This document shows, piece by piece, positions 1-64,000 of a stretch of 64,000 bases of DNA. The stretch is from Poritiphilus flavus (GTDB lineage: Bacteria > Bacteroidota > Bacteroidia > Flavobacteriales > Flavobacteriaceae): NCBI RefSeq assembly GCF_009901585.1, contig NZ_WXYO01000009.1:1-64000 (forward strand), given 5' to 3'. The stretch's first letter is position 1. Each line of letters begins with the position of its first letter. Made by a program: the position numbers and the translations under genes. The notes under the pieces were generated by a model, which saw only the letters and a list, made by a program, of their open reading frames with translations, did no database searches and was not told the origin of the DNA.

Positions 1-2
1 AT

Positions 3-1820
3 GTGCTGGACTATGATTACCACAACAGCGAGCTAAGTAACAAGCTTTACAAGGTTCGGGACGATGGGAACGACAGTTATGGCTTCAAAGACAGCACAGC
101 TGACAGCCAGGACTATTGGTATGATGCCAATGGCAATATGGTCCGCGATTTGAACAAGGGTATTGGTACCAGTAGTGCAGATGGGATCAGCTACAACCAT
201 CTAAACCTACCTATACAAATAAAGTTTGATAACAGCGATCAGAAAAAGATTACATATATTTACGATGCTGCGGGGGTAAAACTACGCAAGGTAGTGGAAC
301 AACCTTCGGTAAGTTCTGTGACAACTGATTATGCGGGTAACTACATCTATGAGAGCAGTACTTTGCAGTTCTTTAATCAGCCGGAAGGCTATGTAGAACC
401 CGATGGTAGCGGGGGCTATGATTACATCTACCAGTATAAAGACCATTTAGGGAACGTGCGGCTGTCTTATTCAGATATAAACCAGGATGGTATGGTCTCA
501 GATCGAGTGATATTTGAGGATGGTATCGAACTTGCAACCGGATGGTCTGGCATCACAGCCTATGATGATACCTTCTCCCATACAGGTAACTATTCTGCTA
601 AGATCGTGAAGACATCAACTGGCGAAAAGGTCTCTTTGAATGATACCTGGGCCTATATTGACCATGACGTGTCTACGGATTATACATTCTCCGGATGGTA
701 TTATAGCAATGGTCCATCCGCGGATATCTTTCTCTTTATGAAGACTGAGAACGAAACAGGATATTATACGCAAGTAGCTAATGTAAGGGGCACCACCACG
801 AATAAATGGGTATACCTCGAGAAAACCTTTTCTGTTCCCTCCAATATCGCCAAATTGAACTTAAGGATTGATAACAATGGCGGAGGCACAGTTTGGTTCG
901 ATGACCTAAGAATTCGGCAAGTGACTGACGAAATAGTCGAAGAGAACAACTATTATCCTTTTGGGCTTGAACATAAAGGGTATAATAATGTTGTAAATGG
1001 TACAGAATACAAGTACAAGACATTCCAAGGTCAAGAGATAAACGAAGAACTTGGATTAAACTGGTTGTCTTTTAAATATCGAAATTACGACCCTGCAATA
1101 GGTCGATTCTTTAATGTTGACCCGCTTACGGAAGATTATATGGATTGGGGGCCTTATGTTTTTAGTGGTAATAGGGTTATTGATGCAAGAGAACTTGAAG
1201 GCTTGGAACCTTTTGTTGTTACAGGTAGAGCGTTTATACCTGATGAGAAGTTAGCAAATCCTAATCCTTTTTCAAAGACCAAATCTTTTGCGGGAGATAA
1301 TAGAAGTGATTACCAACTCAATACAAGTGCATATAGAACGGAACAAAAAGTAAGGGTTGATATTGACAATGGTAATGCAACAACTTTAAGTAATAGGGCT
1401 AATTCAACTACTGGTTATGATAAAAACGGAAATGTAGCCGAAACTTCTGAACCAGGGAAAGCAGGTCCAACACCAACATATACAATGGATGGTAATACTG
1501 CAACTGTTAATATGGAAGTAGATGCATCAAATAAATTAGTTAGTGGTGCACCAGCTATTAATTATGACGTAGGTGTTACAATAACACAGAATGAGGATGG
1601 TTCTTTTAGTTTTGAACTTAAAGGGGAAACTGATGGCTTTCCTGCGTATGAGTTCTTTATCACAAATGAAAAAGACGGAAAATCATATTTGATTTATGGA
1701 AGTAACCCTAATCAAACAGGAGATGGTCCTTTTTCACTATTCCCACCAATGGAGAAAGATGTTAATACGAGTGGAAGTAGTACGACAACAACACCTATAG
1801 AGGACGATAAAAAGAAGTAA
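3..1820 (+). CDS. Rhs/YD-repeat core protein, 3' part (5' end outside window)
   Basis: C-terminal part of an Rhs-family protein; the reading frame is open from the first bases, so the true start lies upstream. The Rhs core is visible as YD-type repeats near the beginning, the motif YKDHLGNVRLSYSD (about residues 145-158) and the core end GLNWLSFKYRNYDPAIGRFFNVDP (split here: GLNWLSFKYRNYD then PAIGRFFNVDP, about residues 353-376). A stretch of about 145 residues (roughly 170-315) interrupts the core and looks like a beta-sandwich carbohydrate-binding-type module (SGWYYSN, WVYLEKTFSVP, VWFDDLRIRQ). After NRVIDARELEGLEP comes a variable tail of about 200 residues with GDNRSDYQLNTSAYRTEQKV and DGFPAYEFF; from memory this resembles DUF3238, not a known nuclease toxin. 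The tail is visibly richer in AT than the core. Family is confident; the role of the tail is unknown. Confidence 0.85.
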   Translation: MLDYDYHNSELSNKLYKVRDDGNDSYGFKDSTADSQDYWYDANGNMVRDLNKGIGTSSADGISYNHLNLPIQIKFDNSDQKKITYIYDAAGVKLRKVVEQPSVSSVTTDYAGNYIYESSTLQFFNQPEGYVEPDGSGGYDYIYQYKDHLGNVRLSYSDINQDGMVSDRVIFEDGIELATGWSGITAYDDTFSHTGNYSAKIVKTSTGEKVSLNDTWAYIDHDVSTDYTFSGWYYSNGPSADIFLFMKTENETGYYTQVANVRGTTTNKWVYLEKTFSVPSNIAKLNLRIDNNGGGTVWFDDLRIRQVTDEIVEENNYYPFGLEHKGYNNVVNGTEYKYKTFQGQEINEELGLNWLSFKYRNYDPAIGRFFNVDPLTEDYMDWGPYVFSGNRVIDARELEGLEPFVVTGRAFIPDEKLANPNPFSKTKSFAGDNRSDYQLNTSAYRTEQKVRVDIDNGNATTLSNRANSTTGYDKNGNVAETSEPGKAGPTPTYTMDGNTATVNMEVDASNKLVSGAPAINYDVGVTITQNEDGSFSFELKGETDGFPAYEFFITNEKDGKSYLIYGSNPNQTGDGPFSLFPPMEKDVNTSGSSTTTTPIEDDKKK

Positions 1821-1826
1821 ACTATT

Positions 1827-2066
1827 ATGAAAAACAAAAATTTAATTCTTCGATATTTTGGATTACTCTTATTAGTAATGGGAATTATTTTGAGTATCAA
1901 AATGTACGTTGACAGAGCTTATCCAACTTATTTATTTTTTATCATAAGTGGTATAGGAATTATTCAAATCATAGCATCGTTTGTATCTAAACAAATGAAA
2001 GTCAGTTGGCAGATACTTTGGGCTTTATTGCCATTAGTAGTAGGCTTTGTGTATTTAAAGCTATGA
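1827..2066 (+). CDS. Small membrane protein downstream of the Rhs tail
   Basis: A 79-residue protein starting with ATG six bases after the Rhs stop. It is almost entirely hydrophobic, with about three membrane segments (roughly residues 8-26, 33-52 and 59-78) and short basic loops. It is AT-rich like the Rhs tail, and a strong hairpin terminator follows it, so the two genes probably share a transcript. Position directly after a variable Rhs C-terminus is where an immunity protein would sit, but that role is inferred only from position; no family was recognised. Confidence 0.65.
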   Translation: MKNKNLILRYFGLLLLVMGIILSIKMYVDRAYPTYLFFIISGIGIIQIIASFVSKQMKVSWQILWALLPLVVGFVYLKL

Positions 2067-2088
2067 TGAAATAAATATTAAAAGATTG

Positions 2089-2113
2089 AAACCACTCTCG
2101 GAGTGGTTTTTTT
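2089..2113 (+). terminator. Rho-independent terminator after the Rhs unit
   Basis: Perfect 9-bp stem (aaaccactc / gagtggttt) with a 3-base loop, followed by a T-run. It lies 22 bp after the stop of the small membrane protein and closes the Rhs transcript. Confidence 0.9.
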
Positions 2114-2290
2114 ATGCCATACGTTTTTGTAAATCACATTTGAGCAGAAAAGACTCTAACAGCTCTTTTACAATATCCTTTTTATCCTGTGGCAAATGTT
2201 AAGTTTTAAATGCCAAGTTTTTCGGTAAAAGTTAACCTAACACTTAGCACTTAAAATCTACAACCGCGGTACCGCTGGTCTTTGTGTAAT

Positions 2291-2332
2291 AAACAGTAAA
2301 CAGTAATCAGTAATCAGTGAACAGTGAACAGT
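2291..2332 (-). repeat. Heptanucleotide array (nnnCAGT = ACTGnnn on minus strand)
   Basis: Six perfectly phased 7-bp units that all end in CAGT on the plus strand: aaacagt twice, aatcagt twice, gaacagt twice. Degenerate heptads (cagttgg, cagcacg, cagtttg, cggttgt) continue at 2364-2391. On the minus strand the units read ACTGnnn, the same pattern as the 12-unit array at 42917-43000. Confidence 0.85.
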
Positions 2333-2357
2333 TCTCATTCGCTAAAGTTGTAGAGGA
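2333..2357 (-). repeat. Degenerate copy of the 26-bp palindromic module
   Basis: The stretch tctcattcgctaaagttg followed by tagagga is a diverged copy of the 26-bp module at 2479-2504. As at the other sites, it directly adjoins a heptad array (2291-2332). Confidence 0.55.
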
Positions 2358-2478
2358 TGATATCAGTTGGCAGCACGCAGTTTGCGGTTGTAAGTCTTGT
2401 CAGTTCGAGCGCACGTGCCCATCGAAACTTTGGTGAAGATGGAGTCGAGAACGAATCAAGGAAGTAAACAGTAAACAG

Positions 2479-2504
2479 TCCTCCTTCGCTAAAGCTTCGG
2501 AGGA
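2479..2504 (-). repeat. 26-bp palindromic intergenic module, minus orientation
   Basis: Imperfect palindrome with arms tcctcc / ggagga and core ttcgctaaagc. Its reverse complement matches the module at 42259-42284, 42500-42525 and 42741-42766 with one or two mismatches. Two ACTGTTT heptads follow it on the minus strand (2465-2479), so the order module then heptads is kept although the locus is 40 kb away and inverted. Confidence 0.8.
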
Positions 2505-2640
2505 TGAGAGCGTATAGCGTACAGCGCAAAGCAAAATCCCCGAACAATTAGATTTAATCTTAAACTTGAACTTAAACTTTCCAAGAAATGACCGCGCGGA
2601 TTTATAATCCGTGCGTTCTCCCTGCTATAGCGCATAGTAA

Positions 2641-2666
2641 TAAAAAAACCTCCCGTTCCCGGGAGG
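2641..2666 (-). terminator. Terminator of the DCC-family gene (minus strand)
   Basis: Perfect 7-bp GC-rich stem (cctcccg / cgggagg, loop ttcc) with an A-run on the left, i.e. a T-run after the hairpin on the minus strand, 48 bp beyond the stop at 2714. Confidence 0.85.
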
Positions 2667-2713
2667 CCTCACTAATCCTCTTTTTCATAGCAACTTAATC
2701 TTAGGAGGATATT

Positions 2714-3100
2714 TTATCTAAAACTAACCGTACAGCTTTTGGATTTACCAAACCACTTTACACGGTTTCTGGATGCTATATGATAAATACTGTCCCTGAT
2801 AATCCTGGGTATAAAGGCCAATAAGGCCGCAACCAATCTCCACTTTGGGATTTTGGAAACGATACGCAAGAAGCCGTCTGAATGGGTATACACCCCGGTC
2901 TCATCCAATAAGATCACCGTTTCCAGGCTTTCAGTTGGAAAACCATGCGCCTTTAGAATTCTATTTCCTTCTGCTGATTGGAAGGCCACAAAACGGAACA
3001 CATCGGCAGGGGCAAAGCGCAGCAGCCAACCAACTACGCCATTGCAGAGGTTGCACTCTCCGTCAAAAATGATTACGCTTTCTTTTACTGCAGTTTCCAT
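2714..3100 (-). CDS. Thiol-disulfide oxidoreductase-like DCC family protein (DUF393)
   Basis: A 128-residue protein with the family signature near the N-terminus: IIFDGECNLCNG (about residues 9-20), which carries the CxxC pair and the DxxC-type motif that names the DCC family. The middle region with FRFVAFQSAEG and the C-terminal YHIASRNRVKWFG also fit. Family members are predicted thioredoxin-fold proteins; the substrate is unknown. It is a single gene, closed by its own terminator and divergent from nothing nearby; murF lies upstream on the same strand 140 bp away. Confidence 0.85.
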   Translation of the reverse strand: METAVKESVIIFDGECNLCNGVVGWLLRFAPADVFRFVAFQSAEGNRILKAHGFPTESLETVILLDETGVYTHSDGFLRIVSKIPKWRLVAALLAFIPRIIRDSIYHIASRNRVKWFGKSKSCTVSFR

Positions 3101-3240
3101 TGCTTATTAACTGAATTTGAAGCAATAGTCGTAAGAAGCCATAGATCATTTCAATAATCCTTAAATTTTTTTAGTGCCATAGGTTGAGAAGGGGAGGATT
3201 CCAGTTGAAACAGTCCGTTTTTTGCGCCTGGAGTTAGCCA

Positions 3241-4518
3241 CTAAAGTACTTCCAGCAATCTTTCCAGTGCCATCCCGCGGGAACCCTTTATAAGTAAAGT
3301 GCCACTGCTTAGGGGAGAAGTTTTAAGATGTGATGACAGGGAGTCGAAGGACGGGAACTTTTGAAGTTCCGTTTGGGTCCTATAGAAATTTTCACCTACC
3401 AGGAATACCTCTTCCAAATTCAGAGAAGCTGCCAGCTCGGCAATTTGCTGGTGTTCCCTTTCCGCGTCCTCACCCAGTTCAAACATATCTCCCAGAAATG
3501 CGATTTTGGGATCTTCTTTCATCTTTCCGAATTGCTCCAGGGCAACTTTCATGCTGCTGGGATTGGCATTGTAAGCGTCCATGATGATCTTGAAATGCTT
3601 GTGATGCAGCACCTGAGACCGGTTGTTCTCCGGAACGTAGTTCTCAATACCCTCTTTCATGCTCTCCAGAGGGACATTAAAATATTTTCCGATGAGCAGC
3701 GCCACACAGCAGTTGGAAAAGTTATACTCCCCGATTAACTGTGTTTTGATCACCGTATCCTCAATCTCCAGCCAGACAAAAGGGTCTGCCCGCAAAAAGC
3801 GGATATTGAAGTATTGTGGGTCAGTCTGACTAAAGCCAATTTTTCGAACGTATCCCGACAGTTTCTCTACCTGAATAGGATCGTCCGCATTCAAAAAAGC
3901 GTGCTTGTTGTTGGCGGTCAGAAAATCATAGAGCTCGCTTTTTCCCTTTATCACACCTTCTACACCTCCAAAGCCCTCCAGATGCGCTTTTCCAAAATTG
4001 GTGATATATCCGAAATCCGGCTCGGCAATATTGCTGAGAAAGGCAATCTCTTTCTGGTGGTTGGCACCCATCTCGATAATTGCAAACTCCGTATCGGCCT
4101 GTATGGAAAGCAAGGTTAGCGGAACCCCAATATGGTTGTTTAAGTTGCCCTTAGTGGCAATGGTTCGATATTTTCCGGAGAGTACCGAATATATAAGTTC
4201 TTTTGTGGTGGTTTTCCCGTTGCTTCCGGTAAGGGCGATTACCCTGGCATTGCAGTAGTGCCTGTGATACCTCGCCAATTCCTGCAAGGCGGTCAATACG
4301 TCTTTTACCAGCAGGGTTTTGCCTTCCCAATGGTAGTCCGGGTTATCGATAACCACAAAGGCGGCTCCTTTCTCTAGGGCCTCCCGGGCAAAAGTATTGC
4401 CATCAAAATTGGGCCCTTTTAAGGCAAAGAAAATGCAATCAGCTTCAATTTTACGGCTGTCTGTAGACACCAGAGGGTATTCCAGAAAGCGTTTGTGTAA
4501 TTCTTCAACGGTGGTCAT
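3241..4518 (-). CDS. murF: UDP-N-acetylmuramoyl-tripeptide--D-alanyl-D-alanine ligase MurF
   Basis: A 425-residue Mur ligase. The ATP-binding loop is ALTGSNGKTTTKELI (about residues 95-109), followed by NLNNHIGVPLTLL and IEMGANHQKEI, both typical of MurF. The C-terminal domain shows MDAYNANPSSM and FLGDMFELGE. It adds D-Ala-D-Ala to UDP-MurNAc-tripeptide in the cytoplasm, the last nucleotide-level step of peptidoglycan precursor synthesis. It lies downstream of gldJ on the same strand, an arrangement common in Flavobacteriaceae, but a strong hairpin 13 bp before its start separates the two transcripts. Length is normal for the family. Confidence 0.95.
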   Translation of the reverse strand: MTTVEELHKRFLEYPLVSTDSRKIEADCIFFALKGPNFDGNTFAREALEKGAAFVVIDNPDYHWEGKTLLVKDVLTALQELARYHRHYCNARVIALTGSNGKTTTKELIYSVLSGKYRTIATKGNLNNHIGVPLTLLSIQADTEFAIIEMGANHQKEIAFLSNIAEPDFGYITNFGKAHLEGFGGVEGVIKGKSELYDFLTANNKHAFLNADDPIQVEKLSGYVRKIGFSQTDPQYFNIRFLRADPFVWLEIEDTVIKTQLIGEYNFSNCCVALLIGKYFNVPLESMKEGIENYVPENNRSQVLHHKHFKIIMDAYNANPSSMKVALEQFGKMKEDPKIAFLGDMFELGEDAEREHQQIAELAASLNLEEVFLVGENFYRTQTELQKFPSFDSLSSHLKTSPLSSGTLLIKGSRGMALERLLEVL

Positions 4519-4530
4519 GGCCGTAAATAT

Positions 4531-4561
4531 AAAAAGCCCTGACGAATCCGACAGGGCTTTT
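4531..4561 (-). terminator. Bidirectional-looking terminator between gldJ and murF
   Basis: Perfect 10-bp stem (aaaagccctg / cagggctttt) with a 10-base loop. On the minus strand it lies 22 bp after the gldJ stop and ends in a T-rich tract, and it is only 13 bp upstream of the murF start. It should end most gldJ transcripts, so murF either has a promoter inside or just after this element or depends on read-through. Confidence 0.85.
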
Positions 4562-4582
4562 GTTCTGCTTTTATAAACAGTC

Positions 4583-6259
4583 TTATTTTCTTCGGGCTTT
4601 TTTGCCTCTAATGGTCTTGTTCTTTGTTTTCGACTTAGATCCTACTCTGGACATCGCACATCGGAAACCTATGTAATCTGTCGCCATGTATTGTGGCAGG
4701 TATCTTCTTTGAGCCGGGTCTAACCAGTAAGCGCGATCTCTCCAGGAACCACCTTTATAGATCCTAACCTCGTCGTTGATCAGGGTTGTCCTGCTATTGC
4801 TGGTATCATACTGGCGAAGCAGTTTTCCGGTAGAATCCCGCTCTACTTTGTGTTTTGGCGAGTTGTACATTTTCCGGGGATCCTCTTCTTCTTCATCGCT
4901 AAAGCGGTCAAAGAACCTTGAAGAACCTGGATCTCCATCCCTGTAACCTCTGTTGTCACTGGAGCTGAAATTAGTTCTCAGGTAGGTCTCCTGCTCGTCA
5001 ACCGGAACCATTTTGATCTCACCTGGTAAGTTCACAGCAACCACCTTACCGTTCGGAAGGGTGTCGTAAACGATGCTATCTCTAAGGATATTTACCTTAC
5101 CGTCTTCACCTATGGCGGTTTTCATGTAGATATTACCTCTGTAGTAGTTGAAATCACTGATTTCGTCGTCAACTATTGGTCTGTATACATCAGCCACCCA
5201 TTCGGCAACATTACCTGCCATATCGTAGAGACCAAGGTCATTAGGCTTGTAAGACTTCACTTCAGCAGTGATATCGGCACCATCGTCAGACCATCCGGCA
5301 ATCCCGCCGTAATCTCCTTTTCCTTGCTTAAAGTTAGCCAACTGGTCTCCTCTACCTACACGTTGTCCGTTTCTGGTGTAGTCTCCTTCCCATGGGTACT
5401 TCTTTCTACCTCTGTAGTTGTTGTACTCTCTGGATCCTTGAAGCGCGGCTGCCGCGTATTCCCATTCTGTTTCAGTAGGCAGTCGGTATTCAGGCATAAT
5501 GATACCACTACTTCTTTTAGCGAATACAGAAATGGAATCTCTTTTCTTATTTCCTTGTAACGAATCTATTTGTCCGTTGTATACAGACTCCGGGCGGTTA
5601 AGGTAAGCTTCAGTACTGAAAGTACCTTCTACTTCTCCGGTTACTGCCTTGTATTTGGCGTCCTTGGCCAGGTAACCTTCTCTTTCCAGCATATGCTCAT
5701 TAACCCGGTCCGTTCTCCATTCGGCAAACTGAACGGCCTGAACCCAATTCACACCAACTACAGGATATTCTGCATAAGCAGGGTGTCTCAGGTAGTTGTT
5801 GGTCATGGTCTCATTGAAACCAAGCCTGTTCCTCCATACCAGGGTATCAGGCAAAGCACCGGTGTAAATATTCGTGTATTTTGGATTCTCCGGAGGGTAA
5901 ACACTCTTAAGGTAATCCAGGTATTCCAGATACATTACATTAGTGACCTCGGTTTCGTCCATATAAAAAGACTGTACGTGCTGCTGAGTTGGGGTGTTAT
6001 TCCAATCGTGCATCACATCGTCCTGAACTTTTCCTTTGGTGAATGTACCACCCTCAACAAAAACAAGTCCGGGAGCAGTCTCCTGTTCCTTAAAGTCAGA
6101 ATTATACTGAAAGCCGCCTTCCTTGGCATTGATCTTCCAACCTGTGGCTCTTGAGGTGTTCTTGGAGGATGACGAAGCGGACTTTTTACAGCTTGAAACG
6201 CTGAGGCCTCCCGCAATCACTGCACAAGAGAGTACAACTTTAATAAATTGTTTTTTCAT
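4583..6259 (-). CDS. gldJ: Gliding motility / type IX secretion lipoprotein GldJ
   Basis: A 558-residue lipoprotein with a basic N-terminus, a hydrophobic stretch and lipobox LSVSSC (Cys about residue 24). The body is a formylglycine-generating-enzyme (FGE-sulfatase) fold: LVFVEGGTFTKGK (about 65-77), YMDETEVTNVMY, RLPTETEWEYAAAAL (about 260-275), GNVAEWVADVY (about 350-360), YKGGSWRDRAYWL and IGFRCAMS near the end. The tail is strongly basic. GldJ is an outer-membrane-associated component needed for gliding and for stability of GldK in the type IX machinery; the FGE fold is structural there. It lies between murF and a 0.49-kb intergenic region facing porV. Length agrees with known GldJ proteins. 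Confidence 0.95.
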   Translation of the reverse strand: MKKQFIKVVLSCAVIAGGLSVSSCKKSASSSSKNTSRATGWKINAKEGGFQYNSDFKEQETAPGLVFVEGGTFTKGKVQDDVMHDWNNTPTQQHVQSFYMDETEVTNVMYLEYLDYLKSVYPPENPKYTNIYTGALPDTLVWRNRLGFNETMTNNYLRHPAYAEYPVVGVNWVQAVQFAEWRTDRVNEHMLEREGYLAKDAKYKAVTGEVEGTFSTEAYLNRPESVYNGQIDSLQGNKKRDSISVFAKRSSGIIMPEYRLPTETEWEYAAAALQGSREYNNYRGRKKYPWEGDYTRNGQRVGRGDQLANFKQGKGDYGGIAGWSDDGADITAEVKSYKPNDLGLYDMAGNVAEWVADVYRPIVDDEISDFNYYRGNIYMKTAIGEDGKVNILRDSIVYDTLPNGKVVAVNLPGEIKMVPVDEQETYLRTNFSSSDNRGYRDGDPGSSRFFDRFSDEEEEDPRKMYNSPKHKVERDSTGKLLRQYDTSNSRTTLINDEVRIYKGGSWRDRAYWLDPAQRRYLPQYMATDYIGFRCAMSRVGSKSKTKNKTIRGKKARRK

Positions 6260-6748
6260 TTGTATTTAGGACTTAAATTCAAAGACAAGCTAAAAATTTT
6301 TAATCAACGCCTGTCCTCATTTATTAAATTGTTTTTGTGTCTTTCGGCTTATAAAACGAGCTTTTGCCCATAATATTTTATTACCTAAAAAATATTTGTG
6401 CCCCAAAATTCAAGGGAGGCACCTAAAGATCGCATTCTAAATTCATAACGACTCAAAACCTATTCTAGTATTACCGCCACGGCACATTTTTCAACGGGTA
6501 TAGGTGAAGCCCGGGCGACGGCCTGAAAATCACCCTTAAATAGCCCTGATCAGCCCAGATTATGGAGTACTTTCCACCTTTTTATATAATTATTGAAAAA
6601 ATAATTAAGGAAGCTTGTATAAGATATTCCCAAAAAGGCCGTTTACATGTCATACATCTAATACGGTATTTAAAGTATTACAGCTAAATATTTTTGAGTA
6701 TTCGATATTTATTTGAGACTTTTGAGCCAATTAATCCTACGGAAAAAA
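6260..6748. other. gldJ-porV divergent intergenic region
   Basis: About 490 bp between the divergent starts of gldJ and porV. Most is AT-rich. A GC-richer block at about 6466-6545 stands out and is open for 28 codons on the minus strand, ending in ...EKCAVAVILE, but without a start codon or a recognised family. No porU coding sequence or convincing remnant is present although porU normally adjoins porV. A TATTTTTG box at 6689-6696 probably drives porV. Confidence 0.6.
6689..6696 (+). promoter_or_regulatory. Putative -7 box of the porV promoter
   Basis: TATTTTTG matches the Bacteroidota TAnnTTTG -7 consensus, 53 bp upstream of the porV ATG at 6749. No clear TTTG -33 partner is seen at the usual distance. 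Confidence 0.4.
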
Positions 6749-7894
6749 ATGAAAAAATTATTGCTATTTGCTTTCCTGGTTTCACTGTTTAAAGTGAGTG
6801 CACAAGAAGACAGGGTGATAACTACAGCGGTCCCTTTCCTTACTATTGCTGCAGATGCGAGAGCGGCTGGTATGGGCGATATGGGAGTCGCCACCTCTGT
6901 TGATGCCTTTTCGCAGCAGTGGAATCCGGCCAAGTTCGCTTTTGCCGAACGGAAAATGGGTATTGGCGTTAGCTACACCCCTTATTTAGAGAGTATTATC
7001 ACGGATATTGCCCTGCTCAGTGGTAACTATTACAACAAGATCAACGATCGAAGCGCCTTTGCTTTTAGCCTTCGTTATTTTACCTTGGGTGAGATTGAAT
7101 TGCGACAGTTCGCGAACGATATCGGAACCGTGGCTAAGCCCAATGAAATTGCGATAGACGGGTCTTATTCCCTGAAACTCAGTGATCAGTTCTCTATGGC
7201 TGTGGCCGGACGTTTTATAAGATCCAACCTGAGACTGCCAGAAACTGGTGATGTTGATTCTCAGGCAGCCAGCGCCTTTGCCGTGGATGTTGCCGGATAC
7301 TACCGTTCCAGGGAGATCGCATATAACAGCTTTGACGGGCGTTGGAGAGCCGGATTCAATATCTCTAATCTTGGAGGAAAGATCTCTTACGATGAAGGAG
7401 GACAGGAAAACTTCCTCCCCACTAACCTGAAATTCGGTGGAGGTTTCGACTTCATTTTTGATCAGGATAATGTCCTTGGCCTTACCTTAGAGTTTAACAA
7501 ACTATTGGTGCCAACACCAAGGGATTTTGACGGTGATGGCGATGTAGACGCGGATGATAACGTAGAATATCAGAATATCACCTTCTTAAATGGAGTTTTT
7601 GAGTCCTTCGGCGATGCCCCCGACGGCTTTAGCGAAGAGCTCAAAGAGATCACCTGGGCTTTGGGTGCTGAATACGTATACCAGGATGCCTTTATGGTAC
7701 GTGCAGGATATTTCAATGAGAGTGAAGATAAAGGTTCCAGAAGGTTCTTCTCGCTGGGTGCAGGATTCAAATTCCGTGCAGCCCAAATAGATCTTTCTTA
7801 CCTGTTCTCAAGTTCTCAGGTGAGAAACCCGCTGGAAAATACCCTGCGTTTTTCTCTTACCTTCCTGCTGGGTGAAGAATTTATAAACGACTAA
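6749..7894 (+). CDS. porV: Type IX secretion outer-membrane protein PorV
   Basis: A 381-residue outer-membrane beta-barrel of the FadL-like PorV/PorQ type. The ATG at 6749 is preferred over an upstream TTG at 6713 because it directly begins a signal peptide (MKKLLLFAFLVSLFKVSAQ). The mature N-terminus has PFLTIAADARAAGMGDMGVATSVD, given here in parts as PFLTIAADARAAGMGD and MGVATSVD, the hallmark of PorV. The C-terminus is aromatic and ends in a strand (LRFSLTFLLGEEF). PorV shuttles type IX cargo from the SprA translocon to the PorU/PorZ attachment complex. porU, usually adjacent, is not here. An acidic loop (DFDGDGDVDADDN) at about residues 255-267 looks calcium-binding. A terminator follows. 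Confidence 0.95.
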   Translation: MKKLLLFAFLVSLFKVSAQEDRVITTAVPFLTIAADARAAGMGDMGVATSVDAFSQQWNPAKFAFAERKMGIGVSYTPYLESIITDIALLSGNYYNKINDRSAFAFSLRYFTLGEIELRQFANDIGTVAKPNEIAIDGSYSLKLSDQFSMAVAGRFIRSNLRLPETGDVDSQAASAFAVDVAGYYRSREIAYNSFDGRWRAGFNISNLGGKISYDEGGQENFLPTNLKFGGGFDFIFDQDNVLGLTLEFNKLLVPTPRDFDGDGDVDADDNVEYQNITFLNGVFESFGDAPDGFSEELKEITWALGAEYVYQDAFMVRAGYFNESEDKGSRRFFSLGAGFKFRAAQIDLSYLFSSSQVRNPLENTLRFSLTFLLGEEFIND

Positions 7895-7919
7895 TTGGGA
7901 TTCCCATCACAATAACATC

Positions 7920-7952
7920 AAAACCTGCCTCATGGCGGGTTTTGTTTTTTTT
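7920..7952 (+). terminator. Terminator after porV
   Basis: Stem aaaacctgcc / ggcgggtttt (one G-T pair, loop tcat) followed by a long T-run, starting 25 bp after the porV stop and just before cdd. Confidence 0.85.
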
Positions 7953-7978
7953 ACGGCCCAGGAATTTTATATTTACTT

Positions 7979-8449
7979 ATGGAGAAACGCCAGCTCGGTT
8001 TTGAATTGACAGTTTACGACAATATGGACGAACTTTCGGCCGAAGACCGATCCTTAATGCAGGCCGCGGTGCAAGCGAGGGAGGATGCCTATGCACCCTA
8101 TTCCAGGTTTAAGGTAGGTGCGGCAGTACTTCTGGACAATGGGGAGATTGTTCTGGGCAACAACCAGGAAAACGCTTCATACCCCTCAGGCCTCTGTGCT
8201 GAAAGAGTAGCTGTTTTTCAGGCAGGTGCTGTTTATCCTAATTCCGCGATAAAGACAGTGGCCATAAATGTTGGTTCTCAAGATCCTGCGGCGCCATGTG
8301 GTAATTGCAGGCAGTCCATAGCCGAGTACGAACAACGCCATAAGAGCCCGATCGCACTTCTTCTGATGGGAGCCTCCGGGGTGGTATACAAGTGTAATTC
8401 CATAGCCGACATTCTTCCTCTGAGCTTTGACGGTTCCTACCTTGAGTAA
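7979..8449 (+). CDS. cdd: Cytidine deaminase
   Basis: A 156-residue tetrameric-type cytidine deaminase, which hydrolyses cytidine/deoxycytidine to uridine for pyrimidine salvage. Zinc ligands are visible as C73 in GLCAERVAVF and C107/C110 in PCGNCRQ, with E75 as the proton shuttle. APYSRFKVGAAVL (about 39-51) and NQENASYPSG are typical substrate-pocket segments. The position between porV and pdhA is the same as in other flavobacteria. It sits after the porV terminator, so it should have its own promoter. Confidence 0.93.
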   Translation: MEKRQLGFELTVYDNMDELSAEDRSLMQAAVQAREDAYAPYSRFKVGAAVLLDNGEIVLGNNQENASYPSGLCAERVAVFQAGAVYPNSAIKTVAINVGSQDPAAPCGNCRQSIAEYEQRHKSPIALLLMGASGVVYKCNSIADILPLSFDGSYLE

Positions 8450-8543
8450 GATTTGAACAACTTATTTTCCTACCAGAAAATGCCTGTTTTGTTATAGGCT
8501 TTAAGCTTTTTTGACAAATCTTTTTCACTATTGATATAATGTG

Positions 8544-8551
8544 TATTTTTG
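8544..8551 (+). promoter_or_regulatory. Putative -7 box of the pdhA-pdhC promoter
   Basis: TATTTTTG fits TAnnTTTG, 78 bp upstream of the pdhA start. A T-run lies at the distance of the -33 box but lacks the final G. Confidence 0.4.
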
Positions 8552-8628
8552 TTTTTCCTCATTACGGATAGCTTAGCTGAAAAGGGCTGGTAGTGGGATT
8601 TGTAGAATACTAATAACATTAGGATTTA

Positions 8629-9627
8629 ATGGAAAAAATAACCAAGAAAGTTTACCTGAAATGGTATGAAGATATGCTGTTCTGGCGCAAATTTGAAGAT
8701 AAGCTGGCAGCTGTGTATATCCAACAAAAAGTCAGGGGCTTTCTACATCTCTATAACGGCCAGGAAGCAGTATTGGCCGGGGCTTTACACGCCATGGATC
8801 TTACTAAGGACAGGATGATCACGGCTTATAGGAACCACGTACAGCCTATTGGCATGGGAGTAGACCCAAAGAGAGTAATGGCAGAACTGTTTGGAAAAGT
8901 AACCGGTACTTCCAAGGGAATGGGCGGTTCTATGCATATTTTTAATAAAGAACATCGCTTTTATGGCGGGCATGGTATCGTTGGAGGGCAAATTCCACTC
9001 GGAGCAGGCCTGGCATTTGCGGACAGGTATTTCAAGAGAGATTCTGTTACCCTTTGTTATATGGGAGACGGGGCCGTAAGACAAGGCTCGTTCCACGAGA
9101 CCTTTAACCTGGCCATGCTTTGGCAGTTGCCAGTGGTATTTATCTGTGAGAATAACGGATATGCCATGGGGACTTCAGTGGCGAGAACCTCGCATTCCAC
9201 GGAGATCTGGAAATTGGGTCTGGGATACGAAATGCCCTGTGGCCCTGTAGATGGTATGGATCCTGTGACCGTTGCCGAAGAGATGAGCAAAGCCATAGAG
9301 CGGGCTCGTAGCGGAGGAGGACCAACCTTCCTGGAGATGAAGACCTACCGGTACAGAGGGCACTCCATGTCTGACGCCCAGCACTACCGTACTAAAGAAG
9401 AAGTAGAAGAATACAAAAAGATAGACCCGATCACTCAGGTATTGGAAGTAATCAAAGAAAAAGGATATGCTTCTGATGAAGAGATCAAAGAGATAGACGA
9501 CCGGGTAAAGGAAAGGGTTAAAGAGTGTGAGAAGTTTGCGGAGGAATCTGAATTCCCACCAGTTCAACAACTCTACGATATGGTTTACGAGCAGGAAGAC
9601 TATCCATTTTTACAACACAAATTATAG
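8629..9627 (+). CDS. pdhA: Pyruvate dehydrogenase E1 component, alpha subunit
   Basis: A 332-residue E1 alpha subunit that binds thiamine diphosphate and decarboxylates pyruvate together with an E1 beta chain. The ThDP motif begins with GDGAVRQGSFHETFNLAMLW (about residue 146) and ends at CENNGYAMGT. The conserved HGIVGGQIPLGAGLAFA and the phosphorylation-loop equivalent YRGHSMSD are also present. It is followed after 3 bp by pdhC, so both are one operon. No pdhB (E1 beta) gene lies in the window; in flavobacteria it is commonly elsewhere in the genome. Confidence 0.95.
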   Translation: MEKITKKVYLKWYEDMLFWRKFEDKLAAVYIQQKVRGFLHLYNGQEAVLAGALHAMDLTKDRMITAYRNHVQPIGMGVDPKRVMAELFGKVTGTSKGMGGSMHIFNKEHRFYGGHGIVGGQIPLGAGLAFADRYFKRDSVTLCYMGDGAVRQGSFHETFNLAMLWQLPVVFICENNGYAMGTSVARTSHSTEIWKLGLGYEMPCGPVDGMDPVTVAEEMSKAIERARSGGGPTFLEMKTYRYRGHSMSDAQHYRTKEEVEEYKKIDPITQVLEVIKEKGYASDEEIKEIDDRVKERVKECEKFAEESEFPPVQQLYDMVYEQEDYPFLQHKL

Positions 9628-9630
9628 GAA

Positions 9631-11280
9631 ATGGCTGAAGTAATCAATATGCCGCGATTGAGCGATACCATGGAAGAAGGTACCGTTGCAAAATGGCTTA
9701 AGAAAGTTGGGGATAAAGTCGAAGAGGGCGATATCTTGGCCGAGATAGAAACGGACAAGGCTACGATGGAGTTTGAGTCCTTTCACGAGGGTACCCTGTT
9801 ACATATAGGTATTCAGGAAGGAGATGGGGCTCCGGTTGATTCTCTTTTGGCTATTATTGGTGATGAAGGTGAGGATATTTCCGGACTGCTTAACGGTTCT
9901 GGTGAGCCTGCTGCGGCCGAAGCCGCTCCTGTAGAGGAAGCCAAGCCGGCGGAACAGCCTGCACCAGCCGCGGCAGAGGCCGCATCCGCCCCGATTCCCG
10001 AAGGTGTGGAAGTAGTCAAAATGCCAAGGCTTAGCGATACTATGGAAGAAGGTACCGTCGCTACCTGGCTGAAAAAAGTTGGAGACAGTGTTGAAGAAGG
10101 GGATATCCTTGCAGAGATAGAAACGGACAAGGCTACTATGGAGTTTGAGTCCTTTTACTCAGGCACCCTTCTGTATATTGGAATAAAAGAAGGGGAATCA
10201 GCCCCGGTGGATGAAGTTTTGGCCGTGATAGGCCCGGAAGGTACCGATGTAGACGCTGTCCTGAATGCAAAACCGGCTGCCGAAGCAGCAGCAGAAAAAC
10301 CGGTGGCTGAAGCAGCAGTTGCAGCGGCGGTCCCTGCGGAAACCGCGGCGGCTCCCAGTTCCAGCAACGGACAAAGAATATACGTATCCCCACTGGCCAG
10401 AAAAATGGCCGAGGAAAAAGGCATATCCCTAAATGATGTCAAAGGCACTGGAGACAGCGGACGTATCATAAAACGCGATATTGAGAATTATCAGCCTGCA
10501 CAAAAAGAAGTGGCTCCTGCACCGGCAGTGGAACAGGCAGCATCTGCAACTCCGGCGCCCGCGGCTGCTGTGGCCCCTGTACAGCTTCCGGTAGGAGAAG
10601 AAGGTTCTGAAGAGGTTAAAAACTCTCAGATGCGGAAGGTAATTGCCAAACGTCTCAGTGAATCTAAATTTACTGCGCCCCATTACTACCTCACCATAGA
10701 GGTGGATATGGCTAACGCCAAGGCTTCCAGGTCACAGATCAATGCATTACCGGATACCAAAGTATCCTTTAATGATATGGTGGTTAAGGCCTGTGCCATG
10801 GCCTTGAAGAAACACCCGCAGGTGAACACTACCTGGAACGGAGATACCACCAGGTACAATCATCACATACACGTGGGCGTGGCCGTAGCGGTTGAAGACG
10901 GACTGGTTGTTCCTGTGTTGAAATTCGCGGATCAGATGACCCTTACCCAAATAGGTGGTGCCGTAAAAGATCTGGCCGGAAGAGCGAGGATCAAAAAATT
11001 GACCCCTGCCGAAATGGAAGGAAGTACTTTTACCGTTTCCAATTTGGGAATGTTCGGAATTTTGGAATTCACCTCCATAATCAATCAACCGAATTCCTCT
11101 ATTCTGTCAGTAGGAGCGATTGTAGAAAAACCTGTGGTACGAAACGGTGAAATTGTGGTTGGTAGCACTATGAAAGTTACCCTGGCCTGCGATCACAGGA
11201 CAGTCGATGGCGCGACAGGAGCTCAATTCTTACAGACCTTAAGGGCGTACCTGGAGAATCCGGTTACTATGTTGGCATAA
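9631..11280 (+). CDS. pdhC: Pyruvate dehydrogenase E2, dihydrolipoamide acetyltransferase, two lipoyl domains
   Basis: A 549-residue E2 core protein. Two lipoyl domains (about residues 1-78 and 129-206) each carry the lipoylation site in EIETDKATMEFESF; their DNA is nearly identical over long stretches, suggesting recent duplication or conversion. Ala/Pro/Glu-rich flexible linkers follow each. A peripheral-subunit-binding domain (YVSPLARKMAEEKGISLNDV, about 250-285) precedes the catalytic acetyltransferase domain (about 325-549), whose active site is DHRTVDGATGAQFL (His about 522). It transfers the acetyl group to CoA. Co-transcribed with pdhA and closed by the terminator at 11309. Confidence 0.95.
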   Translation: MAEVINMPRLSDTMEEGTVAKWLKKVGDKVEEGDILAEIETDKATMEFESFHEGTLLHIGIQEGDGAPVDSLLAIIGDEGEDISGLLNGSGEPAAAEAAPVEEAKPAEQPAPAAAEAASAPIPEGVEVVKMPRLSDTMEEGTVATWLKKVGDSVEEGDILAEIETDKATMEFESFYSGTLLYIGIKEGESAPVDEVLAVIGPEGTDVDAVLNAKPAAEAAAEKPVAEAAVAAAVPAETAAAPSSSNGQRIYVSPLARKMAEEKGISLNDVKGTGDSGRIIKRDIENYQPAQKEVAPAPAVEQAASATPAPAAAVAPVQLPVGEEGSEEVKNSQMRKVIAKRLSESKFTAPHYYLTIEVDMANAKASRSQINALPDTKVSFNDMVVKACAMALKKHPQVNTTWNGDTTRYNHHIHVGVAVAVEDGLVVPVLKFADQMTLTQIGGAVKDLAGRARIKKLTPAEMEGSTFTVSNLGMFGILEFTSIINQPNSSILSVGAIVEKPVVRNGEIVVGSTMKVTLACDHRTVDGATGAQFLQTLRAYLENPVTMLA

Positions 11281-11308
11281 TCGAACTATAAATCATATGA
11301 ATAAATAA

Positions 11309-11346
11309 AAAGCATCCTGTATTATAAAGGGTGCTTTGTTTTTTCC
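11309..11346 (+). terminator. Terminator after pdhC
   Basis: Stem aaagcatcc / gggtgcttt (one T-G pair) with an 11-base loop and a following run of six T, 28 bp after the pdhC stop. Confidence 0.8.
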
Positions 11347-11361
11347 ATAAAATCCAATTCA

Positions 11362-12405
11362 ATGAAAAACAGTATTCTTGGTTTCGTTCTCCTCCTGCTG
11401 ATCAGCTGCGGTTCCGGCGCCATTAAAACTACAGACCCGGCCACCGTAAACGGCTCCTCCGTAACCTTAGCGGATAATACACCTAAGGGTCCGGCAAGTT
11501 CAATGCCGGCAGAGCCTGAAGTAAAACCTGAAGCGGGTCCAAAGCCATTTACGGATACCACCAGAATAGGAGGGATCATGAATTTCCTGGCTTCGGATGA
11601 TCTGAAAGGAAGGGATTCCGGGTCTGAAGGAATAGCAAAAGCAGCCGAATTCATCGAAGGGATCTTCGAACAAAACAACATAAGCCCGTATTTTGAGAGC
11701 TACAGAGACACGCTTTCCAATTTTAAAAAGACGGCCTACAATGTAGTTGGGGTTCTGGAAGGAAACGATCCCGAATTGAAAAAAGAGTTTATCCTTATCG
11801 GGGCGCATTACGATCATATCGGCATCATAAAACCCGTAAACGGAGACGCAATCGCGAACGGGGCGAATGACAATGCCTCCGGTACTACCACCGTACTGGA
11901 ACTCGCCCGATATTTTGGGAACAGAAAGTCCAATAAGCGCAGCCTGATCTTTGCCTTTTTCAGCGCCGAAGAAAAGGGACTGTTAGGTTCCAGACACCTT
12001 GCGGAAAAGCTCAAAGAACAGGAGTTGAACCTCTATACCATGCTCAACTTTGAAATGACAGGAGTTCCTATGAGAGGTAAGAGTTATTTTATTTATATCA
12101 CCGGCTACGATAGATCTAACCTGGCCGAAGTGAGTAATAACTATGCTGGGGAAAAGTTGATTGGCTTCCTTCCAAAATCTAAAGAAGTAGGGTTATTCAA
12201 AAGATCGGACAACTATCCGTTTTACGAAGTTTTTCAGGTTCCCTCGCATACCTTCTGCACCTTCGATTTTAGCAACTTTATCCATTATCACGGGGTTGGA
12301 GATGAGGTTTCAGAAATGGATTTGGATCATATGGCCAAAGTAGTCAATAAAATGATCCCGGTAGTGGAAGGCATCACTAATGCTGCAACTCAGGAAATAA
12401 AATAG
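11362..12405 (+). CDS. M28-family zinc peptidase lipoprotein
   Basis: A 347-residue lipoprotein (MKNSILGFVLLLLISCGSG, lipobox Cys at residue 14) with a low-complexity Pro/Glu spacer and then a peptidase M28 domain. The two-zinc site is seen in LIGAHYDHIG (about 150-159), ANGANDNASGTTTVLELA (about 169-186) and FFSAEEKGLLGS (about 197-208). Family members are aminopeptidases or carboxypeptidases; this one likely acts in the periplasm or on the cell surface. It is followed after 4 bp by an SDR gene, so the two are probably co-transcribed. Confidence 0.9.
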   Translation: MKNSILGFVLLLLISCGSGAIKTTDPATVNGSSVTLADNTPKGPASSMPAEPEVKPEAGPKPFTDTTRIGGIMNFLASDDLKGRDSGSEGIAKAAEFIEGIFEQNNISPYFESYRDTLSNFKKTAYNVVGVLEGNDPELKKEFILIGAHYDHIGIIKPVNGDAIANGANDNASGTTTVLELARYFGNRKSNKRSLIFAFFSAEEKGLLGSRHLAEKLKEQELNLYTMLNFEMTGVPMRGKSYFIYITGYDRSNLAEVSNNYAGEKLIGFLPKSKEVGLFKRSDNYPFYEVFQVPSHTFCTFDFSNFIHYHGVGDEVSEMDLDHMAKVVNKMIPVVEGITNAATQEIK

Positions 12406-12409
12406 ACCT

Positions 12410-13090
12410 ATGGCCAATGTCATAATTACCGGCTGTAGCCGTGGTATAGGATACGAACTTGCGCGCCTTTTCGCTGAAGAAGGACATCAGGTACTGGCTT
12501 TATCCAGGAATGATGGACCTATTGCAGATTTGGGACATCCAAACATCTCCAGCTTCCCTTTTGATATTTGTAACTCCGCTGATCTGGAAAAGCTGCAAAG
12601 CTTTTTAAATAAGAATTGGGAGGCCGTGGACATACTGATCAACAATGCCGGAAAACTGGAAAATAAGCCTTTCCTGGAGACGAGCCGTGAAGATTTTGAG
12701 TCGGTCTACAGCGTGAACGTTTTTGGACTGGCAGAGCTAACCAGGATCGTAATCCCGTACATGCCCAAAACCGCTCATGTAGTGGTTATCAGTTCCATGG
12801 GCGGGGTACAGGGAAGTATGAAGTTTCCGGGTCTTGCCGCCTACAGTTCCAGCAAAGGTGCCGTGATTACTCTGACAGAATTGCTTGCTGAGGAATTTAA
12901 AGAAACCGGCCCTTCCTTTAATGCGCTGGCTCTGGGTGCCGTGCAGACAGAGATGCTGGCCGAAGCCTTTCCCGGTTACCAGGCGCCGACTACCGCTTTG
13001 GAAATGGCCACTTATATAAAGGATTTTGCACTTAAGGGACATAAGCATTACAATGGCAAATTGCTGCAGGTGAGCAGTAGTACGCCCTGA
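12410..13090 (+). CDS. Short-chain dehydrogenase/reductase (SDR) family protein
   Basis: A 226-residue classical SDR. The Rossmann NAD(P)-binding motif is IITGCSRGIGYELA (about residues 4-17), the structural motif is INNAGKLEN (about 77-85), and the catalytic Ser and Tyr-x3-Lys are in VVISSMGG and AAYSSSKGAVI. Substrate cannot be inferred. It starts 4 bp after the M28 peptidase stop and converges on the VOC gene with a 7-bp gap. Confidence 0.9.
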   Translation: MANVIITGCSRGIGYELARLFAEEGHQVLALSRNDGPIADLGHPNISSFPFDICNSADLEKLQSFLNKNWEAVDILINNAGKLENKPFLETSREDFESVYSVNVFGLAELTRIVIPYMPKTAHVVVISSMGGVQGSMKFPGLAAYSSSKGAVITLTELLAEEFKETGPSFNALALGAVQTEMLAEAFPGYQAPTTALEMATYIKDFALKGHKHYNGKLLQVSSSTP

Positions 13091-13097
13091 TCCCGAA

Positions 13098-13493
13098 CTA
13101 TTGCGCTTTATCGCTTACAAACATCCACTGAATGCCGTAAGGGTCTTTCAGCATGCCAAAGTCTTCTGTAAGTGGGAAAAGAACCTTTCCGTTTTCCGAA
13201 AGCGCCGCAAATATTTCCTCCTTTTTAGCCTTATCGGCAAAGCTTACAAATAGGGATATATTCGTTCCTGCCTGTACTTCATGGCCCGGAAGATCATCTG
13301 AGGCCTTAATACGCAATTTTCCGGCTATCATTTCGCTGTCAAATATCCTATGCCCAACTTCCTCCGGGACTTCCATTGGGGCCTCTGCAAAAGTCTGTAG
13401 CTTAACTAATTTACCGCCAAAGGTTTTCGAATAAAATTCCATGGCTTCTTTACAGGTTCCGGGAAAAGCGATATAAGGTAAAAGTGTGGTCAT
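13098..13493 (-). CDS. VOC family protein (PhnB/glyoxalase-like)
   Basis: A 131-residue single-domain vicinal-oxygen-chelate protein. TTLLPYIAFPGTCKEAMEFY at the start, KTFGGKLV, and the C-terminal FGMLKDPYGIQWMF are typical of the PhnB-like/DUF1428-neighbour branch of the superfamily, which often forms dimers. The metal ligands of true glyoxalase I are not clearly complete, so an enzymatic role is open. Single gene, convergent with the SDR gene. Confidence 0.85.
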   Translation of the reverse strand: MTTLLPYIAFPGTCKEAMEFYSKTFGGKLVKLQTFAEAPMEVPEEVGHRIFDSEMIAGKLRIKASDDLPGHEVQAGTNISLFVSFADKAKKEEIFAALSENGKVLFPLTEDFGMLKDPYGIQWMFVSDKAQ

Positions 13494-13609
13494 GATAGTA
13501 GTTATTTTGCGGGTAAGGATGGCACGTATTCGTGCCCCATGGAAATCATCAAAGTTCGGTGTACTCCTAAAGGTATTGAATTACGGGTAATAATGCCAGT
13601 GGGAGCCGG

Positions 13610-15622
13610 TCAATGAAACAGGAATTCCTCCAGCATTCGTGAGAACTCGTCTCCAAGGTTACTATTGGTGAGCACAATGTAGCCAACTTTTTGCTGAGGA
13701 TTGTAGGCAAATTTACAATCGTAATCCCCGTTATTGCCGCCATGAGCAAGTAGTTTTCCCTTGGCAGTCTCCTGCACAAAAAAACCGTGCGAGATGTATT
13801 GTGGGGTGTCCGGGTCGTAGATCTTCTGATCTGCTTCCAATACGGTTTGAGGGGTATAGAGCAATTCATAAGACCTTTTACTGAGATGTTTCTCTTTCAA
13901 TAAGCCAATTACGAATCGTTGAAAGTCGTGGGCGTTAGTCACTACACTGGATGCCGGGCTTGGCATATACTCTTTTCCCTTATAGCTGGGATACTGCTGA
14001 TAATGCCCCATGGCCGTGTTTTTTTCCTGGCTGTCCGCGTAGTTGTAGAAAGTGTTCTTAAGCTTAAAAGGTCCTGCTACCTCTTCTTTAAAGATCTGTG
14101 GCAATTTCTTTTGGGTGATTTGCTCCAATACCCTCCCCAGGTAGTTAAAGGCTTCGCCAGAATATCCAAAGGCGGTTCCCGGTTTAAAGTTCAGGGAGAT
14201 CGGGCCACCGGATTCCCAGGTCCCTGGTCCGCCCCAGGCCCAATTCGGCAAGCCGCTCTGATGATTAAGGACGATCCTTGCCGTCAGCAGTTTATAACGC
14301 TCGTCTCCTTCCAGATTTGGGAAGGGCAGGTATTCGTACAGGGGTTTGTTCAGATCAATTATACCGCGCTCGGCAAGCCTCAAAACCATCACCGCGAAAA
14401 CCGATTTAGAGATAGATGCCGCCTCAAAAAGCGTATTCTGATCCGTCAGTTCAGCGGTAGCCAGATTTTTATATCCAAAATTCTTGTCGTAGACCAGCTT
14501 GTTGTTTTGAATTAACGCTACGGATACCGCAGGTATATTCAGGTAATCCATCCAGGTCTTTATGAATTCGTCAGTACTCCGGGCCAGGTCCTTGCCATCT
14601 CCAAAAAGCATTTCAGAGCCTTGTGTCTTTGGATGAGGTTTTACCTCTACGTTTATAGTATCCAGCGTAGTATTCTGGTTTGCGACAACCGAGATGGACT
14701 GGGGTAGTTCATATTGCAATTTTCTCGTATTCTGTTTAAATCCCACCGAATATATGGGTGAGCTGTACCATCTGTTGGGTTCTATAAGGTAAGGACCCTG
14801 CGGCAGTACCGCCTTGAAGTATCCCGTGGAATCTACCCTTACTTTTATCCAAAAATCAGGGTTTTCAACACCCCGCAGGCTGAATTCGTCTATCCGGACC
14901 TCCTCAGGCAGCTTCAAATTACCTTCAATACTTCCCACAGAAGCATTGCTTTGCAATAGCATGACGTCTCCTAATCGTTGGCTCCCGCTACTTTTTTGGA
15001 AGCCGTCTTTCCATAACACATTGAGCTGATTTGGCTGGTTTGGATCCTGGTCAATGATAAAATGATCCAGGCCCAAAACGGTATTTGCTTTTATTTTATC
15101 TCCTAATCTGATCTTCCATTCGTAAAAGGTCTGATTCCCCTGATGCTTAACCGCGACTTTGGCATTATCCAGGGATACATCAGCATGATGTGGGTCCCAA
15201 AAAGGATGTTTTTTAACCAGTTCCAGGTGCTTTTCGGCCCCAACGTAGAAAAAAGGGGCACCGCCTTTGTTTTGGTGGTAACGGTCTAAATAGACCAGGG
15301 CGTGGTCCTGGGTCATATGGCTTTCTCCGTTTGCTCCTATATGCTCATCGTCTATGACCACGACCCCTAGGTAAAGCGCTTTCTCTACTTCGTTGTATCC
15401 CACGCAAAAACGGGCGGCAAAATCCTCCCTGGTTTCATTGTCCGGGCCGTATTTGTTGTCCACAATATACCAGGGTAGCTCATCGGGCCATTCTTTGAGT
15501 GAACCGTCAATGCTGATGTCTTCCACGGGATAGGCGATCGCAGATACCTGGGCAAATGTTGTACTGAGAAATAATGCAGCCAGCAGTGTCTGGAGTATGG
15601 TTTTGAGATGTGATGTATGCAT
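13610..15622 (-). CDS. Secreted CBM9-like domain fused to a serine beta-lactamase-family hydrolase
   Basis: A 670-residue exported protein (signal peptide ending about ...FAQVSA). Residues about 30-225 resemble the DOMON/CBM9 sugar-binding fold (ISIDGSLKEWPDE, LYLGVVVIDDEHIG, FYEWKIRLGDKI). After a linker strand domain comes a class C/beta-lactamase-related domain (about 355-670): nucleophile motif SISK (about 402-405) in FEAASISKSVFAVM, YSG-type motif GYSGEAFNYLG (about 485) and HGG (about 625) in LAHGGNNGDY. Such domains occur in D-aminopeptidases, esterases and penicillin-binding-protein-like enzymes, so the substrate is open. It starts 6 bp after the C45 hydrolase gene, in the same operon. 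Confidence 0.85.
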   Translation of the reverse strand: MHTSHLKTILQTLLAALFLSTTFAQVSAIAYPVEDISIDGSLKEWPDELPWYIVDNKYGPDNETREDFAARFCVGYNEVEKALYLGVVVIDDEHIGANGESHMTQDHALVYLDRYHQNKGGAPFFYVGAEKHLELVKKHPFWDPHHADVSLDNAKVAVKHQGNQTFYEWKIRLGDKIKANTVLGLDHFIIDQDPNQPNQLNVLWKDGFQKSSGSQRLGDVMLLQSNASVGSIEGNLKLPEEVRIDEFSLRGVENPDFWIKVRVDSTGYFKAVLPQGPYLIEPNRWYSSPIYSVGFKQNTRKLQYELPQSISVVANQNTTLDTINVEVKPHPKTQGSEMLFGDGKDLARSTDEFIKTWMDYLNIPAVSVALIQNNKLVYDKNFGYKNLATAELTDQNTLFEAASISKSVFAVMVLRLAERGIIDLNKPLYEYLPFPNLEGDERYKLLTARIVLNHQSGLPNWAWGGPGTWESGGPISLNFKPGTAFGYSGEAFNYLGRVLEQITQKKLPQIFKEEVAGPFKLKNTFYNYADSQEKNTAMGHYQQYPSYKGKEYMPSPASSVVTNAHDFQRFVIGLLKEKHLSKRSYELLYTPQTVLEADQKIYDPDTPQYISHGFFVQETAKGKLLAHGGNNGDYDCKFAYNPQQKVGYIVLTNSNLGDEFSRMLEEFLFH

Positions 15623-15628
15623 TTATGA

Positions 15629-16741
15629 TTATTTAAAAGATAGTATTAACTGTTCCCGGCTCTCCGGGTTAATAAAAGTGATCTGAGCGGCCTCCTGAGT
15701 TTGTTTCGGATAACTGGCAACATACCTGAGATAAGTTTCCTGGTTATGGATAGGCAAGATAGAACAGACCTCTTCCAGCCTGGAGAAACTATTCAACTTG
15801 GGCTCCATGCCATCCTCAAACCGGGTCACCAGGGAATCGAGATATTGGAAGCGCAGACAGAATCGGTTTTGGTAGCCCTTTATTTTGTAATCGCGATTCC
15901 CTATAGGGAAATTCGTATGACTAAAAAAGCCGGATGCCGCAGGGGTTTTCTTTACGATGGTGTCTTTTGAGATCTCAAAATTTACTACTCCATCCCGTGA
16001 AAGAAGTAACAGGTTTTGGGGAATGGCCAGGGGTTTTGTTTCAATAAAATTAACGGCTTCTGACATTGTGGGAGCCTCAAGCAGTTTCCTTATCGCAAAA
16101 GAAAGTGGTAGCCCGGACTTATCCATCCTAAGCATGGGCAGGGAATTGCAGCTCAGGGCAATGGCTTTAGAAGCCCCGCTTAACCCTATACTGCCTGGCA
16201 TCGTAAAGACATAATGATCTTTATGCGCCAGTATAATTGGCCTGTTTTGACCGTGAAGAAAATCCGGGAGGTCCTGGTTATAGGCTACAAAGTTTTCGGA
16301 ATTTCCCTGGTAAGCGATGGTGGAACAGCTTTCGAAACCAGCTGTAATGAAATTGTATATCTCTTCCCCCAAATTGTAGCACAGTATAAGATCTCGATCT
16401 AATTGAGCCCCGTCTGCAATGCCATTTATCTCTTCTAACAGTTCCGGAGCTTCTCGTTGAACGGCATCCAGGAATTGGCTGTGTTTAGAGACGATAAGCA
16501 ACATACTGTCTCTCTGAATACCCAGTTCAGCACCCATGGCACTTTCCCATTTGGCCACTTGGGACCCTATTTCGTCTTTGAGGATTCTTCCGTGCTCATA
16601 ACCCCTTTCGTAGGCTGAGCCCTGCTGTGTGATATAGTGGATAGAGGCCGGTTGTTTAGCCTCAACTGCTTCTTGTTCCTGCTGCTTTTGCTTACAGGCT
16701 ATCAAGGTCAAAAAAACAAGTGACAGGTATATTAAGCGCAT
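15629..16741 (-). CDS. C45-family N-terminal-nucleophile amide hydrolase, lipoprotein
   Basis: A 370-residue lipoprotein; the ATG at 16741 (MRLIYLSLVFLTLIACKQ) is preferred over a TTG five codons upstream because it begins the signal peptide directly. The fold matches the acyl-CoA:6-aminopenicillanate acyltransferase/C45 family: RGYEHGRILKDEI near the N-terminus, an expected autoproteolytic Cys in FESCSTIAY (Cys about residue 139), NQDLPDF and GSIGLSGASKAIALSCNSL. Members cleave linear amides or beta-alanyl conjugates. It sits between an AraC regulator and a beta-lactamase-family hydrolase, which suggests the pair processes one amide- or peptide-like substrate outside the cytoplasm. Confidence 0.8.
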   Translation of the reverse strand: MRLIYLSLVFLTLIACKQKQQEQEAVEAKQPASIHYITQQGSAYERGYEHGRILKDEIGSQVAKWESAMGAELGIQRDSMLLIVSKHSQFLDAVQREAPELLEEINGIADGAQLDRDLILCYNLGEEIYNFITAGFESCSTIAYQGNSENFVAYNQDLPDFLHGQNRPIILAHKDHYVFTMPGSIGLSGASKAIALSCNSLPMLRMDKSGLPLSFAIRKLLEAPTMSEAVNFIETKPLAIPQNLLLLSRDGVVNFEISKDTIVKKTPAASGFFSHTNFPIGNRDYKIKGYQNRFCLRFQYLDSLVTRFEDGMEPKLNSFSRLEEVCSILPIHNQETYLRYVASYPKQTQEAAQITFINPESREQLILSFK

Positions 16742-16777
16742 AACCGTTTTTGTCAAAAATAGCGGGGCCGGAAGAAA

Positions 16778-17599
16778 TTACATTGTATAATAGCGCAAAG
16801 ATTCTTCCGGGTTGGTAATAAAGGTGTCGCTATTGATGATCTTCTTAGGAGAGAAACCCCAGTATGCCTTGAACAGGTTCACAAAATGTGGTTGGTCAAA
16901 GAACCCGTATTTATAAGCCAGGGATATGTAGGAAGTTGAAGGATCTCCAAATTTGAGTTCTTCCGAAACCTTCCGCAAGCGAATCCCGTTGGAGTACTTT
17001 TGGGGGCTTAAACCGATAGTCCGGGAGAATTTCTGCTCTATGGAACGCGTAGACAGTTTGTTGTTCTTTAAGTAGAGATCCCTTGCTGTTTTGAAGTCGG
17101 CATAGCCGGAATCCAAAATCTGGCAACAGCTTTTTACCAGTTGGATGTCTTTGGGTGATGATATGGGATCCGCCAGGGCAATACTGAGCCGTTCAAGGAT
17201 CTTGTCCAATTGACTCGAGGGTAAGAGGTATTGCAGTTGGCGGTTTAGCTCCGGGTTGATCTCCCCGAGAGGAACAGTTCTATTCAGTGCTTGTTTGAAA
17301 TCAAATCCGCTAAGCGACGCGGCCGCCCAGGGTTCCAGCTTAATGGAAAGCAGGCTGGTGTCTTGTTCTATTTCCAATTCCAGGGGCCTATCCATTTGCC
17401 CGCCAAGGTATATGCCTTCTGAGAAAAAATCACTTCCCGTAGGCCGGATGGTACGGTATCCCTTTCCGGTAACGAACACCATTTCAAAACGACCATCACC
17501 TATCATAATACCGGTGTTCTTCTTAAGCTTTTGGGTCTTGTTTTCCAAAACCCAGATCTTCCTGATATAGGGATGGTACTTTTCTAGTGCTACCTGCAT
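16778..17599 (-). CDS. AraC-family transcriptional regulator (DUF6597-type sensor domain)
   Basis: About 273 residues from the ATG at 17599; a TTG 28 codons upstream (17683) also keeps the frame open, but the family normally starts close to KYHPYIRKIWVLEN, which favours the ATG. The N-terminal sensor resembles DUF6597 (GDGRFEMVFVTG, GGQMDRPLELE). The C-terminal double helix-turn-helix is ARDLYLKNNKLSTRSIEQKF and SLAYKYGFFDQPHFVNLFK, ending in GFSPKKI. It lies 36 bp upstream of the C45 gene on the same strand and probably controls that operon. Confidence 0.8.
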   Translation of the reverse strand: MQVALEKYHPYIRKIWVLENKTQKLKKNTGIMIGDGRFEMVFVTGKGYRTIRPTGSDFFSEGIYLGGQMDRPLELEIEQDTSLLSIKLEPWAAASLSGFDFKQALNRTVPLGEINPELNRQLQYLLPSSQLDKILERLSIALADPISSPKDIQLVKSCCQILDSGYADFKTARDLYLKNNKLSTRSIEQKFSRTIGLSPQKYSNGIRLRKVSEELKFGDPSTSYISLAYKYGFFDQPHFVNLFKAYWGFSPKKIINSDTFITNPEESLRYYTM

Positions 17600-17714
17600 A
17601 GGCTCAGCCAAATGATCTGTCCTTTCCCGGACGGGAATTAAGTTAAGCCATATTTCAAATAAAATCAACTTAATATTGTTCAAACCAAAGTCGTATCGTG
17701 TATTTTTGTTTTGG

Positions 17715-18314
17715 ATGGATACGGTGCTCCTAAAATACCTGCCTGAGCGAGCGGCCTCGCCATGTTTTGATCTGATTAAGGCTTACGGGGTCAACCTGAA
17801 GATCGTAAACCAGCGGGTTACCCGACACGGAGACTACCGCAGATTGCCGGACGGTTCGCATCAGATCACCGTAAATGCCACATCGAACAAATACAGATTC
17901 CTGATTACCCTGATCCATGAGATCGCCCATCTTGTGGCTTTTCAGAAATACGGGCGTCATATTAAGCCGCATGGCAGGGAATGGAAGCATACCTTTCAGT
18001 CGCTCATGCTGCCTTATATAAGACCTGAAATTTTTCCAGCTAAACTCTTGCCCTTACTGGCCAGGCATTTTAAGAATCCCAAAGCGAGTAGCAGCACCGA
18101 CGCTAATTTATCCATTGCATTAAAGGAATACGATTCGGATTCCAACAAGACCTATGTCTTTGAGGTACCCCACGGGTCTCTGTTCAGATTGTACAATGGC
18201 AAACTCTTCAGAAAAGGGAACAAAAGGGTAAAAAGATATGAATGTTTGGAAGTAAAGAGTGGAAAGCTATATCTTTTTCAACCCAATGCGGAAGTTGAAG
18301 TTATAAGCGATTAA
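17715..18314 (+). CDS. SprT-like zinc metalloprotease-domain protein
   Basis: A 199-residue protein from the ATG at 17715 (MDTVLLKYLPERA), chosen because upstream in-frame codons to 17676 would run into the divergent AraC region. The SprT-like zincin motif is LIHEIAHLVAF (about residues 66-76) with a third ligand in KPHGREWKHTF. A basic C-terminal segment with FEVPHGSLFRLYNGKLFRKG looks like the nucleic-acid-binding or zinc-ribbon-like tail, here without a clear four-cysteine set. SprT/Spartan relatives act on DNA-protein crosslinks in eukaryotes; the bacterial role is not established. It is followed after 33 bp by manC. Confidence 0.85.
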   Translation: MDTVLLKYLPERAASPCFDLIKAYGVNLKIVNQRVTRHGDYRRLPDGSHQITVNATSNKYRFLITLIHEIAHLVAFQKYGRHIKPHGREWKHTFQSLMLPYIRPEIFPAKLLPLLARHFKNPKASSSTDANLSIALKEYDSDSNKTYVFEVPHGSLFRLYNGKLFRKGNKRVKRYECLEVKSGKLYLFQPNAEVEVISD

Positions 18315-18347
18315 TTCGAAATCTAACCATTAAACCACAGTTAAAAG

Positions 18348-19427
18348 GTGAATCAAAATTATTATGCAGTGATCATGGCCGGAGGGGTGGGATCACGCTT
18401 CTGGCCAACAAGCACAACTAAAAATCCCAAGCAGTTTCACGACATGCTGGGAACCGGAGATACCCTTATTCAGCGGACTTTTAAAAGGCTGAACAAATTC
18501 ATTCCGACGGAAAATATCCTGATACTCACCAATGAAAGGTATAATGACCTGGTGTTGGAACAGCTTCCACTGATCGGCCAGGAGCAGGTTGTCCTGGAAC
18601 CAGCTATGAGAAATACTTCTCCCTGTATCCTCTACGCGGCTATAAAGATCCAAAAACTAAACCCTGATGCCCAGATGATCGTGGCTCCCAGCGACCATTG
18701 GATAGAAGATGAAGAGGCCTTTGCCAAAGATGTACAGACCTGTTTCGCACTTTGTGAAAAAGAAAGTGTGCTGTGCACCCTTGGGATACAGCCTACCTTT
18801 CCGAATACCGGCTTTGGATATATTGAGTTTACCCAGCAAAAGTCGGACGAACTCTTCAAGGTGGAGAAATTCAGGGAAAAGCCCAATTATGAGACGGCGA
18901 AACACTTTATTGAACAGGGTAATTTTCTTTGGAACGCCGGCATCTTTATGTGGAGCGTAGAGACTATCGTCGATGCATTCAAAACACATCAACCAGATCA
19001 GTACGCCTTGTTCGAAGCAGGTATTCCGGTATGCAATACTGAAAAAGAATGGGACTTTATCGTTGAGAACTACCCCAAGGCGGAGAATATTTCCATTGAC
19101 TACGCCATATTGGAACCCTCAAAACACATCTATGTACTACCCGCCAGTTTTGACTGGAACGACCTGGGCACCTGGGGAGCGCTTTATGAGAAACTGGACA
19201 AGACCGAAGATAACAACGCTTTGGTTAACGGAAAGATGCTGGCCAAAGAAAGCCATGGCAATATGGTACGGACAACCAAGGAGAAAATAGTGGTATTAGA
19301 CAGCCTGGATGATTATATTGTGGTAGACAATGAAAAAGTTCTATTGATATTTCCCAAATCCAAGGAACAGGACATCAAGCAGATCCTGGCCGAAGTAAAA
19401 GATAAGTTTGGAGATCATTACGCTTAA
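18348..19427 (+). CDS. manC: Mannose-1-phosphate guanylyltransferase
   Basis: A 359-residue nucleotidyltransferase that makes GDP-mannose from mannose-1-phosphate and GTP for glycans. The N-terminal signature is AVIMAGGVGSRFWPTSTTKN with PKQF (about residues 7-30); the sugar-binding FREKPN (about 181-186), NAGIFMWS and SFDWNDLGTWGAL are all in place. The start is GTG at 18348: no ATG precedes the motif. The protein stops after the nucleotidyltransferase and left-handed helix regions and has no fused isomerase cupin domain, so it is the monofunctional type. It is 2 bp upstream of the DUF389 gene. Confidence 0.93.
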   Translation: MNQNYYAVIMAGGVGSRFWPTSTTKNPKQFHDMLGTGDTLIQRTFKRLNKFIPTENILILTNERYNDLVLEQLPLIGQEQVVLEPAMRNTSPCILYAAIKIQKLNPDAQMIVAPSDHWIEDEEAFAKDVQTCFALCEKESVLCTLGIQPTFPNTGFGYIEFTQQKSDELFKVEKFREKPNYETAKHFIEQGNFLWNAGIFMWSVETIVDAFKTHQPDQYALFEAGIPVCNTEKEWDFIVENYPKAENISIDYAILEPSKHIYVLPASFDWNDLGTWGALYEKLDKTEDNNALVNGKMLAKESHGNMVRTTKEKIVVLDSLDDYIVVDNEKVLLIFPKSKEQDIKQILAEVKDKFGDHYA

Positions 19428-19429
19428 TT

Positions 19430-20890
19430 ATGAATGAAACTAACGAAAACTACAGCCCCGAGGAAGAAGAAAAACTAAGTATTGAAGAGGTTGAAAAGAA
19501 TTTTCAGGGGCTGTTGGGAAGCGCCAGAAAGTTTCTTTCCGAACTGCTCGACATCCGTAAAAACACGGACCAGGAAGCCACCAAAGAGGCCATTATAGCA
19601 GACATTCCCTTTAAGGGACATACCTCCTGGATCCTGGTTTGTTCCATTTTTATCGCTTCTGTTGGTCTGAATGCCAATTCCACTGCTGTAGTTATCGGAG
19701 CCATGTTAATTTCACCATTGATGGGGCCTATTCTGGGGATGGGCATGTCTTTGGCTACAAACGATATCGACACATTGCGCCGCTCCCTCAAGAACCTCGC
19801 TGTTATGGTTGTCTTAAGCGTGCTTACGGCCTTTTTGTTCTTTTACTTTTTTCCAATTCAGGATGAGTCTTCGGAACTGCTGGCACGAACAAAACCGGAT
19901 ATCCGCGACGTACTTATCGCATTTTTTGGCGGCCTGGCCCTGGTTATTGCCAGGGCAAAAAAAGGAACTATTGCAACAGTTATTTTCGGTGTTGCGATTG
20001 CAACCGCCCTGATGCCCCCTTTATGTACTGTGGGATTTGGATTGGCAATTGGCAATTTTGAGTATGCCGGAGGTGCATTGCTGCTTTTTGGCATCAATAC
20101 TATTTTTATAGGCCTCGCTACTTTTCTGGTGCTAAAATTGCTGCGCTTTCCGATGGTGCGCTACGCTAATTCGAGGAGAAGAAGATTGATCGCCAGATTG
20201 GTGTCAGTAACCGCCCTGGCCGTAATGATACCTTCAGGGCTTATTTTTTACGATGTTTTTGAAGAATTCCGGTTCAAGAAACAGGCCAATGAATTTATTG
20301 AAGAAAATGTAGTTCCATATCAATTCTCAGGTGAAGGCCGGTTCCTTGAAGATTTTACAGACCTTGAATACAACGATGGGGATAACCCCCTGATTGAATT
20401 GGTATTTATGGGTAATGAGACCATTCCGGAAAACGTTATTGCTACCTGGACGGGGCAGAAGAATAGCTATGACAAGCTGGAAAACGCCGAACTGAAAGTG
20501 ATCCAGGGTTCAAACAACGAGGCCGCAGACCAATTGAAATATGTCAATGAATTGTACGAAAGCAAAAAGGCAGAATTGCTAAATAAAGATGAACGGATCC
20601 GTCTTCTGGAGGATGAGTTGGCCAGCCTTAGCAAGATAGCAGCCAATCAAATACCTCTGAAGGATATCAGCGCCGAGGCCCTGACCAATTACGAAAACCT
20701 CGCGAGCCTTTCCTACGCCCAGACTATTATTACGGACTTTAAAAAATGGGATACGCTCCCTGTTTTTGAGGTAAAATGGAAGCAGGATTCTGACCGGAAT
20801 AAGGTCTCAAACGATATGAAAAAACTACAGGAATGGTTGAGGCTTAGAACCAAAAACAATAAGATCCAATTAAAACAAGTAACAAACTAG
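19430..20890 (+). CDS. DUF389 family membrane protein
   Basis: A 486-residue protein. An acidic N-terminal segment of about 60 residues is followed by the DUF389 membrane domain with about six to seven helices (about residues 60-290). Typical motifs are GLNANSTAVVIGAMLISPLM (about 79-98) and the helix pair ending IATALMPPLCTVGFGLAIGN. The last 190 residues form a soluble, partly coiled-coil tail (YVNELYESKKAELLNKDERI). Function of the family is unknown. Its TAG stop overlaps the stop of the convergent mlaF in a shared CTAG. Confidence 0.88.
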   Translation: MNETNENYSPEEEEKLSIEEVEKNFQGLLGSARKFLSELLDIRKNTDQEATKEAIIADIPFKGHTSWILVCSIFIASVGLNANSTAVVIGAMLISPLMGPILGMGMSLATNDIDTLRRSLKNLAVMVVLSVLTAFLFFYFFPIQDESSELLARTKPDIRDVLIAFFGGLALVIARAKKGTIATVIFGVAIATALMPPLCTVGFGLAIGNFEYAGGALLLFGINTIFIGLATFLVLKLLRFPMVRYANSRRRRLIARLVSVTALAVMIPSGLIFYDVFEEFRFKKQANEFIEENVVPYQFSGEGRFLEDFTDLEYNDGDNPLIELVFMGNETIPENVIATWTGQKNSYDKLENAELKVIQGSNNEAADQLKYVNELYESKKAELLNKDERIRLLEDELASLSKIAANQIPLKDISAEALTNYENLASLSYAQTIITDFKKWDTLPVFEVKWKQDSDRNKVSNDMKKLQEWLRLRTKNNKIQLKQVTN

Positions 20891-21654
20891 TTACGTTCTT
20901 CCAGGTACATCTGGCGTACTTTTTTAAAGAGCTCTGAGGAATAGACGAAATTGGTAACAGCAGCATTGTCCGTTTTAAAGATCTCTTTATTACTGCCTTC
21001 CCACTCTTTGAAGCCGTCTTTTAAGAAAATGATCTTTTCTCCTATCTCCATCACGGAGTTCATATCGTGACTGTTGATTACCGTGGTGATGTTGTATTCC
21101 TTGGTGATCTCCTGGATGAGATTGTCTATAAGAATGGCTGTCTTGGGATCCAGTCCTGAGTTGGGTTCATCACAGAAGAGGTATTTGGGGTTCATTACTA
21201 TGGCCCGCGCAATGGCGACACGCTTTTGCATACCTCCGGAAATCTCCGATGGGTATTTGTGGTGCGCGTCGATCAGGTTTACCCTTTTTAAAACAAAGTC
21301 TACACGATCCTGCATTTCGGACCTGGACTGTTTGGTGAACATTTCAAGCGGGAACATGACGTTTCCCTCCACGGTCATAGAATCGAACAGGGCGCTTCCC
21401 TGAAATACCATTCCCATTTCCTGGCGAAGGTCCCGCTTTTCATCTAAACTGAGTTCGGAATAGACCTGCCCTTCATAGGCTATTTTACCCTCCTCCGGAG
21501 TGAACAGACCCAACAGGCACTTGAGGAATACGGTCTTACCGGATCCACTTTGTCCTATGATGAGGTTGGTTTTGCCCTTCTCAAAACTGGTGCTGATCCC
21601 CTTGAGTACATGGGCCTCTCCAAATGATTTATGCAAGTTTTCTACTTCTATCAT
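20887..21654 (-). CDS. mlaF: MlaF-type ABC transporter ATP-binding protein
   Basis: A 255-residue ATPase of the Mla lipid-transport type. Walker A is IIGQSGSGKTVFLK (about residues 33-46), the Q-loop lies in MGMVFQGSALFDSMTV, the signature is EISGGMQKRVAIARA (about 138-152) and Walker B is YLFCDEPNSGLDP. GGMQKR in place of GGQ and the Ser-Ala-Leu-Phe-Asp segment are typical of MlaF. With MlaE it moves phospholipids between the inner membrane and a periplasmic MCE protein. Its start overlaps the mlaE stop (TGATG), so the two are translationally coupled. No mlaD gene follows. Confidence 0.9.
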   Translation of the reverse strand: MIEVENLHKSFGEAHVLKGISTSFEKGKTNLIIGQSGSGKTVFLKCLLGLFTPEEGKIAYEGQVYSELSLDEKRDLRQEMGMVFQGSALFDSMTVEGNVMFPLEMFTKQSRSEMQDRVDFVLKRVNLIDAHHKYPSEISGGMQKRVAIARAIVMNPKYLFCDEPNSGLDPKTAILIDNLIQEITKEYNITTVINSHDMNSVMEIGEKIIFLKDGFKEWEGSNKEIFKTDNAAVTNFVYSSELFKKVRQMYLEERN

Positions 21655-22391
21655 CAGCCCAGTAAAAGAGAGGTTAATATAAAGTTCAATATAATGATCA
21701 CCACACTGGTCCAGACAAAGGAGGTTGTACTGGCCTTACCCACTTCCAGTGCCCCGCCTTTCATATAATAGCCGTGGTAAGAAGGCACTGTGGCGATAAC
21801 AATGGCAAAAACCAGGGATTTAATGAAGGAGTAGCTCACGTGAAAGGGTATAAAATCCAGTTGAAGACCCTGTATGAAATCAGCACTGGAGGTATGCCCG
21901 CCAAAAACACCGGCTGCCCAGCCACCAAAAATACCAACGTACATGGCTATGGCAACTACAAAGGGATAGAGCAGCATGGCGATTATTTTAGGAAAAACCA
22001 GATAATTCAATGAATTTACACCCATAACCTCCAGGGCGTCTATTTGTTCAGTAACCCTCATAGTACCAATACTGGAGGTAATGTAAGAACCTACCTTTCC
22101 GGCCATTATGATGGAGGTAAAAGTGGGCGCGAATTCCAGGATAACGGACTGACGGGTGGCAAATCCAATAAGGTTTTTGGGAATTAAGGGGTTTGTTAGG
22201 TTCAGTGCTGTTTGAATAGCCACAACCCCACCAATAAAAATGGAGATGAAAATAATAATCCCCATAGAGCCATATACCAGTTCATCTATCTCCTTAAGGA
22301 TCAAAGACTTCATAACGGACCATTTGGTGGGCTTTTTAAAGACCTCTTTGACCATTATTGCGTAACTCCCAATTGATGCGATATAATTCAT
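21654..22391 (-). CDS. mlaE: MlaE-type ABC transporter permease
   Basis: A 245-residue permease with about five membrane helices. Recognisable MlaE segments are IFIGGVVAIQTALNLTNPL (about residues 50-68), the helix containing EFAPTFTSIIMAGKVGSYIT, and GTMRVTEQIDALEVMGVNSL (about 108-127), the conserved coupling region that contacts MlaF. VPSYHGYYMKGGALEVGKAS is also a family hallmark. It begins the two-gene mlaE-mlaF unit. In this window the MCE-domain partner MlaD is missing and must be encoded elsewhere. Confidence 0.92.
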   Translation of the reverse strand: MNYIASIGSYAIMVKEVFKKPTKWSVMKSLILKEIDELVYGSMGIIIFISIFIGGVVAIQTALNLTNPLIPKNLIGFATRQSVILEFAPTFTSIIMAGKVGSYITSSIGTMRVTEQIDALEVMGVNSLNYLVFPKIIAMLLYPFVVAIAMYVGIFGGWAAGVFGGHTSSADFIQGLQLDFIPFHVSYSFIKSLVFAIVIATVPSYHGYYMKGGALEVGKASTTSFVWTSVVIIILNFILTSLLLG

Positions 22392-22501
22392 GAAAAGGGT
22401 ATCGACTTCAGTCCGTAAAAATAATAATATTAGCCTTCATTTGATCTTTATCTAAAATTTTAAAGCTTTATTTAATTATTTTTAGTCTCAATAATATTGG
22501 C

Positions 22502-24184
22502 ATGATCCACAAGAGAATCACTCTGATAATTGCTGTGATATTCACAGCCTTTATGGTAAGCCCTGCCTTGCCGCAAAGAAAATCCAAAAACAAGGAACAA
22601 TCCATCGAGATTAAGCCACCCTTCGCCAGGCCAAAATTGGTGGTCGGGATCGTGGTTGATCAGATGCGTTATGACTATTTGACCCGGTTCTGGAACCACT
22701 ATGGCAATGGTGGGTTCAAGCGTCTGGTAGCAGAGGGTTTTAACTGTAAAAATAACCATTTTGATTACGCTCAGACCAAAACAGGTCCCGGTCATGCCTC
22801 CGTATACACGGGGACTACTCCTGCCAATCATGGGATCCTTGCCAACGATTGGTATGACAGGCAGCAGGAGAAAGAAGTCTATTGTGCTTCGGACGATAGT
22901 CGTAATACGATTGGAACGAATTCGGATGCGGGAAAAATGTCACCTCACCGTTTACAGGTGACCACCATTACTGACCAATTGAGACTGCATTATCAGCAGC
23001 GCTCCAAGGTGATCGCTATAGCCATTAAGGATCGCGGTGCCGTATTGCCGGGAGGGCATATGGCCAATGCGGCTTACTGGTTTGAAGGGGAGGACACGGG
23101 CCAATGGATCAGCAGTTCCTATTATATGAACCAACTTCCGCAATGGGTGATCAATTTCAATGCCTCGGGCAAGATCAAAGCCTATAAGCAGGCATGGAAC
23201 ACCTATAAGAACATCTCAGAGTATATTGAAAGTGCCCCGGACAATAGTCCGTACGAAGGCGTTTTTGAAGATGAAGCCAGCCCGGTATTTCCGCATAGCA
23301 CGCCCAATCTCCTGAGCAAGGAAAGGGATTTTGAGATCCTGAAATATACCCCATTTGGGAATAGCCTGACTACGGATTTTGCCATTGAAGCTTTGCAGAA
23401 CGAGCAATTGGGGACGGATCCTATAACGGATTTTCTGGCTGTCAGTTTTTCCAGCACGGATTATGTCGGCCATAAATACGGGGTGAACTCCAAAGAAGTC
23501 CAGGACACTTATATACGTCTGGACCGGGACCTGGAAAGGTTGTTGAATACGCTGGATTTGAAGGTTGGGGCAGGAGCTTACACGGTTTTTCTCACCGCGG
23601 ATCACGGTGCGATACCGGCTCCCGGATTTCTGAAAGCCAGGAAATTCCCGGCCGGGTTTATGCGGGAGGAAGAAGTAAAGCTAAAACTGGAAGAATTCCT
23701 GAAGTATTCCTATGGCACGACGGATATCCTGATGAATATTTCAAATGATCAGCTGTTTCTGGACAGGCGTGTTGTACAAAACCTGGATCTGGAACTTTCG
23801 AAAGTGCAGGAGACCTTAGCGGCAGAATTGTTGTCCTATGGCCCCTATTCCCAAGTGTATACCGCCCATCAGATGAAGTCTTCTCAGTTCACGGCCGGCA
23901 TACCGTATTTGCTCCAGAAGGGTTATAATCATGCGGGTTCGGGAGATGTATTGATGGTATTGAAACCGGGCTTTATCGAATACCGTGCGGCAGGTTCCAC
24001 CCATGGCAGTCCACATCCGTATGACACCCATGTACCTCTGTTGTTTTTCGGTAATGGTATTAGACAGGGAAGCACCGTGGAGCGAACGGAGATCTCGGAT
24101 ATAGCCCCTACCATATCTGCCTTACTCGGAATCGCTTTTCCAAACGGAGCTACGGGAATGCCTGTTTCACAGGTGCTAAAATAG
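22502..24184 (+). CDS. pafA: PafA-type alkaline phosphatase family protein
   Basis: A 560-residue secreted phosphatase with a signal peptide (ending about MVSPALPQ). The metal site starts at IVVDQMRYDYLTRF; the nucleophile Thr is in QTKTGPGHASVYTG (about residues 90-103), and the PafA-specific Asn and Lys/Arg pair are in ILANDWYDR and AIKDRGAVLPGGH. Later metal ligands are in FSSTDYVGHKYG, FLTADHGA and STHGSPHPYDTHVPL. All the catalytic residues expected for the calcium-independent PafA of marine flavobacteria are visible, so it is probably an active phosphate-scavenging enzyme in the periplasm. It overlaps the convergent glycosyltransferase by 9 bp. Confidence 0.88.
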   Translation: MIHKRITLIIAVIFTAFMVSPALPQRKSKNKEQSIEIKPPFARPKLVVGIVVDQMRYDYLTRFWNHYGNGGFKRLVAEGFNCKNNHFDYAQTKTGPGHASVYTGTTPANHGILANDWYDRQQEKEVYCASDDSRNTIGTNSDAGKMSPHRLQVTTITDQLRLHYQQRSKVIAIAIKDRGAVLPGGHMANAAYWFEGEDTGQWISSSYYMNQLPQWVINFNASGKIKAYKQAWNTYKNISEYIESAPDNSPYEGVFEDEASPVFPHSTPNLLSKERDFEILKYTPFGNSLTTDFAIEALQNEQLGTDPITDFLAVSFSSTDYVGHKYGVNSKEVQDTYIRLDRDLERLLNTLDLKVGAGAYTVFLTADHGAIPAPGFLKARKFPAGFMREEEVKLKLEEFLKYSYGTTDILMNISNDQLFLDRRVVQNLDLELSKVQETLAAELLSYGPYSQVYTAHQMKSSQFTAGIPYLLQKGYNHAGSGDVLMVLKPGFIEYRAAGSTHGSPHPYDTHVPLLFFGNGIRQGSTVERTEISDIAPTISALLGIAFPNGATGMPVSQVLK

Positions 24185-25036
24185 CTTGGCCCGTATCTTG
24201 GTCCACCGGTATTTTCGAATAAAATTACCTTCTTCTTCAGAGACTATAAAGGGAATCTTATCCTTTTGTGCACGCCAATAGCCTTGTAAATTATAAATAA
24301 ATACCGCAGGCTTTTTTCGTTGCCATGCCATTTTGAGGGAAGCGATAAGACACAGCAATAACCCATATCTCATTTTGTACAATGCTGTGCCCTGTAACCT
24401 GGCTGTATTGCTACTGTAGGAGCCGCCGGTGGGTCGCAGGTGTTTAACCGTTAAGCTGTGATCAGTAAGAACGGAATAACCGTGGTATTGCACCAAAAGC
24501 TCATCCAGGGTGTCCCACCCTATGGAAGCCCTGAGACCGCCAATTTTCTTGAAACACTCTGCCGAATACATCTTAATCGGTCCGCGAACATGAGATTTAT
24601 TGGAGATCGCCTCATATACCCACTTACCATTCCTTTCGATGAACAGTAGCCCTGAACACAAACCAAGTTGGTTATCTGAATGGAAGTGGTTTAATATCTT
24701 TTCAAAGTAATCGCCCGGAAGTACAATATCGGCGTCAAATTTTCCAATAAACCGGAATTTGTTTTTAGAGTGCGACAATCCCTTATTAAAGGCATCCACC
24801 ACCTTTTTTCCTGGAATATGAAGTTCTGAAGAGTGGTTTTGAACAAGATGTATCCAATGGTGTTTTTCACTAAAGCCCTTGGCGATCTCAAAAGTGCCGT
24901 CCGTAGAATTGTCGTCTACTATAATGAGTTCAGTGGGTTGTTGAGTTTGGGAAACGAAGGAATTTAGACACAAGCTGAGGTTTTCCTCTTCATTGTGGGT
25001 AGGAATAATTATGGTTGTACTTGATTTGTCAGACAT
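24176..25036 (-). CDS. Family 2 glycosyltransferase
   Basis: A 286-residue GT-A glycosyltransferase from the ATG at 25036 (MSDKSSTTIIIPTHN); the longer frame to 25132 adds 32 residues that do not fit the family. TTIIIPTHNEEENLSLCLNS (about residues 7-26), LIIVDDNSTDGT and the metal-binding DxD in IGKFDADIVLPGDYF (about 115) are clear. The C-terminus is basic and without strong transmembrane helices. Donor and acceptor are unknown. It ends within the last codons of pafA on the other strand and is not in an evident polysaccharide cluster. Confidence 0.88.
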   Translation of the reverse strand: MSDKSSTTIIIPTHNEEENLSLCLNSFVSQTQQPTELIIVDDNSTDGTFEIAKGFSEKHHWIHLVQNHSSELHIPGKKVVDAFNKGLSHSKNKFRFIGKFDADIVLPGDYFEKILNHFHSDNQLGLCSGLLFIERNGKWVYEAISNKSHVRGPIKMYSAECFKKIGGLRASIGWDTLDELLVQYHGYSVLTDHSLTVKHLRPTGGSYSSNTARLQGTALYKMRYGLLLCLIASLKMAWQRKKPAVFIYNLQGYWRAQKDKIPFIVSEEEGNFIRKYRWTKIRAKLF

Positions 25037-25228
25037 TATCGCTCTTTTGGCCCTTGAATGCTCAGGGCTATCGGCATGCTTTGGTAGCAGTATAGCTGAG
25101 ACTTGCAGAAATTTCCCAGCTAATTTAAACAATCAGCTTATAATACGGTCTTCTATACCAAAATATGTGGTTGGAGAAAAGGCAGCGATGGATTTATGAT
25201 CAGTGAACTGCTACACCTGGATCTTGCA

Positions 25229-26287
25229 TCAGCATCTGTACACAAAGGCATTGATATTCATTCCGGCACCCACACTTGCAAAGATCACTACATCGCCTTC
25301 CCGTACACTCTGACCCTCAATTTCTCCTCGTCTCACCATATCGAACAAGGTGGGGATAGTGGCTACAGAACTATTTCCATGTTTTTGGATATTCATAGGC
25401 ATGATCCCCTCAGGCACATTCATCCCGAACAATCGATAAAAGCGCTTAACAATTGCGTCGTCCATTTTTTCATTTGCCTGGTGCAAAAAGATCTTCTTTA
25501 CCTCAGAGATATCTACCCCGCTGTCCTCCAGACATTCTTTCATAGCTTTGGGAACCTGGGTGACTGCAAATTCATAGATCTTACGTCCATTCATTTTGAT
25601 GAAACGGGTGTCCTCGCTGGTATCTGTTTTGAAGGAATTTCCGAATCGAAGCAAATAAGCTTCTCCATTGGCGTAAGTGGCCGAAGTATGTGCTATGATC
25701 CCTCCTGTTTCTGATGAGGCGGAAATTACAGCGGCTCCCGCACCGTCCGCGAAGATCATGGAATCCCGGTCATACTTGTCCACTACCCGGGAAAGTGTAT
25801 CAGCACCCACTACCAAACAGTGCTTTGCCATTCCGCTTTGGATAAACGCATGTGCCTGGATAACTCCCTCTACCCAGCCTGGACAGCCGAACAGCATGTC
25901 GTATGCCACGCATTTTACATTCTTTATTTTCAGCAGGTGCTTAACCCTTGTAGCCAGAGTTGGCAGCGTATCCCCCTGAAGTTCCCCGAAATTGACGTCG
26001 CCGAAATTATGTGCAAATATGATATAGTCCAGGTCTTCGCGGTCAATACCCGCATCTTCCAAGGCTTTTTCGGCCGCCAGATGACCTATATCCGAGGTAT
26101 TCAGTTCTTTACTGGCATAACGCCTTTCCTGAATACCGGTAATGTCGCTGAACTTCTGGATAATATCACTGGTCGGGTTGTCAAAAGGCCTTCCCCCGGA
26201 ATCCACAAAGTGCGCGGATTCAAAGTCTTCATTGGGCTTTCTTTCGGACGGGATGTAGCATCCTGTTCCTGTGATTGCTGTCTTCAT
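25229..26287 (-). CDS. 3-oxoacyl-ACP synthase III (KAS III) family protein
   Basis: A 352-residue thiolase-fold condensing enzyme. The ATG at 26287 (MKTAITGTGCYIPSERKPNE) is the natural start; 13 upstream codons to 26326 are not family-like. The Cys-His-Asn triad is seen as C135 in LFGCPGWVEG, H269 in IFLHQANEKMDD and N305 in KHGNSSVATI. It resembles the KAS III branch found in Bacteroidota beside, rather than as, the housekeeping FabH, so it may start a special fatty acyl chain. A perfect 22-bp palindrome lies 50 bp upstream and may be its operator. Confidence 0.85.
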   Translation of the reverse strand: MKTAITGTGCYIPSERKPNEDFESAHFVDSGGRPFDNPTSDIIQKFSDITGIQERRYASKELNTSDIGHLAAEKALEDAGIDREDLDYIIFAHNFGDVNFGELQGDTLPTLATRVKHLLKIKNVKCVAYDMLFGCPGWVEGVIQAHAFIQSGMAKHCLVVGADTLSRVVDKYDRDSMIFADGAGAAVISASSETGGIIAHTSATYANGEAYLLRFGNSFKTDTSEDTRFIKMNGRKIYEFAVTQVPKAMKECLEDSGVDISEVKKIFLHQANEKMDDAIVKRFYRLFGMNVPEGIMPMNIQKHGNSSVATIPTLFDMVRRGEIEGQSVREGDVVIFASVGAGMNINAFVYRC

Positions 26288-26336
26288 CGTAGCCTGCTTT
26301 TGGTTCGGTAATAGCAAGTTAGCCAAAAGCTAAAAA

Positions 26337-26358
26337 AATATTATGCATGCATAATATT
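26337..26358. promoter_or_regulatory. Perfect 22-bp palindrome upstream of the KAS III gene
   Basis: The sequence is a perfect inverted repeat of the half-site aatattatgca with no spacer (centre between 26347 and 26348). It sits 50-71 bp upstream of the KAS III ATG and 103 bp after the 3' end of gcvP in minus-strand order. It lacks a T-run and GC-rich stem, so it is not a terminator; a dimeric repressor site is the simplest reading. Confidence 0.55.
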
Positions 26359-26460
26359 AATTACGATGCCCAAAAGTTCTAATTGTAAAGAATACCGTAC
26401 AAAATCGCTTCGTGCGCATTCGAAAACCCTAATGAATTAAGCTCTTAAGCCAATTATAGC

Positions 26461-29316
26461 TTAGGTTTCCGCATAGGCTTCTATGGGCGCGCAGGTGCAG
26501 ATCAAATTACGATCCCCATAGGCATCGTCCACCCGTCTGACGCTGGGCCAGAATTTGTTTTCCGAAACATAGGGAAGTGGAAAGGCGGCTTGTTGCCTGC
26601 TATAGGAGAACGGCCATTGATCGTTAGTCACCATCTCCAGGGTGTGAGGCGCGTTCTTAAGGATATTATCGGATTCCTGTTCTGCAGAGATGTTGTCAAT
26701 TTCCTCCCATATAGAAAGCATGGCATTGCAGAATCGGTCCAGTTCCTCCAGGCTCTCGCTTTCTGTTGGTTCTATCATCAGGGTGCCGGCTACCGGGAAT
26801 GAAACGGTCGGGGCGTGAAAGCCGTAATCCATAAGGCGCTTTGCAATATCCGTGATCTCGATACCTTTTTGCTTGAAGGGTCGGCAATCAATGATCATTT
26901 CATGTGCCGCCCGTCCCTGTTCTCCGGAATACAATACATTGTATTTACCGTTAAGACGTTCCTTAATGTAATTCGCATTGAGAATAGCTATTTGGGTGGA
27001 CATGGTAAGTCCCCATTCGCCAAGCATTTTGATGTATCCGTAAGAGATCAGGCAAACCAGGGCACTCCCCCAGGGAGCTGCTGATATGGCCGGTATGGCT
27101 TGCTCTCCACCGGTCTTTATGAGGGGATTTCCAGGTAAAAATGGCAATAATTGCTCTGCAACGCAGATAGGACCCACTCCCGGGCCTCCCCCGCCGTGTG
27201 GAATTGCAAAGGTTTTGTGCAGATTCAGATGGCATACATCGGCCCCAATGGTTGCCGGATTAGTTAGCCCCACCTGGGCATTCATATTTGCCCCATCCAT
27301 ATAGACCTGCCCGCCATTGTCGTGGATCAATTTGGTGATATAGCGTATGGAAGACTCAAAAACCCCGTGGGTTGAAGGGTAGGTTATCATAAGTGCCGCA
27401 AGGTTGGCAGAATGAAGTTGTACTTTTTCTTCAAGATCCGCGACGTCTATATTTCCTTTGTCATCTGTCTTGGTCACCACTACTTTCATACCGGCCATTA
27501 CGGCTGAAGCCGGATTGGTACCGTGCGCTGATGCAGGAATGATACAGATGTTCCTTTGGCTTTCACCTCTGGATTCGTGATAGGCCCGGATCATCATCAA
27601 GCCTGCATACTCTCCCTGGGCACCTGAATTAGGTTGAAGGGAGGTGCCGGCAAAACCGGTAATTGTCGTGAGGTCCTTTTCAAGCTCTTTTAAGACGTAT
27701 TGATAGCCCTGAGCCTGTTCTACCGGGGCGAAAGGATGGATATTGCTCCATTGGGGAGAACTCAGAGAAAGCATTTCCGAAGCCGCGTTGAGTTTCATGG
27801 TGCAGGATCCCAGGGAGATCATGGAGTGATTTAGCGCTAAATCCTTTCGTTCCAGGTTCTTAAGGTACCTCATCAGCTCGGTCTCTGAATGATAAGTGTT
27901 GAAAACTTCATTTTGCATGAAGGCAGAAGTTCTACTGAGTTCATAGGGTATAACCTCTTCTGTTCCTCCTGAAAATGATGGATCTTCCTTATAACCGGCA
28001 AGTTCTGCAAAACAGCTGACCAATTCCCTGGCATCAGTTTCGGAAGTGGCTTCGTTCAAAGAGATAGAGACGCTTGTCTCATCGATATAATTTAGGTTGA
28101 TCTCTCTTTTCTCCGCTATTTTACGCAGGGCTACAGCATCTACCTCCTCAAAGAGCAGGGTATCAAAGAACACCGGGTTTGATTGCTGGAAACCTAAAGA
28201 TTCCAAGGTGCCGGAAAGTTTCCTCGCCAGGTCGTGCACCTTATTCGCTATATATTTCAATCCCTTGGGTCCGTGATACACGGCGTAAGCTCCGGCCATT
28301 ACTGCGAGAAGTACCTGGGCTGTACATATGTTACTTGTAGCCTTATCTCTTTTGATATGCTGTTCCCTGGTCTGCAGGGCCATTCGCAATGCAGGTTTAC
28401 CATCACTGTCTTTAGTGAGCCCGATGATCCTTCCGGGAATATTTCTTTTATAAGCCTCCCTGGTTGCAAAAAAGGCCGCGTGTGGTCCACCATAACCCAA
28501 TGGGATCCCAAACCTTTGGGTAGTCCCGACAACTACATCCGCTCCCATTTCCCCTGGTGGGGTAAGCATAGTAAGGCTCAATATGTCGGCGGCGACGGCA
28601 ACTTTTATTTCCTGCCGTGCTGCTTCCGCTATGAACCCGGCATAATTGGATACCTTGCCGTGTTTTCCCGGATACTGAAGCAGGGCCCCGAAGAATTCCG
28701 TACCGAATTCAAATTTTTCGTGATCTCCGATTACCAGTTCTATTCCCAGCGGTCTGGATCTTGTCTGTAGCAGGGCTAGCGTCTGAGGAAGGATTTCGGC
28801 GGAAACGAAGAATTTCAAAACCTCCTCTTTCTTTTGGGCCCTGCTCCGAAGGTCGAATAACATGGTCATCGCCTCCGCGGCAGCCGTGCTTTCGTCCAGG
28901 AGGGAGGCATTGGCCAGCTCCATTCCAGTGAGGTCGCAGACCATGGTCTGAAAGTTTAGGAGCGCCTCAAGGCGTCCCTGTGAGATCTCCGCCTGGTATG
29001 GTGTATAGGCCGTATACCAACCCGGGTTTTCGAGAATATTTCTTTGTATAACCGGTGGAGTAAGGCTTTCGTGATAGCCAAGGCCTATATAGCTCTTGAA
29101 GACCTTATTTTTTTCGGACAGTTTATGAAGGTGTTGCAAAAACTCATATTCGCTCATAGCCTGGTTTAAGCCAAGTGGCCTCTGGAGCCTGATATCGTCC
29201 GGAATGGTTTCGTAGATCAGTTGTTCGAGGTTCTCAACTCCCACAGTTTCAAGCATCTGCGGTAGGTTTTCTTCGCGTATGCCTATATGGCGCAATGCAA
29301 ACACGTCTGTCTTCAT
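26461..29316 (-). CDS. gcvP: Glycine dehydrogenase (decarboxylating), glycine cleavage P protein
   Basis: A 951-residue full-length P protein with both the N-terminal inactive half and the C-terminal catalytic half fused. FALRHIGIREENLPQML begins the protein, GLGYHESLTPPVIQRNILEN and YTPYQAEISQGRLEALLNFQ (about 95-150) are classical, and the PLP lysine lies in LHKTFAIPHGGGGPGVGP (about residue 700). With H, T and L proteins it decarboxylates glycine and loads the aminomethyl group onto lipoyl-H protein. No gcvH or gcvT gene is nearby. A minus-strand TAATTTTG box at 29350-29357 may be its -7 element. Confidence 0.96.
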   Translation of the reverse strand: MKTDVFALRHIGIREENLPQMLETVGVENLEQLIYETIPDDIRLQRPLGLNQAMSEYEFLQHLHKLSEKNKVFKSYIGLGYHESLTPPVIQRNILENPGWYTAYTPYQAEISQGRLEALLNFQTMVCDLTGMELANASLLDESTAAAEAMTMLFDLRSRAQKKEEVLKFFVSAEILPQTLALLQTRSRPLGIELVIGDHEKFEFGTEFFGALLQYPGKHGKVSNYAGFIAEAARQEIKVAVAADILSLTMLTPPGEMGADVVVGTTQRFGIPLGYGGPHAAFFATREAYKRNIPGRIIGLTKDSDGKPALRMALQTREQHIKRDKATSNICTAQVLLAVMAGAYAVYHGPKGLKYIANKVHDLARKLSGTLESLGFQQSNPVFFDTLLFEEVDAVALRKIAEKREINLNYIDETSVSISLNEATSETDARELVSCFAELAGYKEDPSFSGGTEEVIPYELSRTSAFMQNEVFNTYHSETELMRYLKNLERKDLALNHSMISLGSCTMKLNAASEMLSLSSPQWSNIHPFAPVEQAQGYQYVLKELEKDLTTITGFAGTSLQPNSGAQGEYAGLMMIRAYHESRGESQRNICIIPASAHGTNPASAVMAGMKVVVTKTDDKGNIDVADLEEKVQLHSANLAALMITYPSTHGVFESSIRYITKLIHDNGGQVYMDGANMNAQVGLTNPATIGADVCHLNLHKTFAIPHGGGGPGVGPICVAEQLLPFLPGNPLIKTGGEQAIPAISAAPWGSALVCLISYGYIKMLGEWGLTMSTQIAILNANYIKERLNGKYNVLYSGEQGRAAHEMIIDCRPFKQKGIEITDIAKRLMDYGFHAPTVSFPVAGTLMIEPTESESLEELDRFCNAMLSIWEEIDNISAEQESDNILKNAPHTLEMVTNDQWPFSYSRQQAAFPLPYVSENKFWPSVRRVDDAYGDRNLICTCAPIEAYAET

Positions 29317-29349
29317 GATGCGAGCAATTTTATTTAATCATTTAACTAA

Positions 29350-29357
29350 CAAAATTA
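29350..29357 (-). promoter_or_regulatory. Putative -7 box of the gcvP promoter
   Basis: Plus-strand caaaatta is TAATTTTG on the minus strand, fitting TAnnTTTG, 34 bp upstream of the gcvP start at 29316. No matching -33 box is apparent. Confidence 0.35.
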
Positions 29358-29455
29358 CTGCTAATTCTTCAAAAAATGGAGTTTTTATGCATACATGGCA
29401 ACTAAAGTTTTTAACCAAATCCAGGGCTTATGAACAGTTTGGCTACTTTTGCTTT

Positions 29456-30280
29456 ATGAAGATACTGTGGCGCGTGTTGGATTTTTATCTCGATGCCAGC
29501 ATTCATGTGGCGCTGGCCGTTTTCTGCCTTATCTATTGCACCGCATTTTTCCTGCAGATCCGGGTCGATGAGCATCTGGCTCTTTATGTACTTACCGGGA
29601 CGATTGCGAGCTATAATTTCATCAAATACGGGGTAGAAGCAGAGAAGTATATTCTGGTGGCTAATCGTTATCACAAGAACATCCAGTTCTTTAGCTTTAT
29701 TGCTCTTGGTTTTGCGGCCTATCATGCCTGGTTTTTGAATCTAAAGACCTGGATAGGCATTGGTGTCCTGATTGTGCTGACCGGGCTTTATGCGCTACCT
29801 CTTTTACCGCAGGGACAAAAACTCAGGAGTTTAGGACTTTTAAAAATCATTCTGGTAGCCTTGATCTGGTCGGGGACTACTGTTTTCCTACCCGTGTTGT
29901 CAATTGATCATCCCATAGATTGGGATACGGCAGTTGAGGGAGTTCAAAGGTTTTTGTTGGTGCTCGTGTTACTGGTGCCTTTTGAAGTGAGAGACCTCAA
30001 ATACGATCAACCTGAACTAAGGACACTTCCGCAAAGACTTGGATTATCCGGAAGCAGGGTATTCGGCATAGGAGTATCGGTAGTTTTTTTCTTTTTGACT
30101 TTCCTAAAGGACGATCTCCACGCCCTGGAACTTATAGCCAAGGCATTCCTTTTCCTGATCCTGGCTCTGATGTTGGTAGTAACCAGGCGCGACCAATCCA
30201 GGTATTTCGCTTCTTTATGGGTAGAAGCTATACCTATACTCTGGTTAGGGATTATCTGGTTGCTGTGGAAGTTTTCCTAA
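29456..30280 (+). CDS. UbiA-like integral membrane protein
   Basis: A 274-residue membrane protein from the ATG at 29456 (MKILWRVLDFYLDASIHVAL); the open frame reaches back to 29279 but that part overlaps the gcvP start and is not family-like. About eight hydrophobic helices are present. FEVRDLKYDQPELRTLPQRL (about residues 174-193) matches the second Asp-rich motif of UbiA prenyltransferases, but the first motif (NDxxDxxxD) is replaced by SYNFIKYG in the expected helix. It may bind a polyprenyl ligand without being a normal prenyltransferase. It overlaps the end of the anti-sigma gene by 4 bp on the other strand. Confidence 0.65.
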   Translation: MKILWRVLDFYLDASIHVALAVFCLIYCTAFFLQIRVDEHLALYVLTGTIASYNFIKYGVEAEKYILVANRYHKNIQFFSFIALGFAAYHAWFLNLKTWIGIGVLIVLTGLYALPLLPQGQKLRSLGLLKIILVALIWSGTTVFLPVLSIDHPIDWDTAVEGVQRFLLVLVLLVPFEVRDLKYDQPELRTLPQRLGLSGSRVFGIGVSVVFFFLTFLKDDLHALELIAKAFLFLILALMLVVTRRDQSRYFASLWVEAIPILWLGIIWLLWKFS

Positions 30281-30516
30281 AGCCTTTCTTCCAGGCGTTT
30301 TTTCATCTGCGCCTTTTCATTTTCCGAAAGCGCTTGTAGATTCGCCCTTTGGCAAAGGGTTGTAAGTTGTGTGTTTTTCTTTGTAAATGCAGAACAGGTC
30401 TTGCACATAAACAGGTGGAACCGCAATTTTAAGCGTTCCCAAAAGGTTGCCTCTTTATACTGTGTTTTATTACAAATTATTGCTGCTTCGTCGCAAGAAA
30501 TCATATTTTGAACCAA
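30277..30516 (-). CDS. Small zinc-finger anti-sigma-like protein
   Basis: A 79-residue soluble protein with a cysteine pattern ISCDEAAIICNK and LFMCKTCSAF (about residues 35-44), resembling the zf-HC2 zinc-binding anti-sigma fold (His-x3-Cys-x2-Cys in HLFMCKTC). No membrane helix follows. It overlaps the ECF sigma gene by 16 bp and lies directly downstream, the usual place of a cognate anti-sigma factor. A soluble HC2-type protein often senses redox or metal state, but no signal can be assigned here. Confidence 0.75.
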   Translation of the reverse strand: MVQNMISCDEAAIICNKTQYKEATFWERLKLRFHLFMCKTCSAFTKKNTQLTTLCQRANLQALSENEKAQMKKRLEERL

Positions 30517-31061
30517 TTTTCATTAAGACATCCCATCAGGGCTGTCCGTGCTCTATGCACCATTACCCACAGATTAGACGGATTAATTCCAAGTTCTTTA
30601 CAAATATCTTCAGTACTTATTCCCTGAACAGTTTTCATGGTAAAAACCAGAGACTGTTTTTTTGGCAATTTAGCAATACAGGATTGAATGGCCATGCCTA
30701 ATTCCTCATTTTCCACGGCGTCATTTTCCTGCAGGCTAAAGGGGTCTGCCACTTGTTCTTCCAGCCAATCTCCTTCGGATTCACTTGAGGAGCTATAACC
30801 GATCCTTACCTCTGCCTTGCCTTTTTTGGAATTTATTTTTCTGTAATAATCAATGATCTTACGCTTCAATATGGCTATAAGCCAGGTACGCTCCGCGGCG
30901 GAGCCTTTATAGTTCTTTGCGGATTTGAGTCCGGCCAAAAAAGTCTCCTGAACCAGGTCTTTGGCAATTTCCGAATCGCTAACCCTGGTCACTGCATAGT
31001 TGAAGAGGTAGTCCGCATAAACGTCCACCCAGGTATCGGGCTGTAATTGATGTGCCGTCAT
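30501..31061 (-). CDS. ECF-type RNA polymerase sigma factor
   Basis: A 186-residue sigma-70 family protein from the ATG at 31061 (MTAHQLQPDTWVDVYADYLF); an upstream ATG at 31082 would add 7 residues but lies on top of a TACTTTTG box. Region 2 is visible as YADYLFNYAVTRVSDSEIAKDLVQETFLAGL (read as YADYLFNYAVTRV then SDSEIAKDLVQETF) and RTWLIAILKRKIIDYYRK. Region 4 is LPKKQSLVFTMKTVQGIST and ICKELGINPSNLWVMVHRAR. A Ser/Glu-rich linker joins them. It is coupled to the zinc-finger protein by a 16-bp overlap; the regulon is unknown. Confidence 0.92.
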   Translation of the reverse strand: MTAHQLQPDTWVDVYADYLFNYAVTRVSDSEIAKDLVQETFLAGLKSAKNYKGSAAERTWLIAILKRKIIDYYRKINSKKGKAEVRIGYSSSSESEGDWLEEQVADPFSLQENDAVENEELGMAIQSCIAKLPKKQSLVFTMKTVQGISTEDICKELGINPSNLWVMVHRARTALMGCLNENWFKI

Positions 31062-31079
31062 GCTATTTTTTGTTGCTAT

Positions 31080-31087
31080 CAAAAGTA
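31080..31087 (-). promoter_or_regulatory. Putative -7 box of the ECF sigma gene
   Basis: Plus-strand caaaagta reads TACTTTTG on the minus strand (TAnnTTTG). It ends 19 bp before the ATG at 31061 and so favours that start over 31082. No clear -33 box. Confidence 0.35.
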
Positions 31088-31133
31088 AATGAATTTAGTG
31101 AATATATTTAATTTTACACGAAACAGCGTTCCA

Positions 31134-31490
31134 ATGAAAACACAGTATCTATGGGTAATTTTGGTGTTAATTCATCTGAACTGCACACAAATAAAATCAA
31201 AACCTATCACAGAATTTTCACAAAAAGATATTAAAAGTGGCCTGCTTGTAGACGTTCGCACTCCGGAGGAGTTTGCCAATGGGCATTTGGAGAACGCACG
31301 GAATGTCAATTGGTTAGCTGATGGATTTCAATCGTATTTCGACAGCATACCTAAAGACCGGACCATCTTTCTCTACTGCAAAAAAGGTGGAAGAAGCTCC
31401 AAGGCCGCGGCGGTTTTGGATTCACTCGGTTTTGAGGTTGTAGATCTTATTGGCGGGTACGATGCGTTTATAAAAAATCAAATAAATTAG
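31134..31490 (+). CDS. Rhodanese-like domain lipoprotein
   Basis: A 118-residue protein from the ATG at 31134 (MKTQYLWVILVLIHLNCTQ), which starts a lipoprotein signal with Cys at about residue 17; the frame extends back to 31089 without that feature. The rhodanese fold has LLVDVRTPEEFANGHLENAR (about residues 36-55) and the active-site loop FLYCKKGGRSSKAA (Cys about 83). Family members transfer sulfane sulfur or act as protein-binding modules. It would face the periplasm. It precedes the FKBP gene by 26 bp and probably shares its transcript. Confidence 0.9.
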   Translation: MKTQYLWVILVLIHLNCTQIKSKPITEFSQKDIKSGLLVDVRTPEEFANGHLENARNVNWLADGFQSYFDSIPKDRTIFLYCKKGGRSSKAAAVLDSLGFEVVDLIGGYDAFIKNQIN

Positions 31491-31516
31491 CCGAATTGTT
31501 CTAAAATGCATTTTTT

Positions 31517-31936
31517 ATGAAGTTACTATGGAGTAAAACCGCACTCTTTATTTTCGTCATTTTTGCACTTTCTGCCTGTAAGGATCCAGGTAGCAAAGAG
31601 GTAACCCTTACCTCCGGACTTCGCTATGAGGTGTTGAAAGAAGGCTCAGGTAAAGCAGCTCAGATCGGTGATGAGGTCATTATTAAGGAAAAGCTGGAAT
31701 ATATGGATGGAACCCTGCTTTATTCAACCGAAAACCGTGGAGTAAACCTTCCCAAGTTTACTTTGGGACAAAAACATGTTATCGACGGGGTGGATCAGGG
31801 AGTACAGGGTATGCGGGTAGGTGAAGTACGTAAACTGGTCGTTCCGCCTGAGCTTAGCAAAAGGGAAACATACCCAAAATTTCTCTCAGCGGATTCTACT
31901 CTGGTGTATACCATTGAATTAATTACGATAATGTAA
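31517..31936 (+). CDS. FKBP-type peptidyl-prolyl isomerase lipoprotein
   Basis: A 139-residue lipoprotein (signal peptide to LSACKDPG, Cys about residue 21) carrying one FKBP domain (about 30-139). SGLRYEVLKEGSGKAAQIGD, KFTLGQKHVIDGVDQGVQGM and GEVRKLVVPPELSKRETYP follow the FKBP scheme, with the Val-Ile-Asp-Gly helix start of the active site. It would catalyse proline cis-trans isomerisation in envelope proteins. It converges with the M3 peptidase gene 71 bp away; no terminator is obvious between them. Confidence 0.9.
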   Translation: MKLLWSKTALFIFVIFALSACKDPGSKEVTLTSGLRYEVLKEGSGKAAQIGDEVIIKEKLEYMDGTLLYSTENRGVNLPKFTLGQKHVIDGVDQGVQGMRVGEVRKLVVPPELSKRETYPKFLSADSTLVYTIELITIM

Positions 31937-32007
31937 TAAGGCAAGGCGTTGCAGTTTGCGACCTATTTCCTCCCATTACAGAACTAATCTCAGGCAATTG
32001 GGCAGTC

Positions 32008-34035
32008 TTAAGCCGTTTTGCCCAGTAATCCGGCACGCTCCAGCAAGGCCTCAATTTTTGGTTCACTACCCCTGAATCTTTTGTATAATACCATTGGTGG
32101 TTCGGTTCCACCTCTGGAAAGAACCTGTTCCTTGAATTTATCGGCCACTTCCCGGCTAAATATGCCTTTTTCCTTGAAGTAGGCAAAAGCGTCCGCGTCC
32201 AATACCTCTGCCCATTTGTAGCTGTAATAACCTGAAGAATAACCGCCTTGGAAAATATGTGAGAAAGCCGTGCTCATACAGGTCTCCGGGCTGTCCGGAT
32301 ACAGTTGGGTACCTGAAAAAGCTTGCAGTTCGTGCGCCTTTACATCAGCAATTGAGGTAGGATCTACCGCATGCCAGGCCATGTCCAGCAGTCCAAAGCT
32401 CAATTGTCTGAGCGTGGCCATACCTTCCTGAAAGTTTGCTGTTGCCCGGATCTTTTCTACCAATTCCATAGGAATTACCTCATCCGTTTCAAAATGTCTG
32501 GCAAATAATTCCAAAGCCTCTTTCTCGTAACACCAATTTTCCATAACCTGACTGGGTAATTCTACAAAATCCCAATAAACCGAAGTGCCCGAAAGACTTG
32601 GATAGGTGGTATTGGCAAGCATACCGTGTAAGGCGTGACCAAATTCGTGGAATAAGGTAGTTACCTCGTTAAAGGTCAGTAAGGAAGGTTTGCTTTTGGT
32701 TGGTTTTGTGAAATTGCAGACGTTGGAAATGTGTGGCCTTACGTTTTCTCCACTGCTTCTGTATTGCGGTTTATATGAGGTCATCCAGGCGCCTCCTCGC
32801 TTACCCGGCCTGGGATGAAAATCCGCGTAGAACAGGGAAATGAAAGAACCCGTTTCATCAAATACCTTGTAAGTCTTAACTTCTTCGTGATACCTTTCAA
32901 TATCGAAAACCTCTTCGAATTTCAACCCAAAAAGCTTCTCCGCTACCTGGAATACTCCGGAAATTACATTTTCAAGCTTAAAATAGGGCTTTAACTTTTC
33001 ATCGTCCAGACTGAAAAGCCGTTGTTTTAGTTTTTCCGAATAAAAGGCGCCATCCCATTTTTGAAGACCTTCCAGACCGTCTTCAGTTTTTGCAAATTTT
33101 TCGAGTTCCTCGAACTCCCTTAGCGCCGCGGGCTTAGCCTTTTCCAATAGTTCGTTGAGAAAATCATATACCTTTTCCGGGCTTTCGGCCATGCGCTCTT
33201 CCAGAATGAAATGCGCGTGGGTATCGTATCCTAACAACCTGGCCCTTTGATAACGCAGGCTGGTGATCCTGAGAATATTTTTGCGATTGTCCAGTTCATC
33301 TCCATGAAATCCTTTACTTCCGAAGGCTATGCTAAGTTTTTTCCTCAATTCCCGATTGGTCGCGTATTTCATGAAGGGAATATAGCTGGGATAATCCAGG
33401 GTAATGATCCATCCCTCCATATCTTTACTTTTGGCGAGTTGAGCCGCAGCCTCCCTGGCACCATCAGGCAAACCATCCAGGTCTTCTTCATTGGTCAGCT
33501 GCATTTGGAACTTATTGGTTTCTGCCAGCACATTCTCGCCAAATTTTAGCTTTAGTTTAGCCAGCTCCGCGTCGATTTCCCTTAGCTCCTTCTTTTTTTC
33601 TTCAGGGAGATTTGCCCCGTTCCGGCTGAAATTCTTGTATTTTTTGTCCAGCAGGGTCTGCTGTTCCGCGCTCAACTGATCGGATTCCCGATGCTCATAA
33701 ACTGCCTTTATCCTTTGGAACAAGCCTTCATTTAAGGTAATATCATTGCTGAATTCCGTAAGCATGGGAGAAACCTCCTGGGCTATTTTTTGGATCTCCT
33801 CATTGGTTTCTGCCGCGTTCAGGTTAAAGAAGACACTGGAGATCCGGTCCAGGTGCTGCCCTGCAAAGTCCAGGGCCTCAACGGTGTTACTAAAGGAAGG
33901 GGGCTCCGGATTTGCCGTTATGGCATCAATTTCTGCCCTGGCTTCGGCAATTGCCTGTTCAAAGGCAGGTTTGAAATGTTCTGTTTGGATGGCAGAGAAC
34001 GGGGCCGTATCAAAAGGTTTTAAAAGTGGATTCAT
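32008..34035 (-). CDS. M3-family zinc oligopeptidase (Dcp/PrlC type)
   Basis: A 675-residue metallopeptidase from the ATG at 34035 (MNPLLKPFDTAPFSAIQTEH); an 11-codon extension upstream is not needed. The zinc site is TLFHEFGHALHGML (about residue 466) with the downstream Glu in WDFVELPSQVMENW. EEFFDI-type helices, GGAWMTSYKP and FSHIFQGGYSSGYYSYKWAE near the C-terminus are typical of dipeptidyl carboxypeptidase/oligopeptidase A. It lacks a signal peptide and so acts in the cytoplasm on short peptides. It lies downstream of purE on the same strand, 56 bp away. Confidence 0.93.
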   Translation of the reverse strand: MNPLLKPFDTAPFSAIQTEHFKPAFEQAIAEARAEIDAITANPEPPSFSNTVEALDFAGQHLDRISSVFFNLNAAETNEEIQKIAQEVSPMLTEFSNDITLNEGLFQRIKAVYEHRESDQLSAEQQTLLDKKYKNFSRNGANLPEEKKKELREIDAELAKLKLKFGENVLAETNKFQMQLTNEEDLDGLPDGAREAAAQLAKSKDMEGWIITLDYPSYIPFMKYATNRELRKKLSIAFGSKGFHGDELDNRKNILRITSLRYQRARLLGYDTHAHFILEERMAESPEKVYDFLNELLEKAKPAALREFEELEKFAKTEDGLEGLQKWDGAFYSEKLKQRLFSLDDEKLKPYFKLENVISGVFQVAEKLFGLKFEEVFDIERYHEEVKTYKVFDETGSFISLFYADFHPRPGKRGGAWMTSYKPQYRSSGENVRPHISNVCNFTKPTKSKPSLLTFNEVTTLFHEFGHALHGMLANTTYPSLSGTSVYWDFVELPSQVMENWCYEKEALELFARHFETDEVIPMELVEKIRATANFQEGMATLRQLSFGLLDMAWHAVDPTSIADVKAHELQAFSGTQLYPDSPETCMSTAFSHIFQGGYSSGYYSYKWAEVLDADAFAYFKEKGIFSREVADKFKEQVLSRGGTEPPMVLYKRFRGSEPKIEALLERAGLLGKTA

Positions 34036-34090
34036 GCTTGAATAAGTTGAAGTTAAGGAAAAGATCAAATCTGCTTATGTCCGGAGGCTT

Positions 34091-34585
34091 CTACTGCTTT
34101 TTACCACTGACTTCTTCGGCTCCCTTGATGACTTTTTCTTTGAGTCCTTCCTTGTATTGAATAATGCGGTTTCTGACCGTGAGATCGTTACTTCCGATGA
34201 TCTGGGCAGCAAGTATACCGGCATTTTTGGCGCCATTGAGCGCTACTGTGGCCACAGGAACGCCTCCGGGCATCTGAAGTATGGAAAGTATGGAATCCCA
34301 GCCATCGATAGAATTACTGCTTTTTACGGGTACACCGATCACGGGAAGTGGTGATAAGGAAGCGAGCATCCCAGGCAGGTGTGCCGCGCCTCCAGCTCCG
34401 GCAATGATCACCTCATATCCTTCATCGTGAGCTGTCTTGCCAAAACTAAACAGCTTGTCCGGTGTTCTGTGGGCAGAAACTATATCAACATCCACCTCAA
34501 TATTAAAACTCCTGAGAATATCAACAGCCTCCTGCATGACCGGAAGGTCACTGGTGCTTCCCATAACCACAGCTACTTTACCCAT
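34091..34585 (-). CDS. purE: N5-carboxyaminoimidazole ribonucleotide mutase PurE
   Basis: A 164-residue class I PurE. VAVVMGSTSDLPVMQEAVDI (about residues 4-23), the active-site SAHRTPDKLF (about 39-48), GAGGAAHLPGMLASLSPLPV and VPVATVALNGAKNAGILAAQ are all canonical. It converts N5-CAIR to CAIR in purine synthesis. It follows purK after a 7-bp gap and the two form the usual purK-purE unit. Confidence 0.96.
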   Translation of the reverse strand: MGKVAVVMGSTSDLPVMQEAVDILRSFNIEVDVDIVSAHRTPDKLFSFGKTAHDEGYEVIIAGAGGAAHLPGMLASLSPLPVIGVPVKSSNSIDGWDSILSILQMPGGVPVATVALNGAKNAGILAAQIIGSNDLTVRNRIIQYKEGLKEKVIKGAEEVSGKKQ

Positions 34586-34592
34586 AATTTGA

Positions 34593-35747
34593 TTATTTGC
34601 TGATTACTCTGACCGTCTTCTTAACTTTCTCCGCCGTACTTCGGGCTCTTTCCATATTGGTATCTACAATGGTAACATGCCCCATTTTTCGGAACGGTCT
34701 CGTTTGCTTTTTGCCATAAACATGGGGCGTTACTCCGTCTATTTCAAGGATCTCCTCCATATTTTCGTAGTGCACATCGCCACGAAATCCTTCGGCGCCC
34801 ACCAAATTTACCATAATTCCGGAAAGTTTGCTCTCCGGATTCCCCAGGGGTAGGCCCAGAATAGCCCGAATATGCTGTTCAAACTGGTCTGTATAACTGG
34901 CTTCAATGCTATAGTGCCCGCTATTATGTGGTCTGGGGGCCACTTCGTTTACCAGAATGTCGTCTTCCTGGGTCTGAAATAATTCTACCGCCAGCAGTCC
35001 TACATGTCCCAGGCCTTTTGAGACTTTTAGTGCTACTTCCACAGCCTTTTTGGCTACCTCCGGATCAATCCTTGCCGGGCAGATCACGTATTCTACCTGG
35101 TTGGCTTCCGGGTGGAACTCCATTTCTACAACCGGATAGTTAACTACCTGGCCGGTTGAATTACGCGCCACGATCACTGCCAGCTCATTTTTAAAGGGTA
35201 TCAACTCCTCCGCTATACACTCCACATTAGGCAAACCTTTAAGATCTTCCAGCGAGCGTACCACTTTTACGCCCTGACCATCGTAGCCGAATTGAGCACT
35301 TTTCCACACAAAGGGAAACTGTAATCCTCCGTTGCTGAGACTGTCCTCAATCTGGCTTGTATAGGCAAAACGCGAAAAGGGAGCTGTAGGGATGTCATGG
35401 TCCGTATAAAAGAGTTTCTGAGTAGCTTTATTTTGAATGGTCCGCAGTGTACTGGAAGGGGGGTATACTTTAACGCCCTCCTGCTCCAGTTTTTCAAGGG
35501 CATCTACTGAAACATTCTCGATCTCAATGGTTAGTAAGTCCAGATCTTTACCGAAATCGTAAACTGTTTCTGCATCCATCAGATCCCCAACCCTGAAATC
35601 ATTGCATGACATCCGGCAGGGAGCATCTTCCGAAGGATCCATTACACGGGTATAAATGTCCCATTTGCGGGTTACGTAAAGCATCATTTTTCCCAGTTGG
35701 CCCCCGCCAAGGATCCCCAGTTTAAATTCAGAAGAAAAGTAAGTCAT
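34593..35747 (-). CDS. purK: N5-carboxyaminoimidazole ribonucleotide synthetase PurK
   Basis: A 384-residue ATP-grasp enzyme that carboxylates AIR to N5-CAIR using ATP and bicarbonate. KLGILGGGQLGKMMLYVTRK (about residues 8-27), QNKATQKLFYTDHDIPTAPF, PFVWKSAQFGYDGQGVKVV, and the metal/ATP site LAVELFQTQEDDILVNEVAP with RPHNSGHYSIEA (about 262-293) are all present. It heads the minus-strand purK-purE unit and is divergent from the HPRT-Adk fusion gene; the 130 bp between them should carry both promoters. Confidence 0.96.
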   Translation of the reverse strand: MTYFSSEFKLGILGGGQLGKMMLYVTRKWDIYTRVMDPSEDAPCRMSCNDFRVGDLMDAETVYDFGKDLDLLTIEIENVSVDALEKLEQEGVKVYPPSSTLRTIQNKATQKLFYTDHDIPTAPFSRFAYTSQIEDSLSNGGLQFPFVWKSAQFGYDGQGVKVVRSLEDLKGLPNVECIAEELIPFKNELAVIVARNSTGQVVNYPVVEMEFHPEANQVEYVICPARIDPEVAKKAVEVALKVSKGLGHVGLLAVELFQTQEDDILVNEVAPRPHNSGHYSIEASYTDQFEQHIRAILGLPLGNPESKLSGIMVNLVGAEGFRGDVHYENMEEILEIDGVTPHVYGKKQTRPFRKMGHVTIVDTNMERARSTAEKVKKTVRVISK

Positions 35748-35847
35748 TTGATCGCATTACGGCCTTCATGAAGCCAGACAGAGCACAAAAATACACCGAA
35801 ATATCAGAATCCGATAAGACAGGCATAAAAAAGAGAAATCAAAGTGT

Positions 35848-35855
35848 TATCTTCG
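35848..35855 (+). promoter_or_regulatory. Putative -7 box of the HPRT-adenylate kinase gene
   Basis: TATCTTCG resembles TAnnTTTG with one mismatch and ends 22 bp before the TTG start at 35878. No -33 TTTG is seen at the standard spacing. Confidence 0.3.
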
Positions 35856-35877
35856 CAGTTCCAGAAAAAATTAACTA

Positions 35878-36993
35878 TTGATTAAGCTGCACGACAAACA
35901 GTTTGTTCCCTTCCTTAGCGAGGAGCAGATCCTTGAAGCGGTTAAGAAGATTGCAGAGGAGGTAGCCAAAGATTATAAGGATCAGGTGCCAATTTTTGTT
36001 GGGGTTTTGAATGGTGCCTTCATGTTTGCTTCAGACTTTCTGAAGTACTATCCTCACCCCTGTGAAGTATCTTTTGTAAAACTGAGCTCTTATCGCGGTC
36101 TGACCTCTACCGGAATCGTGGAAACCTTGCTTGACGTTCCTAAGAGCATTGAGGGCAGGAGCGTTATTATTCTGGAGGATATCATAGATACCGGGCGAAC
36201 ACTAAGGGCCCTGGTACATCTTTTTTCCAATACCAATGTAAAGGACTTCAAAATTGCCAGCCTGTTTTTCAAATCTGAGCTCTATAATGGCGAGTACAGC
36301 ATTGATTATTTCGGTATGGAGATCCCCGATAAATTTATTGTGGGTTATGGTCTGGATTATCGTGAACTGGGAAGGAATTTAAGACAAGTATACCAACTAA
36401 ATCAGAACCAAATGATAAATCTTGTGCTATTCGGAAAGCCAGGTGCCGGCAAGGGTACTCAGGCCAATTTTCTGAAGGAGACATATAATCTAAAACACAT
36501 ATCCACCGGGGACGTTTTTAGGTACAATATTAAGAACGGAACGGAACTCGGAAAGCTGGCCCAGTCTTATATGGACAAGGGAGACCTTGTGCCGGACGAG
36601 GTGACCATTAAAATGTTGCAGGACGAGGTTGATAACAATCCGGAGGCCAGTGGCTTTATATTTGATGGCTTCCCCAGGACCACAGCGCAGGCTGAAGCCC
36701 TGGATAACTTCCTGGAGTCCAAGAATATGCAGATAGATGCGACCATCGCACTGGAAGCAGACGAGGAAGTGCTGATCCAAAGATTGCTCGATCGCGGCAA
36801 GGAAAGTGGCAGGCCGGACGATCAGGACGAGGAAAAGATCCGTAACCGTTTCGAAGAATACAATCAAAAAACCGCACCGCTTAAGGCCTATTACGAGAAA
36901 CAGGGTAAATTTCAAAGCGTGGACGGTATAGGGGAAATTACAGAGATCACCCAAAGGTTACAGAAAGTGATCGATGCACTTCAGGTGGCCTGA
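35878..36993 (+). CDS. Fused hypoxanthine phosphoribosyltransferase - adenylate kinase
   Basis: A 371-residue protein with two complete enzymes in one frame. Residues 1-178 are an HPRT-type phosphoribosyltransferase: VPIFVGVLNGAFMFASDFL, SYRGLTSTG and the PRPP loop VIILEDIIDTGRTLRALVHL (about 95-114). Residues 179-371 are a short-LID adenylate kinase: P-loop LFGKPGAGKGTQANFL (about 183-198), HISTGDVFRYNI, FDGFPRTTAQAEAL and RLLDRGKESGRPDDQDEEKI. The start is TTG at 35878, preceded by an in-frame stop; MIKLHDKQFVPFLSE fits HPRT starts. The join is only a few residues long, and Met179 could serve as an internal start for Adk alone. The fusion couples purine salvage to AMP/ADP balance. Confidence 0.9.
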   Translation: MIKLHDKQFVPFLSEEQILEAVKKIAEEVAKDYKDQVPIFVGVLNGAFMFASDFLKYYPHPCEVSFVKLSSYRGLTSTGIVETLLDVPKSIEGRSVIILEDIIDTGRTLRALVHLFSNTNVKDFKIASLFFKSELYNGEYSIDYFGMEIPDKFIVGYGLDYRELGRNLRQVYQLNQNQMINLVLFGKPGAGKGTQANFLKETYNLKHISTGDVFRYNIKNGTELGKLAQSYMDKGDLVPDEVTIKMLQDEVDNNPEASGFIFDGFPRTTAQAEALDNFLESKNMQIDATIALEADEEVLIQRLLDRGKESGRPDDQDEEKIRNRFEEYNQKTAPLKAYYEKQGKFQSVDGIGEITEITQRLQKVIDALQVA

Positions 36994-37030
36994 TCCACTT
37001 TCCTGAGCATCATTAAATTTTACCGTTAAG

Positions 37031-37555
37031 ATGAGTTTTAACCTCCAGCCTGTCCTAGTGGATGACCGTATACTTTTGGCCCCGCTGCAGGCAGGGGACC
37101 TGGAAGCTTTATACCAGGTTGCCTCAGATCCGCTGATTTGGGAACAACACCAGGAGCCCGAACGCTATCAAAGGCATCGGTTTGGAAACTATTTTGCAGA
37201 AGCCATCGCTTCCGGAGCAGCACTTAAGATCGTATTGAAGGCCAACGGCGAGCTCATAGGGTGCTCGCGCTACAAGATTATTGACGAAGATGAAGGTGTC
37301 ATAGAGATTGGATGGTCTTTTTTGGCTTGCGAGTACTGGGGTGGAGATTACAACCGTGCAGTAAAGAAACTGATGATCAATTACGCCCTTACCCATTTTG
37401 ACAAGGTGATCTTTTACGTGAACAAGTACAACCAAAGATCACGAAAGGCTGTGGAGAAGATCGGGGGTAAATTCATATCACCCGGGGCCACCAGCTGGGC
37501 TTTGGAGGAAGAGTCAAACGGTGTGACCTATCTGATCAATTCAAAACTTTCGTAG
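37031..37555 (+). CDS. GNAT family N-acetyltransferase
   Basis: A 174-residue acetyltransferase of the RimJ/RimL-like branch. RILLAPLQAGDLEALYQVAS near the N-terminus, IGCSRYKIIDEDEGVIEIGW (about residues 75-94), the CoA-binding region around EYWGGDYNRAVKKLMINYAL and YVNKYNQRSRKAVEKIGGKF match the family. The acceptor is unknown. It is 34 bp upstream of obgE and 37 bp after the adk fusion gene on the same strand, so the three may be co-transcribed. Confidence 0.88.
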   Translation: MSFNLQPVLVDDRILLAPLQAGDLEALYQVASDPLIWEQHQEPERYQRHRFGNYFAEAIASGAALKIVLKANGELIGCSRYKIIDEDEGVIEIGWSFLACEYWGGDYNRAVKKLMINYALTHFDKVIFYVNKYNQRSRKAVEKIGGKFISPGATSWALEEESNGVTYLINSKLS

Positions 37556-37588
37556 ATAAAAAGGGCTAAGGCAGCAAATTCCTGAGAT

Positions 37589-38587
37589 ATGACAGAAGGC
37601 AATTTTGTGGATTACGTTAAAGTTCACCTGGCTTCCGGAAACGGAGGCAAGGGCTCTGTACATCTGCACCGGGAGAAGTACGTAGCTAAAGGCGGCCCTG
37701 ATGGCGGAGACGGGGGTCGAGGAGGACATATTATCTTAAGAGGGAACAAGAACCTCTGGACCCTGTTTAGTTTTAAATTTAAAAAGCATTTCAAAGCGGG
37801 CCACGGCGAACACGGGAGTAAGAACAGAAGCACAGGAGCAGATGGAAAGGACGAGATTATTGAGGTGCCTTTGGGAACGGTGGTACGGGATAGCCAGACT
37901 AACGAGGTGCTTTTTGAGATTACAGAGCATGGTCAGGAAAAGATCGTATTGGACGGGGGTAAAGGAGGCCGGGGTAACTGGCACTTTAAAAGTCCTACCA
38001 ATCAAACTCCCCGATATGCACAACCCGGGATCCCTGGTAAGGAGATGCAGATAACACTGGAGCTCAAAGTCCTGGCTGATGTTGGCCTTGTAGGATTTCC
38101 TAATGCCGGCAAGTCTACCCTGCTTTCTGTACTGACTTCAGCCAAGCCCAAGATCGCCGATTACGAGTTCACCACTCTAAAACCGAATCTGGGTATAGTA
38201 CAGTACAGGGATTTCAGGAGTTTTGTGATGGCAGATATCCCGGGTATCATAGAAGGTGCGGCGGAAGGCAAAGGATTAGGGCATTATTTTCTACGCCATA
38301 TTGAGCGGAATTCCAGTTTGCTTTTCCTGATACCGGCCGATAGTAAAGACATCAGTAAAGAGTACGATATACTGCTTAACGAGCTTAGAAAGTACAATCC
38401 TGAACTTCTGGACAAACAGCGCCTGGTTGCTATTTCCAAAAGCGATATGCTGGATGATGAGCTTATGGAGGAAATGCGCAAGGAGTTGGATAAGGATTTA
38501 CAGACCCCTTATCTATTCATTTCTTCAGTGGCCCAAATGGGTTTGTCAGAGCTCAAGGATAAGCTTTGGGCGATGTTGAACGAATAA
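37589..38587 (+). CDS. obgE: GTPase Obg
   Basis: A 332-residue Obg GTPase. The glycine-rich OBG fold fills residues 1-158 ([39 protein letters not shown]). The G domain has P-loop [20 protein letters not shown] (about 165-184), G2 [11 protein letters not shown]3 [16 protein letters not shown] and an NKxD-equivalent ISKSDMLDD. There is no extra C-terminal domain, as expected for this phylum. Obg binds the large ribosomal subunit and links ribosome assembly to (p)ppGpp. It is encoded close to adenylate kinase, a neighbourhood seen in other Bacteroidota. Confidence 0.96.
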
Positions 38588-38650
38588 ATGCGGATTACTT
38601 CTGATCTCCCTTCTTTTTTCCTTATTTTTATAGGAATCTTTTAGTTTGTA

Positions 38651-39175
38651 ATGAGATATTTAACAGTTGGTTTTCTCTTGATATTTTGCCTTTCGTGTAC
38701 AGCCGTAAGGGTGAATTATGACTATGACAAGAAGACGGATTTCACCAACTATACCACTTACAACTATTATCCACAGATGGACACCGGATTGAGCCAACTG
38801 GATGCCAAAAGGCTGTTAAAAGCCGTTGATTCCACCATGCAAATGAAAGGAATACTGTTTTCAGAAGAGCCGGATTTCTTTATAAACATCCAAAGCAGGG
38901 CCTTTCGAACCCCTCAAAACAGCAGTGTTGGAGTAGGGGTTGGAGGGACTGGAAGAAATGTTGGCGGCGGGGTTTCCATAGGTCTGCCTGTAGGACGCCC
39001 TAATATGGAACTGGAAATTGTCTTTGATCTGGTAGACAGCCAGAAAGATGAGCTTTTTTGGCAGGCGGTGAGCGAAAGCGCTTTCCGGGAAAATGCATCT
39101 CCATCCGTAAAAGAACAAAATTTACGGAATCTGGTTGCCAAGGTCTTTGCCAAATACCCTCCGAAAACCAAATAA
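38651..39175 (+). CDS. DUF4136 domain lipoprotein
   Basis: A 174-residue lipoprotein (MRYLTVGFLLIFCLSCTAVR, Cys at residue 16). The DUF4136 pattern is VNYDYDKKTDFTNYTTYNYY (about 21-40), then KRLLKAVDSTMQMKGILFSE, a Gly-rich strand pair GVGVGGTGRNVGGGVSIGLP and the C-terminal DELFWQAVSESAF. Such proteins are outer-membrane lipoproteins of unknown function. It stands alone between obgE and the S9 peptidase. Confidence 0.88.
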   Translation: MRYLTVGFLLIFCLSCTAVRVNYDYDKKTDFTNYTTYNYYPQMDTGLSQLDAKRLLKAVDSTMQMKGILFSEEPDFFINIQSRAFRTPQNSSVGVGVGGTGRNVGGGVSIGLPVGRPNMELEIVFDLVDSQKDELFWQAVSESAFRENASPSVKEQNLRNLVAKVFAKYPPKTK

Positions 39176-39406
39176 CTCATAACCGCCTTCCGAATCGGAC
39201 AATAAAGCTAGTTCTCAACAGGCCTTTAAAATGATTTGCCGTTCAATAACACAATTTTACCGTTTGACATATTTTTGAAGCACAAACCCAAGTATCCACA
39301 TATATTTATCCGGAAAAAGGCGACCAATTTGTGACAAATCCCATTTGGAGTCGTCTTATTTCTCGAGGAAGAGTTTCCTATTATCAACTATATATTTAGA
39401 ATATCT

Positions 39407-41719
39407 ATGATTAAATTAAACACTACTACATCAAAAATTATGGCAACATTCCTGTTTTTCGTGGGGATGTACAGCTATGGCCAGGACGTTCAGGGATCCT
39501 GGAAAGGCAATCTTTCTGTTCAGGGAACAGAAATGCCCCTGATCTTTAATGTTTCCATGGAAGATGGAACCTACTCATCAACCATGGATAGCCCCTCGCA
39601 AGGAGCTACTGATATTCCAATGGACGAGACCACTTTTGCGAATGACGAACTTACTATTGTTTTCAAGCAAGCGGGCATTAAATACGTTGGAAACCTGGAT
39701 GGGTCTACCCTTAACGGTACATTTTATCAGGCAGGAATGGAATTTCCACTGGTGCTCGAAAAAACAGAGAAAACCATTCCGGGAAACCCGGAATTACCCA
39801 GTTCAGATGAAGAACTGGACGCACTTACAAAGCTGGATCAGGGAGACTACCGATATACGGTAGAAGACTATTTTGCCAAGCCTAAAGCTTCCACTTTCCG
39901 ATTTTCACCGGATGGGAAATACATGTCTTACCGGGAAAAGGATGAGAACGGAAAACGCCATATTTATGTAAAAGACGTGGCTTCCGGTGTAGCCAAAAGG
40001 GTTATTGAAGAAAAGGAGGAGCTCGTAAGAGGTTACGGATGGATCAACAATGAGCGCCTGGTCTATATTATGGACAGAGGTGGAGATGAAAATTATCATG
40101 TATACGCGGTGAATCTGGACGGATCAAACCAAAAAGACCTTACTCCTTTTGACGGCATCCGAGCTCAATTCAGTGATTTGCTTAAGGATGATAAAGATCA
40201 CATCATCGTACTGATGAACAAAAACAATCCGCAAGTATTTGAACCCTATAAGATCAATGTGGTCAACGGTGAAATGGAACAACTCTATGCGAATGACGAC
40301 CCGGCAAACCCTATAGCAGGGTATGATTTTGACAAGGATGGTAAGCTGAAATCCTTCACCAGGATCCGTGATGGGGTAGAGCAGGATATCTATTACGCCA
40401 AGGAGCCCGGTAAGTTTGAGCTTCTTAAAAGCCTGAATTGGAAGGACTCCTTTGGAATTCTTCAATTCAACTACGCTACTGAAAATCCACATGATGCCTA
40501 TATGGTCTCTAACCTTGAAAATGACAAGGCCGAAATTGTATTGTACGATCTGAAGGAAGACAAGATCATAGAAAAGGTATTTTCCAATGATCAGTACGAT
40601 GTGTCTAACCTTGGGATTTCACGAAACAGGGATTGGGAGTTGGATTACTTCAGCTATGAAGGAGAAAGAAACGTGATCGTTCCGGTAAGCGAATACTTTA
40701 CAAAGCTACACAACAAGATCACTGCCAAGTTTGAAGGTAAGCAGTACTCTATTCCCGATGCTACAGACGACGAGAGCAAGTACCTGATCTTTGTACAGAG
40801 TGATCGGCTATACGGAGTTTACTATTCCTATGATGCGGAGAAAGACGAGTTCACGGAACTATACAACCTGATGCCTCAGTTAAAAGAGGAGGATATGGCT
40901 GAAATGAGGCCCATAAGTTTCAAAAGCAGGGATGGATTGACTATTCACGGTTATATTACCCTTCCAAAGGCAGCCCTTCAGGGCCAAAAAGTACCTGTTG
41001 TCGTGAATCCACATGGTGGACCACAGGGGATAAGGGATTCCTGGGGTTTCAATCCGGAAGCTCAGCTTTTTGCAAGCCGGGGTTATGCAACTTTACAGGT
41101 TAATTTCAGGATCTCCGGAGGATACGGAAGAGAATTTCTGGAAACCGGATTCAAGCAGATCGGAAGAAAGGCCATGGACGATGTGGAAGACGGACTGCAA
41201 TACGTGATAGACCAGGGTTGGGTAGATAAGGATAAGGCCGCGATTTACGGTGGAAGCCATGGTGGTTACGCTGTACTGAGAGGACTTACCAAAACCCCGG
41301 ACCTTTATGCCTGCGGTGTGGACTATGTAGGAGTATCTAACCTCTTTACCTTCATGAAAACCATTCCGCCTTACTGGAAGCCATATTTGAAGATCATTAA
41401 AGAGATCTGGTATGATGAAGATGTTCCGGAAGAAAAGGCTATTATGGAAGAAGTATCTCCGGTATATCAGATAGACCGTATTAAAAAGCCGCTTTTTGTG
41501 GTTCAGGGTGCCAATGACCCCAGGGTGAATATTGACGAGTCTGACCAGATCGTGAGTGCGCTGAGAGCCAAGGGATTTGATGTGCCCTATATGGTGAAAT
41601 ACGACGAAGGTCACGGTTTTGGCAAAGAAGAAAACTCCATCCATCTTTATAAGGCTATGATGGGCTTTTACGCCAAGCACCTGGGCCAGCAGGAGATCAC
41701 AACACCTTTAAGAGACTAA
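39407..41719 (+). CDS. Secreted S9-family prolyl oligopeptidase / dipeptidyl peptidase
   Basis: A 770-residue exported protein; the signal sequence ends about MYSYGQ (residue 26). About 100 residues follow that look like a small beta-barrel (DVQGSWKGNLSVQGTEMPLI), then a beta-propeller region (about 145-500) and an alpha/beta hydrolase domain (about 510-770). The nucleophile Ser is in YGGSHGGYAVLRG (about residue 624), the Asp in VVQGANDPRVN and the His in YDEGHGFGKEEN. It probably degrades peptides in the periplasm. The extra N-terminal domain resembles the lipid-/substrate-binding extension found beside hydrolases in Bacteroidota. A terminator follows. Confidence 0.9.
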   Translation: MIKLNTTTSKIMATFLFFVGMYSYGQDVQGSWKGNLSVQGTEMPLIFNVSMEDGTYSSTMDSPSQGATDIPMDETTFANDELTIVFKQAGIKYVGNLDGSTLNGTFYQAGMEFPLVLEKTEKTIPGNPELPSSDEELDALTKLDQGDYRYTVEDYFAKPKASTFRFSPDGKYMSYREKDENGKRHIYVKDVASGVAKRVIEEKEELVRGYGWINNERLVYIMDRGGDENYHVYAVNLDGSNQKDLTPFDGIRAQFSDLLKDDKDHIIVLMNKNNPQVFEPYKINVVNGEMEQLYANDDPANPIAGYDFDKDGKLKSFTRIRDGVEQDIYYAKEPGKFELLKSLNWKDSFGILQFNYATENPHDAYMVSNLENDKAEIVLYDLKEDKIIEKVFSNDQYDVSNLGISRNRDWELDYFSYEGERNVIVPVSEYFTKLHNKITAKFEGKQYSIPDATDDESKYLIFVQSDRLYGVYYSYDAEKDEFTELYNLMPQLKEEDMAEMRPISFKSRDGLTIHGYITLPKAALQGQKVPVVVNPHGGPQGIRDSWGFNPEAQLFASRGYATLQVNFRISGGYGREFLETGFKQIGRKAMDDVEDGLQYVIDQGWVDKDKAAIYGGSHGGYAVLRGLTKTPDLYACGVDYVGVSNLFTFMKTIPPYWKPYLKIIKEIWYDEDVPEEKAIMEEVSPVYQIDRIKKPLFVVQGANDPRVNIDESDQIVSALRAKGFDVPYMVKYDEGHGFGKEENSIHLYKAMMGFYAKHLGQQEITTPLRD

Positions 41720-41746
41720 TTAAATAATTCATACACAGTTTGAGTT

Positions 41747-41771
41747 GGGAGCCGAGAGGCTCCCTTTTTTT
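41747..41771 (+). terminator. Terminator after the S9 peptidase gene
   Basis: Perfect 7-bp stem gggagcc / ggctccc with loop gaga and a run of seven T, 27 bp after the stop. Confidence 0.92.
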
Positions 41772-41885
41772 GTTTGAAATCTAAGATCAGGTTGAAGTAC
41801 AGGAATAAGTACAAGTATAAGTACAAGTATAAGTACAAGTTTAAGTTTAAAGGTTTTAGGTGTTGAGTAAGCAAAACTGTTTACT

Positions 41886-41901
41886 CCCGATAGCTATCGG
41901 G
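41886..41901. repeat. 16-bp perfect palindrome
   Basis: The sequence cccgatagctatcggg is its own reverse complement. It is inserted between ACTGTTT-type and ACTGTCC heptads. From memory the same palindrome is common in intergenic DNA of flavobacteria. Confidence 0.8.
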
Positions 41902-42080
41902 ACTGTCCGCCAACCTAATTATGTCTCGACTGCCCGTCCGAATGCCTTGGCCCCATCCGTACCGGAGCGGGCGGGCGGGCGGACGCTCGACCTGACATAG
42001 CGAAAAACCAACCGCCACCTACATCATTCTCAGTTGCTTTAGCGAAGGAGGACTGCCAACTGCGAACTGCCCGCTGCCCA

Positions 42081-42787
42081 CTGAAACCGGGGGCCTAAAC
42101 CCCGCCCCAATCTTAAATTAATCCCGGACACTGCAATGTAAAAGCAGAAAAGGTGATTTGTTGATTTGATGGTTTGTCAATTTGAATATTTGAAAATGTG
42201 AAAATGAGGAAATGTGAAAATGTAAAACTGTGAAACCGCCTCCTATCTGTTGATTTCATCCTCCGTAGCTTTAGTGAAGGAGGACTGCCAACTGCCAACT
42301 GCCCACTGAAACCAGGGTTCTAAACCCCGCCCTAATCTTAAATTGACCTCGGACACTGCAATGTAAAAGCAGAAAAGGTGATTTGATGGTTTGTCAATTT
42401 GAATATTTGAAAATGTGAAAATGTGAAAATGTGAAAATGTGAAAATGAGGAAATGTGAAATTGTAAAACCGTGAAACCACCTCCTACCTGTTGATTTCAT
42501 CCTCCGTAGCTTTAGCGAAGGAGGACTGCCAACTGGCAACTGTCCACTGAAACCAGGGTTCTAAACCCCGCCCTAATCTTAAATTGACCTCGGACACTGC
42601 AATGTAAAAGCAGAAAAGGTGATTTGATGGTTTGTCAATTTGAATATTTGAAAATGTGAAAATGTGAAAATGTGAAAATGTGAAAATGAGGAAATGTGAA
42701 ATTGTAAAACCGTGAAACCACCTCCTACCTGTTGATTTCATCCTCCGTAGCTTTAGCGAAGGAGGACTGCCAACTGGCAACTGTCCA
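42081..42787 (+). repeat. Tandem repeat of three composite units, 225, 241 and 241 bp
   Basis: Units begin with ctgaaacc at 42081, 42306 and 42547, and a truncated fourth begins at 42788. Units two and three are nearly identical. Each contains a small hairpin (ctgcaatgtaaaagcag), an octamer array of form nnnnTGAA (42155-42234 with 10 units; 42380-42475 and 42621-42716 with 12), the 26-bp palindromic module (42259, 42500, 42741) and three to four ACTGnnn heptads. The 16-bp length difference of the first unit equals exactly two octamers. Confidence 0.92.
42259..42284 (+). repeat. 26-bp palindromic intergenic module (first of three in tandem)
   Basis: Arms tcctcc / ggagga around gtagctttagtgaa; the copies at 42500-42525 and 42741-42766 read agcgaa in place of agtgaa. 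A partial copy ending gctttagcgaaggagga lies at about 42036-42052. All are followed directly by ACTGnnn heptads. Confidence 0.85.
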
Positions 42788-42916
42788 CTGAAACCAGGGT
42801 TCTAAACCCCGCCCCAAATTCAAGTTAATCCTTGGTACTGCATTTTAAAAGCAGAGAAGACAAAGATTAGGTTGAAGTACAAGTATAAGTACAAGTTTAA
42901 GTGTTAAGTAAGGCAA

Positions 42917-43000
42917 ACTGTTTACTGTTTACTGCCTACTGCAAACGGCCTACTGCCAACCGCCAACCGCCAACTGCCTACTGCGAACTGCCCACTGACA
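42917..43000 (+). repeat. Twelve-unit ACTGnnn heptanucleotide array
   Basis: Twelve consecutive 7-bp units in perfect phase. Nine begin with ACTG and three with ACGG or ACCG; the last three bases vary (TTT, CCT, CAA, CCA, CGA, CCC, ACA). Conserved phase with free third part distinguishes it from a simple homogeneous microsatellite. Confidence 0.9.
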
Positions 43001-43067
43001 CCAAACCGTTCGCTATTACATTTTTACCGCTTGTCATAATACCGTTTCCCGGCCGCTGATTACAGTA

Positions 43068-43075
43068 TATATTTG
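43068..43075 (+). promoter_or_regulatory. Putative promoter (-7 box) upstream of the small membrane peptide
   Basis: TATATTTG matches TAnnTTTG exactly, and TTTC stands at the -33 position with the standard 19-bp spacer (43045-43048). It would begin a transcript about 40 nt before the first small frame at 43114. Confidence 0.5.
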
Positions 43076-43177
43076 AATAAGAAATGAGATAGAAACCATT
43101 AAATCCAAAAGTTATGGTCACTTTAGCAAAATTGGTAATCACCTTACTTTTAAGTGTAATCCTTTAAGAAGTACGAT

Positions 43178-43303
43178 ATGAGAATTCAAACCGCTACCCT
43201 GAAATTATCGTTGAGATCTTTTGCTGTATTCACCTCAGTGGTCTTGATAATGTTTGGCTTGGGATTCCTTGTTGGTAAGGGCCTCTATTATCTTTTCAAT
43301 TAA
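43178..43303 (+). CDS. Small single-pass membrane peptide, 41 residues
   Basis: An ATG frame encoding 41 residues: a basic, polar start (MRIQTATLKLSLRSF) and one long hydrophobic helix (about residues 15-34, AVFTSVVLIMFGLGFLVGKG) ending in LYYLFN. It lies between two TATATTTG boxes and 50 bp upstream of the LytS-type kinase gene. The topology is convincing for a small membrane protein, but no family is recognised. A 17-residue hydrophobic frame at 43114-43167 (MVTLAKLVITLLLSVIL) precedes it by 10 bp and may be a leader peptide or a signal-peptide remnant. Confidence 0.55.
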   Translation: MRIQTATLKLSLRSFAVFTSVVLIMFGLGFLVGKGLYYLFN

Positions 43304-43326
43304 TGTTAATTGATTCTGGAATACCC

Positions 43327-43334
43327 TATATTTG
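43327..43334 (+). promoter_or_regulatory. Putative -7 box of the LytS-LytTR operon
   Basis: TATATTTG matches TAnnTTTG and ends 19 bp before the kinase ATG at 43354. The -33 region is poor (TTG with a 14-bp spacer). Confidence 0.45.
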
Positions 43335-43353
43335 AGGCTTTCCGCCAAATGTT

Positions 43354-44412
43354 ATGGAATTATCTGCAACCAAGCGCAATCGCATATTTTGGCTCCTTCA
43401 ATTTCTGGGTTGGGGATTTATAAATGCATTCTCCTTTTTTCTTTTCACGAAAGTCAGTCTTGAATTCATCATTTTTTCTATTCTTTCCGGAATTTTTATT
43501 GGTGTTTTCACTACCTCCTTACTTAGAAATTACCTTAAAAAACAGAACCTCTTTGACCAGTTTGGACTTAAGGAAATCCTTAAGATTGCCATTTCTACTG
43601 TTTTGTGCTCGGCTCTTTACGGCTCTATGAGTTTCGCTGCAGGATTCTTCTATGGAAAGTACATGCCGACCGTAGATGAGATTGAAATCAAAATACTTGA
43701 GAATTATAACAGTTTTTGGCTCATAGCTGTTAATTCCCTCTTTATTATTTTCGTTTGGGTGGTTTGCTACCTGGTCATAAAGCTATTGCTTAAACTGAAT
43801 GCAGACCGCATAGAACGCCTGGAACTGAATACAACCTTGAAACAGGCACAGTTAAATACCCTCAAGGGCCAGATCAACCCGCATTTTATGTTTAACAGTC
43901 TGAACAATATCCGGGGGTTGATGCTGGAGGATGTTGAGAAGTCGAGGGATATGTTGACCAAACTTTCGGAAATGCTCAGATATTCACTTACCCAGAATGA
44001 CGGGAATGCCATTGCCCTGGAACAGGAACTGGAGATGGTGGAGAACTATATTGACTTGTCTAAAATTCAGTTTGAGGACAGGCTTCGCTTTGAGAAAGAC
44101 ATTGACCCAAAATCTCTACACCTCAGTATTCCCCCAATGATAGTGCAACTGCTGGTAGAGAACGGAACCAAACATGGAATATCCAAACTCAAGCAAGGCG
44201 GGACCATTGCGCTAAAGACCAATGTTGAAGAAGATCAACTGACCATTCGCGTTAGTAATACAGGAAGCTTGAAAATGGGTAAGAATACCACGCAATTAGG
44301 GCTAAAAAATATAAGGCAGCGATTAAGGCTGCTATATGGCGAAAGGGCCACTTTTGGGCTAAAAGAAGAAAACGGAGAAGTAGTGGCAACCATAAAGATT
44401 CCGTTATCATGA
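43354..44412 (+). CDS. LytS-type sensor histidine kinase
   Basis: A 352-residue membrane kinase. Four hydrophobic helices fill about residues 10-150, then a short coiled coil (ADRIERLELNTTLKQAQLNT) leads into the His_kinase domain with the phospho-acceptor in LKGQINPHFMFNSLNNIRGL (His about 176). The ATPase domain shows PPMIVQLLVENGTKHGISKL (N-box) and LGLKNIRQRLRLLYG. No periplasmic sensor domain is evident, so it probably senses through the membrane part. Its stop overlaps the response-regulator start by 4 bp (ATGA). Confidence 0.93.
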   Translation: MELSATKRNRIFWLLQFLGWGFINAFSFFLFTKVSLEFIIFSILSGIFIGVFTTSLLRNYLKKQNLFDQFGLKEILKIAISTVLCSALYGSMSFAAGFFYGKYMPTVDEIEIKILENYNSFWLIAVNSLFIIFVWVVCYLVIKLLLKLNADRIERLELNTTLKQAQLNTLKGQINPHFMFNSLNNIRGLMLEDVEKSRDMLTKLSEMLRYSLTQNDGNAIALEQELEMVENYIDLSKIQFEDRLRFEKDIDPKSLHLSIPPMIVQLLVENGTKHGISKLKQGGTIALKTNVEEDQLTIRVSNTGSLKMGKNTTQLGLKNIRQRLRLLYGERATFGLKEENGEVVATIKIPLS

Positions 44413-45140
44413 GCAAAATAAACACGGTAATTGTTGAAGATTCCAGACTTGCCAGGAACGAGCTAAAGGAGATGATCAAGAAATATTCCCGGATTTCGCT
44501 TGTCGGGGAGGCTGAAAATGTGGATCAGGCTTATGAGCTCATAAATGAAACAAGGCCAGACCTGATCTTTTTGGATATCAATATGCCGGAGAAAGATGGT
44601 TTTGAACTGCTTGAAATGCTGGATGAGGTTCCCATAACGGTTTTTACTACCGCTTTTGACGAATACGCCATAAAATCCTTTGAGTACAATGCCCTGGACT
44701 ATCTGCTAAAGCCAATAAATGAAAAGAGATTTGCTGTCGCGATGGAAAAAATTGAGGCCAGACTGGAAGCCATGGATTCTAAAAGCTCCGGGCATGAATC
44801 GCGCCTCACAGATAAAAGCCAGATCTTTATTAAGGATGGTGAAAAATGCTGGCTGGTACGCATAGAGGAAATCCTCCTTTTTGAGATCGTCGGAAACTAT
44901 ACCCGTGTCTTTTTTAAGGAAGAGAAACCAATGTTGTACAAGTCTTTAAACCAGGTAGAAGAAAAACTTCCTCTTGCCAACTTTTTCAGGGCAAATAGAC
45001 AGCAAATCATCAATATTAACTTCATCAAGGAAGTGGTTCCCTGGTTCAATGGAAAGCTGAAGTTGACCATGACCAATGGGGAAGAGGTAGAAGTATCCCG
45101 TAGGCAATCCTACATTTTTAAAGACAAGATGAGCCTTTAA
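44409..45140 (+). CDS. LytTR-family response regulator
   Basis: A 243-residue regulator. The receiver domain (1-120) has VIVEDSRLARNELKEMIKKY, the phospho-acceptor in DLIFLDINMPEKDGFELL (Asp about 56), the Thr in VFTTAFDEYAIKSFEYNALD and the Lys in YLLKPINEKRF. The LytTR DNA-binding domain (about 140-243) has IFIKDGEKCWLVRIEEILLF and FFRANRQQIININFIKEVVP. It is translationally coupled to the kinase. Possible target promoters include that of the adjoining small membrane peptide, but no direct-repeat LytTR site was identified. Confidence 0.94.
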   Translation: MSKINTVIVEDSRLARNELKEMIKKYSRISLVGEAENVDQAYELINETRPDLIFLDINMPEKDGFELLEMLDEVPITVFTTAFDEYAIKSFEYNALDYLLKPINEKRFAVAMEKIEARLEAMDSKSSGHESRLTDKSQIFIKDGEKCWLVRIEEILLFEIVGNYTRVFFKEEKPMLYKSLNQVEEKLPLANFFRANRQQIININFIKEVVPWFNGKLKLTMTNGEEVEVSRRQSYIFKDKMSL

Positions 45141-45144
45141 TACC

Positions 45145-45173
45145 AAAAAAAAACGGCCCCCTGAGGGGACCGT
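45145..45173 (-). terminator. Terminator of the DoxX-like gene (minus strand)
   Basis: Stem acggcccc / ggggaccgt with one bulge and loop ctga; the A-run to its left is a T-run after the hairpin on the minus strand. It lies 30 bp after the stop at 45203 and may also slow the convergent LytTR transcript. Confidence 0.75.
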
Positions 45174-45202
45174 CCACAAATTGTTTCAGGGATATAAATC
45201 AG

Positions 45203-45577
45203 TTAACCAGCGAGTAAACTCTGGTATTTATCCTTGTACCCAAAAAGTACTGCTATATTTAGTACAATGAGTGCAACCGCTCCTCCTATACCCTCTGGTG
45301 CAAGGGCAATATGAAAGAGTATTGCATTTACGGAAACACTCATCAGAATTAAGGCCATTAATGCTCCGTACTTATTAAAGATCAGGGCTAAGCCCGCTAC
45401 AATCTCCACAATAGCCACGAGCGAAAGGGTATTGGTGCTCATCATTGCCCCGAAGTAGGCAGCGACATCGTCACTAGGTTCTCCCATTGGAATAAATTGT
45501 AAGAATTTGTTCAGGCCAAAGACCAGGACAAACAGGCCAAGAAGGATCCTGATGACCATAAAAACTTTAGAATTCAT
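45203..45577 (-). CDS. DoxX-like small membrane protein
   Basis: A 124-residue protein from the ATG at 45577 (MNSKVFMVIRILLGLFVLVF). Four membrane helices are visible: about 5-24, 45-70, 75-93 and 98-116. RILLGLFVLVFGLNKFLQFI, the helix with VEIVAGLALIFNKYGALMAL and the short C-terminal tail are typical of the DoxX/DUF4149-neighbour family, a broad group of small quinone- or redox-associated membrane proteins. No partner gene adjoins it, so its role is open. Confidence 0.8.
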   Translation of the reverse strand: MNSKVFMVIRILLGLFVLVFGLNKFLQFIPMGEPSDDVAAYFGAMMSTNTLSLVAIVEIVAGLALIFNKYGALMALILMSVSVNAILFHIALAPEGIGGAVALIVLNIAVLFGYKDKYQSLLAG

Positions 45578-45841
45578 AGGTTTTAGTTTAGTTGTTAACA
45601 CAATAAATGTACGCAAAAACCGTCAATATGGTAAAATTTATAAGCTTTTGTTGAAATAATCACAAAAATTTAAAGTTCTAGTACTTCTGCCAAACCAGAC
45701 TCGAATAGTGATCCAAACAACCTGCTTTTAAAGCCGGTCCGGTCGATTTTTATAGGTTGATTGGCATTATATTATTTCAATTAACCAGGCATTTAAGGAA
45801 TCAAAAGAGTTTTCGACCAAAAAGGAAAAGAATTAAGCGCT

Positions 45842-46723
45842 ATGAAATTGAGGTTTCTCTTAGTAGTTCTGGTATTCGTTACCGGCTTATCGGCTCAGAA
45901 ATCTCCCGAACTGCATCAAATAGAAGAGCTCATAAGTTTGGGTAAATTTGAAGCGGCGGAGTCCTTATTGCTTCAAGCTGTTCAAAACAATTCAACCCCT
46001 GAATTACAGGACAGGCTGGGGGAAGTTTACGGATTTCAGCAAAAATGGGATAAAGCCATAGAAGTTTATTCCCAATTGTCAGAATCCTTTCCTCAAAATG
46101 CGGATTACAGCTTTAAATATGGTGGTTCCCTTGCAAAAAAGGCTCAGAATGGCAACAAATTCAGGGCACTGACCCTGGTCAGCAAAATAAAGTCAAACCT
46201 AAAACGCGCCGTAGAAATAGACCCCGGGCATATTCAAGCTTATTGGGCCTTGGTGGATCTCTATGTTTCCCTTCCAGGGATTTTGGGTGGCAGTAATTCC
46301 AGGGCGATGGAATACGCCAAGCGCTTACAATCTATCTCTACCCTGGATGGCTACCTCGCCACGGGCTATGTTTACGAGTATGATGATAAACCGGAACAGG
46401 CAAAAAAGGCATATATGCAAGCCCTTCAGTTACTCGGGAATTTCAAAACACTAAGCCGCAACCAATTGCATTATCAGATTGGGAAGATCTGTGGCACCTA
46501 CGGAACCCGAATAGAGCAGGGGATATGGCATATGCGGCAATACATCGAGAACTATACTGCCTTGGATGGTGTACCTCTGGAGTGGGCGCATTATAGAATG
46601 GCCAAACTACATCGGAAAAACGGTGCTACGGACAAGGCATTAGCAAGTATTGAAAATGCACTGAAACTGAAGAATTCTTTTGGTCCGGCACTGGAGGAAA
46701 AAGAGAAGATCTTATCGCCCTAG
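45842..46723 (+). CDS. Secreted tetratricopeptide-repeat protein
   Basis: A 293-residue protein with a signal peptide (MKLRFLLVVLVFVTGLSAQ) and about five to six TPR-like helical repeats, e.g. ISLGKFEAAESLLLQAVQNN, YGFQQKWDKAIEVYSQLSES, YDDKPEQAKKAYMQALQLLG and NGATDKALASIENALKLKNS. The central part with AVEIDPGHIQAYWALVDLYV and PGILGGSNSRAMEYAK resembles TRAP-type 'tetratricopeptide repeat' proteins of Bacteroidota. It most likely acts as a periplasmic binding scaffold. It converges with the SDR gene with a 1-bp gap. Confidence 0.85.
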   Translation: MKLRFLLVVLVFVTGLSAQKSPELHQIEELISLGKFEAAESLLLQAVQNNSTPELQDRLGEVYGFQQKWDKAIEVYSQLSESFPQNADYSFKYGGSLAKKAQNGNKFRALTLVSKIKSNLKRAVEIDPGHIQAYWALVDLYVSLPGILGGSNSRAMEYAKRLQSISTLDGYLATGYVYEYDDKPEQAKKAYMQALQLLGNFKTLSRNQLHYQIGKICGTYGTRIEQGIWHMRQYIENYTALDGVPLEWAHYRMAKLHRKNGATDKALASIENALKLKNSFGPALEEKEKILSP

Positions 46724-46724
46724 A

Positions 46725-47510
46725 CTAGAGGGATTTAAGCAGCCCACCATCTATGGGAATATTGATCCCGGTGATATAGGAGGCCTTCTCAGAGGCCAAA
46801 AACGCGACCAAATAACCGTACTCACGGGGGTCACCAATACGTTTCATGGGCACCTGCTCTTCCATATTGGCCCGCACTTCACTTTCAGCAATACCGAGTT
46901 GCTCGGCCTTTTTAGCATTCAGATCTGCTATTCGCTCCGTATCAAAATAACCTGTAAGTATATTGTTAACGGTGATCCCGTCCCTGGCAACATCGGTAGC
47001 CAGAGTCTTGGACCAGGTGACCACCGCTGCGCGGATGCTATTGGAAAGTGCGAGATAAGAAAGGGGTTCTTTTACAGAAATTGAAGCCACATTGATAATC
47101 CTTCCCCAGGACTGTTGCTGCATATGCCTTAAGGCCAGTTGGGTAGTAAAGACTACGGATTTGAACAACAGGTCGAAGGCCTCCTGGTAATCTTCAACCT
47201 CTTTTTCCAGACTACCACCGGCTGCCGGTCCCTGAGTGTTGTTCACGAGGATATCAACTTCATTTTCGGCAAAATAAGTTTCCATGGTTTTCCGGTATTC
47301 GGCAAATCCCGAGAAGTCTACCTTTAGATAACTGTGCTGTTGTTCTTCCGTTGAGGGTAGAGATTTCACAATCGCTTTCAGCTTATCTTCGCTCCTGGCC
47401 ATGAGGGTAACACTTGCTCCGCTGGCAGCCAATTGCTCTGCAATGGCCCTGCCAATACCACGGCTACTACCCCCGATCAGGGCTTTTTTGCCTTTAAGGG
47501 AAACCAACAT
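46725..47510 (-). CDS. Short-chain dehydrogenase/reductase (SDR) family oxidoreductase
   Basis: A 261-residue classical SDR. ALIGGSSRGIGRAIAEQLAA (about residues 10-29) is the NAD(P) site, VDILVNNTQGP the NNxG-equivalent (NTQG in place of NNAG), INVASISVKEP carries the Ser, and YLALSNSIRAAV stands where Tyr-x3-Lys is expected: the Lys is replaced by Ser-Ile-Arg, i.e. YxxxS/N, which is unusual. The C-terminus DGGLLKSL is typical of FabG-like members. The following cupin gene lies 16 bp upstream in the same direction. Confidence 0.88.
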   Translation of the reverse strand: MLVSLKGKKALIGGSSRGIGRAIAEQLAASGASVTLMARSEDKLKAIVKSLPSTEEQQHSYLKVDFSGFAEYRKTMETYFAENEVDILVNNTQGPAAGGSLEKEVEDYQEAFDLLFKSVVFTTQLALRHMQQQSWGRIINVASISVKEPLSYLALSNSIRAAVVTWSKTLATDVARDGITVNNILTGYFDTERIADLNAKKAEQLGIAESEVRANMEEQVPMKRIGDPREYGYLVAFLASEKASYITGINIPIDGGLLKSL

Positions 47511-47526
47511 AATACAGCTGATTTAA

Positions 47527-47844
47527 TTATTTATACTCTTCGCGTACCGGACTAAAAACGTCCAGAAGTCTGCATGGGGTAAGGGCTTTACCTCCATGAG
47601 GGGTATGGGCTGGGATCACCACCAGTTCGTCCGGGCTATATACCTTGGTAACGCCGCCTACAGTAAATTCAAAACGACCCTCCAATACCTGCATGATCTG
47701 CTCATGCATATGGGAATGTTCAGGTACTACCGCACCTTCTTCCACCTCCCAGAAAGCCATAGACATGTTTTCCCCGTGAACCATTTTTCCGTGGTAGCCG
47801 GGCATAATTTCCTTTGATTTAATTTCAGAAAGCTTGATATCCAT
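47527..47844 (-). CDS. Cupin-domain protein
   Basis: A 105-residue single-domain cupin. Metal-binding motif one is VPEHSHMHEQIMQVLEGRFE (about residues 36-55: His, His, Glu), and motif two is VVIPAHTPHGGKAL (about 73-86). The protein is small and probably dimeric. It is encoded just upstream of the SDR gene with a 16-bp gap, so the two may act on a shared small substrate; that is inference from position. Confidence 0.88.
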   Translation of the reverse strand: MDIKLSEIKSKEIMPGYHGKMVHGENMSMAFWEVEEGAVVPEHSHMHEQIMQVLEGRFEFTVGGVTKVYSPDELVVIPAHTPHGGKALTPCRLLDVFSPVREEYK

Positions 47845-47943
47845 CTCCCGAAGTTTTTACGAAGATAAAAAGAATCTCAGCACCCTAAAAGCGGTTTGCC
47901 GGGCACTTTTCAATCCCTATCTTTACGCCATAATTCGGTTTAG

Positions 47944-49305
47944 ATGCACATCCATTTTATAGCAATCGGGGGCAGTGCTATGCACAACCTGGCCCTGGCC
48001 CTGCACGAAAAGGGCTATCAGATCACGGGGAGTGATGACGTCATTTTTGAACCCTCAAGAGGAAGACTGGAGAAAAAGGGATTGTTGCCTGCCAAGATGG
48101 GATGGTTTCCGGAACGCATAGACAGCAAACCGGACGCAGTGATCCTGGGAATGCATGCCAAGCCGGATAATCCTGAACTTCTCAGAGCACAGGAATTAGG
48201 GATAAAGATATACTCCTACCCGGAATTTTTATACGAGCAATCACAACACAAAACCAGGGTAGTCATCGGAGGGAGCCATGGCAAGACCACAATTACTTCG
48301 ATGATATTGCATGTACTTCAATATCACGGAAAGGAAACAGACTACATGGTAGGTGCCCAGCTGGAGGGTTTTGACCGGATGGTACATCTTACTGAAACCA
48401 ATGATTTCATTGTTTTGGAAGGGGATGAATATTTGTCTTCTCCGATTGACAGACGCCCTAAATTCCACCTATACCAGCCCAATATCGCGTTGCTCAGTGG
48501 GATCGCATGGGACCATATCAACGTATTTCCCACATTTGATAATTATGTAGAACAATTCCAGATCTTTATTGACAGTATTGTACAGGGAGGAAGCATCACC
48601 TATAACGAGGAAGATAGTCAGCTGAAAAAGCTGGTGGAGTCTTCGGATAAAGCCATTCGGAAGTTTCCGTATGTAACGCCTGAATTCTCGGTTTCCGATG
48701 GAACCACACTGCTACAAACCCCGGAAGGCCCCATGCCAATAGAAGTCTTCGGAAAACACAACCTGAGCAATCTGGCTGGTGCAAAATGGATCTGTCAGCA
48801 AATGGGAGTTGATGAAGACGATTTTTATGAGGCCATTGCCTCTTTCAAAGGGGCTTCAAAGAGGTTGGAAAAGATCGCGGCGGGAGCCACTTCTGTGGGG
48901 TATAAGGATTTTGCCCATTCTCCAAGTAAGGTGGCAGCGACTACACAAGCCGTAAAAGAACAGTACCCGGACAAAAGGCTGTTAGCCTGCCTGGAATTGC
49001 ATACCTATAGCAGCCTCAATTCGGAATTTCTGCAGGAGTATAAAGACAGCCTGGAGGCTGCAGATGAGGCAGCAGTATTCTATTCCCCTGAAGCCATCAG
49101 GATCAAAAGGCTGGAAGAAGTGGATGCCGAAGACATTATGCGGGCATTCGGACGAACGGACCTAAGGGTATACACAGACCCAAAAAGCTTTAGTGACTTT
49201 TTGTTCGAGCAGTCTTTTAACGATACCGTTCTCTTGTTGATGAGTTCCGGAAATTATGGAGGGTTAGACTTATCAGCCGTTGCAGCGGAGGTAGAAAAGT
49301 TCTAA
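47944..49305 (+). CDS. mpl: UDP-N-acetylmuramate:L-alanyl-gamma-D-glutamyl-meso-diaminopimelate ligase Mpl
   Basis: A 453-residue Mur-family ligase for murein recycling. MHIHFIAIGGSAMHNLALAL starts the Rossmann domain, the ATP loop is VVIGGSHGKTTITSMILHVL (about residues 104-123), and FIVLEGDEYLSSPIDRRPKF (about 157-176) with LSGIAWDHINVFPTFDNYVE are the Mpl hallmarks that separate it from MurC. KDFAHSPSKVAATTQAVKEQ marks the C-terminal domain. It reattaches recovered tripeptide to UDP-MurNAc, so the organism has meso-DAP peptidoglycan. A TATCTTTA box at about 47918 may be its -7 element. Confidence 0.94.
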   Translation: MHIHFIAIGGSAMHNLALALHEKGYQITGSDDVIFEPSRGRLEKKGLLPAKMGWFPERIDSKPDAVILGMHAKPDNPELLRAQELGIKIYSYPEFLYEQSQHKTRVVIGGSHGKTTITSMILHVLQYHGKETDYMVGAQLEGFDRMVHLTETNDFIVLEGDEYLSSPIDRRPKFHLYQPNIALLSGIAWDHINVFPTFDNYVEQFQIFIDSIVQGGSITYNEEDSQLKKLVESSDKAIRKFPYVTPEFSVSDGTTLLQTPEGPMPIEVFGKHNLSNLAGAKWICQQMGVDEDDFYEAIASFKGASKRLEKIAAGATSVGYKDFAHSPSKVAATTQAVKEQYPDKRLLACLELHTYSSLNSEFLQEYKDSLEAADEAAVFYSPEAIRIKRLEEVDAEDIMRAFGRTDLRVYTDPKSFSDFLFEQSFNDTVLLLMSSGNYGGLDLSAVAAEVEKF

Positions 49306-49385
49306 AGCCAAATAGACCTGTTCCTTAACCAAGCCCATGGGATTCCACGCCATTTAAAACTTAAAACTTAGCAATCATAATTTCC

Positions 49386-49835
49386 TCAAACGCCAAATTG
49401 CCTGAGGTGATGATCCAGGTGTTTGTATTGCAATTTCCCCCATTGCTCATGGGTAAAATCTCCGAAGGCGGGATGAGGATCCCAGGAAGTTTTGTTCTTG
49501 GCTTGATGGAATTCCGTTACCAGTTCAAGGAGTTTTGGCTTTTCTTCAGCAAAATCCTTTGGCGTAACTACCTTATACTCCTTTGCAGTAGGTTGGTTTG
49601 GCTTCCAGGGTTTGTCATCATACAAGGAAGACTTGAAACTTTTATAAAGCAGTTTCATAAAGAAATTGGGCTTTTTGAAGGCCTGTTTTCCCAGGCCCAC
49701 AGCCAGCGGATTCCGGCAGTGATTTAGCATTTGCGCCACATCCATTTTACCCCATTTCGCAGGAGAATCCGGACGCAAATTGTCTATGCGGGTCACAACT
49801 TCCTGGTAGACAGAATCATCAAAAATTGATTGCAT
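49386..49835 (-). CDS. DUF1569 family protein (DinB-like fold)
   Basis: A 149-residue protein from the ATG at 49835 (MQSIFDDSVYQEVVTRIDNL). KWGKMDVAQMLNHCRNPLAV (about residues 26-45) and the C-terminal HPAFGDFTHEQWGKLQYKHL plus DHHLRQFGV are the DUF1569 signature; the spaced His residues would bind metal in the DinB four-helix fold. Function is unknown; relatives of DinB include thiol-dependent detoxification enzymes. Single gene, divergent from radC with a 62-bp gap. Confidence 0.87.
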   Translation of the reverse strand: MQSIFDDSVYQEVVTRIDNLRPDSPAKWGKMDVAQMLNHCRNPLAVGLGKQAFKKPNFFMKLLYKSFKSSLYDDKPWKPNQPTAKEYKVVTPKDFAEEKPKLLELVTEFHQAKNKTSWDPHPAFGDFTHEQWGKLQYKHLDHHLRQFGV

Positions 49836-49897
49836 ATTTTCCTGGTATTTTCTGTGAGAAATGTACAATTTTTTTGTGAGTTACGTATCTTTAGAGT

Positions 49898-50596
49898 ATG
49901 CAAGAACAGCTTACTTCTTTTACTATAAAGCAATGGTCTGACGATGACAAGCCGCGGGAAAAACTGCTCAGGAAAGGACGCTCAGTAGTATCCAATGCTG
50001 AGCTGCTGGCGCTGTTGATCGGTTCTGGAAGCAAGCGGGAAAATGCTGTGATACTCGCAAGAAAGATACTTGCGGAAGTAGATAATGATCTTGCGGCTTT
50101 AGGGCGGCTTTCTGTTGCCCAACTTATGCAGTTTGAAGGCATTGGAGAAGCAAAAGCGGTAACTATTGCCGCGGCCCTTGAGATTGGCCGAAGACGGCAG
50201 GGAACAGATATCAAGGCGGTCTCCCGAATCAACAGCAGTTCAGATGCTTACAAATTACTCTTTCCAATGCTAAGTGAGCTGGCCCACGAAGAGTTCTGGA
50301 TCGTTTATCTCAATAATTCCCATAGGGTACTTCATATTGGCCAGCTGAGCAAAGGAGGCATAACAGGCACATTGGTAGATATCCGCCTTGCCATGAGACA
50401 AGCCCTTGAGTACGGGGCGGTTGCCCTTATTTTAGCCCACAACCATCCTTCTGGCACCTTAAAGCCCAGCAGGGCCGATAAAGAGATTACCGCTAAGTTG
50501 AAAACAGCCTCCGAGGCCTTGGATATTAGGATCCTGGATCATATCATACTGGGCCAACAGCAATACTTTAGTTTTGCAGATAGTGGAATGCTCTGA
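49898..50596 (+). CDS. radC: RadC family JAB-domain protein
   Basis: A 232-residue protein. The N-terminal UPF0758 helix-hairpin-helix part has DKPREKLLRKGRSVVSNAEL and MQFEGIGEAKAVTIAAALEI (about residues 73-92). The C-terminal JAB/MPN metalloprotease-like domain has VYLNNSHRVLHIGQLSKGGI and the zinc motif LILAHNHPSGTLKPSRADKE (about 177-196), with Glu from the region before it. Despite the name, a repair role has been questioned in E. coli; the biochemical function is not settled. It is 53 bp upstream of the deacetylase-like gene. Confidence 0.93.
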   Translation: MQEQLTSFTIKQWSDDDKPREKLLRKGRSVVSNAELLALLIGSGSKRENAVILARKILAEVDNDLAALGRLSVAQLMQFEGIGEAKAVTIAAALEIGRRRQGTDIKAVSRINSSSDAYKLLFPMLSELAHEEFWIVYLNNSHRVLHIGQLSKGGITGTLVDIRLAMRQALEYGAVALILAHNHPSGTLKPSRADKEITAKLKTASEALDIRILDHIILGQQQYFSFADSGML

Positions 50597-50649
50597 AACC
50601 GTTTGCCCGGTAGGGTCGGGAATTTGTACTTTTGGCTTTTCGTCATTCT

Positions 50650-51945
50650 ATGTTACTGATCTATACCCATAAAATAACGCCACGCTTCAGCTACATAATG
50701 CGGCATCTTTTTACAAGGGTATTGGGGATAGATGTGACATTTGCTACCAAGGTCGAGGATTTCATCAAACATACCGGACCAAAAATTACCTATACCAAGC
50801 AGCCATTGCAGAATGAGTTTTTTGTTCGAAGCACGGATCTACTTTTTGAACAGGGCGTTAATGATTTCGATATTACAATGGGTGACTGGGAAGGGATACC
50901 TTGCTTTTTTACCACTGGTGAGCGAAGCAACCTGCCTTACGATATTTTCGCCGCCAGCTTTTATCTGATCAGCAGGTACGAAGAATACCTTCCACATCTG
51001 AAGGACCTTCACGGCAGATTCCCGCCAGGGGAAAGTTTCGCGAGCAAAAATGGCTTTCTGCACCTACCTGTAATCGATATTTGGGCATTTAAGCTTAAGC
51101 AAAGCCTGGTAAATCGATTTCCTCAGATTATAGCCAGCGACAGGTTTTACACTTTTAAACCCATAATCGACGTGACAACCTCTCATTGCTATTCAAACAG
51201 GGGGTTGTTTCGAGGTTTGGGGGGGCTATTGCTAGATCTGGGAACTTTCAAGTTCAAAAGGGTAGGGCAAAGGATACTGGTATGGTTCAACGCGAGAAAG
51301 GACCCTTATGACAACTTTTATCCCTTGATCGATCTTCATAAGAAATACGGTGTAAAAGCGATGTTCTTTTTTCAGTTCGCTTCCTATTCTACCTATGACA
51401 AGAACGTATCCCCCAACAACAATAACTTCAGATACCTGATCAAGTCTGTGGCAGACTACGGGGTTGTCTCCCTGGCGGCATCCTACAGTTCATTCAATAA
51501 TAACGAATTGCTTAAGACCGAAAAGAAAAGACTTTCAGAGGTGATCAACAGGCCGGTAAAGTATTCCAGGTTGCGTTACAATCGAGTGGATATACCTGCT
51601 ACCTACCGAAACCTGATAGAAACCGAATTTACAGACGATTACACCATGGGCTATACCCATGCAATTGGCTTTAGGGCAGGTACATGTAGCCCTTTCTATT
51701 TTTATGACATTGCCCTGGAGACCCAACAACCCATTAAGGTCCACCCGTTTGCGGTTCACGATTATGCACTTACCACGCTTAATACGGAGGAGGAGATCAT
51801 GCAAAAAATGGATCATATGTACCGGCAGATAAAGCAGGTGAACGGAAATTTTATTGCCATTTTTTCCAATGAATTGCTGGGTGGGGATCACAAAGTGGAC
51901 TGGATGGACCTCTATAACAAAGTGATACAGAAATACCATGTTTAA
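50650..51945 (+). CDS. Polysaccharide-deacetylase-like protein (DUF7033 type) lacking catalytic motifs
   Basis: A 431-residue protein from the ATG at 50650 (MLLIYTHKITPRFSYIMRHL). The N-terminal half matches the DUF7033 region common before a deacetylase barrel in Bacteroidota (FASKNGFLHLPVIDIWAFKL). The barrel part retains structure segments (FYPLIDLHKKYGVKAMFFFQ, TDDYTMGYTHAIGFRAGTCS, PFYFYDIALE), but the expected motifs differ: IIDVTTSHCYS stands where homologs have a Asp-x-Asp, SLAASYSS where HPSY is expected, and SRLRYNRVDIP where a RQHY/RQHF-type His is expected. It is probably a non-catalytic relative. It overlaps the next gene by 8 bp. Confidence 0.75.
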   Translation: MLLIYTHKITPRFSYIMRHLFTRVLGIDVTFATKVEDFIKHTGPKITYTKQPLQNEFFVRSTDLLFEQGVNDFDITMGDWEGIPCFFTTGERSNLPYDIFAASFYLISRYEEYLPHLKDLHGRFPPGESFASKNGFLHLPVIDIWAFKLKQSLVNRFPQIIASDRFYTFKPIIDVTTSHCYSNRGLFRGLGGLLLDLGTFKFKRVGQRILVWFNARKDPYDNFYPLIDLHKKYGVKAMFFFQFASYSTYDKNVSPNNNNFRYLIKSVADYGVVSLAASYSSFNNNELLKTEKKRLSEVINRPVKYSRLRYNRVDIPATYRNLIETEFTDDYTMGYTHAIGFRAGTCSPFYFYDIALETQQPIKVHPFAVHDYALTTLNTEEEIMQKMDHMYRQIKQVNGNFIAIFSNELLGGDHKVDWMDLYNKVIQKYHV

Positions 51946-52627
51946 AGGCGTAGTAACCGATATATTTTTTGACCTTGACCACACCTTGTGGGACTTTGAT
52001 AAAAATTCTGCTCTTACCTTTGAGCAGATCCTGCAAGCCCAAAATATTGTGGTTAATCTACCCGACTTTTTAGAGGTATATGTACGGCTTAACCAAGAGT
52101 ATTGGAAGTTGTACCGTGAGGAGCGCATCACTAAGTCTGAGCTGAGATATGGGCGATTAAAACGTAGTTTTGATGCCCTGGGTTATCCGATATCCGACAA
52201 CACGATCGACCTTTTGGCTCAGGAATACATAGCGCATCTTTCATCCTATAACAACCTCTTTCCAAACACTATTGAAATTCTGGAATATCTGAAACCCAAT
52301 TATCGGCTTCATATTGTTACCAATGGCTTCCAGGAGATACAAGAGAAGAAGCTCAGGAATGCGGACATTCTGGATTATTTTGACCAGGTCGTGAATTCAG
52401 AAATGGCAGGGGTAAAGAAACCAAATCCCAAAATTTTTAATTTGGCTTTGGAGAAGGCCGGGGTCTCCGCGCTAAACTCCCTGATGATAGGCGATAACCT
52501 GGAAGCAGACATACTTGGGGCACAAGCTGTGGGCTTTCATACCCTGCATTTTAACCCACAAGACGAACCGCTGCACGAATACTGTGAAATCATTCAGGAC
52601 CTTAGTGAAATAAAAAACTATTTGTAG
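51938..52627 (+). CDS. yjjG: YjjG family noncanonical pyrimidine nucleotidase (HAD)
   Basis: A 229-residue HAD phosphatase. Motif I is IFFDLDHTLWDFDKNSALTF (about residues 8-27, nucleophile Asp and Asp+2), motif II Thr is in LHIVTNGFQEIQEKKLRNAD, motif III Lys in MAGVKKPNPKIFNLALEKAG and motif IV in LMIGDNLEADILGAQAVGFH. An alpha-helical cap lies between I and II, the type seen in YjjG, which clears non-canonical and mutagenic pyrimidine nucleotides. Its start lies 8 bp inside the preceding gene. Confidence 0.9.
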   Translation: MFKGVVTDIFFDLDHTLWDFDKNSALTFEQILQAQNIVVNLPDFLEVYVRLNQEYWKLYREERITKSELRYGRLKRSFDALGYPISDNTIDLLAQEYIAHLSSYNNLFPNTIEILEYLKPNYRLHIVTNGFQEIQEKKLRNADILDYFDQVVNSEMAGVKKPNPKIFNLALEKAGVSALNSLMIGDNLEADILGAQAVGFHTLHFNPQDEPLHEYCEIIQDLSEIKNYL

Positions 52628-52711
52628 AGTTATATAAGATGAAATTAGATTGTAACATTTACCCAAAAATGGATGTCAACCCGAACACGATCATTTTAAA
52701 GGTACTCTACA

Positions 52712-53263
52712 ATGAAAAAAAACCTTCTATACCTCTTTGCGGTATTAACAATTGTTGCCAGTTTCAGTGGTTGTTCGGAAAAACAGGATTTTGATCAATT
52801 TGACGATCTTGACATCACTCCTACGGTCGAAGCGAGTATAATTTACATTGAATCTCCGGAAAACCTTATAAACCTTGCGGCTGGCATAAACTTTTTTACA
52901 GGCGATTTCAATTTCGATGCCTTTAATGAGGATTTTGTGGCAGAAAGAGTTTTGGAAGGCCTGGTGATCTACGAACTGGAAAATACCACAAGCAAACCTA
53001 TAGATGTCTCTTTCCAATTTCTGGATGCTGCGGGGAATATTCTGGACACCGAGTCCTTCTCCATTCCACCCGCACCCACAGCGGTACTACGCCGCGAAGT
53101 GGCCTACGGGGGAGCAACGGGAAGAAGTATTGATATTATTACGAATACCTCGGCGATCAGGGTAAACGCGATAAACCAGGGTGATAGTACCAGTGTTTCA
53201 AGTCTCCCCGACCCTAAAATAATCTTACGTTCAAGCGCCCAATTAAGGATTCGCCTAAAATGA
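52712..53263 (+). CDS. Lipoprotein of unknown function, first gene of a DUF5723 operon
   Basis: A 183-residue lipoprotein (signal to SFSGCSEKQD, Cys about residue 21). An acidic start (DFDQFDDLDITPT) is followed by a beta-rich domain with LEGLVIYELENTTSKPIDVS and LDAAGNILDTESFSIPPAPT, reminiscent of an immunoglobulin-like sandwich. No family name is recognised. Its last 4 bp overlap the start of the DUF5723 gene (ATGA), so they are translationally coupled and likely act together at the outer membrane. Confidence 0.85.
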   Translation: MKKNLLYLFAVLTIVASFSGCSEKQDFDQFDDLDITPTVEASIIYIESPENLINLAAGINFFTGDFNFDAFNEDFVAERVLEGLVIYELENTTSKPIDVSFQFLDAAGNILDTESFSIPPAPTAVLRREVAYGGATGRSIDIITNTSAIRVNAINQGDSTSVSSLPDPKIILRSSAQLRIRLK

Positions 53264-54717
53264 AAAGAATCCATCTATTTTGTTTTGCCTTATTTATAGG
53301 GTGCTCAGGATTGTTTGCTCAGAATAAACAGCTTCTATACGATTTTGTAGAAATACCCCAGGCATTGATGGTCAATCCTGGAATGCAAACCGACTTCAAA
53401 TGGTATGCGGGGGTTCCCTTATTGTCCGGACTTTCCGTACAGGCGGGTACGAGTGGGTTGAGTGTACATGACATATTCGCTGATGACGGCCTTGATATTA
53501 ATGACAAGGTAAGAGAACGTGCGGTTTACGGGCTGAATACACGGGATATGATCGGAACAACAGTTCAGATAGAACTGTTAAGCGGAGGTTTTAGGCCCGC
53601 CAACCGCCCAAAGGACTTCTATTCCTTTGGGATCTATCACGAGACGGATTTTGTCAATTACTGGCCACAGGACCTGGCGTTTTTGGGCTACGACGGTAAT
53701 GCCAATCAGTTGGGAAGACGGTATCGGTTGGATGACCTGAAATTAAGGGGTGAAATATTAAATGTCTTTCATTTTGGGATCAACAGGGAGGTCAATCCTA
53801 ATCTTACGGTAGGAGCACGCGCTAAGATCTATTCAGGGATCCTGGATTTCAACAGTACGGCCAACGAAGGTTATTTTGTTACCAATGAGGGTCAGGAGAA
53901 TTTGTTAAGCAGTACCCTGGTCTCCGATATGCAATTGCGTACCTCCGGATATGAGGAGATCAAAGAAGCCCTGGACGACGACGTACCGGGAGACAACGGT
54001 ACCAGACTAAGGGATGTTTTTGTTAAAAGGGGCTTTTTGGGTGGTGACCTCGGGCTCGGACTTGACTTGGGTTTCAGTTACAACCTCAATGAGCAGACCA
54101 CCATCACAGGTAGTGTGCTGGATATAGGCTTTATTTACCACTATTCCGACCCGAAAAATTATACGCTTGAAGGACAAGCCACAACCGAAGGGGTACGGAT
54201 CATTCTGCCCAATGCCCTTGTAAATCCCAGCGGGGATTTCTGGCAAGACCTGGTAGATGAGATAGAAGAACTTGTTCCCTTTGAGGATAACACGAATAGT
54301 TATATCAATTTCAGGCCAACTAAACTCTACGGGTCCATCCGGTACAGCTTTGGCGAACCAGACGGGACAGCTGAAAACTGCAACTGTGATTATCGCGTCT
54401 CAGGAAGCCGCAGCAGTGGTATCAGGTACAGGAACAGTCTTGGAGGCCAGCTATTTGTAATTAACCGTCCCAGAGGGCCACAGGCCGCGGTGACCGCATT
54501 CTACCAGCGCCGTTTCGGCAGGGCGCTTTCTTTGAAGGCTACTTACACCGCTGATAAGTTCACATTTACCAATGTTGGCCTGGGGTTAAATATGCAGGCC
54601 GGACCGGTTAACCTATACCTAATGGCCGATAATTTATTGGCCTATCAAAATATTGCTGACAGCAATTACGCTTCTTTTCAATTCGGATTAAATATTATAT
54701 CTTGGGATCGGAATTGA
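53260..54717 (+). CDS. DUF5723 family outer-membrane beta-barrel protein
   Basis: A 485-residue exported protein (signal MKRIHLFCFALFIGCSGLFA to Gln). The DUF5723 pattern is visible in YDFVEIPQALMVNPGMQTDF (about residues 27-46), VPLLSGLSVQAGTSGLSVHD, ALKSRFFKYR-like aromatic strands, FGLNREVNPNLTVGARAKIY and SYNLNEQTTITGSVLDIGFI. A Cys pair (CNCDY) stands in a loop near residue 370. Family members are predicted barrels of unknown function, widespread in Bacteroidota. It is coupled to the lipoprotein before it and 13 bp ahead of the secreted protein after it. Confidence 0.88.
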   Translation: MKRIHLFCFALFIGCSGLFAQNKQLLYDFVEIPQALMVNPGMQTDFKWYAGVPLLSGLSVQAGTSGLSVHDIFADDGLDINDKVRERAVYGLNTRDMIGTTVQIELLSGGFRPANRPKDFYSFGIYHETDFVNYWPQDLAFLGYDGNANQLGRRYRLDDLKLRGEILNVFHFGINREVNPNLTVGARAKIYSGILDFNSTANEGYFVTNEGQENLLSSTLVSDMQLRTSGYEEIKEALDDDVPGDNGTRLRDVFVKRGFLGGDLGLGLDLGFSYNLNEQTTITGSVLDIGFIYHYSDPKNYTLEGQATTEGVRIILPNALVNPSGDFWQDLVDEIEELVPFEDNTNSYINFRPTKLYGSIRYSFGEPDGTAENCNCDYRVSGSRSSGIRYRNSLGGQLFVINRPRGPQAAVTAFYQRRFGRALSLKATYTADKFTFTNVGLGLNMQAGPVNLYLMADNLLAYQNIADSNYASFQFGLNIISWDRN

Positions 54718-54730
54718 TATAATACCCTTC

Positions 54731-55624
54731 ATGAAAAAGCTTTTTTTCTGTGCCTTCATGGCCGGAGTCTTCCTAAGTCAAGCACAGTCTCCTCTTGATC
54801 CTTATAAGTACGTTATCGTCCCTAAAAAGTTCTCAGCGTTCAAAAATGAAAATCAACATCAGACAAGTACCCTTATTAAATATCTGCTTACGCAAAGAGG
54901 TTATAATGCAGTGTACGAAGGTGACCTTCCGGCAGATCTTGCCAGTGACAGATGCCTTGGCGTTGTAGCGCACTTAGAGGACAATTCTTCGCTTTTTGCG
55001 ACAAAGACAAGCCTGACATTCGAAAATTGCGAGGGTAAAGAGGTTTTTATTACCAAAGAAGGACGGAGTAAGGAGAAGGAGTATAAGGCGTCCTATAGTG
55101 AAGCCATTCAAAATGCCTTAGAGTCCTTTGACGGGATGGAATACGTGTATACCCCAAAAAACAAGGATGCAGACCCTGCACCTATAACGGTTAGCTTTAA
55201 GAACGATATCAAAAACCTGGAAAAGGAAACGACTAAAGAAGTGGCGCAGGAAGCAACAACCGAAGCTGATCCGGTGGTAAAACAGGTAGCGACACCGGAG
55301 GAACAAAGTTATGAGAACAAGGCACCGCAGCCTTCTGCCATGACAAAGGCGGACAGCCCTATGGTCGCAACTTCCACATTGGATCCGGCTAAGATCACCG
55401 TAATGGATGAGGTTTGGTATGCCCAGGAATTGGCAAACGGATATCAGCTGGTAGACAGCGCTCCGAAGATCCGGCTAAAATTAATGCGAACTTCCATGCC
55501 GCAAGTATATTTTGCGGAAAATGAAGAAGTAAGGGGCATGGTTTACCAAAAAGGCGGAAAGTGGATTTTTGAATACTACGAAGAAGGCGAACTTAAAGCG
55601 AAAGAACTCAAGCTAAAATTCTAA
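54731..55624 (+). CDS. Secreted protein of unknown function, third gene of the DUF5723 operon
   Basis: A 297-residue exported protein (MKKLFFCAFMAGVFLSQAQS). An N-terminal domain (about residues 20-140: YKYVIVPKKFSAFKNENQHQ, LLTQRGYNAVYEGDLPADLA, KEYKASYSEAIQNALESFDG) recurs, from memory, in flavobacteria as an uncharacterised conserved protein. A charged, Thr/Glu/Gln-rich linker (about 160-215) leads to a C-terminal strand domain ([40 protein letters not shown]). Two domains tied by a flexible linker suggest it bridges partners in the periplasm. It overlaps the convergent rarA stop by 4 bp. Confidence 0.82.
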   Translation: MKKLFFCAFMAGVFLSQAQSPLDPYKYVIVPKKFSAFKNENQHQTSTLIKYLLTQRGYNAVYEGDLPADLASDRCLGVVAHLEDNSSLFATKTSLTFENCEGKEVFITKEGRSKEKEYKASYSEAIQNALESFDGMEYVYTPKNKDADPAPITVSFKNDIKNLEKETTKEVAQEATTEADPVVKQVATPEEQSYENKAPQPSAMTKADSPMVATSTLDPAKITVMDEVWYAQELANGYQLVDSAPKIRLKLMRTSMPQVYFAENEEVRGMVYQKGGKWIFEYYEEGELKAKELKLKF

Positions 55625-56898
55625 AGCTCATATTTGTCTTTCCATCGGTTTTCTAAAAACTCTTTGATGGCTTTTTCCCTGGAATTTTTGCCGGGGATGT
55701 AAAAGGACGTCCCGGAGATCTCTTCCGGCAGAAACTCTTCCGCTACGAAATTATTGGTATAGTCATGTGCATACTTGTAGTCTTTCCCATAACCCAGGTC
55801 TTTCATGAGTCGGGTAGGGGCGTTCCGCAGGTTTAATGGAACGGACAGGTCGCCGGTTTCCTCCACTTTCTGCTGTGCTTTTTTGATGGCAACATAGCTG
55901 GCGTTGCTCTTCGGAGAGGTAGCCAGGTATACCGCACATTGACTCAGAATGATCCTGGCTTCAGGATATCCTATGGTGCTTACCGCCTGAAAAGTAGCAT
56001 TCGCGATGACCAGGGCGGTTGGATTTGCCAATCCGATATCTTCGGATGCCAGTATTACCAGGCGTCTGGCGATGAATTTCACATCTTCACCTCCGGCAAT
56101 CATCCTGGCCAGCCAATACACAGCCCCGTTAGGATCACTGCCGCGTATGGATTTGATAAAGGCCGAAATAATATCGTAATGCTGCTCTCCGGTTTTGTCA
56201 TAGAGCACAGTGTTTTTTTGCACTTTACGCATTACCAGTTCATCCGTGATACGTATGGGGTCTTTTTCCTCGGAGTTTACAACCAGCTCAAAAATGTTGA
56301 GAAGTTTACGCCCGTCCCCACCTGACAGCCTGAGCAGTGCCTCGGTTTCCTCCACTTCAATCTGCCTGGACTTCAATATCTCATCTTCCCTTAAGGCCCT
56401 ATTGAGCAAGGCCTCCAGGTCTTCCTTACCAAAGGAATTCAAAACATATACCTGACAACGGGAAAGAAGAGCCGGGATAACTTCAAAACTCGGATTTTCC
56501 GTGGTGGCCCCAATGAGGGTGATCCAGCCTTTTTCTACAGCACCAAGCAGGGAGTCTTGCTGAGACTTGCTGAAACGATGGATTTCGTCAATGAACAGAA
56601 TAGGGTTTTTGGCGGTGAACAAACCGCCGCTTTGCTTGGCCTTCTCTATTACTTCCCGAACATCTTTTACACCACTGCTTATAGCGCTGAGCGTGTAAAA
56701 TGGTCTTTGGCTTTCATTGGCAATGATCTGGGCAAGGGTTGTTTTACCGGTGCCCGGCGGACCCCAGAAAATAAGGGAGGGGATCTGTCCGGTCTTTATC
56801 TGATGCGTAAGCGAACCCTCTTTGCCCACTAAATGGGGCTGGCTGATATAATCCTCAAGCGTTTTTGGACGTACGCGTTCTGCCAGTGGTTCGTTCAT
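55621..56898 (-). CDS. rarA: Replication-associated recombination protein A (RarA/MgsA)
   Basis: A 425-residue AAA+ ATPase. [20 protein letters not shown] begins the protein; Walker A is [20 protein letters not shown] (about residues 44-63), Walker B is [20 protein letters not shown] (about 95-114), sensor 1 is [20 protein letters not shown], and [15 protein letters not shown] plus the C-terminal MGS domain ([20 protein letters not shown]) are typical of RarA. It acts at stalled replication forks. It starts 208 bp from the rhomboid gene, which points away. Confidence 0.95.
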
Positions 56899-57106
56899 GG
56901 CGTAAAATTAAGAAATGAACCTCAATTAATGCTTTGGCTGCGGGATTAGTTCAATAATCTGTTCGAATACATTGTGGTGAAACCTCCTTCGCTAAACCCC
57001 TTATTTTTTAAGGATGGACGGCAGATTTCCCAAAAAAGCAAATGACAATTTATCAGGTTTAAGGGTTGTGGCCGACTAATTGCATTCTAAGTTGTAAATT
57101 CAGGTT

Positions 57107-57853
57107 GTGTCAGACGAGAGATATTTCCGCTTTTCCAATCGGGTGCTCATTGCCCCGATGTTGTCTATATTGCTTATCTGGTCTGTTTTCTGGTTTGAGA
57201 TCCGATTTCAGGTAAATCTGAATGATCTTGGGATCTATCCCAGAACACTATCCGGGCTGAAAGGTATTCTCTTAAGTCCGGTACTTCACGGTTCCCTGGA
57301 GCATTTATACAATAACACCCTACCACTGTTGATTTTAATGGCATCACTCTTCTATTTTTACCGGGATGTTGCCCTAAGGGTTGTGTTGATTGGCATTCTG
57401 TTCTCAGGGATACTTACCTGGATAATCGGAAGGCCTTCGTTCCATATAGGTGCAAGCGGGGTAATTTATGTGTTGGCAAGCTTTATTTTCTTCAAAGGGA
57501 TCTTTACCAAACACTACAGATTGGTGGCACTTTCCATGATGGTGGTTTTTCTCTACGGGGGCTTACTTTGGTATATCTTTCCTATAAAAGAAGGGATATC
57601 CTGGGAAGGACACTTGAGTGGTTTTATTACCGGCCTGTTACTTGCCGTATTTGTTAAAACAAGCGTACCCAAACCCGTAAAATATGTCTGGGAGAAAGAG
57701 GACTACAACGAGGAACAGGACGACTTTCTTAAACATTTTGACGAAGACGGGAATTTTATTGAGAATATTGATGAGGAAACCGGCGATGCGAATGCTGAAA
57801 TTAAGATCACCTATCACTACAAGAAAGACAGGAAATCACCGGATGAGAAATAA
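57107..57853 (+). CDS. Rhomboid family intramembrane serine protease
   Basis: A 248-residue protein with a GTG start at 57107 (MSDERYFRFSNRVLIAPMLS). Six membrane helices lie in residues about 10-195. The catalytic Ser is in FHIGASGVIYVLASFIFF (about residue 125) and the catalytic His in SWEGHLSGFITGLLLAVF (about 172); the conserved Asn of the oxyanion site is in LEHLYNNTLPLLILM. The C-terminal 55 residues are soluble and acidic (DYNEEQDDFLKHFDEDGNFI). Rhomboids cut membrane proteins within the bilayer; the substrate is unknown. It converges on rlmB with a 9-bp gap. Confidence 0.93.
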   Translation: MSDERYFRFSNRVLIAPMLSILLIWSVFWFEIRFQVNLNDLGIYPRTLSGLKGILLSPVLHGSLEHLYNNTLPLLILMASLFYFYRDVALRVVLIGILFSGILTWIIGRPSFHIGASGVIYVLASFIFFKGIFTKHYRLVALSMMVVFLYGGLLWYIFPIKEGISWEGHLSGFITGLLLAVFVKTSVPKPVKYVWEKEDYNEEQDDFLKHFDEDGNFIENIDEETGDANAEIKITYHYKKDRKSPDEK

Positions 57854-57862
57854 GAAGGTGTT

Positions 57863-58600
57863 TTAAGCTAAACGTTGTCGTAACACTTCGTACAAAAATA
57901 CCCCACAAGCCACGGAAACATTAAGGGAAGCGATTTCTCCCAACATGGGAAGTCTGGCCATATGGTCCACAGTTTTTAGCACCGATGGAGAAACACCTTT
58001 ATCTTCTGCACCCATGACAATGGCCAGAGGTACATTTAACGGAATGTCGTACAACGTATCCTTGGTTTTCTCAGTGGCGGCGACAACACTTAGCCCGGAT
58101 GACTGAAGATAAAAAATGGCATCTTTGAGGTGGTCAACCTTAGCGATAGGTATTTTAAAAGCGGCGCCTGCAGAAGTTTTTATGGTATCTGCGGTAAGCG
58201 GGGCAGAGCCGTGTTTTGGAATAATGATCCCATCTACTCCGGTACATTCTGCCGTCCTGATAATGGCCCCAAAGTTGCGAACATCCGATAGCTGGTCCAA
58301 AAGGAGAAATAAGGGAAGTTTTCGCTCCTCGATCACCTTTTCAACCAGATCCTCAAACTGGTGAAAGGCAATGGGCGAAATGCTGGCAACAACCCCCTGA
58401 TGATTTTCCGTGCTAAGGCGATTTAGCTTCTCTACAGGAACATAGGAGGTACTTATTCCCTTTCGGCGAACCAGGGTTTCCAATTCTTTGGATAGCTCTC
58501 CTTTGAGTCCTTTTTGAATAAATACTTTGTCTACAGGCTCTTCCGCATTGATTGCTTCAATAATAGCCCTTATGCCATAAATCCTATGGTGTTCTTTCAT
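57863..58600 (-). CDS. rlmB: 23S rRNA (guanosine(2251)-2'-O)-methyltransferase RlmB
   Basis: A 245-residue SPOUT methyltransferase. The N-terminal substrate-binding domain has YGIRAIIEAINAEEPVDKVF, and the SPOUT domain has LFLLLDQLSDVRNFGAIIRT (about residues 97-116), ADTIKTSAGAAFKIPIAKVD, AIVMGAEDKGVSPSVLKTVD (about 188-207) and LNVSVACGVFLYEVLRQRLA. These are the three TrmH/SpoU motifs. It methylates the P-loop guanosine of 23S rRNA. Confidence 0.94.
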   Translation of the reverse strand: MKEHHRIYGIRAIIEAINAEEPVDKVFIQKGLKGELSKELETLVRRKGISTSYVPVEKLNRLSTENHQGVVASISPIAFHQFEDLVEKVIEERKLPLFLLLDQLSDVRNFGAIIRTAECTGVDGIIIPKHGSAPLTADTIKTSAGAAFKIPIAKVDHLKDAIFYLQSSGLSVVAATEKTKDTLYDIPLNVPLAIVMGAEDKGVSPSVLKTVDHMARLPMLGEIASLNVSVACGVFLYEVLRQRLA

Positions 58601-58666
58601 TTGCTGAACTAAGGTATTAGGAAATATTTTCCTGAGAATGGGGCAATATACGAATATTGATCCCTA

Positions 58667-60007
58667 TTACAGTCCCAATGCCTGGATTTCCGGAGCATCT
58701 TTGTCATAATGATAAGCCCGCCAGAAGAATCCGTTTTGACTGAACTTCCAGACCACCTCCCCATCCCGGGTCACTTCCCAAATCCCAAAGTCACCTTCGG
58801 TGATCATCACATTGCCATTGGGTAGTTTTACGGCTCCCGAAACCCTTGGAGCAAAAAGATCAGGGTCAGTAAAGCTCCATACAACCTCTGGTTCGTTATC
58901 CACTCCGCTTTCCAAGCTGAAGGTTTCCGGCATCTGCAGTTCATACACTATGGACTGATCAACCTCTTCCGCCATACGGTTTGAGAATATGAGCATTCTT
59001 CCGAGGTCTTCGCCGGAGAGAAGATTGGGGAAATGATTGTTGTAAAACAAACGCTCTCCTGCAGTATTCTTATAGGCCTCAGGATTTCCAAATCTATAGA
59101 TCAGGTCGCCTCCTTTGCCGTAATTCCCACCGGAATCGGAGGCAGCTTCTGCCGTGGTCGTGCTGTGATCTATCACCCATACTTCGTGATAGAAGTTGAC
59201 ACTAATAAAGATGAGGTCGTTCACCGCATCATAGGCGATACCGTTGGCATGCATAATATCGCCTTTCTCATTTGGGACATAGTTAAGGTCAATCAATTGT
59301 GGATTTCCAGAGATCACCCCAAAGTTTTCTTTAGTATCGTCAATATCCTGTATCAGATGGTCCCAGGCATGCCATTCCCAGACAATCTCATCAGTTTGCG
59401 GGTTTACCTCTATTACAGCCTCCGGAAAGAGATCAATACCGAGATCAGATCCTGCCATTTCCGCTTCCTCCAGGCTGCGCTTTTCCCACACCAGGGCTAT
59501 GACGTTACCGTTGGGTAAAAGTTCTGCATCGTGATGGGTTTCCGCATCTTCTGAAGAGTAATTGAAATTCCATTCAATCTTGTTATCCGGAGCGATGAAC
59601 TGTAGTTTTCCGCCCTGGCCACCAAGGGTTATCTTAGGGTCATCTGCTTCCAAAGAGGCCAGTAAATTGCCATTGGGAAGTAAAAATACGTCGTTACCGA
59701 TATTGTTGCTGAGCTCCCATTCCTGCAGCAAATTAGCTTCCTTATCCATAAGATAAACCCGGTTAGCCGCCGCATCGTTCACAAGGACGTAATTATCTGC
59801 GGTAAGTTCGGGATTCAGCGCTTCGATGACCCCCAGAGGGTCTTCCTCTTCCTCCTCCTCCGGATCCGGATCATCCATGCCCGTATCCTGATCCGGTATA
59901 ACTTCTGGTTCGGGTACAGGACTGTCGTCACTGGAACAGGACAAAGTACTGAGGGAAATGGCCAAAACGATGACCAGAGAACACAGCAAACGAGATAAAC
60001 GCCTCAT
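58667..60007 (-). CDS. Arylsulfotransferase-like beta-propeller lipoprotein
   Basis: A 446-residue lipoprotein (signal to LSTLSCSSDD, Cys about residue 24) with a highly acidic, Pro/Asp/Glu-rich linker (about 28-58) that would extend it from the outer membrane. The body is a six-bladed propeller of the arylsulfotransferase/ASST-like type: NDVFLLPNGNLLASLEADDP, HHDAELLPNGNVIALVWEKR (about 155-174), IVWEWHAWDHLIQDI, MHANGIAYDAVNDLIFISVN and YNNHFPNLLSGE. His residues at the propeller centre are retained (HHDAEL, WHAWDH, MHANG), so activity is plausible; donor and acceptor are unknown. Confidence 0.82.
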   Translation of the reverse strand: MRRLSRLLCSLVIVLAISLSTLSCSSDDSPVPEPEVIPDQDTGMDDPDPEEEEEEDPLGVIEALNPELTADNYVLVNDAAANRVYLMDKEANLLQEWELSNNIGNDVFLLPNGNLLASLEADDPKITLGGQGGKLQFIAPDNKIEWNFNYSSEDAETHHDAELLPNGNVIALVWEKRSLEEAEMAGSDLGIDLFPEAVIEVNPQTDEIVWEWHAWDHLIQDIDDTKENFGVISGNPQLIDLNYVPNEKGDIMHANGIAYDAVNDLIFISVNFYHEVWVIDHSTTTAEAASDSGGNYGKGGDLIYRFGNPEAYKNTAGERLFYNNHFPNLLSGEDLGRMLIFSNRMAEEVDQSIVYELQMPETFSLESGVDNEPEVVWSFTDPDLFAPRVSGAVKLPNGNVMITEGDFGIWEVTRDGEVVWKFSQNGFFWRAYHYDKDAPEIQALGL

Positions 60008-60083
60008 ACGGGATACATTAACTTACGTTACTAATCCCTTAAAAACCAGACTGTCTCTCCCTATTTTTTAAGGTAAAATGATA

Positions 60084-60824
60084 CTATTTCAGGTAAGCGA
60101 AGAACTTGATCAGGTCCGCTTCGTTTTTGAGGTCAAGCGAGTTGTCCTTGATATAGCCGCTAAGTGCTTGCTTATCACCGCCCACTGCCTTGATCAGTTG
60201 ATTCTTCTTTAGCAATATCTCATCAATCCGATCTACTCCATTCTTCTGCATATAGTACTCCTCGAAGTGGGCAAACCTGTTAGGGGTGGCTTTGACAAAG
60301 GAATTCTGTGCCGGGCTACCCTCTGTAAACTTTACATGTGTTCGCTTGTAAAGGTCAAAGGTCTCTCCGTCGTGAAGTAAGGTAAGGTATCCATTGGTGG
60401 TTTTACCCTTTCGATCGATAAAGGTTTTAAAGCTCATAGGCTTACCGTTATTGTATATGCTGATATTCTTATCACGGCCCAGGGCTCTGATACCCTCTTC
60501 CAGAAGGTTTTGTTGCTTAATTTCTACTTCCTCATTCAGCGCGTTATAGCGGTAAAAAAGTGAACCTACCTCTTCGTCGCGATAGAAGATAGTGGTGGGC
60601 CTGAAATTATCGTCCACATATGGAGATCCCTGAAATTCTTCAACTTCCAGGGTCCGCTTTGCGTCGGCTTCAACAATTGGGCCCAATAAACTCGCGATGG
60701 TCGCAGAAGCTATTCCCTGGGTGTCACCACCTGCGGATAAGTTAGTGGCTAATTGACCGGAATACTGGGCGCTTGCAACACTTACAACAAGTCCCATAAC
60801 GAAAAAGCTAATGTATCTCTTCAT
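60084..60824 (-). CDS. Secreted protein of unknown function
   Basis: A 246-residue exported protein (MKRYISFFVMGLVVSVASAQ). The N-terminal part has a Gly/Ala/Ser-rich stretch with ATIASLLGPIVEADAKRTLE and then a mixed domain with SPYVDDNFRPTTIFYRDEEV, YRYNALNEEVEIKQQ and YLTLLHDGETFDLYKRTHVK. The C-terminal 60 residues are helical and Lys-rich (IDEILLKKNQLIKAVGGDKQ). No family was recognised. It lies between the arylsulfotransferase-like gene and the FG-GAP protein, all on the minus strand, with 59-76 bp spacers. Confidence 0.75.
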   Translation of the reverse strand: MKRYISFFVMGLVVSVASAQYSGQLATNLSAGGDTQGIASATIASLLGPIVEADAKRTLEVEEFQGSPYVDDNFRPTTIFYRDEEVGSLFYRYNALNEEVEIKQQNLLEEGIRALGRDKNISIYNNGKPMSFKTFIDRKGKTTNGYLTLLHDGETFDLYKRTHVKFTEGSPAQNSFVKATPNRFAHFEEYYMQKNGVDRIDEILLKKNQLIKAVGGDKQALSGYIKDNSLDLKNEADLIKFFAYLK

Positions 60825-60882
60825 GTCTCAAATTTTATCAAATATACGGATTAACGCAAAGAATACGGTGGTTTTTCACCAA

Positions 60883-63800
60883 TTATTTCCTTTGCTCAAA
60901 CAGCAGGGGAGTACCATTATTTCTGGCCGCCAGAAGGTATTTGGAGCCACTGAGTTCTATGAATTTTATATCCTTGATATTACCAGGTAAATACAAGCCC
61001 GAATTGAAAGCGTCCTCCGAAATATAGCCATTGTTTCCGTCGGAGAATAAAACGGTACCTGAAATAGCGTCCAGGCGAGGTGTCTCCACCTCTGTTTCAT
61101 AAATATTTCCTGCAACCACCAGGTCTTCGTACCCGTCCTGGTTCAAATCCCTGGCTTCAATAGCCAAAATAGGGTGTTGTTGGGCTTCTACAGGAAGTGC
61201 TTTCTTTTCAAACTTAAGGTCTCCCAGATTGATCAAAACAACGGATTGGAATTCAGTAACCTCCCTGGCATAAGAATCCTCTAATTTACCTCCGTAGACA
61301 TCTTCAAGTGAAGCATTTGCAAACTCCTGATAACTTTGGAACTTTTCTTTGATAAATGGCATTTGCTGCGAAGAGCACTCCCTTCCGCGTACCGGTACGT
61401 AGGTCCCTTTGTATTTTGAACTCAAAACCACGTCGTTGGTCCCATTCTCATCAAAGTCCGTGGCATATACCTTAAAGGGTTTTTCAGTTCCGGCTTTAAA
61501 CTTTATGTTCAGGCCGGCATTTCCCAAAACATAGTCCTTAAGACCGTCATTGTTGACATCCGTTTCAGCCACTGAAAACCACCATCCTTTTGAATCCAGG
61601 ATGCCGTCTTCGTCCACAAACCTTTCAAAAATGCCTTCTTTATTCTGAAAAAAGCCTATTGGGCTCCATTCTCCGACAGCAATGAAATCATCCCAGCCAT
61701 CGTTGTCAAAATCAGACACGATCAATTGGTTAATGATCCCAAAATCTGCCAGTCCCGCTGCATTCGATTCGGTGACATCCGTGAGGGCTCCATTATCATT
61801 TCTAAGCAAGGTAGAAGCAGCGTGCTTTGGATAATTCTTTGGGATAATCCTGTTTCCTACCAGCAGGTCTTCATCCCCGTCCTTGTCAAAGTCGATGGCT
61901 ATTACAGATTTACCGCTTTTTGGATACCTGCTAAGTATTTCGCTGTTCAGTTTGGAAAAGTTACCCTTGCCGTCATTGAGATAGATCCTGTCCGCATACA
62001 GTGAGGAGAAGGCCTCAAACTCATTCCCCCCGCTTACCACATAGAGGTCCATATCCCCATCGCCATCAAAATCAAAGAAGGTAGCGGCGGTGTCTTCATA
62101 AAGCTGATCATTTTCTATGGCTGATGAGGTGATCTTTACGAAGCCGCTGTTGGTCTGGGCGTACAATTGCCCGGATTGGCCGGAAGCCCCTCCAATATAA
62201 AGGTCCTCTTTTCCGTCCCCATTGACATCCCCGCTGGTCAGAGATGGACCTAAGGTAGATTGTTTATAGGGCAGCAGTATCTCTTTTTCAAAGTCGTCAT
62301 AAATATTTTCCCGATGCTCAAAATCCAGGTTAACACGCTTAGGGTCTGATTGAACAAAACGGGTGCTGCTGGCCGGAATGTCGGATGATTTAGACCTGGC
62401 GTCCGCTTTGTTAAAAGTGAGGAACTGGTTTGCGGGAATATGGTATTTCTCTATAAGCTTTCCGTCCGGCCATTCAATCCTAAGGGTATCTACCTGACTG
62501 GTTTTGCCGAGGCCGAAATGAGCCACTTTATCATGCGCAGACATATATCCGCGTACTCTTTTGGTCTCTATGAACTGGGTTTTATCACCGTATGTAATTG
62601 TGATCCTGGCCGGTGTCTCGGATGTCATACCGTCTGTCTTGACCTTCAGGTAATTTCCCAAGCCTCTTTCTGTAGCCGTATTCTGATATAGAAAGGCACC
62701 TTCGTCCATGTTGTTTACCACAAGGTCCAGATCACCATCGTTGTCCAGATCGCCGGTTGCTGCGCCATTGCTAAAGGAAAAGTCGGCCAACCCCCAATCC
62801 CTGGCTACTTCCGAAAAACGAAGCCCGGAATCATTGCGGTACATGATGTTAGGTAGTTTTTCGGATGGCATGGCATTGTAAAGCTCCCTTTTCAATTCCA
62901 GGGGCATGTTCTGCCCGTAACGCATTTTGGCCTGATAGACTTTTTGCTGCAGGTCGTTGTCCAGGGCGTATCTGCGATATCCGTTCGTTACGAAGATGTC
63001 TTTCAACCCATCCTGATCAAAATCAGACATCAACACGGACCAACTCCAATCTGTTTTTGCCGTTTGAGTAAGTTGAGCGATATTGTTGAATTGATCATTC
63101 CCGAGATTGAGTTGCAGGGAATTGAACATGTATTGGTAATGAAAACCGGCTTCTTTGGTCAGATAGTCAAAACGGCGGGTATTCATGGAGGCCATCAGGG
63201 TTTTGGCCCTGTAATGATCGCTGGAGGCCATATCCAATACAAAGATCTCCTGTCTGGCGTCGTTATTAAGATCCGCAATATCCATTCCCATACCGTAGTA
63301 GGAGATCTGGTTGGTAAAGTCTTTGATCCTGTCCGAAAAGGTGCCATTCTTATTGTTGATGAAAAGCGCGTCCGGAATGTAGTAATCACTGGCGATGTAA
63401 ATATCGGACCATCCGTCGTTGTTAATATCGCTCACCATCAGGCCCAGGCCAAAGATCGGTCTTTCAATCCCGGAACTTTTGGTCACATCTACAAACTTAC
63501 CACTGTCATTCCTGTACAAATGCGAAGAATTAAAATACTCAGTCTCCGGGGACTGGCCCACCATTTTGTAAAGGCTTATAGGATCTACACCGTATAGTTC
63601 GTTTTCATTCATTACAATACAGTCCAGATCGCCATCCCTGTCAAAGTCAAAAAAGGTAGATTGGGTGCTTATCCCCATATCATCAAGCCCAAAAGATGCG
63701 CCCTGTTCCAGGAATGTCTCGTTTTTCTGGTTGATGAAGAGCAGGTTCTTCCTTTCCAGTCTGGGATTGGGTCCGCCCTGAGATACATAGACGTCCATCC

Positions 63801-64000
63801 AGCCGTCCTGGTTTACATCCGCAAAGGTGACTCCGTTAGACCACACTTTCCCCGAATTGATACCAGCCTTTTCAGTGACATCCTCGAAGGTCATATCGCC
63901 CCTATTCATAAAGAGTCGGTTTTCCACCTGATTCCCACAGAAAAAGATATCGAGCAGGCCGTCATTGTTAAGGTCTTCCATACCTACACCTGCACCGTTG
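60883..64000 (-). CDS. FG-GAP/VCBS repeat protein with UnbV-type domain (5' end outside window)
   Basis: At least 1,038 residues; the frame is open to the window edge (NGAGVGMEDLNNDG before the first visible Met), so the start lies beyond 64000. It has many FG-GAP calcium-binding repeats of form DxNxDGxxD, e.g. DLNNDGLLDIFFCGNQ, DVNQDGWMDVYVSQGG, DFDRDGDLDCIVMN and DLDNDGDLDLVVNN, that build an integrin-type propeller. At about residues 490-560 lies an ASPIC/UnbV-like segment (GYMSAHDKVAHFGLGKTSQV, LRIEWPDGKLIEKY). A second propeller follows. These are large cell-surface proteins of Bacteroidota; the C-terminus (LLAARNNGTPLLFEQRK) shows no type IX sorting domain. Confidence 0.88.
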   Translation of the reverse strand, partial: NGAGVGMEDLNNDGLLDIFFCGNQVENRLFMNRGDMTFEDVTEKAGINSGKVWSNGVTFADVNQDGWMDVYVSQGGPNPRLERKNLLFINQKNETFLEQGASFGLDDMGISTQSTFFDFDRDGDLDCIVMNENELYGVDPISLYKMVGQSPETEYFNSSHLYRNDSGKFVDVTKSSGIERPIFGLGLMVSDINNDGWSDIYIASDYYIPDALFINNKNGTFSDRIKDFTNQISYYGMGMDIADLNNDARQEIFVLDMASSDHYRAKTLMASMNTRRFDYLTKEAGFHYQYMFNSLQLNLGNDQFNNIAQLTQTAKTDWSWSVLMSDFDQDGLKDIFVTNGYRRYALDNDLQQKVYQAKMRYGQNMPLELKRELYNAMPSEKLPNIMYRNDSGLRFSEVARDWGLADFSFSNGAATGDLDNDGDLDLVVNNMDEGAFLYQNTATERGLGNYLKVKTDGMTSETPARITITYGDKTQFIETKRVRGYMSAHDKVAHFGLGKTSQVDTLRIEWPDGKLIEKYHIPANQFLTFNKADARSKSSDIPASSTRFVQSDPKRVNLDFEHRENIYDDFEKEILLPYKQSTLGPSLTSGDVNGDGKEDLYIGGASGQSGQLYAQTNSGFVKITSSAIENDQLYEDTAATFFDFDGDGDMDLYVVSGGNEFEAFSSLYADRIYLNDGKGNFSKLNSEILSRYPKSGKSVIAIDFDKDGDEDLLVGNRIIPKNYPKHAASTLLRNDNGALTDVTESNAAGLADFGIINQLIVSDFDNDGWDDFIAVGEWSPIGFFQNKEGIFERFVDEDGILDSKGWWFSVAETDVNNDGLKDYVLGNAGLNIKFKAGTEKPFKVYATDFDENGTNDVVLSSKYKGTYVPVRGRECSSQQMPFIKEKFQSYQEFANASLEDVYGGKLEDSYAREVTEFQSVVLINLGDLKFEKKALPVEAQQHPILAIEARDLNQDGYEDLVVAGNIYETEVETPRLDAISGTVLFSDGNNGYISEDAFNSGLYLPGNIKDIKFIELSGSKYLLAARNNGTPLLFEQRK

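Follow-up and report, generated by a model that had tools for sequence, protein, structure and literature searches.

A tandem repeat in Poritiphilus flavus is probably one island of a dispersed, directional family of non-coding mosaic repeats

A composite tandem repeat at positions 42081–42787 of the window, the 64,000-nt stretch of Poritiphilus flavus DNA analysed here, most likely belongs, as one island among many, to a family of non-coding mosaic repeats that is dispersed and directional and that the genome carries as a neutral or selfish passenger, a reading we hold at a probability of roughly 0.6. The island would then most likely be DNA tolerated in the space that separates a terminator from the promoter after it, and not a gene, a CRISPR array or a cis-regulatory RNA. 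The first-pass annotation had described the locus by itself. The repeat it reported is real, but the picture was incomplete, as the locus is not a one-off and belongs to a genome-wide directional family.

The three tandem units begin at positions 42081, 42306 and 42547 and span 225, 241 and 241 bp up to a truncated fourth at 42788; their octamer arrays hold 10, 12 and 12 units, all as originally annotated. Tandem Repeats Finder recovered a period of 241 (3.2 copies, score 1073) with period-8 arrays nested within. The island is wider than the repeat first noted, running from a hexamer array that begins at 41795 to a heptamer array that ends at 42997, with the following features:

41747–41771, forward strand: intrinsic terminator of the S9 peptidase gene, left border of the island (7-bp stem, T run)
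41795–41850, forward strand: hexamer array (AAGTAT AAGTAC), start of the island (Tandem Repeats Finder, period 6/12)
41886–41901, no strand assigned: 16-bp perfect palindrome CCCGATAGCTATCGGG
41924–41997, forward strand: palindrome TCTCGACTGC/GCTCGACCTGACA with a 53-bp hairpin insert, itself holding another hairpin
42027–42052, forward strand: degenerate copy of the 26-bp palindrome
42081–42305, forward strand: tandem unit 1, 225 bp
42084–42151, forward strand: 68-nt two-hairpin core, copy 1 (covariance model, 78.2 bits)
42155–42234, forward strand: octamer array of 10 units, in unit 1
42259–42284, forward strand: 26-bp imperfect palindrome (P26), unit 1
42306–42546, forward strand: tandem unit 2, 241 bp
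42309–42376, forward strand: 68-nt core, copy 2 (covariance model, 71.7 bits)
42380–42475, forward strand: octamer array of 12 units, in unit 2
42500–42525, forward strand: P26, unit 2
42547–42787, forward strand: tandem unit 3, 241 bp, identical to unit 2
42550–42617, forward strand: 68-nt core, copy 3 (covariance model, 71.7 bits)
42621–42716, forward strand: octamer array of 12 units, in unit 3
42741–42766, forward strand: P26, unit 3
42788–42859, forward strand: truncated unit 4, core only
42791–42858, forward strand: 68-nt core, copy 4 (covariance model, 83.6 bits)
42874–42901, forward strand: second hexamer array
42931–42997, forward strand: terminal heptamer array (nnACTGn), right end of the island (Tandem Repeats Finder, period 7)

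Units 2 and 3 share 100% identity across 241 bp. In a global alignment, units 1 and 2 were 94% identical; the two gaps, of 24 bp and 8 bp, lie on opposite sides of the alignment and both inside the octamer array. Read in octamers, unit 1 has an additional GATTTGTT absent from unit 2 and three fewer AATGTGAA. Since the gaps are on opposite sides, the 16-bp length difference between the units is the net result of two opposite events in octamer-sized steps. The earlier idea that the missing 16 bp represents two octamers was therefore right about the place and the step size, but the 24-bp and 8-bp gaps do not fit a simple loss of two. We found no alignment that puts the 16-bp difference outside the octamer array, because both gaps fall within it. 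Length change in octamer steps inside a larger duplication is also seen at other islands, where gaps between paired units measured 16 bp (C17) and 56 plus 7 bp (C11:725k), all multiples of 8 or 7; some messier unit pairs at other islands showed many different gap lengths. These steps suggest that the octamer arrays lengthen and shorten by slippage. Tandem duplication running from core to core is directly visible here, other islands also have tandem units, and units may multiply by unequal recombination.

BLAST of the region against its own 5.0-Mb genome matched 80 places, and a single unit alone matched 95. From 39 P. flavus sequences we built a covariance model for the 68-nt core, and with it found 93 core copies in the genome (an earlier regular-expression search for the core returned mostly noise until filtered). 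The core consists of two hairpins, first GGGGTTnnnAACCCC and then CTGC..GCAG, with a conserved stretch resembling AAGTTAAT between them. Islands share a layout in which the core has a period-7 array on its 5′ side and a period-8 array on its 3′ side, with short palindromes in or between the arrays. Defining an island as at least three module hits, we read 1.11 Mb in full (22% of the genome) and found 31 islands, together making up 1.2% of that DNA. Polarity is strict: within each of 30 islands the directional modules pointed the same way, with none of 263 overlapping hits to the contrary. Carriage by plasmids or phages was rejected, as neither a plasmid collection nor a phage collection matched the unit. 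Diverged cores (GGGGAGTTCTACTCCCCTCCC..) are also repeated among short genes at C11:106–122 kb (L132/L133, G000:C11:100001-140000), alongside a CCTGCC..GGCAGG relative of P26; the 1.1 kb read there held no octamer or heptamer arrays.

The identity of the 241-bp copies raises the concern that the assembly wrongly collapsed or expanded the repeat at units 2 and 3. We consider this very unlikely, as dozens of other loci carry the family, neither unit 1 nor unit 4 is identical to units 2 and 3, and tandem units recur at other islands. The annotators' contrast with CRISPR and with ordinary minisatellites holds. Units 2 and 3 are identical throughout and the arrays have no spacers, so the locus is not a CRISPR array. 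It does show the whole-unit length differences in tandem that mark a minisatellite or VNTR, in both octamer and unit steps, but its arrays are not independent of other loci: they are tied to a dispersed family with a common core and a common array order.

We then considered where the islands lie. A gene 3′ end adjoins 30 of the 31 islands at a median distance of about 40 bp, with the island in either orientation. By a crude ORF caller, the flanking genes form 23 tandem, seven convergent and one divergent pair. Divergent gaps are avoided, accounting for 1/31 islands against 52/204 background long gaps (Fisher p=0.0045, in the 22% of the genome read). When replication-strand bias was examined, contig GC skew proved too weak and island orientations were mixed. 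At the present locus, the upstream neighbor is an S9 peptidase gene (39407–41719), followed by its intrinsic terminator; downstream come two small ORFs, a LytS-type histidine kinase (43354–44412) and a LytTR regulator (44409–45140). The same gene pair offers a direct comparison in Flavobacteriaceae bacterium D16 (L021), where the peptidase–kinase gap is 409 bp, versus 1,635 bp in P. flavus. Both edges of the gap, one by the terminator and the other just ahead of the first small ORF, are conserved in D16, which has a terminator at the equivalent place and lacks the island. Given the terminator and these aligned island-free edges, the island occupies the space between the terminator and the transcription unit that follows. 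The core was absent from all 80 loci of relatives around this S9 peptidase.

This placement bears on whether each core encodes a structured regulatory RNA. The two hairpins and the paired changes in the first of them (H1) are what such an RNA would show, but cores occur in both orientations relative to genes, and the present island comes after a terminator and is not part of the upstream gene's transcript; we regard a regulatory RNA as highly improbable. Identity with a known RNA family was rejected, no Rfam match at gathering scores being found in the nine island-holding loci.

Beyond P. flavus the core is sparse. It matched in 9/198 Flavobacteriaceae genomes, own genome included, with 1–3 copies per matching genome outside P. 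flavus and genus g161. Two members of g161, G160 and G422, had 45 and 91 cores. Among 345 Bacteroidota at 1e-4, the core was found in P. flavus, G160 and G422 only, under strict filters that may miss weak matches. In the densest series seen, some 16 cores are packed into roughly 2.5 kb, gene-free between cores (L244, G422:C4:101500-107000).

A hairpin core repeated in series at a few loci, such as C11:106–122 kb, recalls the attC sites at which integrons recombine gene cassettes. This origin is scarcely credible here: on reading, the G422 C4 series (~16 cores, ~2.5 kb) is free of genes, on which ground we rejected a cassette array, and by eye we saw nothing that matched the attC right-site consensus.

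In g161, too, heptamers often precede the core and octamers follow it. We measured the periods as self-match at a given lag, after removing near-identical flanks and in comparison with shuffled sequence. The mean lag-7 self-match 5′ of the core was 0.45 in P. flavus, 0.39 in G160 and 0.31 in G422 (shuffles ~0.26), and the mean lag-8 self-match 3′ of the core was 0.42, 0.35 and 0.34, respectively (shuffles 0.26–0.28), with echoes at lags 14 and 16; the 5′ flank in G422 showed a weaker lag-7 signal, lag 8 being almost equal (0.30). The period thus stays constant while the words are exclusive to each species: AATKTGAA in P. flavus, GTGATRCG in G160 and GGKACATA/GTTACARG in G422, with the doubled octamer words of one species absent from the sampled islands of the other two. 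The words of the three genomes follow a loose common pattern and may be homologous; the plainest account is that the octamer array was inherited and then homogenized in each species, not that it arose independently. Recombination or a copying process acting within species would produce such concerted evolution. G160 and G422 have some islands at common gene pairs (for example, before a mutS-like gene), where the arrays differ, suggesting that movement is infrequent, a point against the passenger reading; the sample held no island position common to P. flavus and g161.

That two genera keep a constant period and position could also signal function, and it counts against the passenger reading; a fixed period and order despite word change could reflect a geometric constraint and a function at the DNA level. 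One such proposal is that the arrays serve the host, with a DNA- or RNA-binding protein reading 7- or 8-bp-spaced sites beside the core, for example in chromosome organization. Period, order and polarity are kept in two genera though the words differ, and the H1 stem of the core carries paired changes above shuffling, as this proposal would have it. Word replacement, however, would destroy sequence-specific binding, no positions are common to both genera in the sample, and most Flavobacteriaceae do without the core, leaving host function possible but unlikely. We give somewhat less credence still to a dedicated template- or enzyme-driven process that overwrites octamer arrays genome-wide with a word particular to the species, yet preserves their 8-bp period and their placement relative to the core; this would amount to a satellite system with active homogenization, perhaps with a structural role.

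The passenger reading would have the hairpin modules arrive as small mobile elements, and here the palindromes are informative. Searching with TCCTCCGWAGCYTTRGCGAAGGAGGA at up to two mismatches, we found 111 copies of P26 in the P. flavus genome and matches in 18/199 family genomes and 12/296 phylum genomes (own genome included in these counts); a reversed P26 control had no matches in family or phylum genomes. Arm variants elsewhere in the phylum carry paired changes (TACTCC..GGAGTA, TGCTCC..GGAGCA, TCCTAC..GTAGGA, AGTTTTAACG), and the mismatched middle of three bases is kept despite the changes in the arms. P26 was also found in only nine putative viral contigs (L280–L288) among the 2.9 million of IMG/VR. 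A separate 23-bp palindrome occurs in the sampled genome as 14 empty copies and 20 with a central insert, the combination of empty and filled sites known from cyanobacterial small dispersed repeats (SDRs). The inserts are of several kinds, mostly hairpins, and one type contains a further hairpin, as in the nested example at 41924–41997. As these sites are paralogous and not the same site in different strains, we infer insertion rather than see it. The inserts are seamless: in g161, GC-rich hairpins lie within octamer arrays, their excision in silico restores the octamer phase, and no duplicated target bases accompanied them in the cases read. Among islands read by eye, neither the constant inverted termini nor the target duplications of a MITE were noticed.

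The first annotators had also set the repeat apart from REP elements, a contrast that was too strong, as P26 and the nested palindromes resemble REPs and other small dispersed repeats. Movement of REP/BIME-type elements by a RAYT (Y1 HUH) transposase would account for the many short intergenic imperfect palindromes represented by P26, with their conserved mismatched middle and paired arm changes, and for insertion without target duplication, and P. flavus does have one Y1 gene. That gene is flanked by its own different repeats with no P26 adjoining, the modules of an island are co-directional whereas BIME REPs alternate, and no Y1_Tnp match (PF01797) is present in the core-rich G160 and G422. 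Because these two genomes are without Y1, such a transposase cannot explain the core, and mobilization of the core by a RAYT/IS200 enzyme is ruled out unless the Y1 gene was lost there. We therefore think a REP/RAYT origin improbable. No mobilizing enzyme was identified for the islands, which counts against the passenger reading as well. The only Y1 (RAYT-like) gene (L009, G000:C1:53596-56766) has flanking repeats GATCAACGAGCGTAAGCGAGTTAATC and TCTCGACTGCGCTCGAACTGACA, and some 500 bp downstream of it lies a small island.

Arrays of heptamers, mosaic repeats between genes and small dispersed palindromes are all known kinds of sequence. Cyanobacterial short tandem heptamers and SDRs bring short palindromes and tandem arrays together in intergenic DNA, one nested within another, as here; the SDRs are reportedly treated by Elhai et al. 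in 2008 under the title "Very small mobile repeated elements". The islands differ in having a conserved two-hairpin core with period-7 and period-8 sides, all co-directional.

Arrays of the heptamer TAACTGA occur in Beggiatoaceae, Cyanobacteria and a few Bacteroidetes, in Beggiatoaceae mostly directly upstream of start codons, and for Gramella and Aequorivita a close relative has matching genes without the heptamer array (PMC4679880). They resemble the islands as intergenic heptamers with array-free relatives, but use a single word, with no core or octamers described. REP, BIME and REPIN elements with RAYT are likewise mosaics of intergenic imperfect palindromes (PMC3733652, PMC2817692, PMC3116915), whereas here the modules are co-directional, the skeleton is of tandem 7- and 8-mers, and the core-rich genomes have no cognate RAYT. 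The Porphyromonas gingivalis MITE minisatellite (PMC4596501) also places a tandem array within a dispersed short element of a Bacteroidota genome; our units carry several array types each, and inverted termini or target duplications were unseen by eye. Dispersed non-coding satellite families are reported to be rare in prokaryotes, with examples in Leptospira and Methanocella (PMC6749651). Those satellites are similarly dispersed and non-coding; in the present family, the words are swapped from one species to another and only the period and the core beside the array persist. In the open-access literature, to which our search was mostly confined, we found no description of these modules or their sequences.

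The family combines a structured core, two array periods of set polarity, and nested hairpin inserts at empty and filled sites. In the g161 congeners, octamer words differ while certain island positions coincide, and comparing strains could separate slippage, unequal recombination, gene conversion and insertion. The islands thus offer a good test case for the evolution of satellite-like DNA in bacteria, and raise the question of why period and order outlive sequence.

Some observations concern open reading frames in and near the island. The reverse strand of the island yields spurious ORFs of about 98 aa, of which annotators should beware; we rejected reverse-strand ORFs as coding, as they had no Pfam match and the unit length of 241 is not divisible by 3. 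A 17-aa hydrophobic micro-ORF, MVTLAKLVITLLLSVIL (window 43114–43167, forward strand), lies between the island and the LytS-type kinase and is possibly an unannotated micropeptide. ORFs of 17–20 aa with the start pattern MITLAKLII..SILL occur between peptidase and kinase in most of 20 named Flavobacteriaceae loci. The 17-aa ORF is followed by a 41-aa small membrane-protein ORF (window 43178–43303, forward strand), which has a counterpart at the equivalent site in D16.
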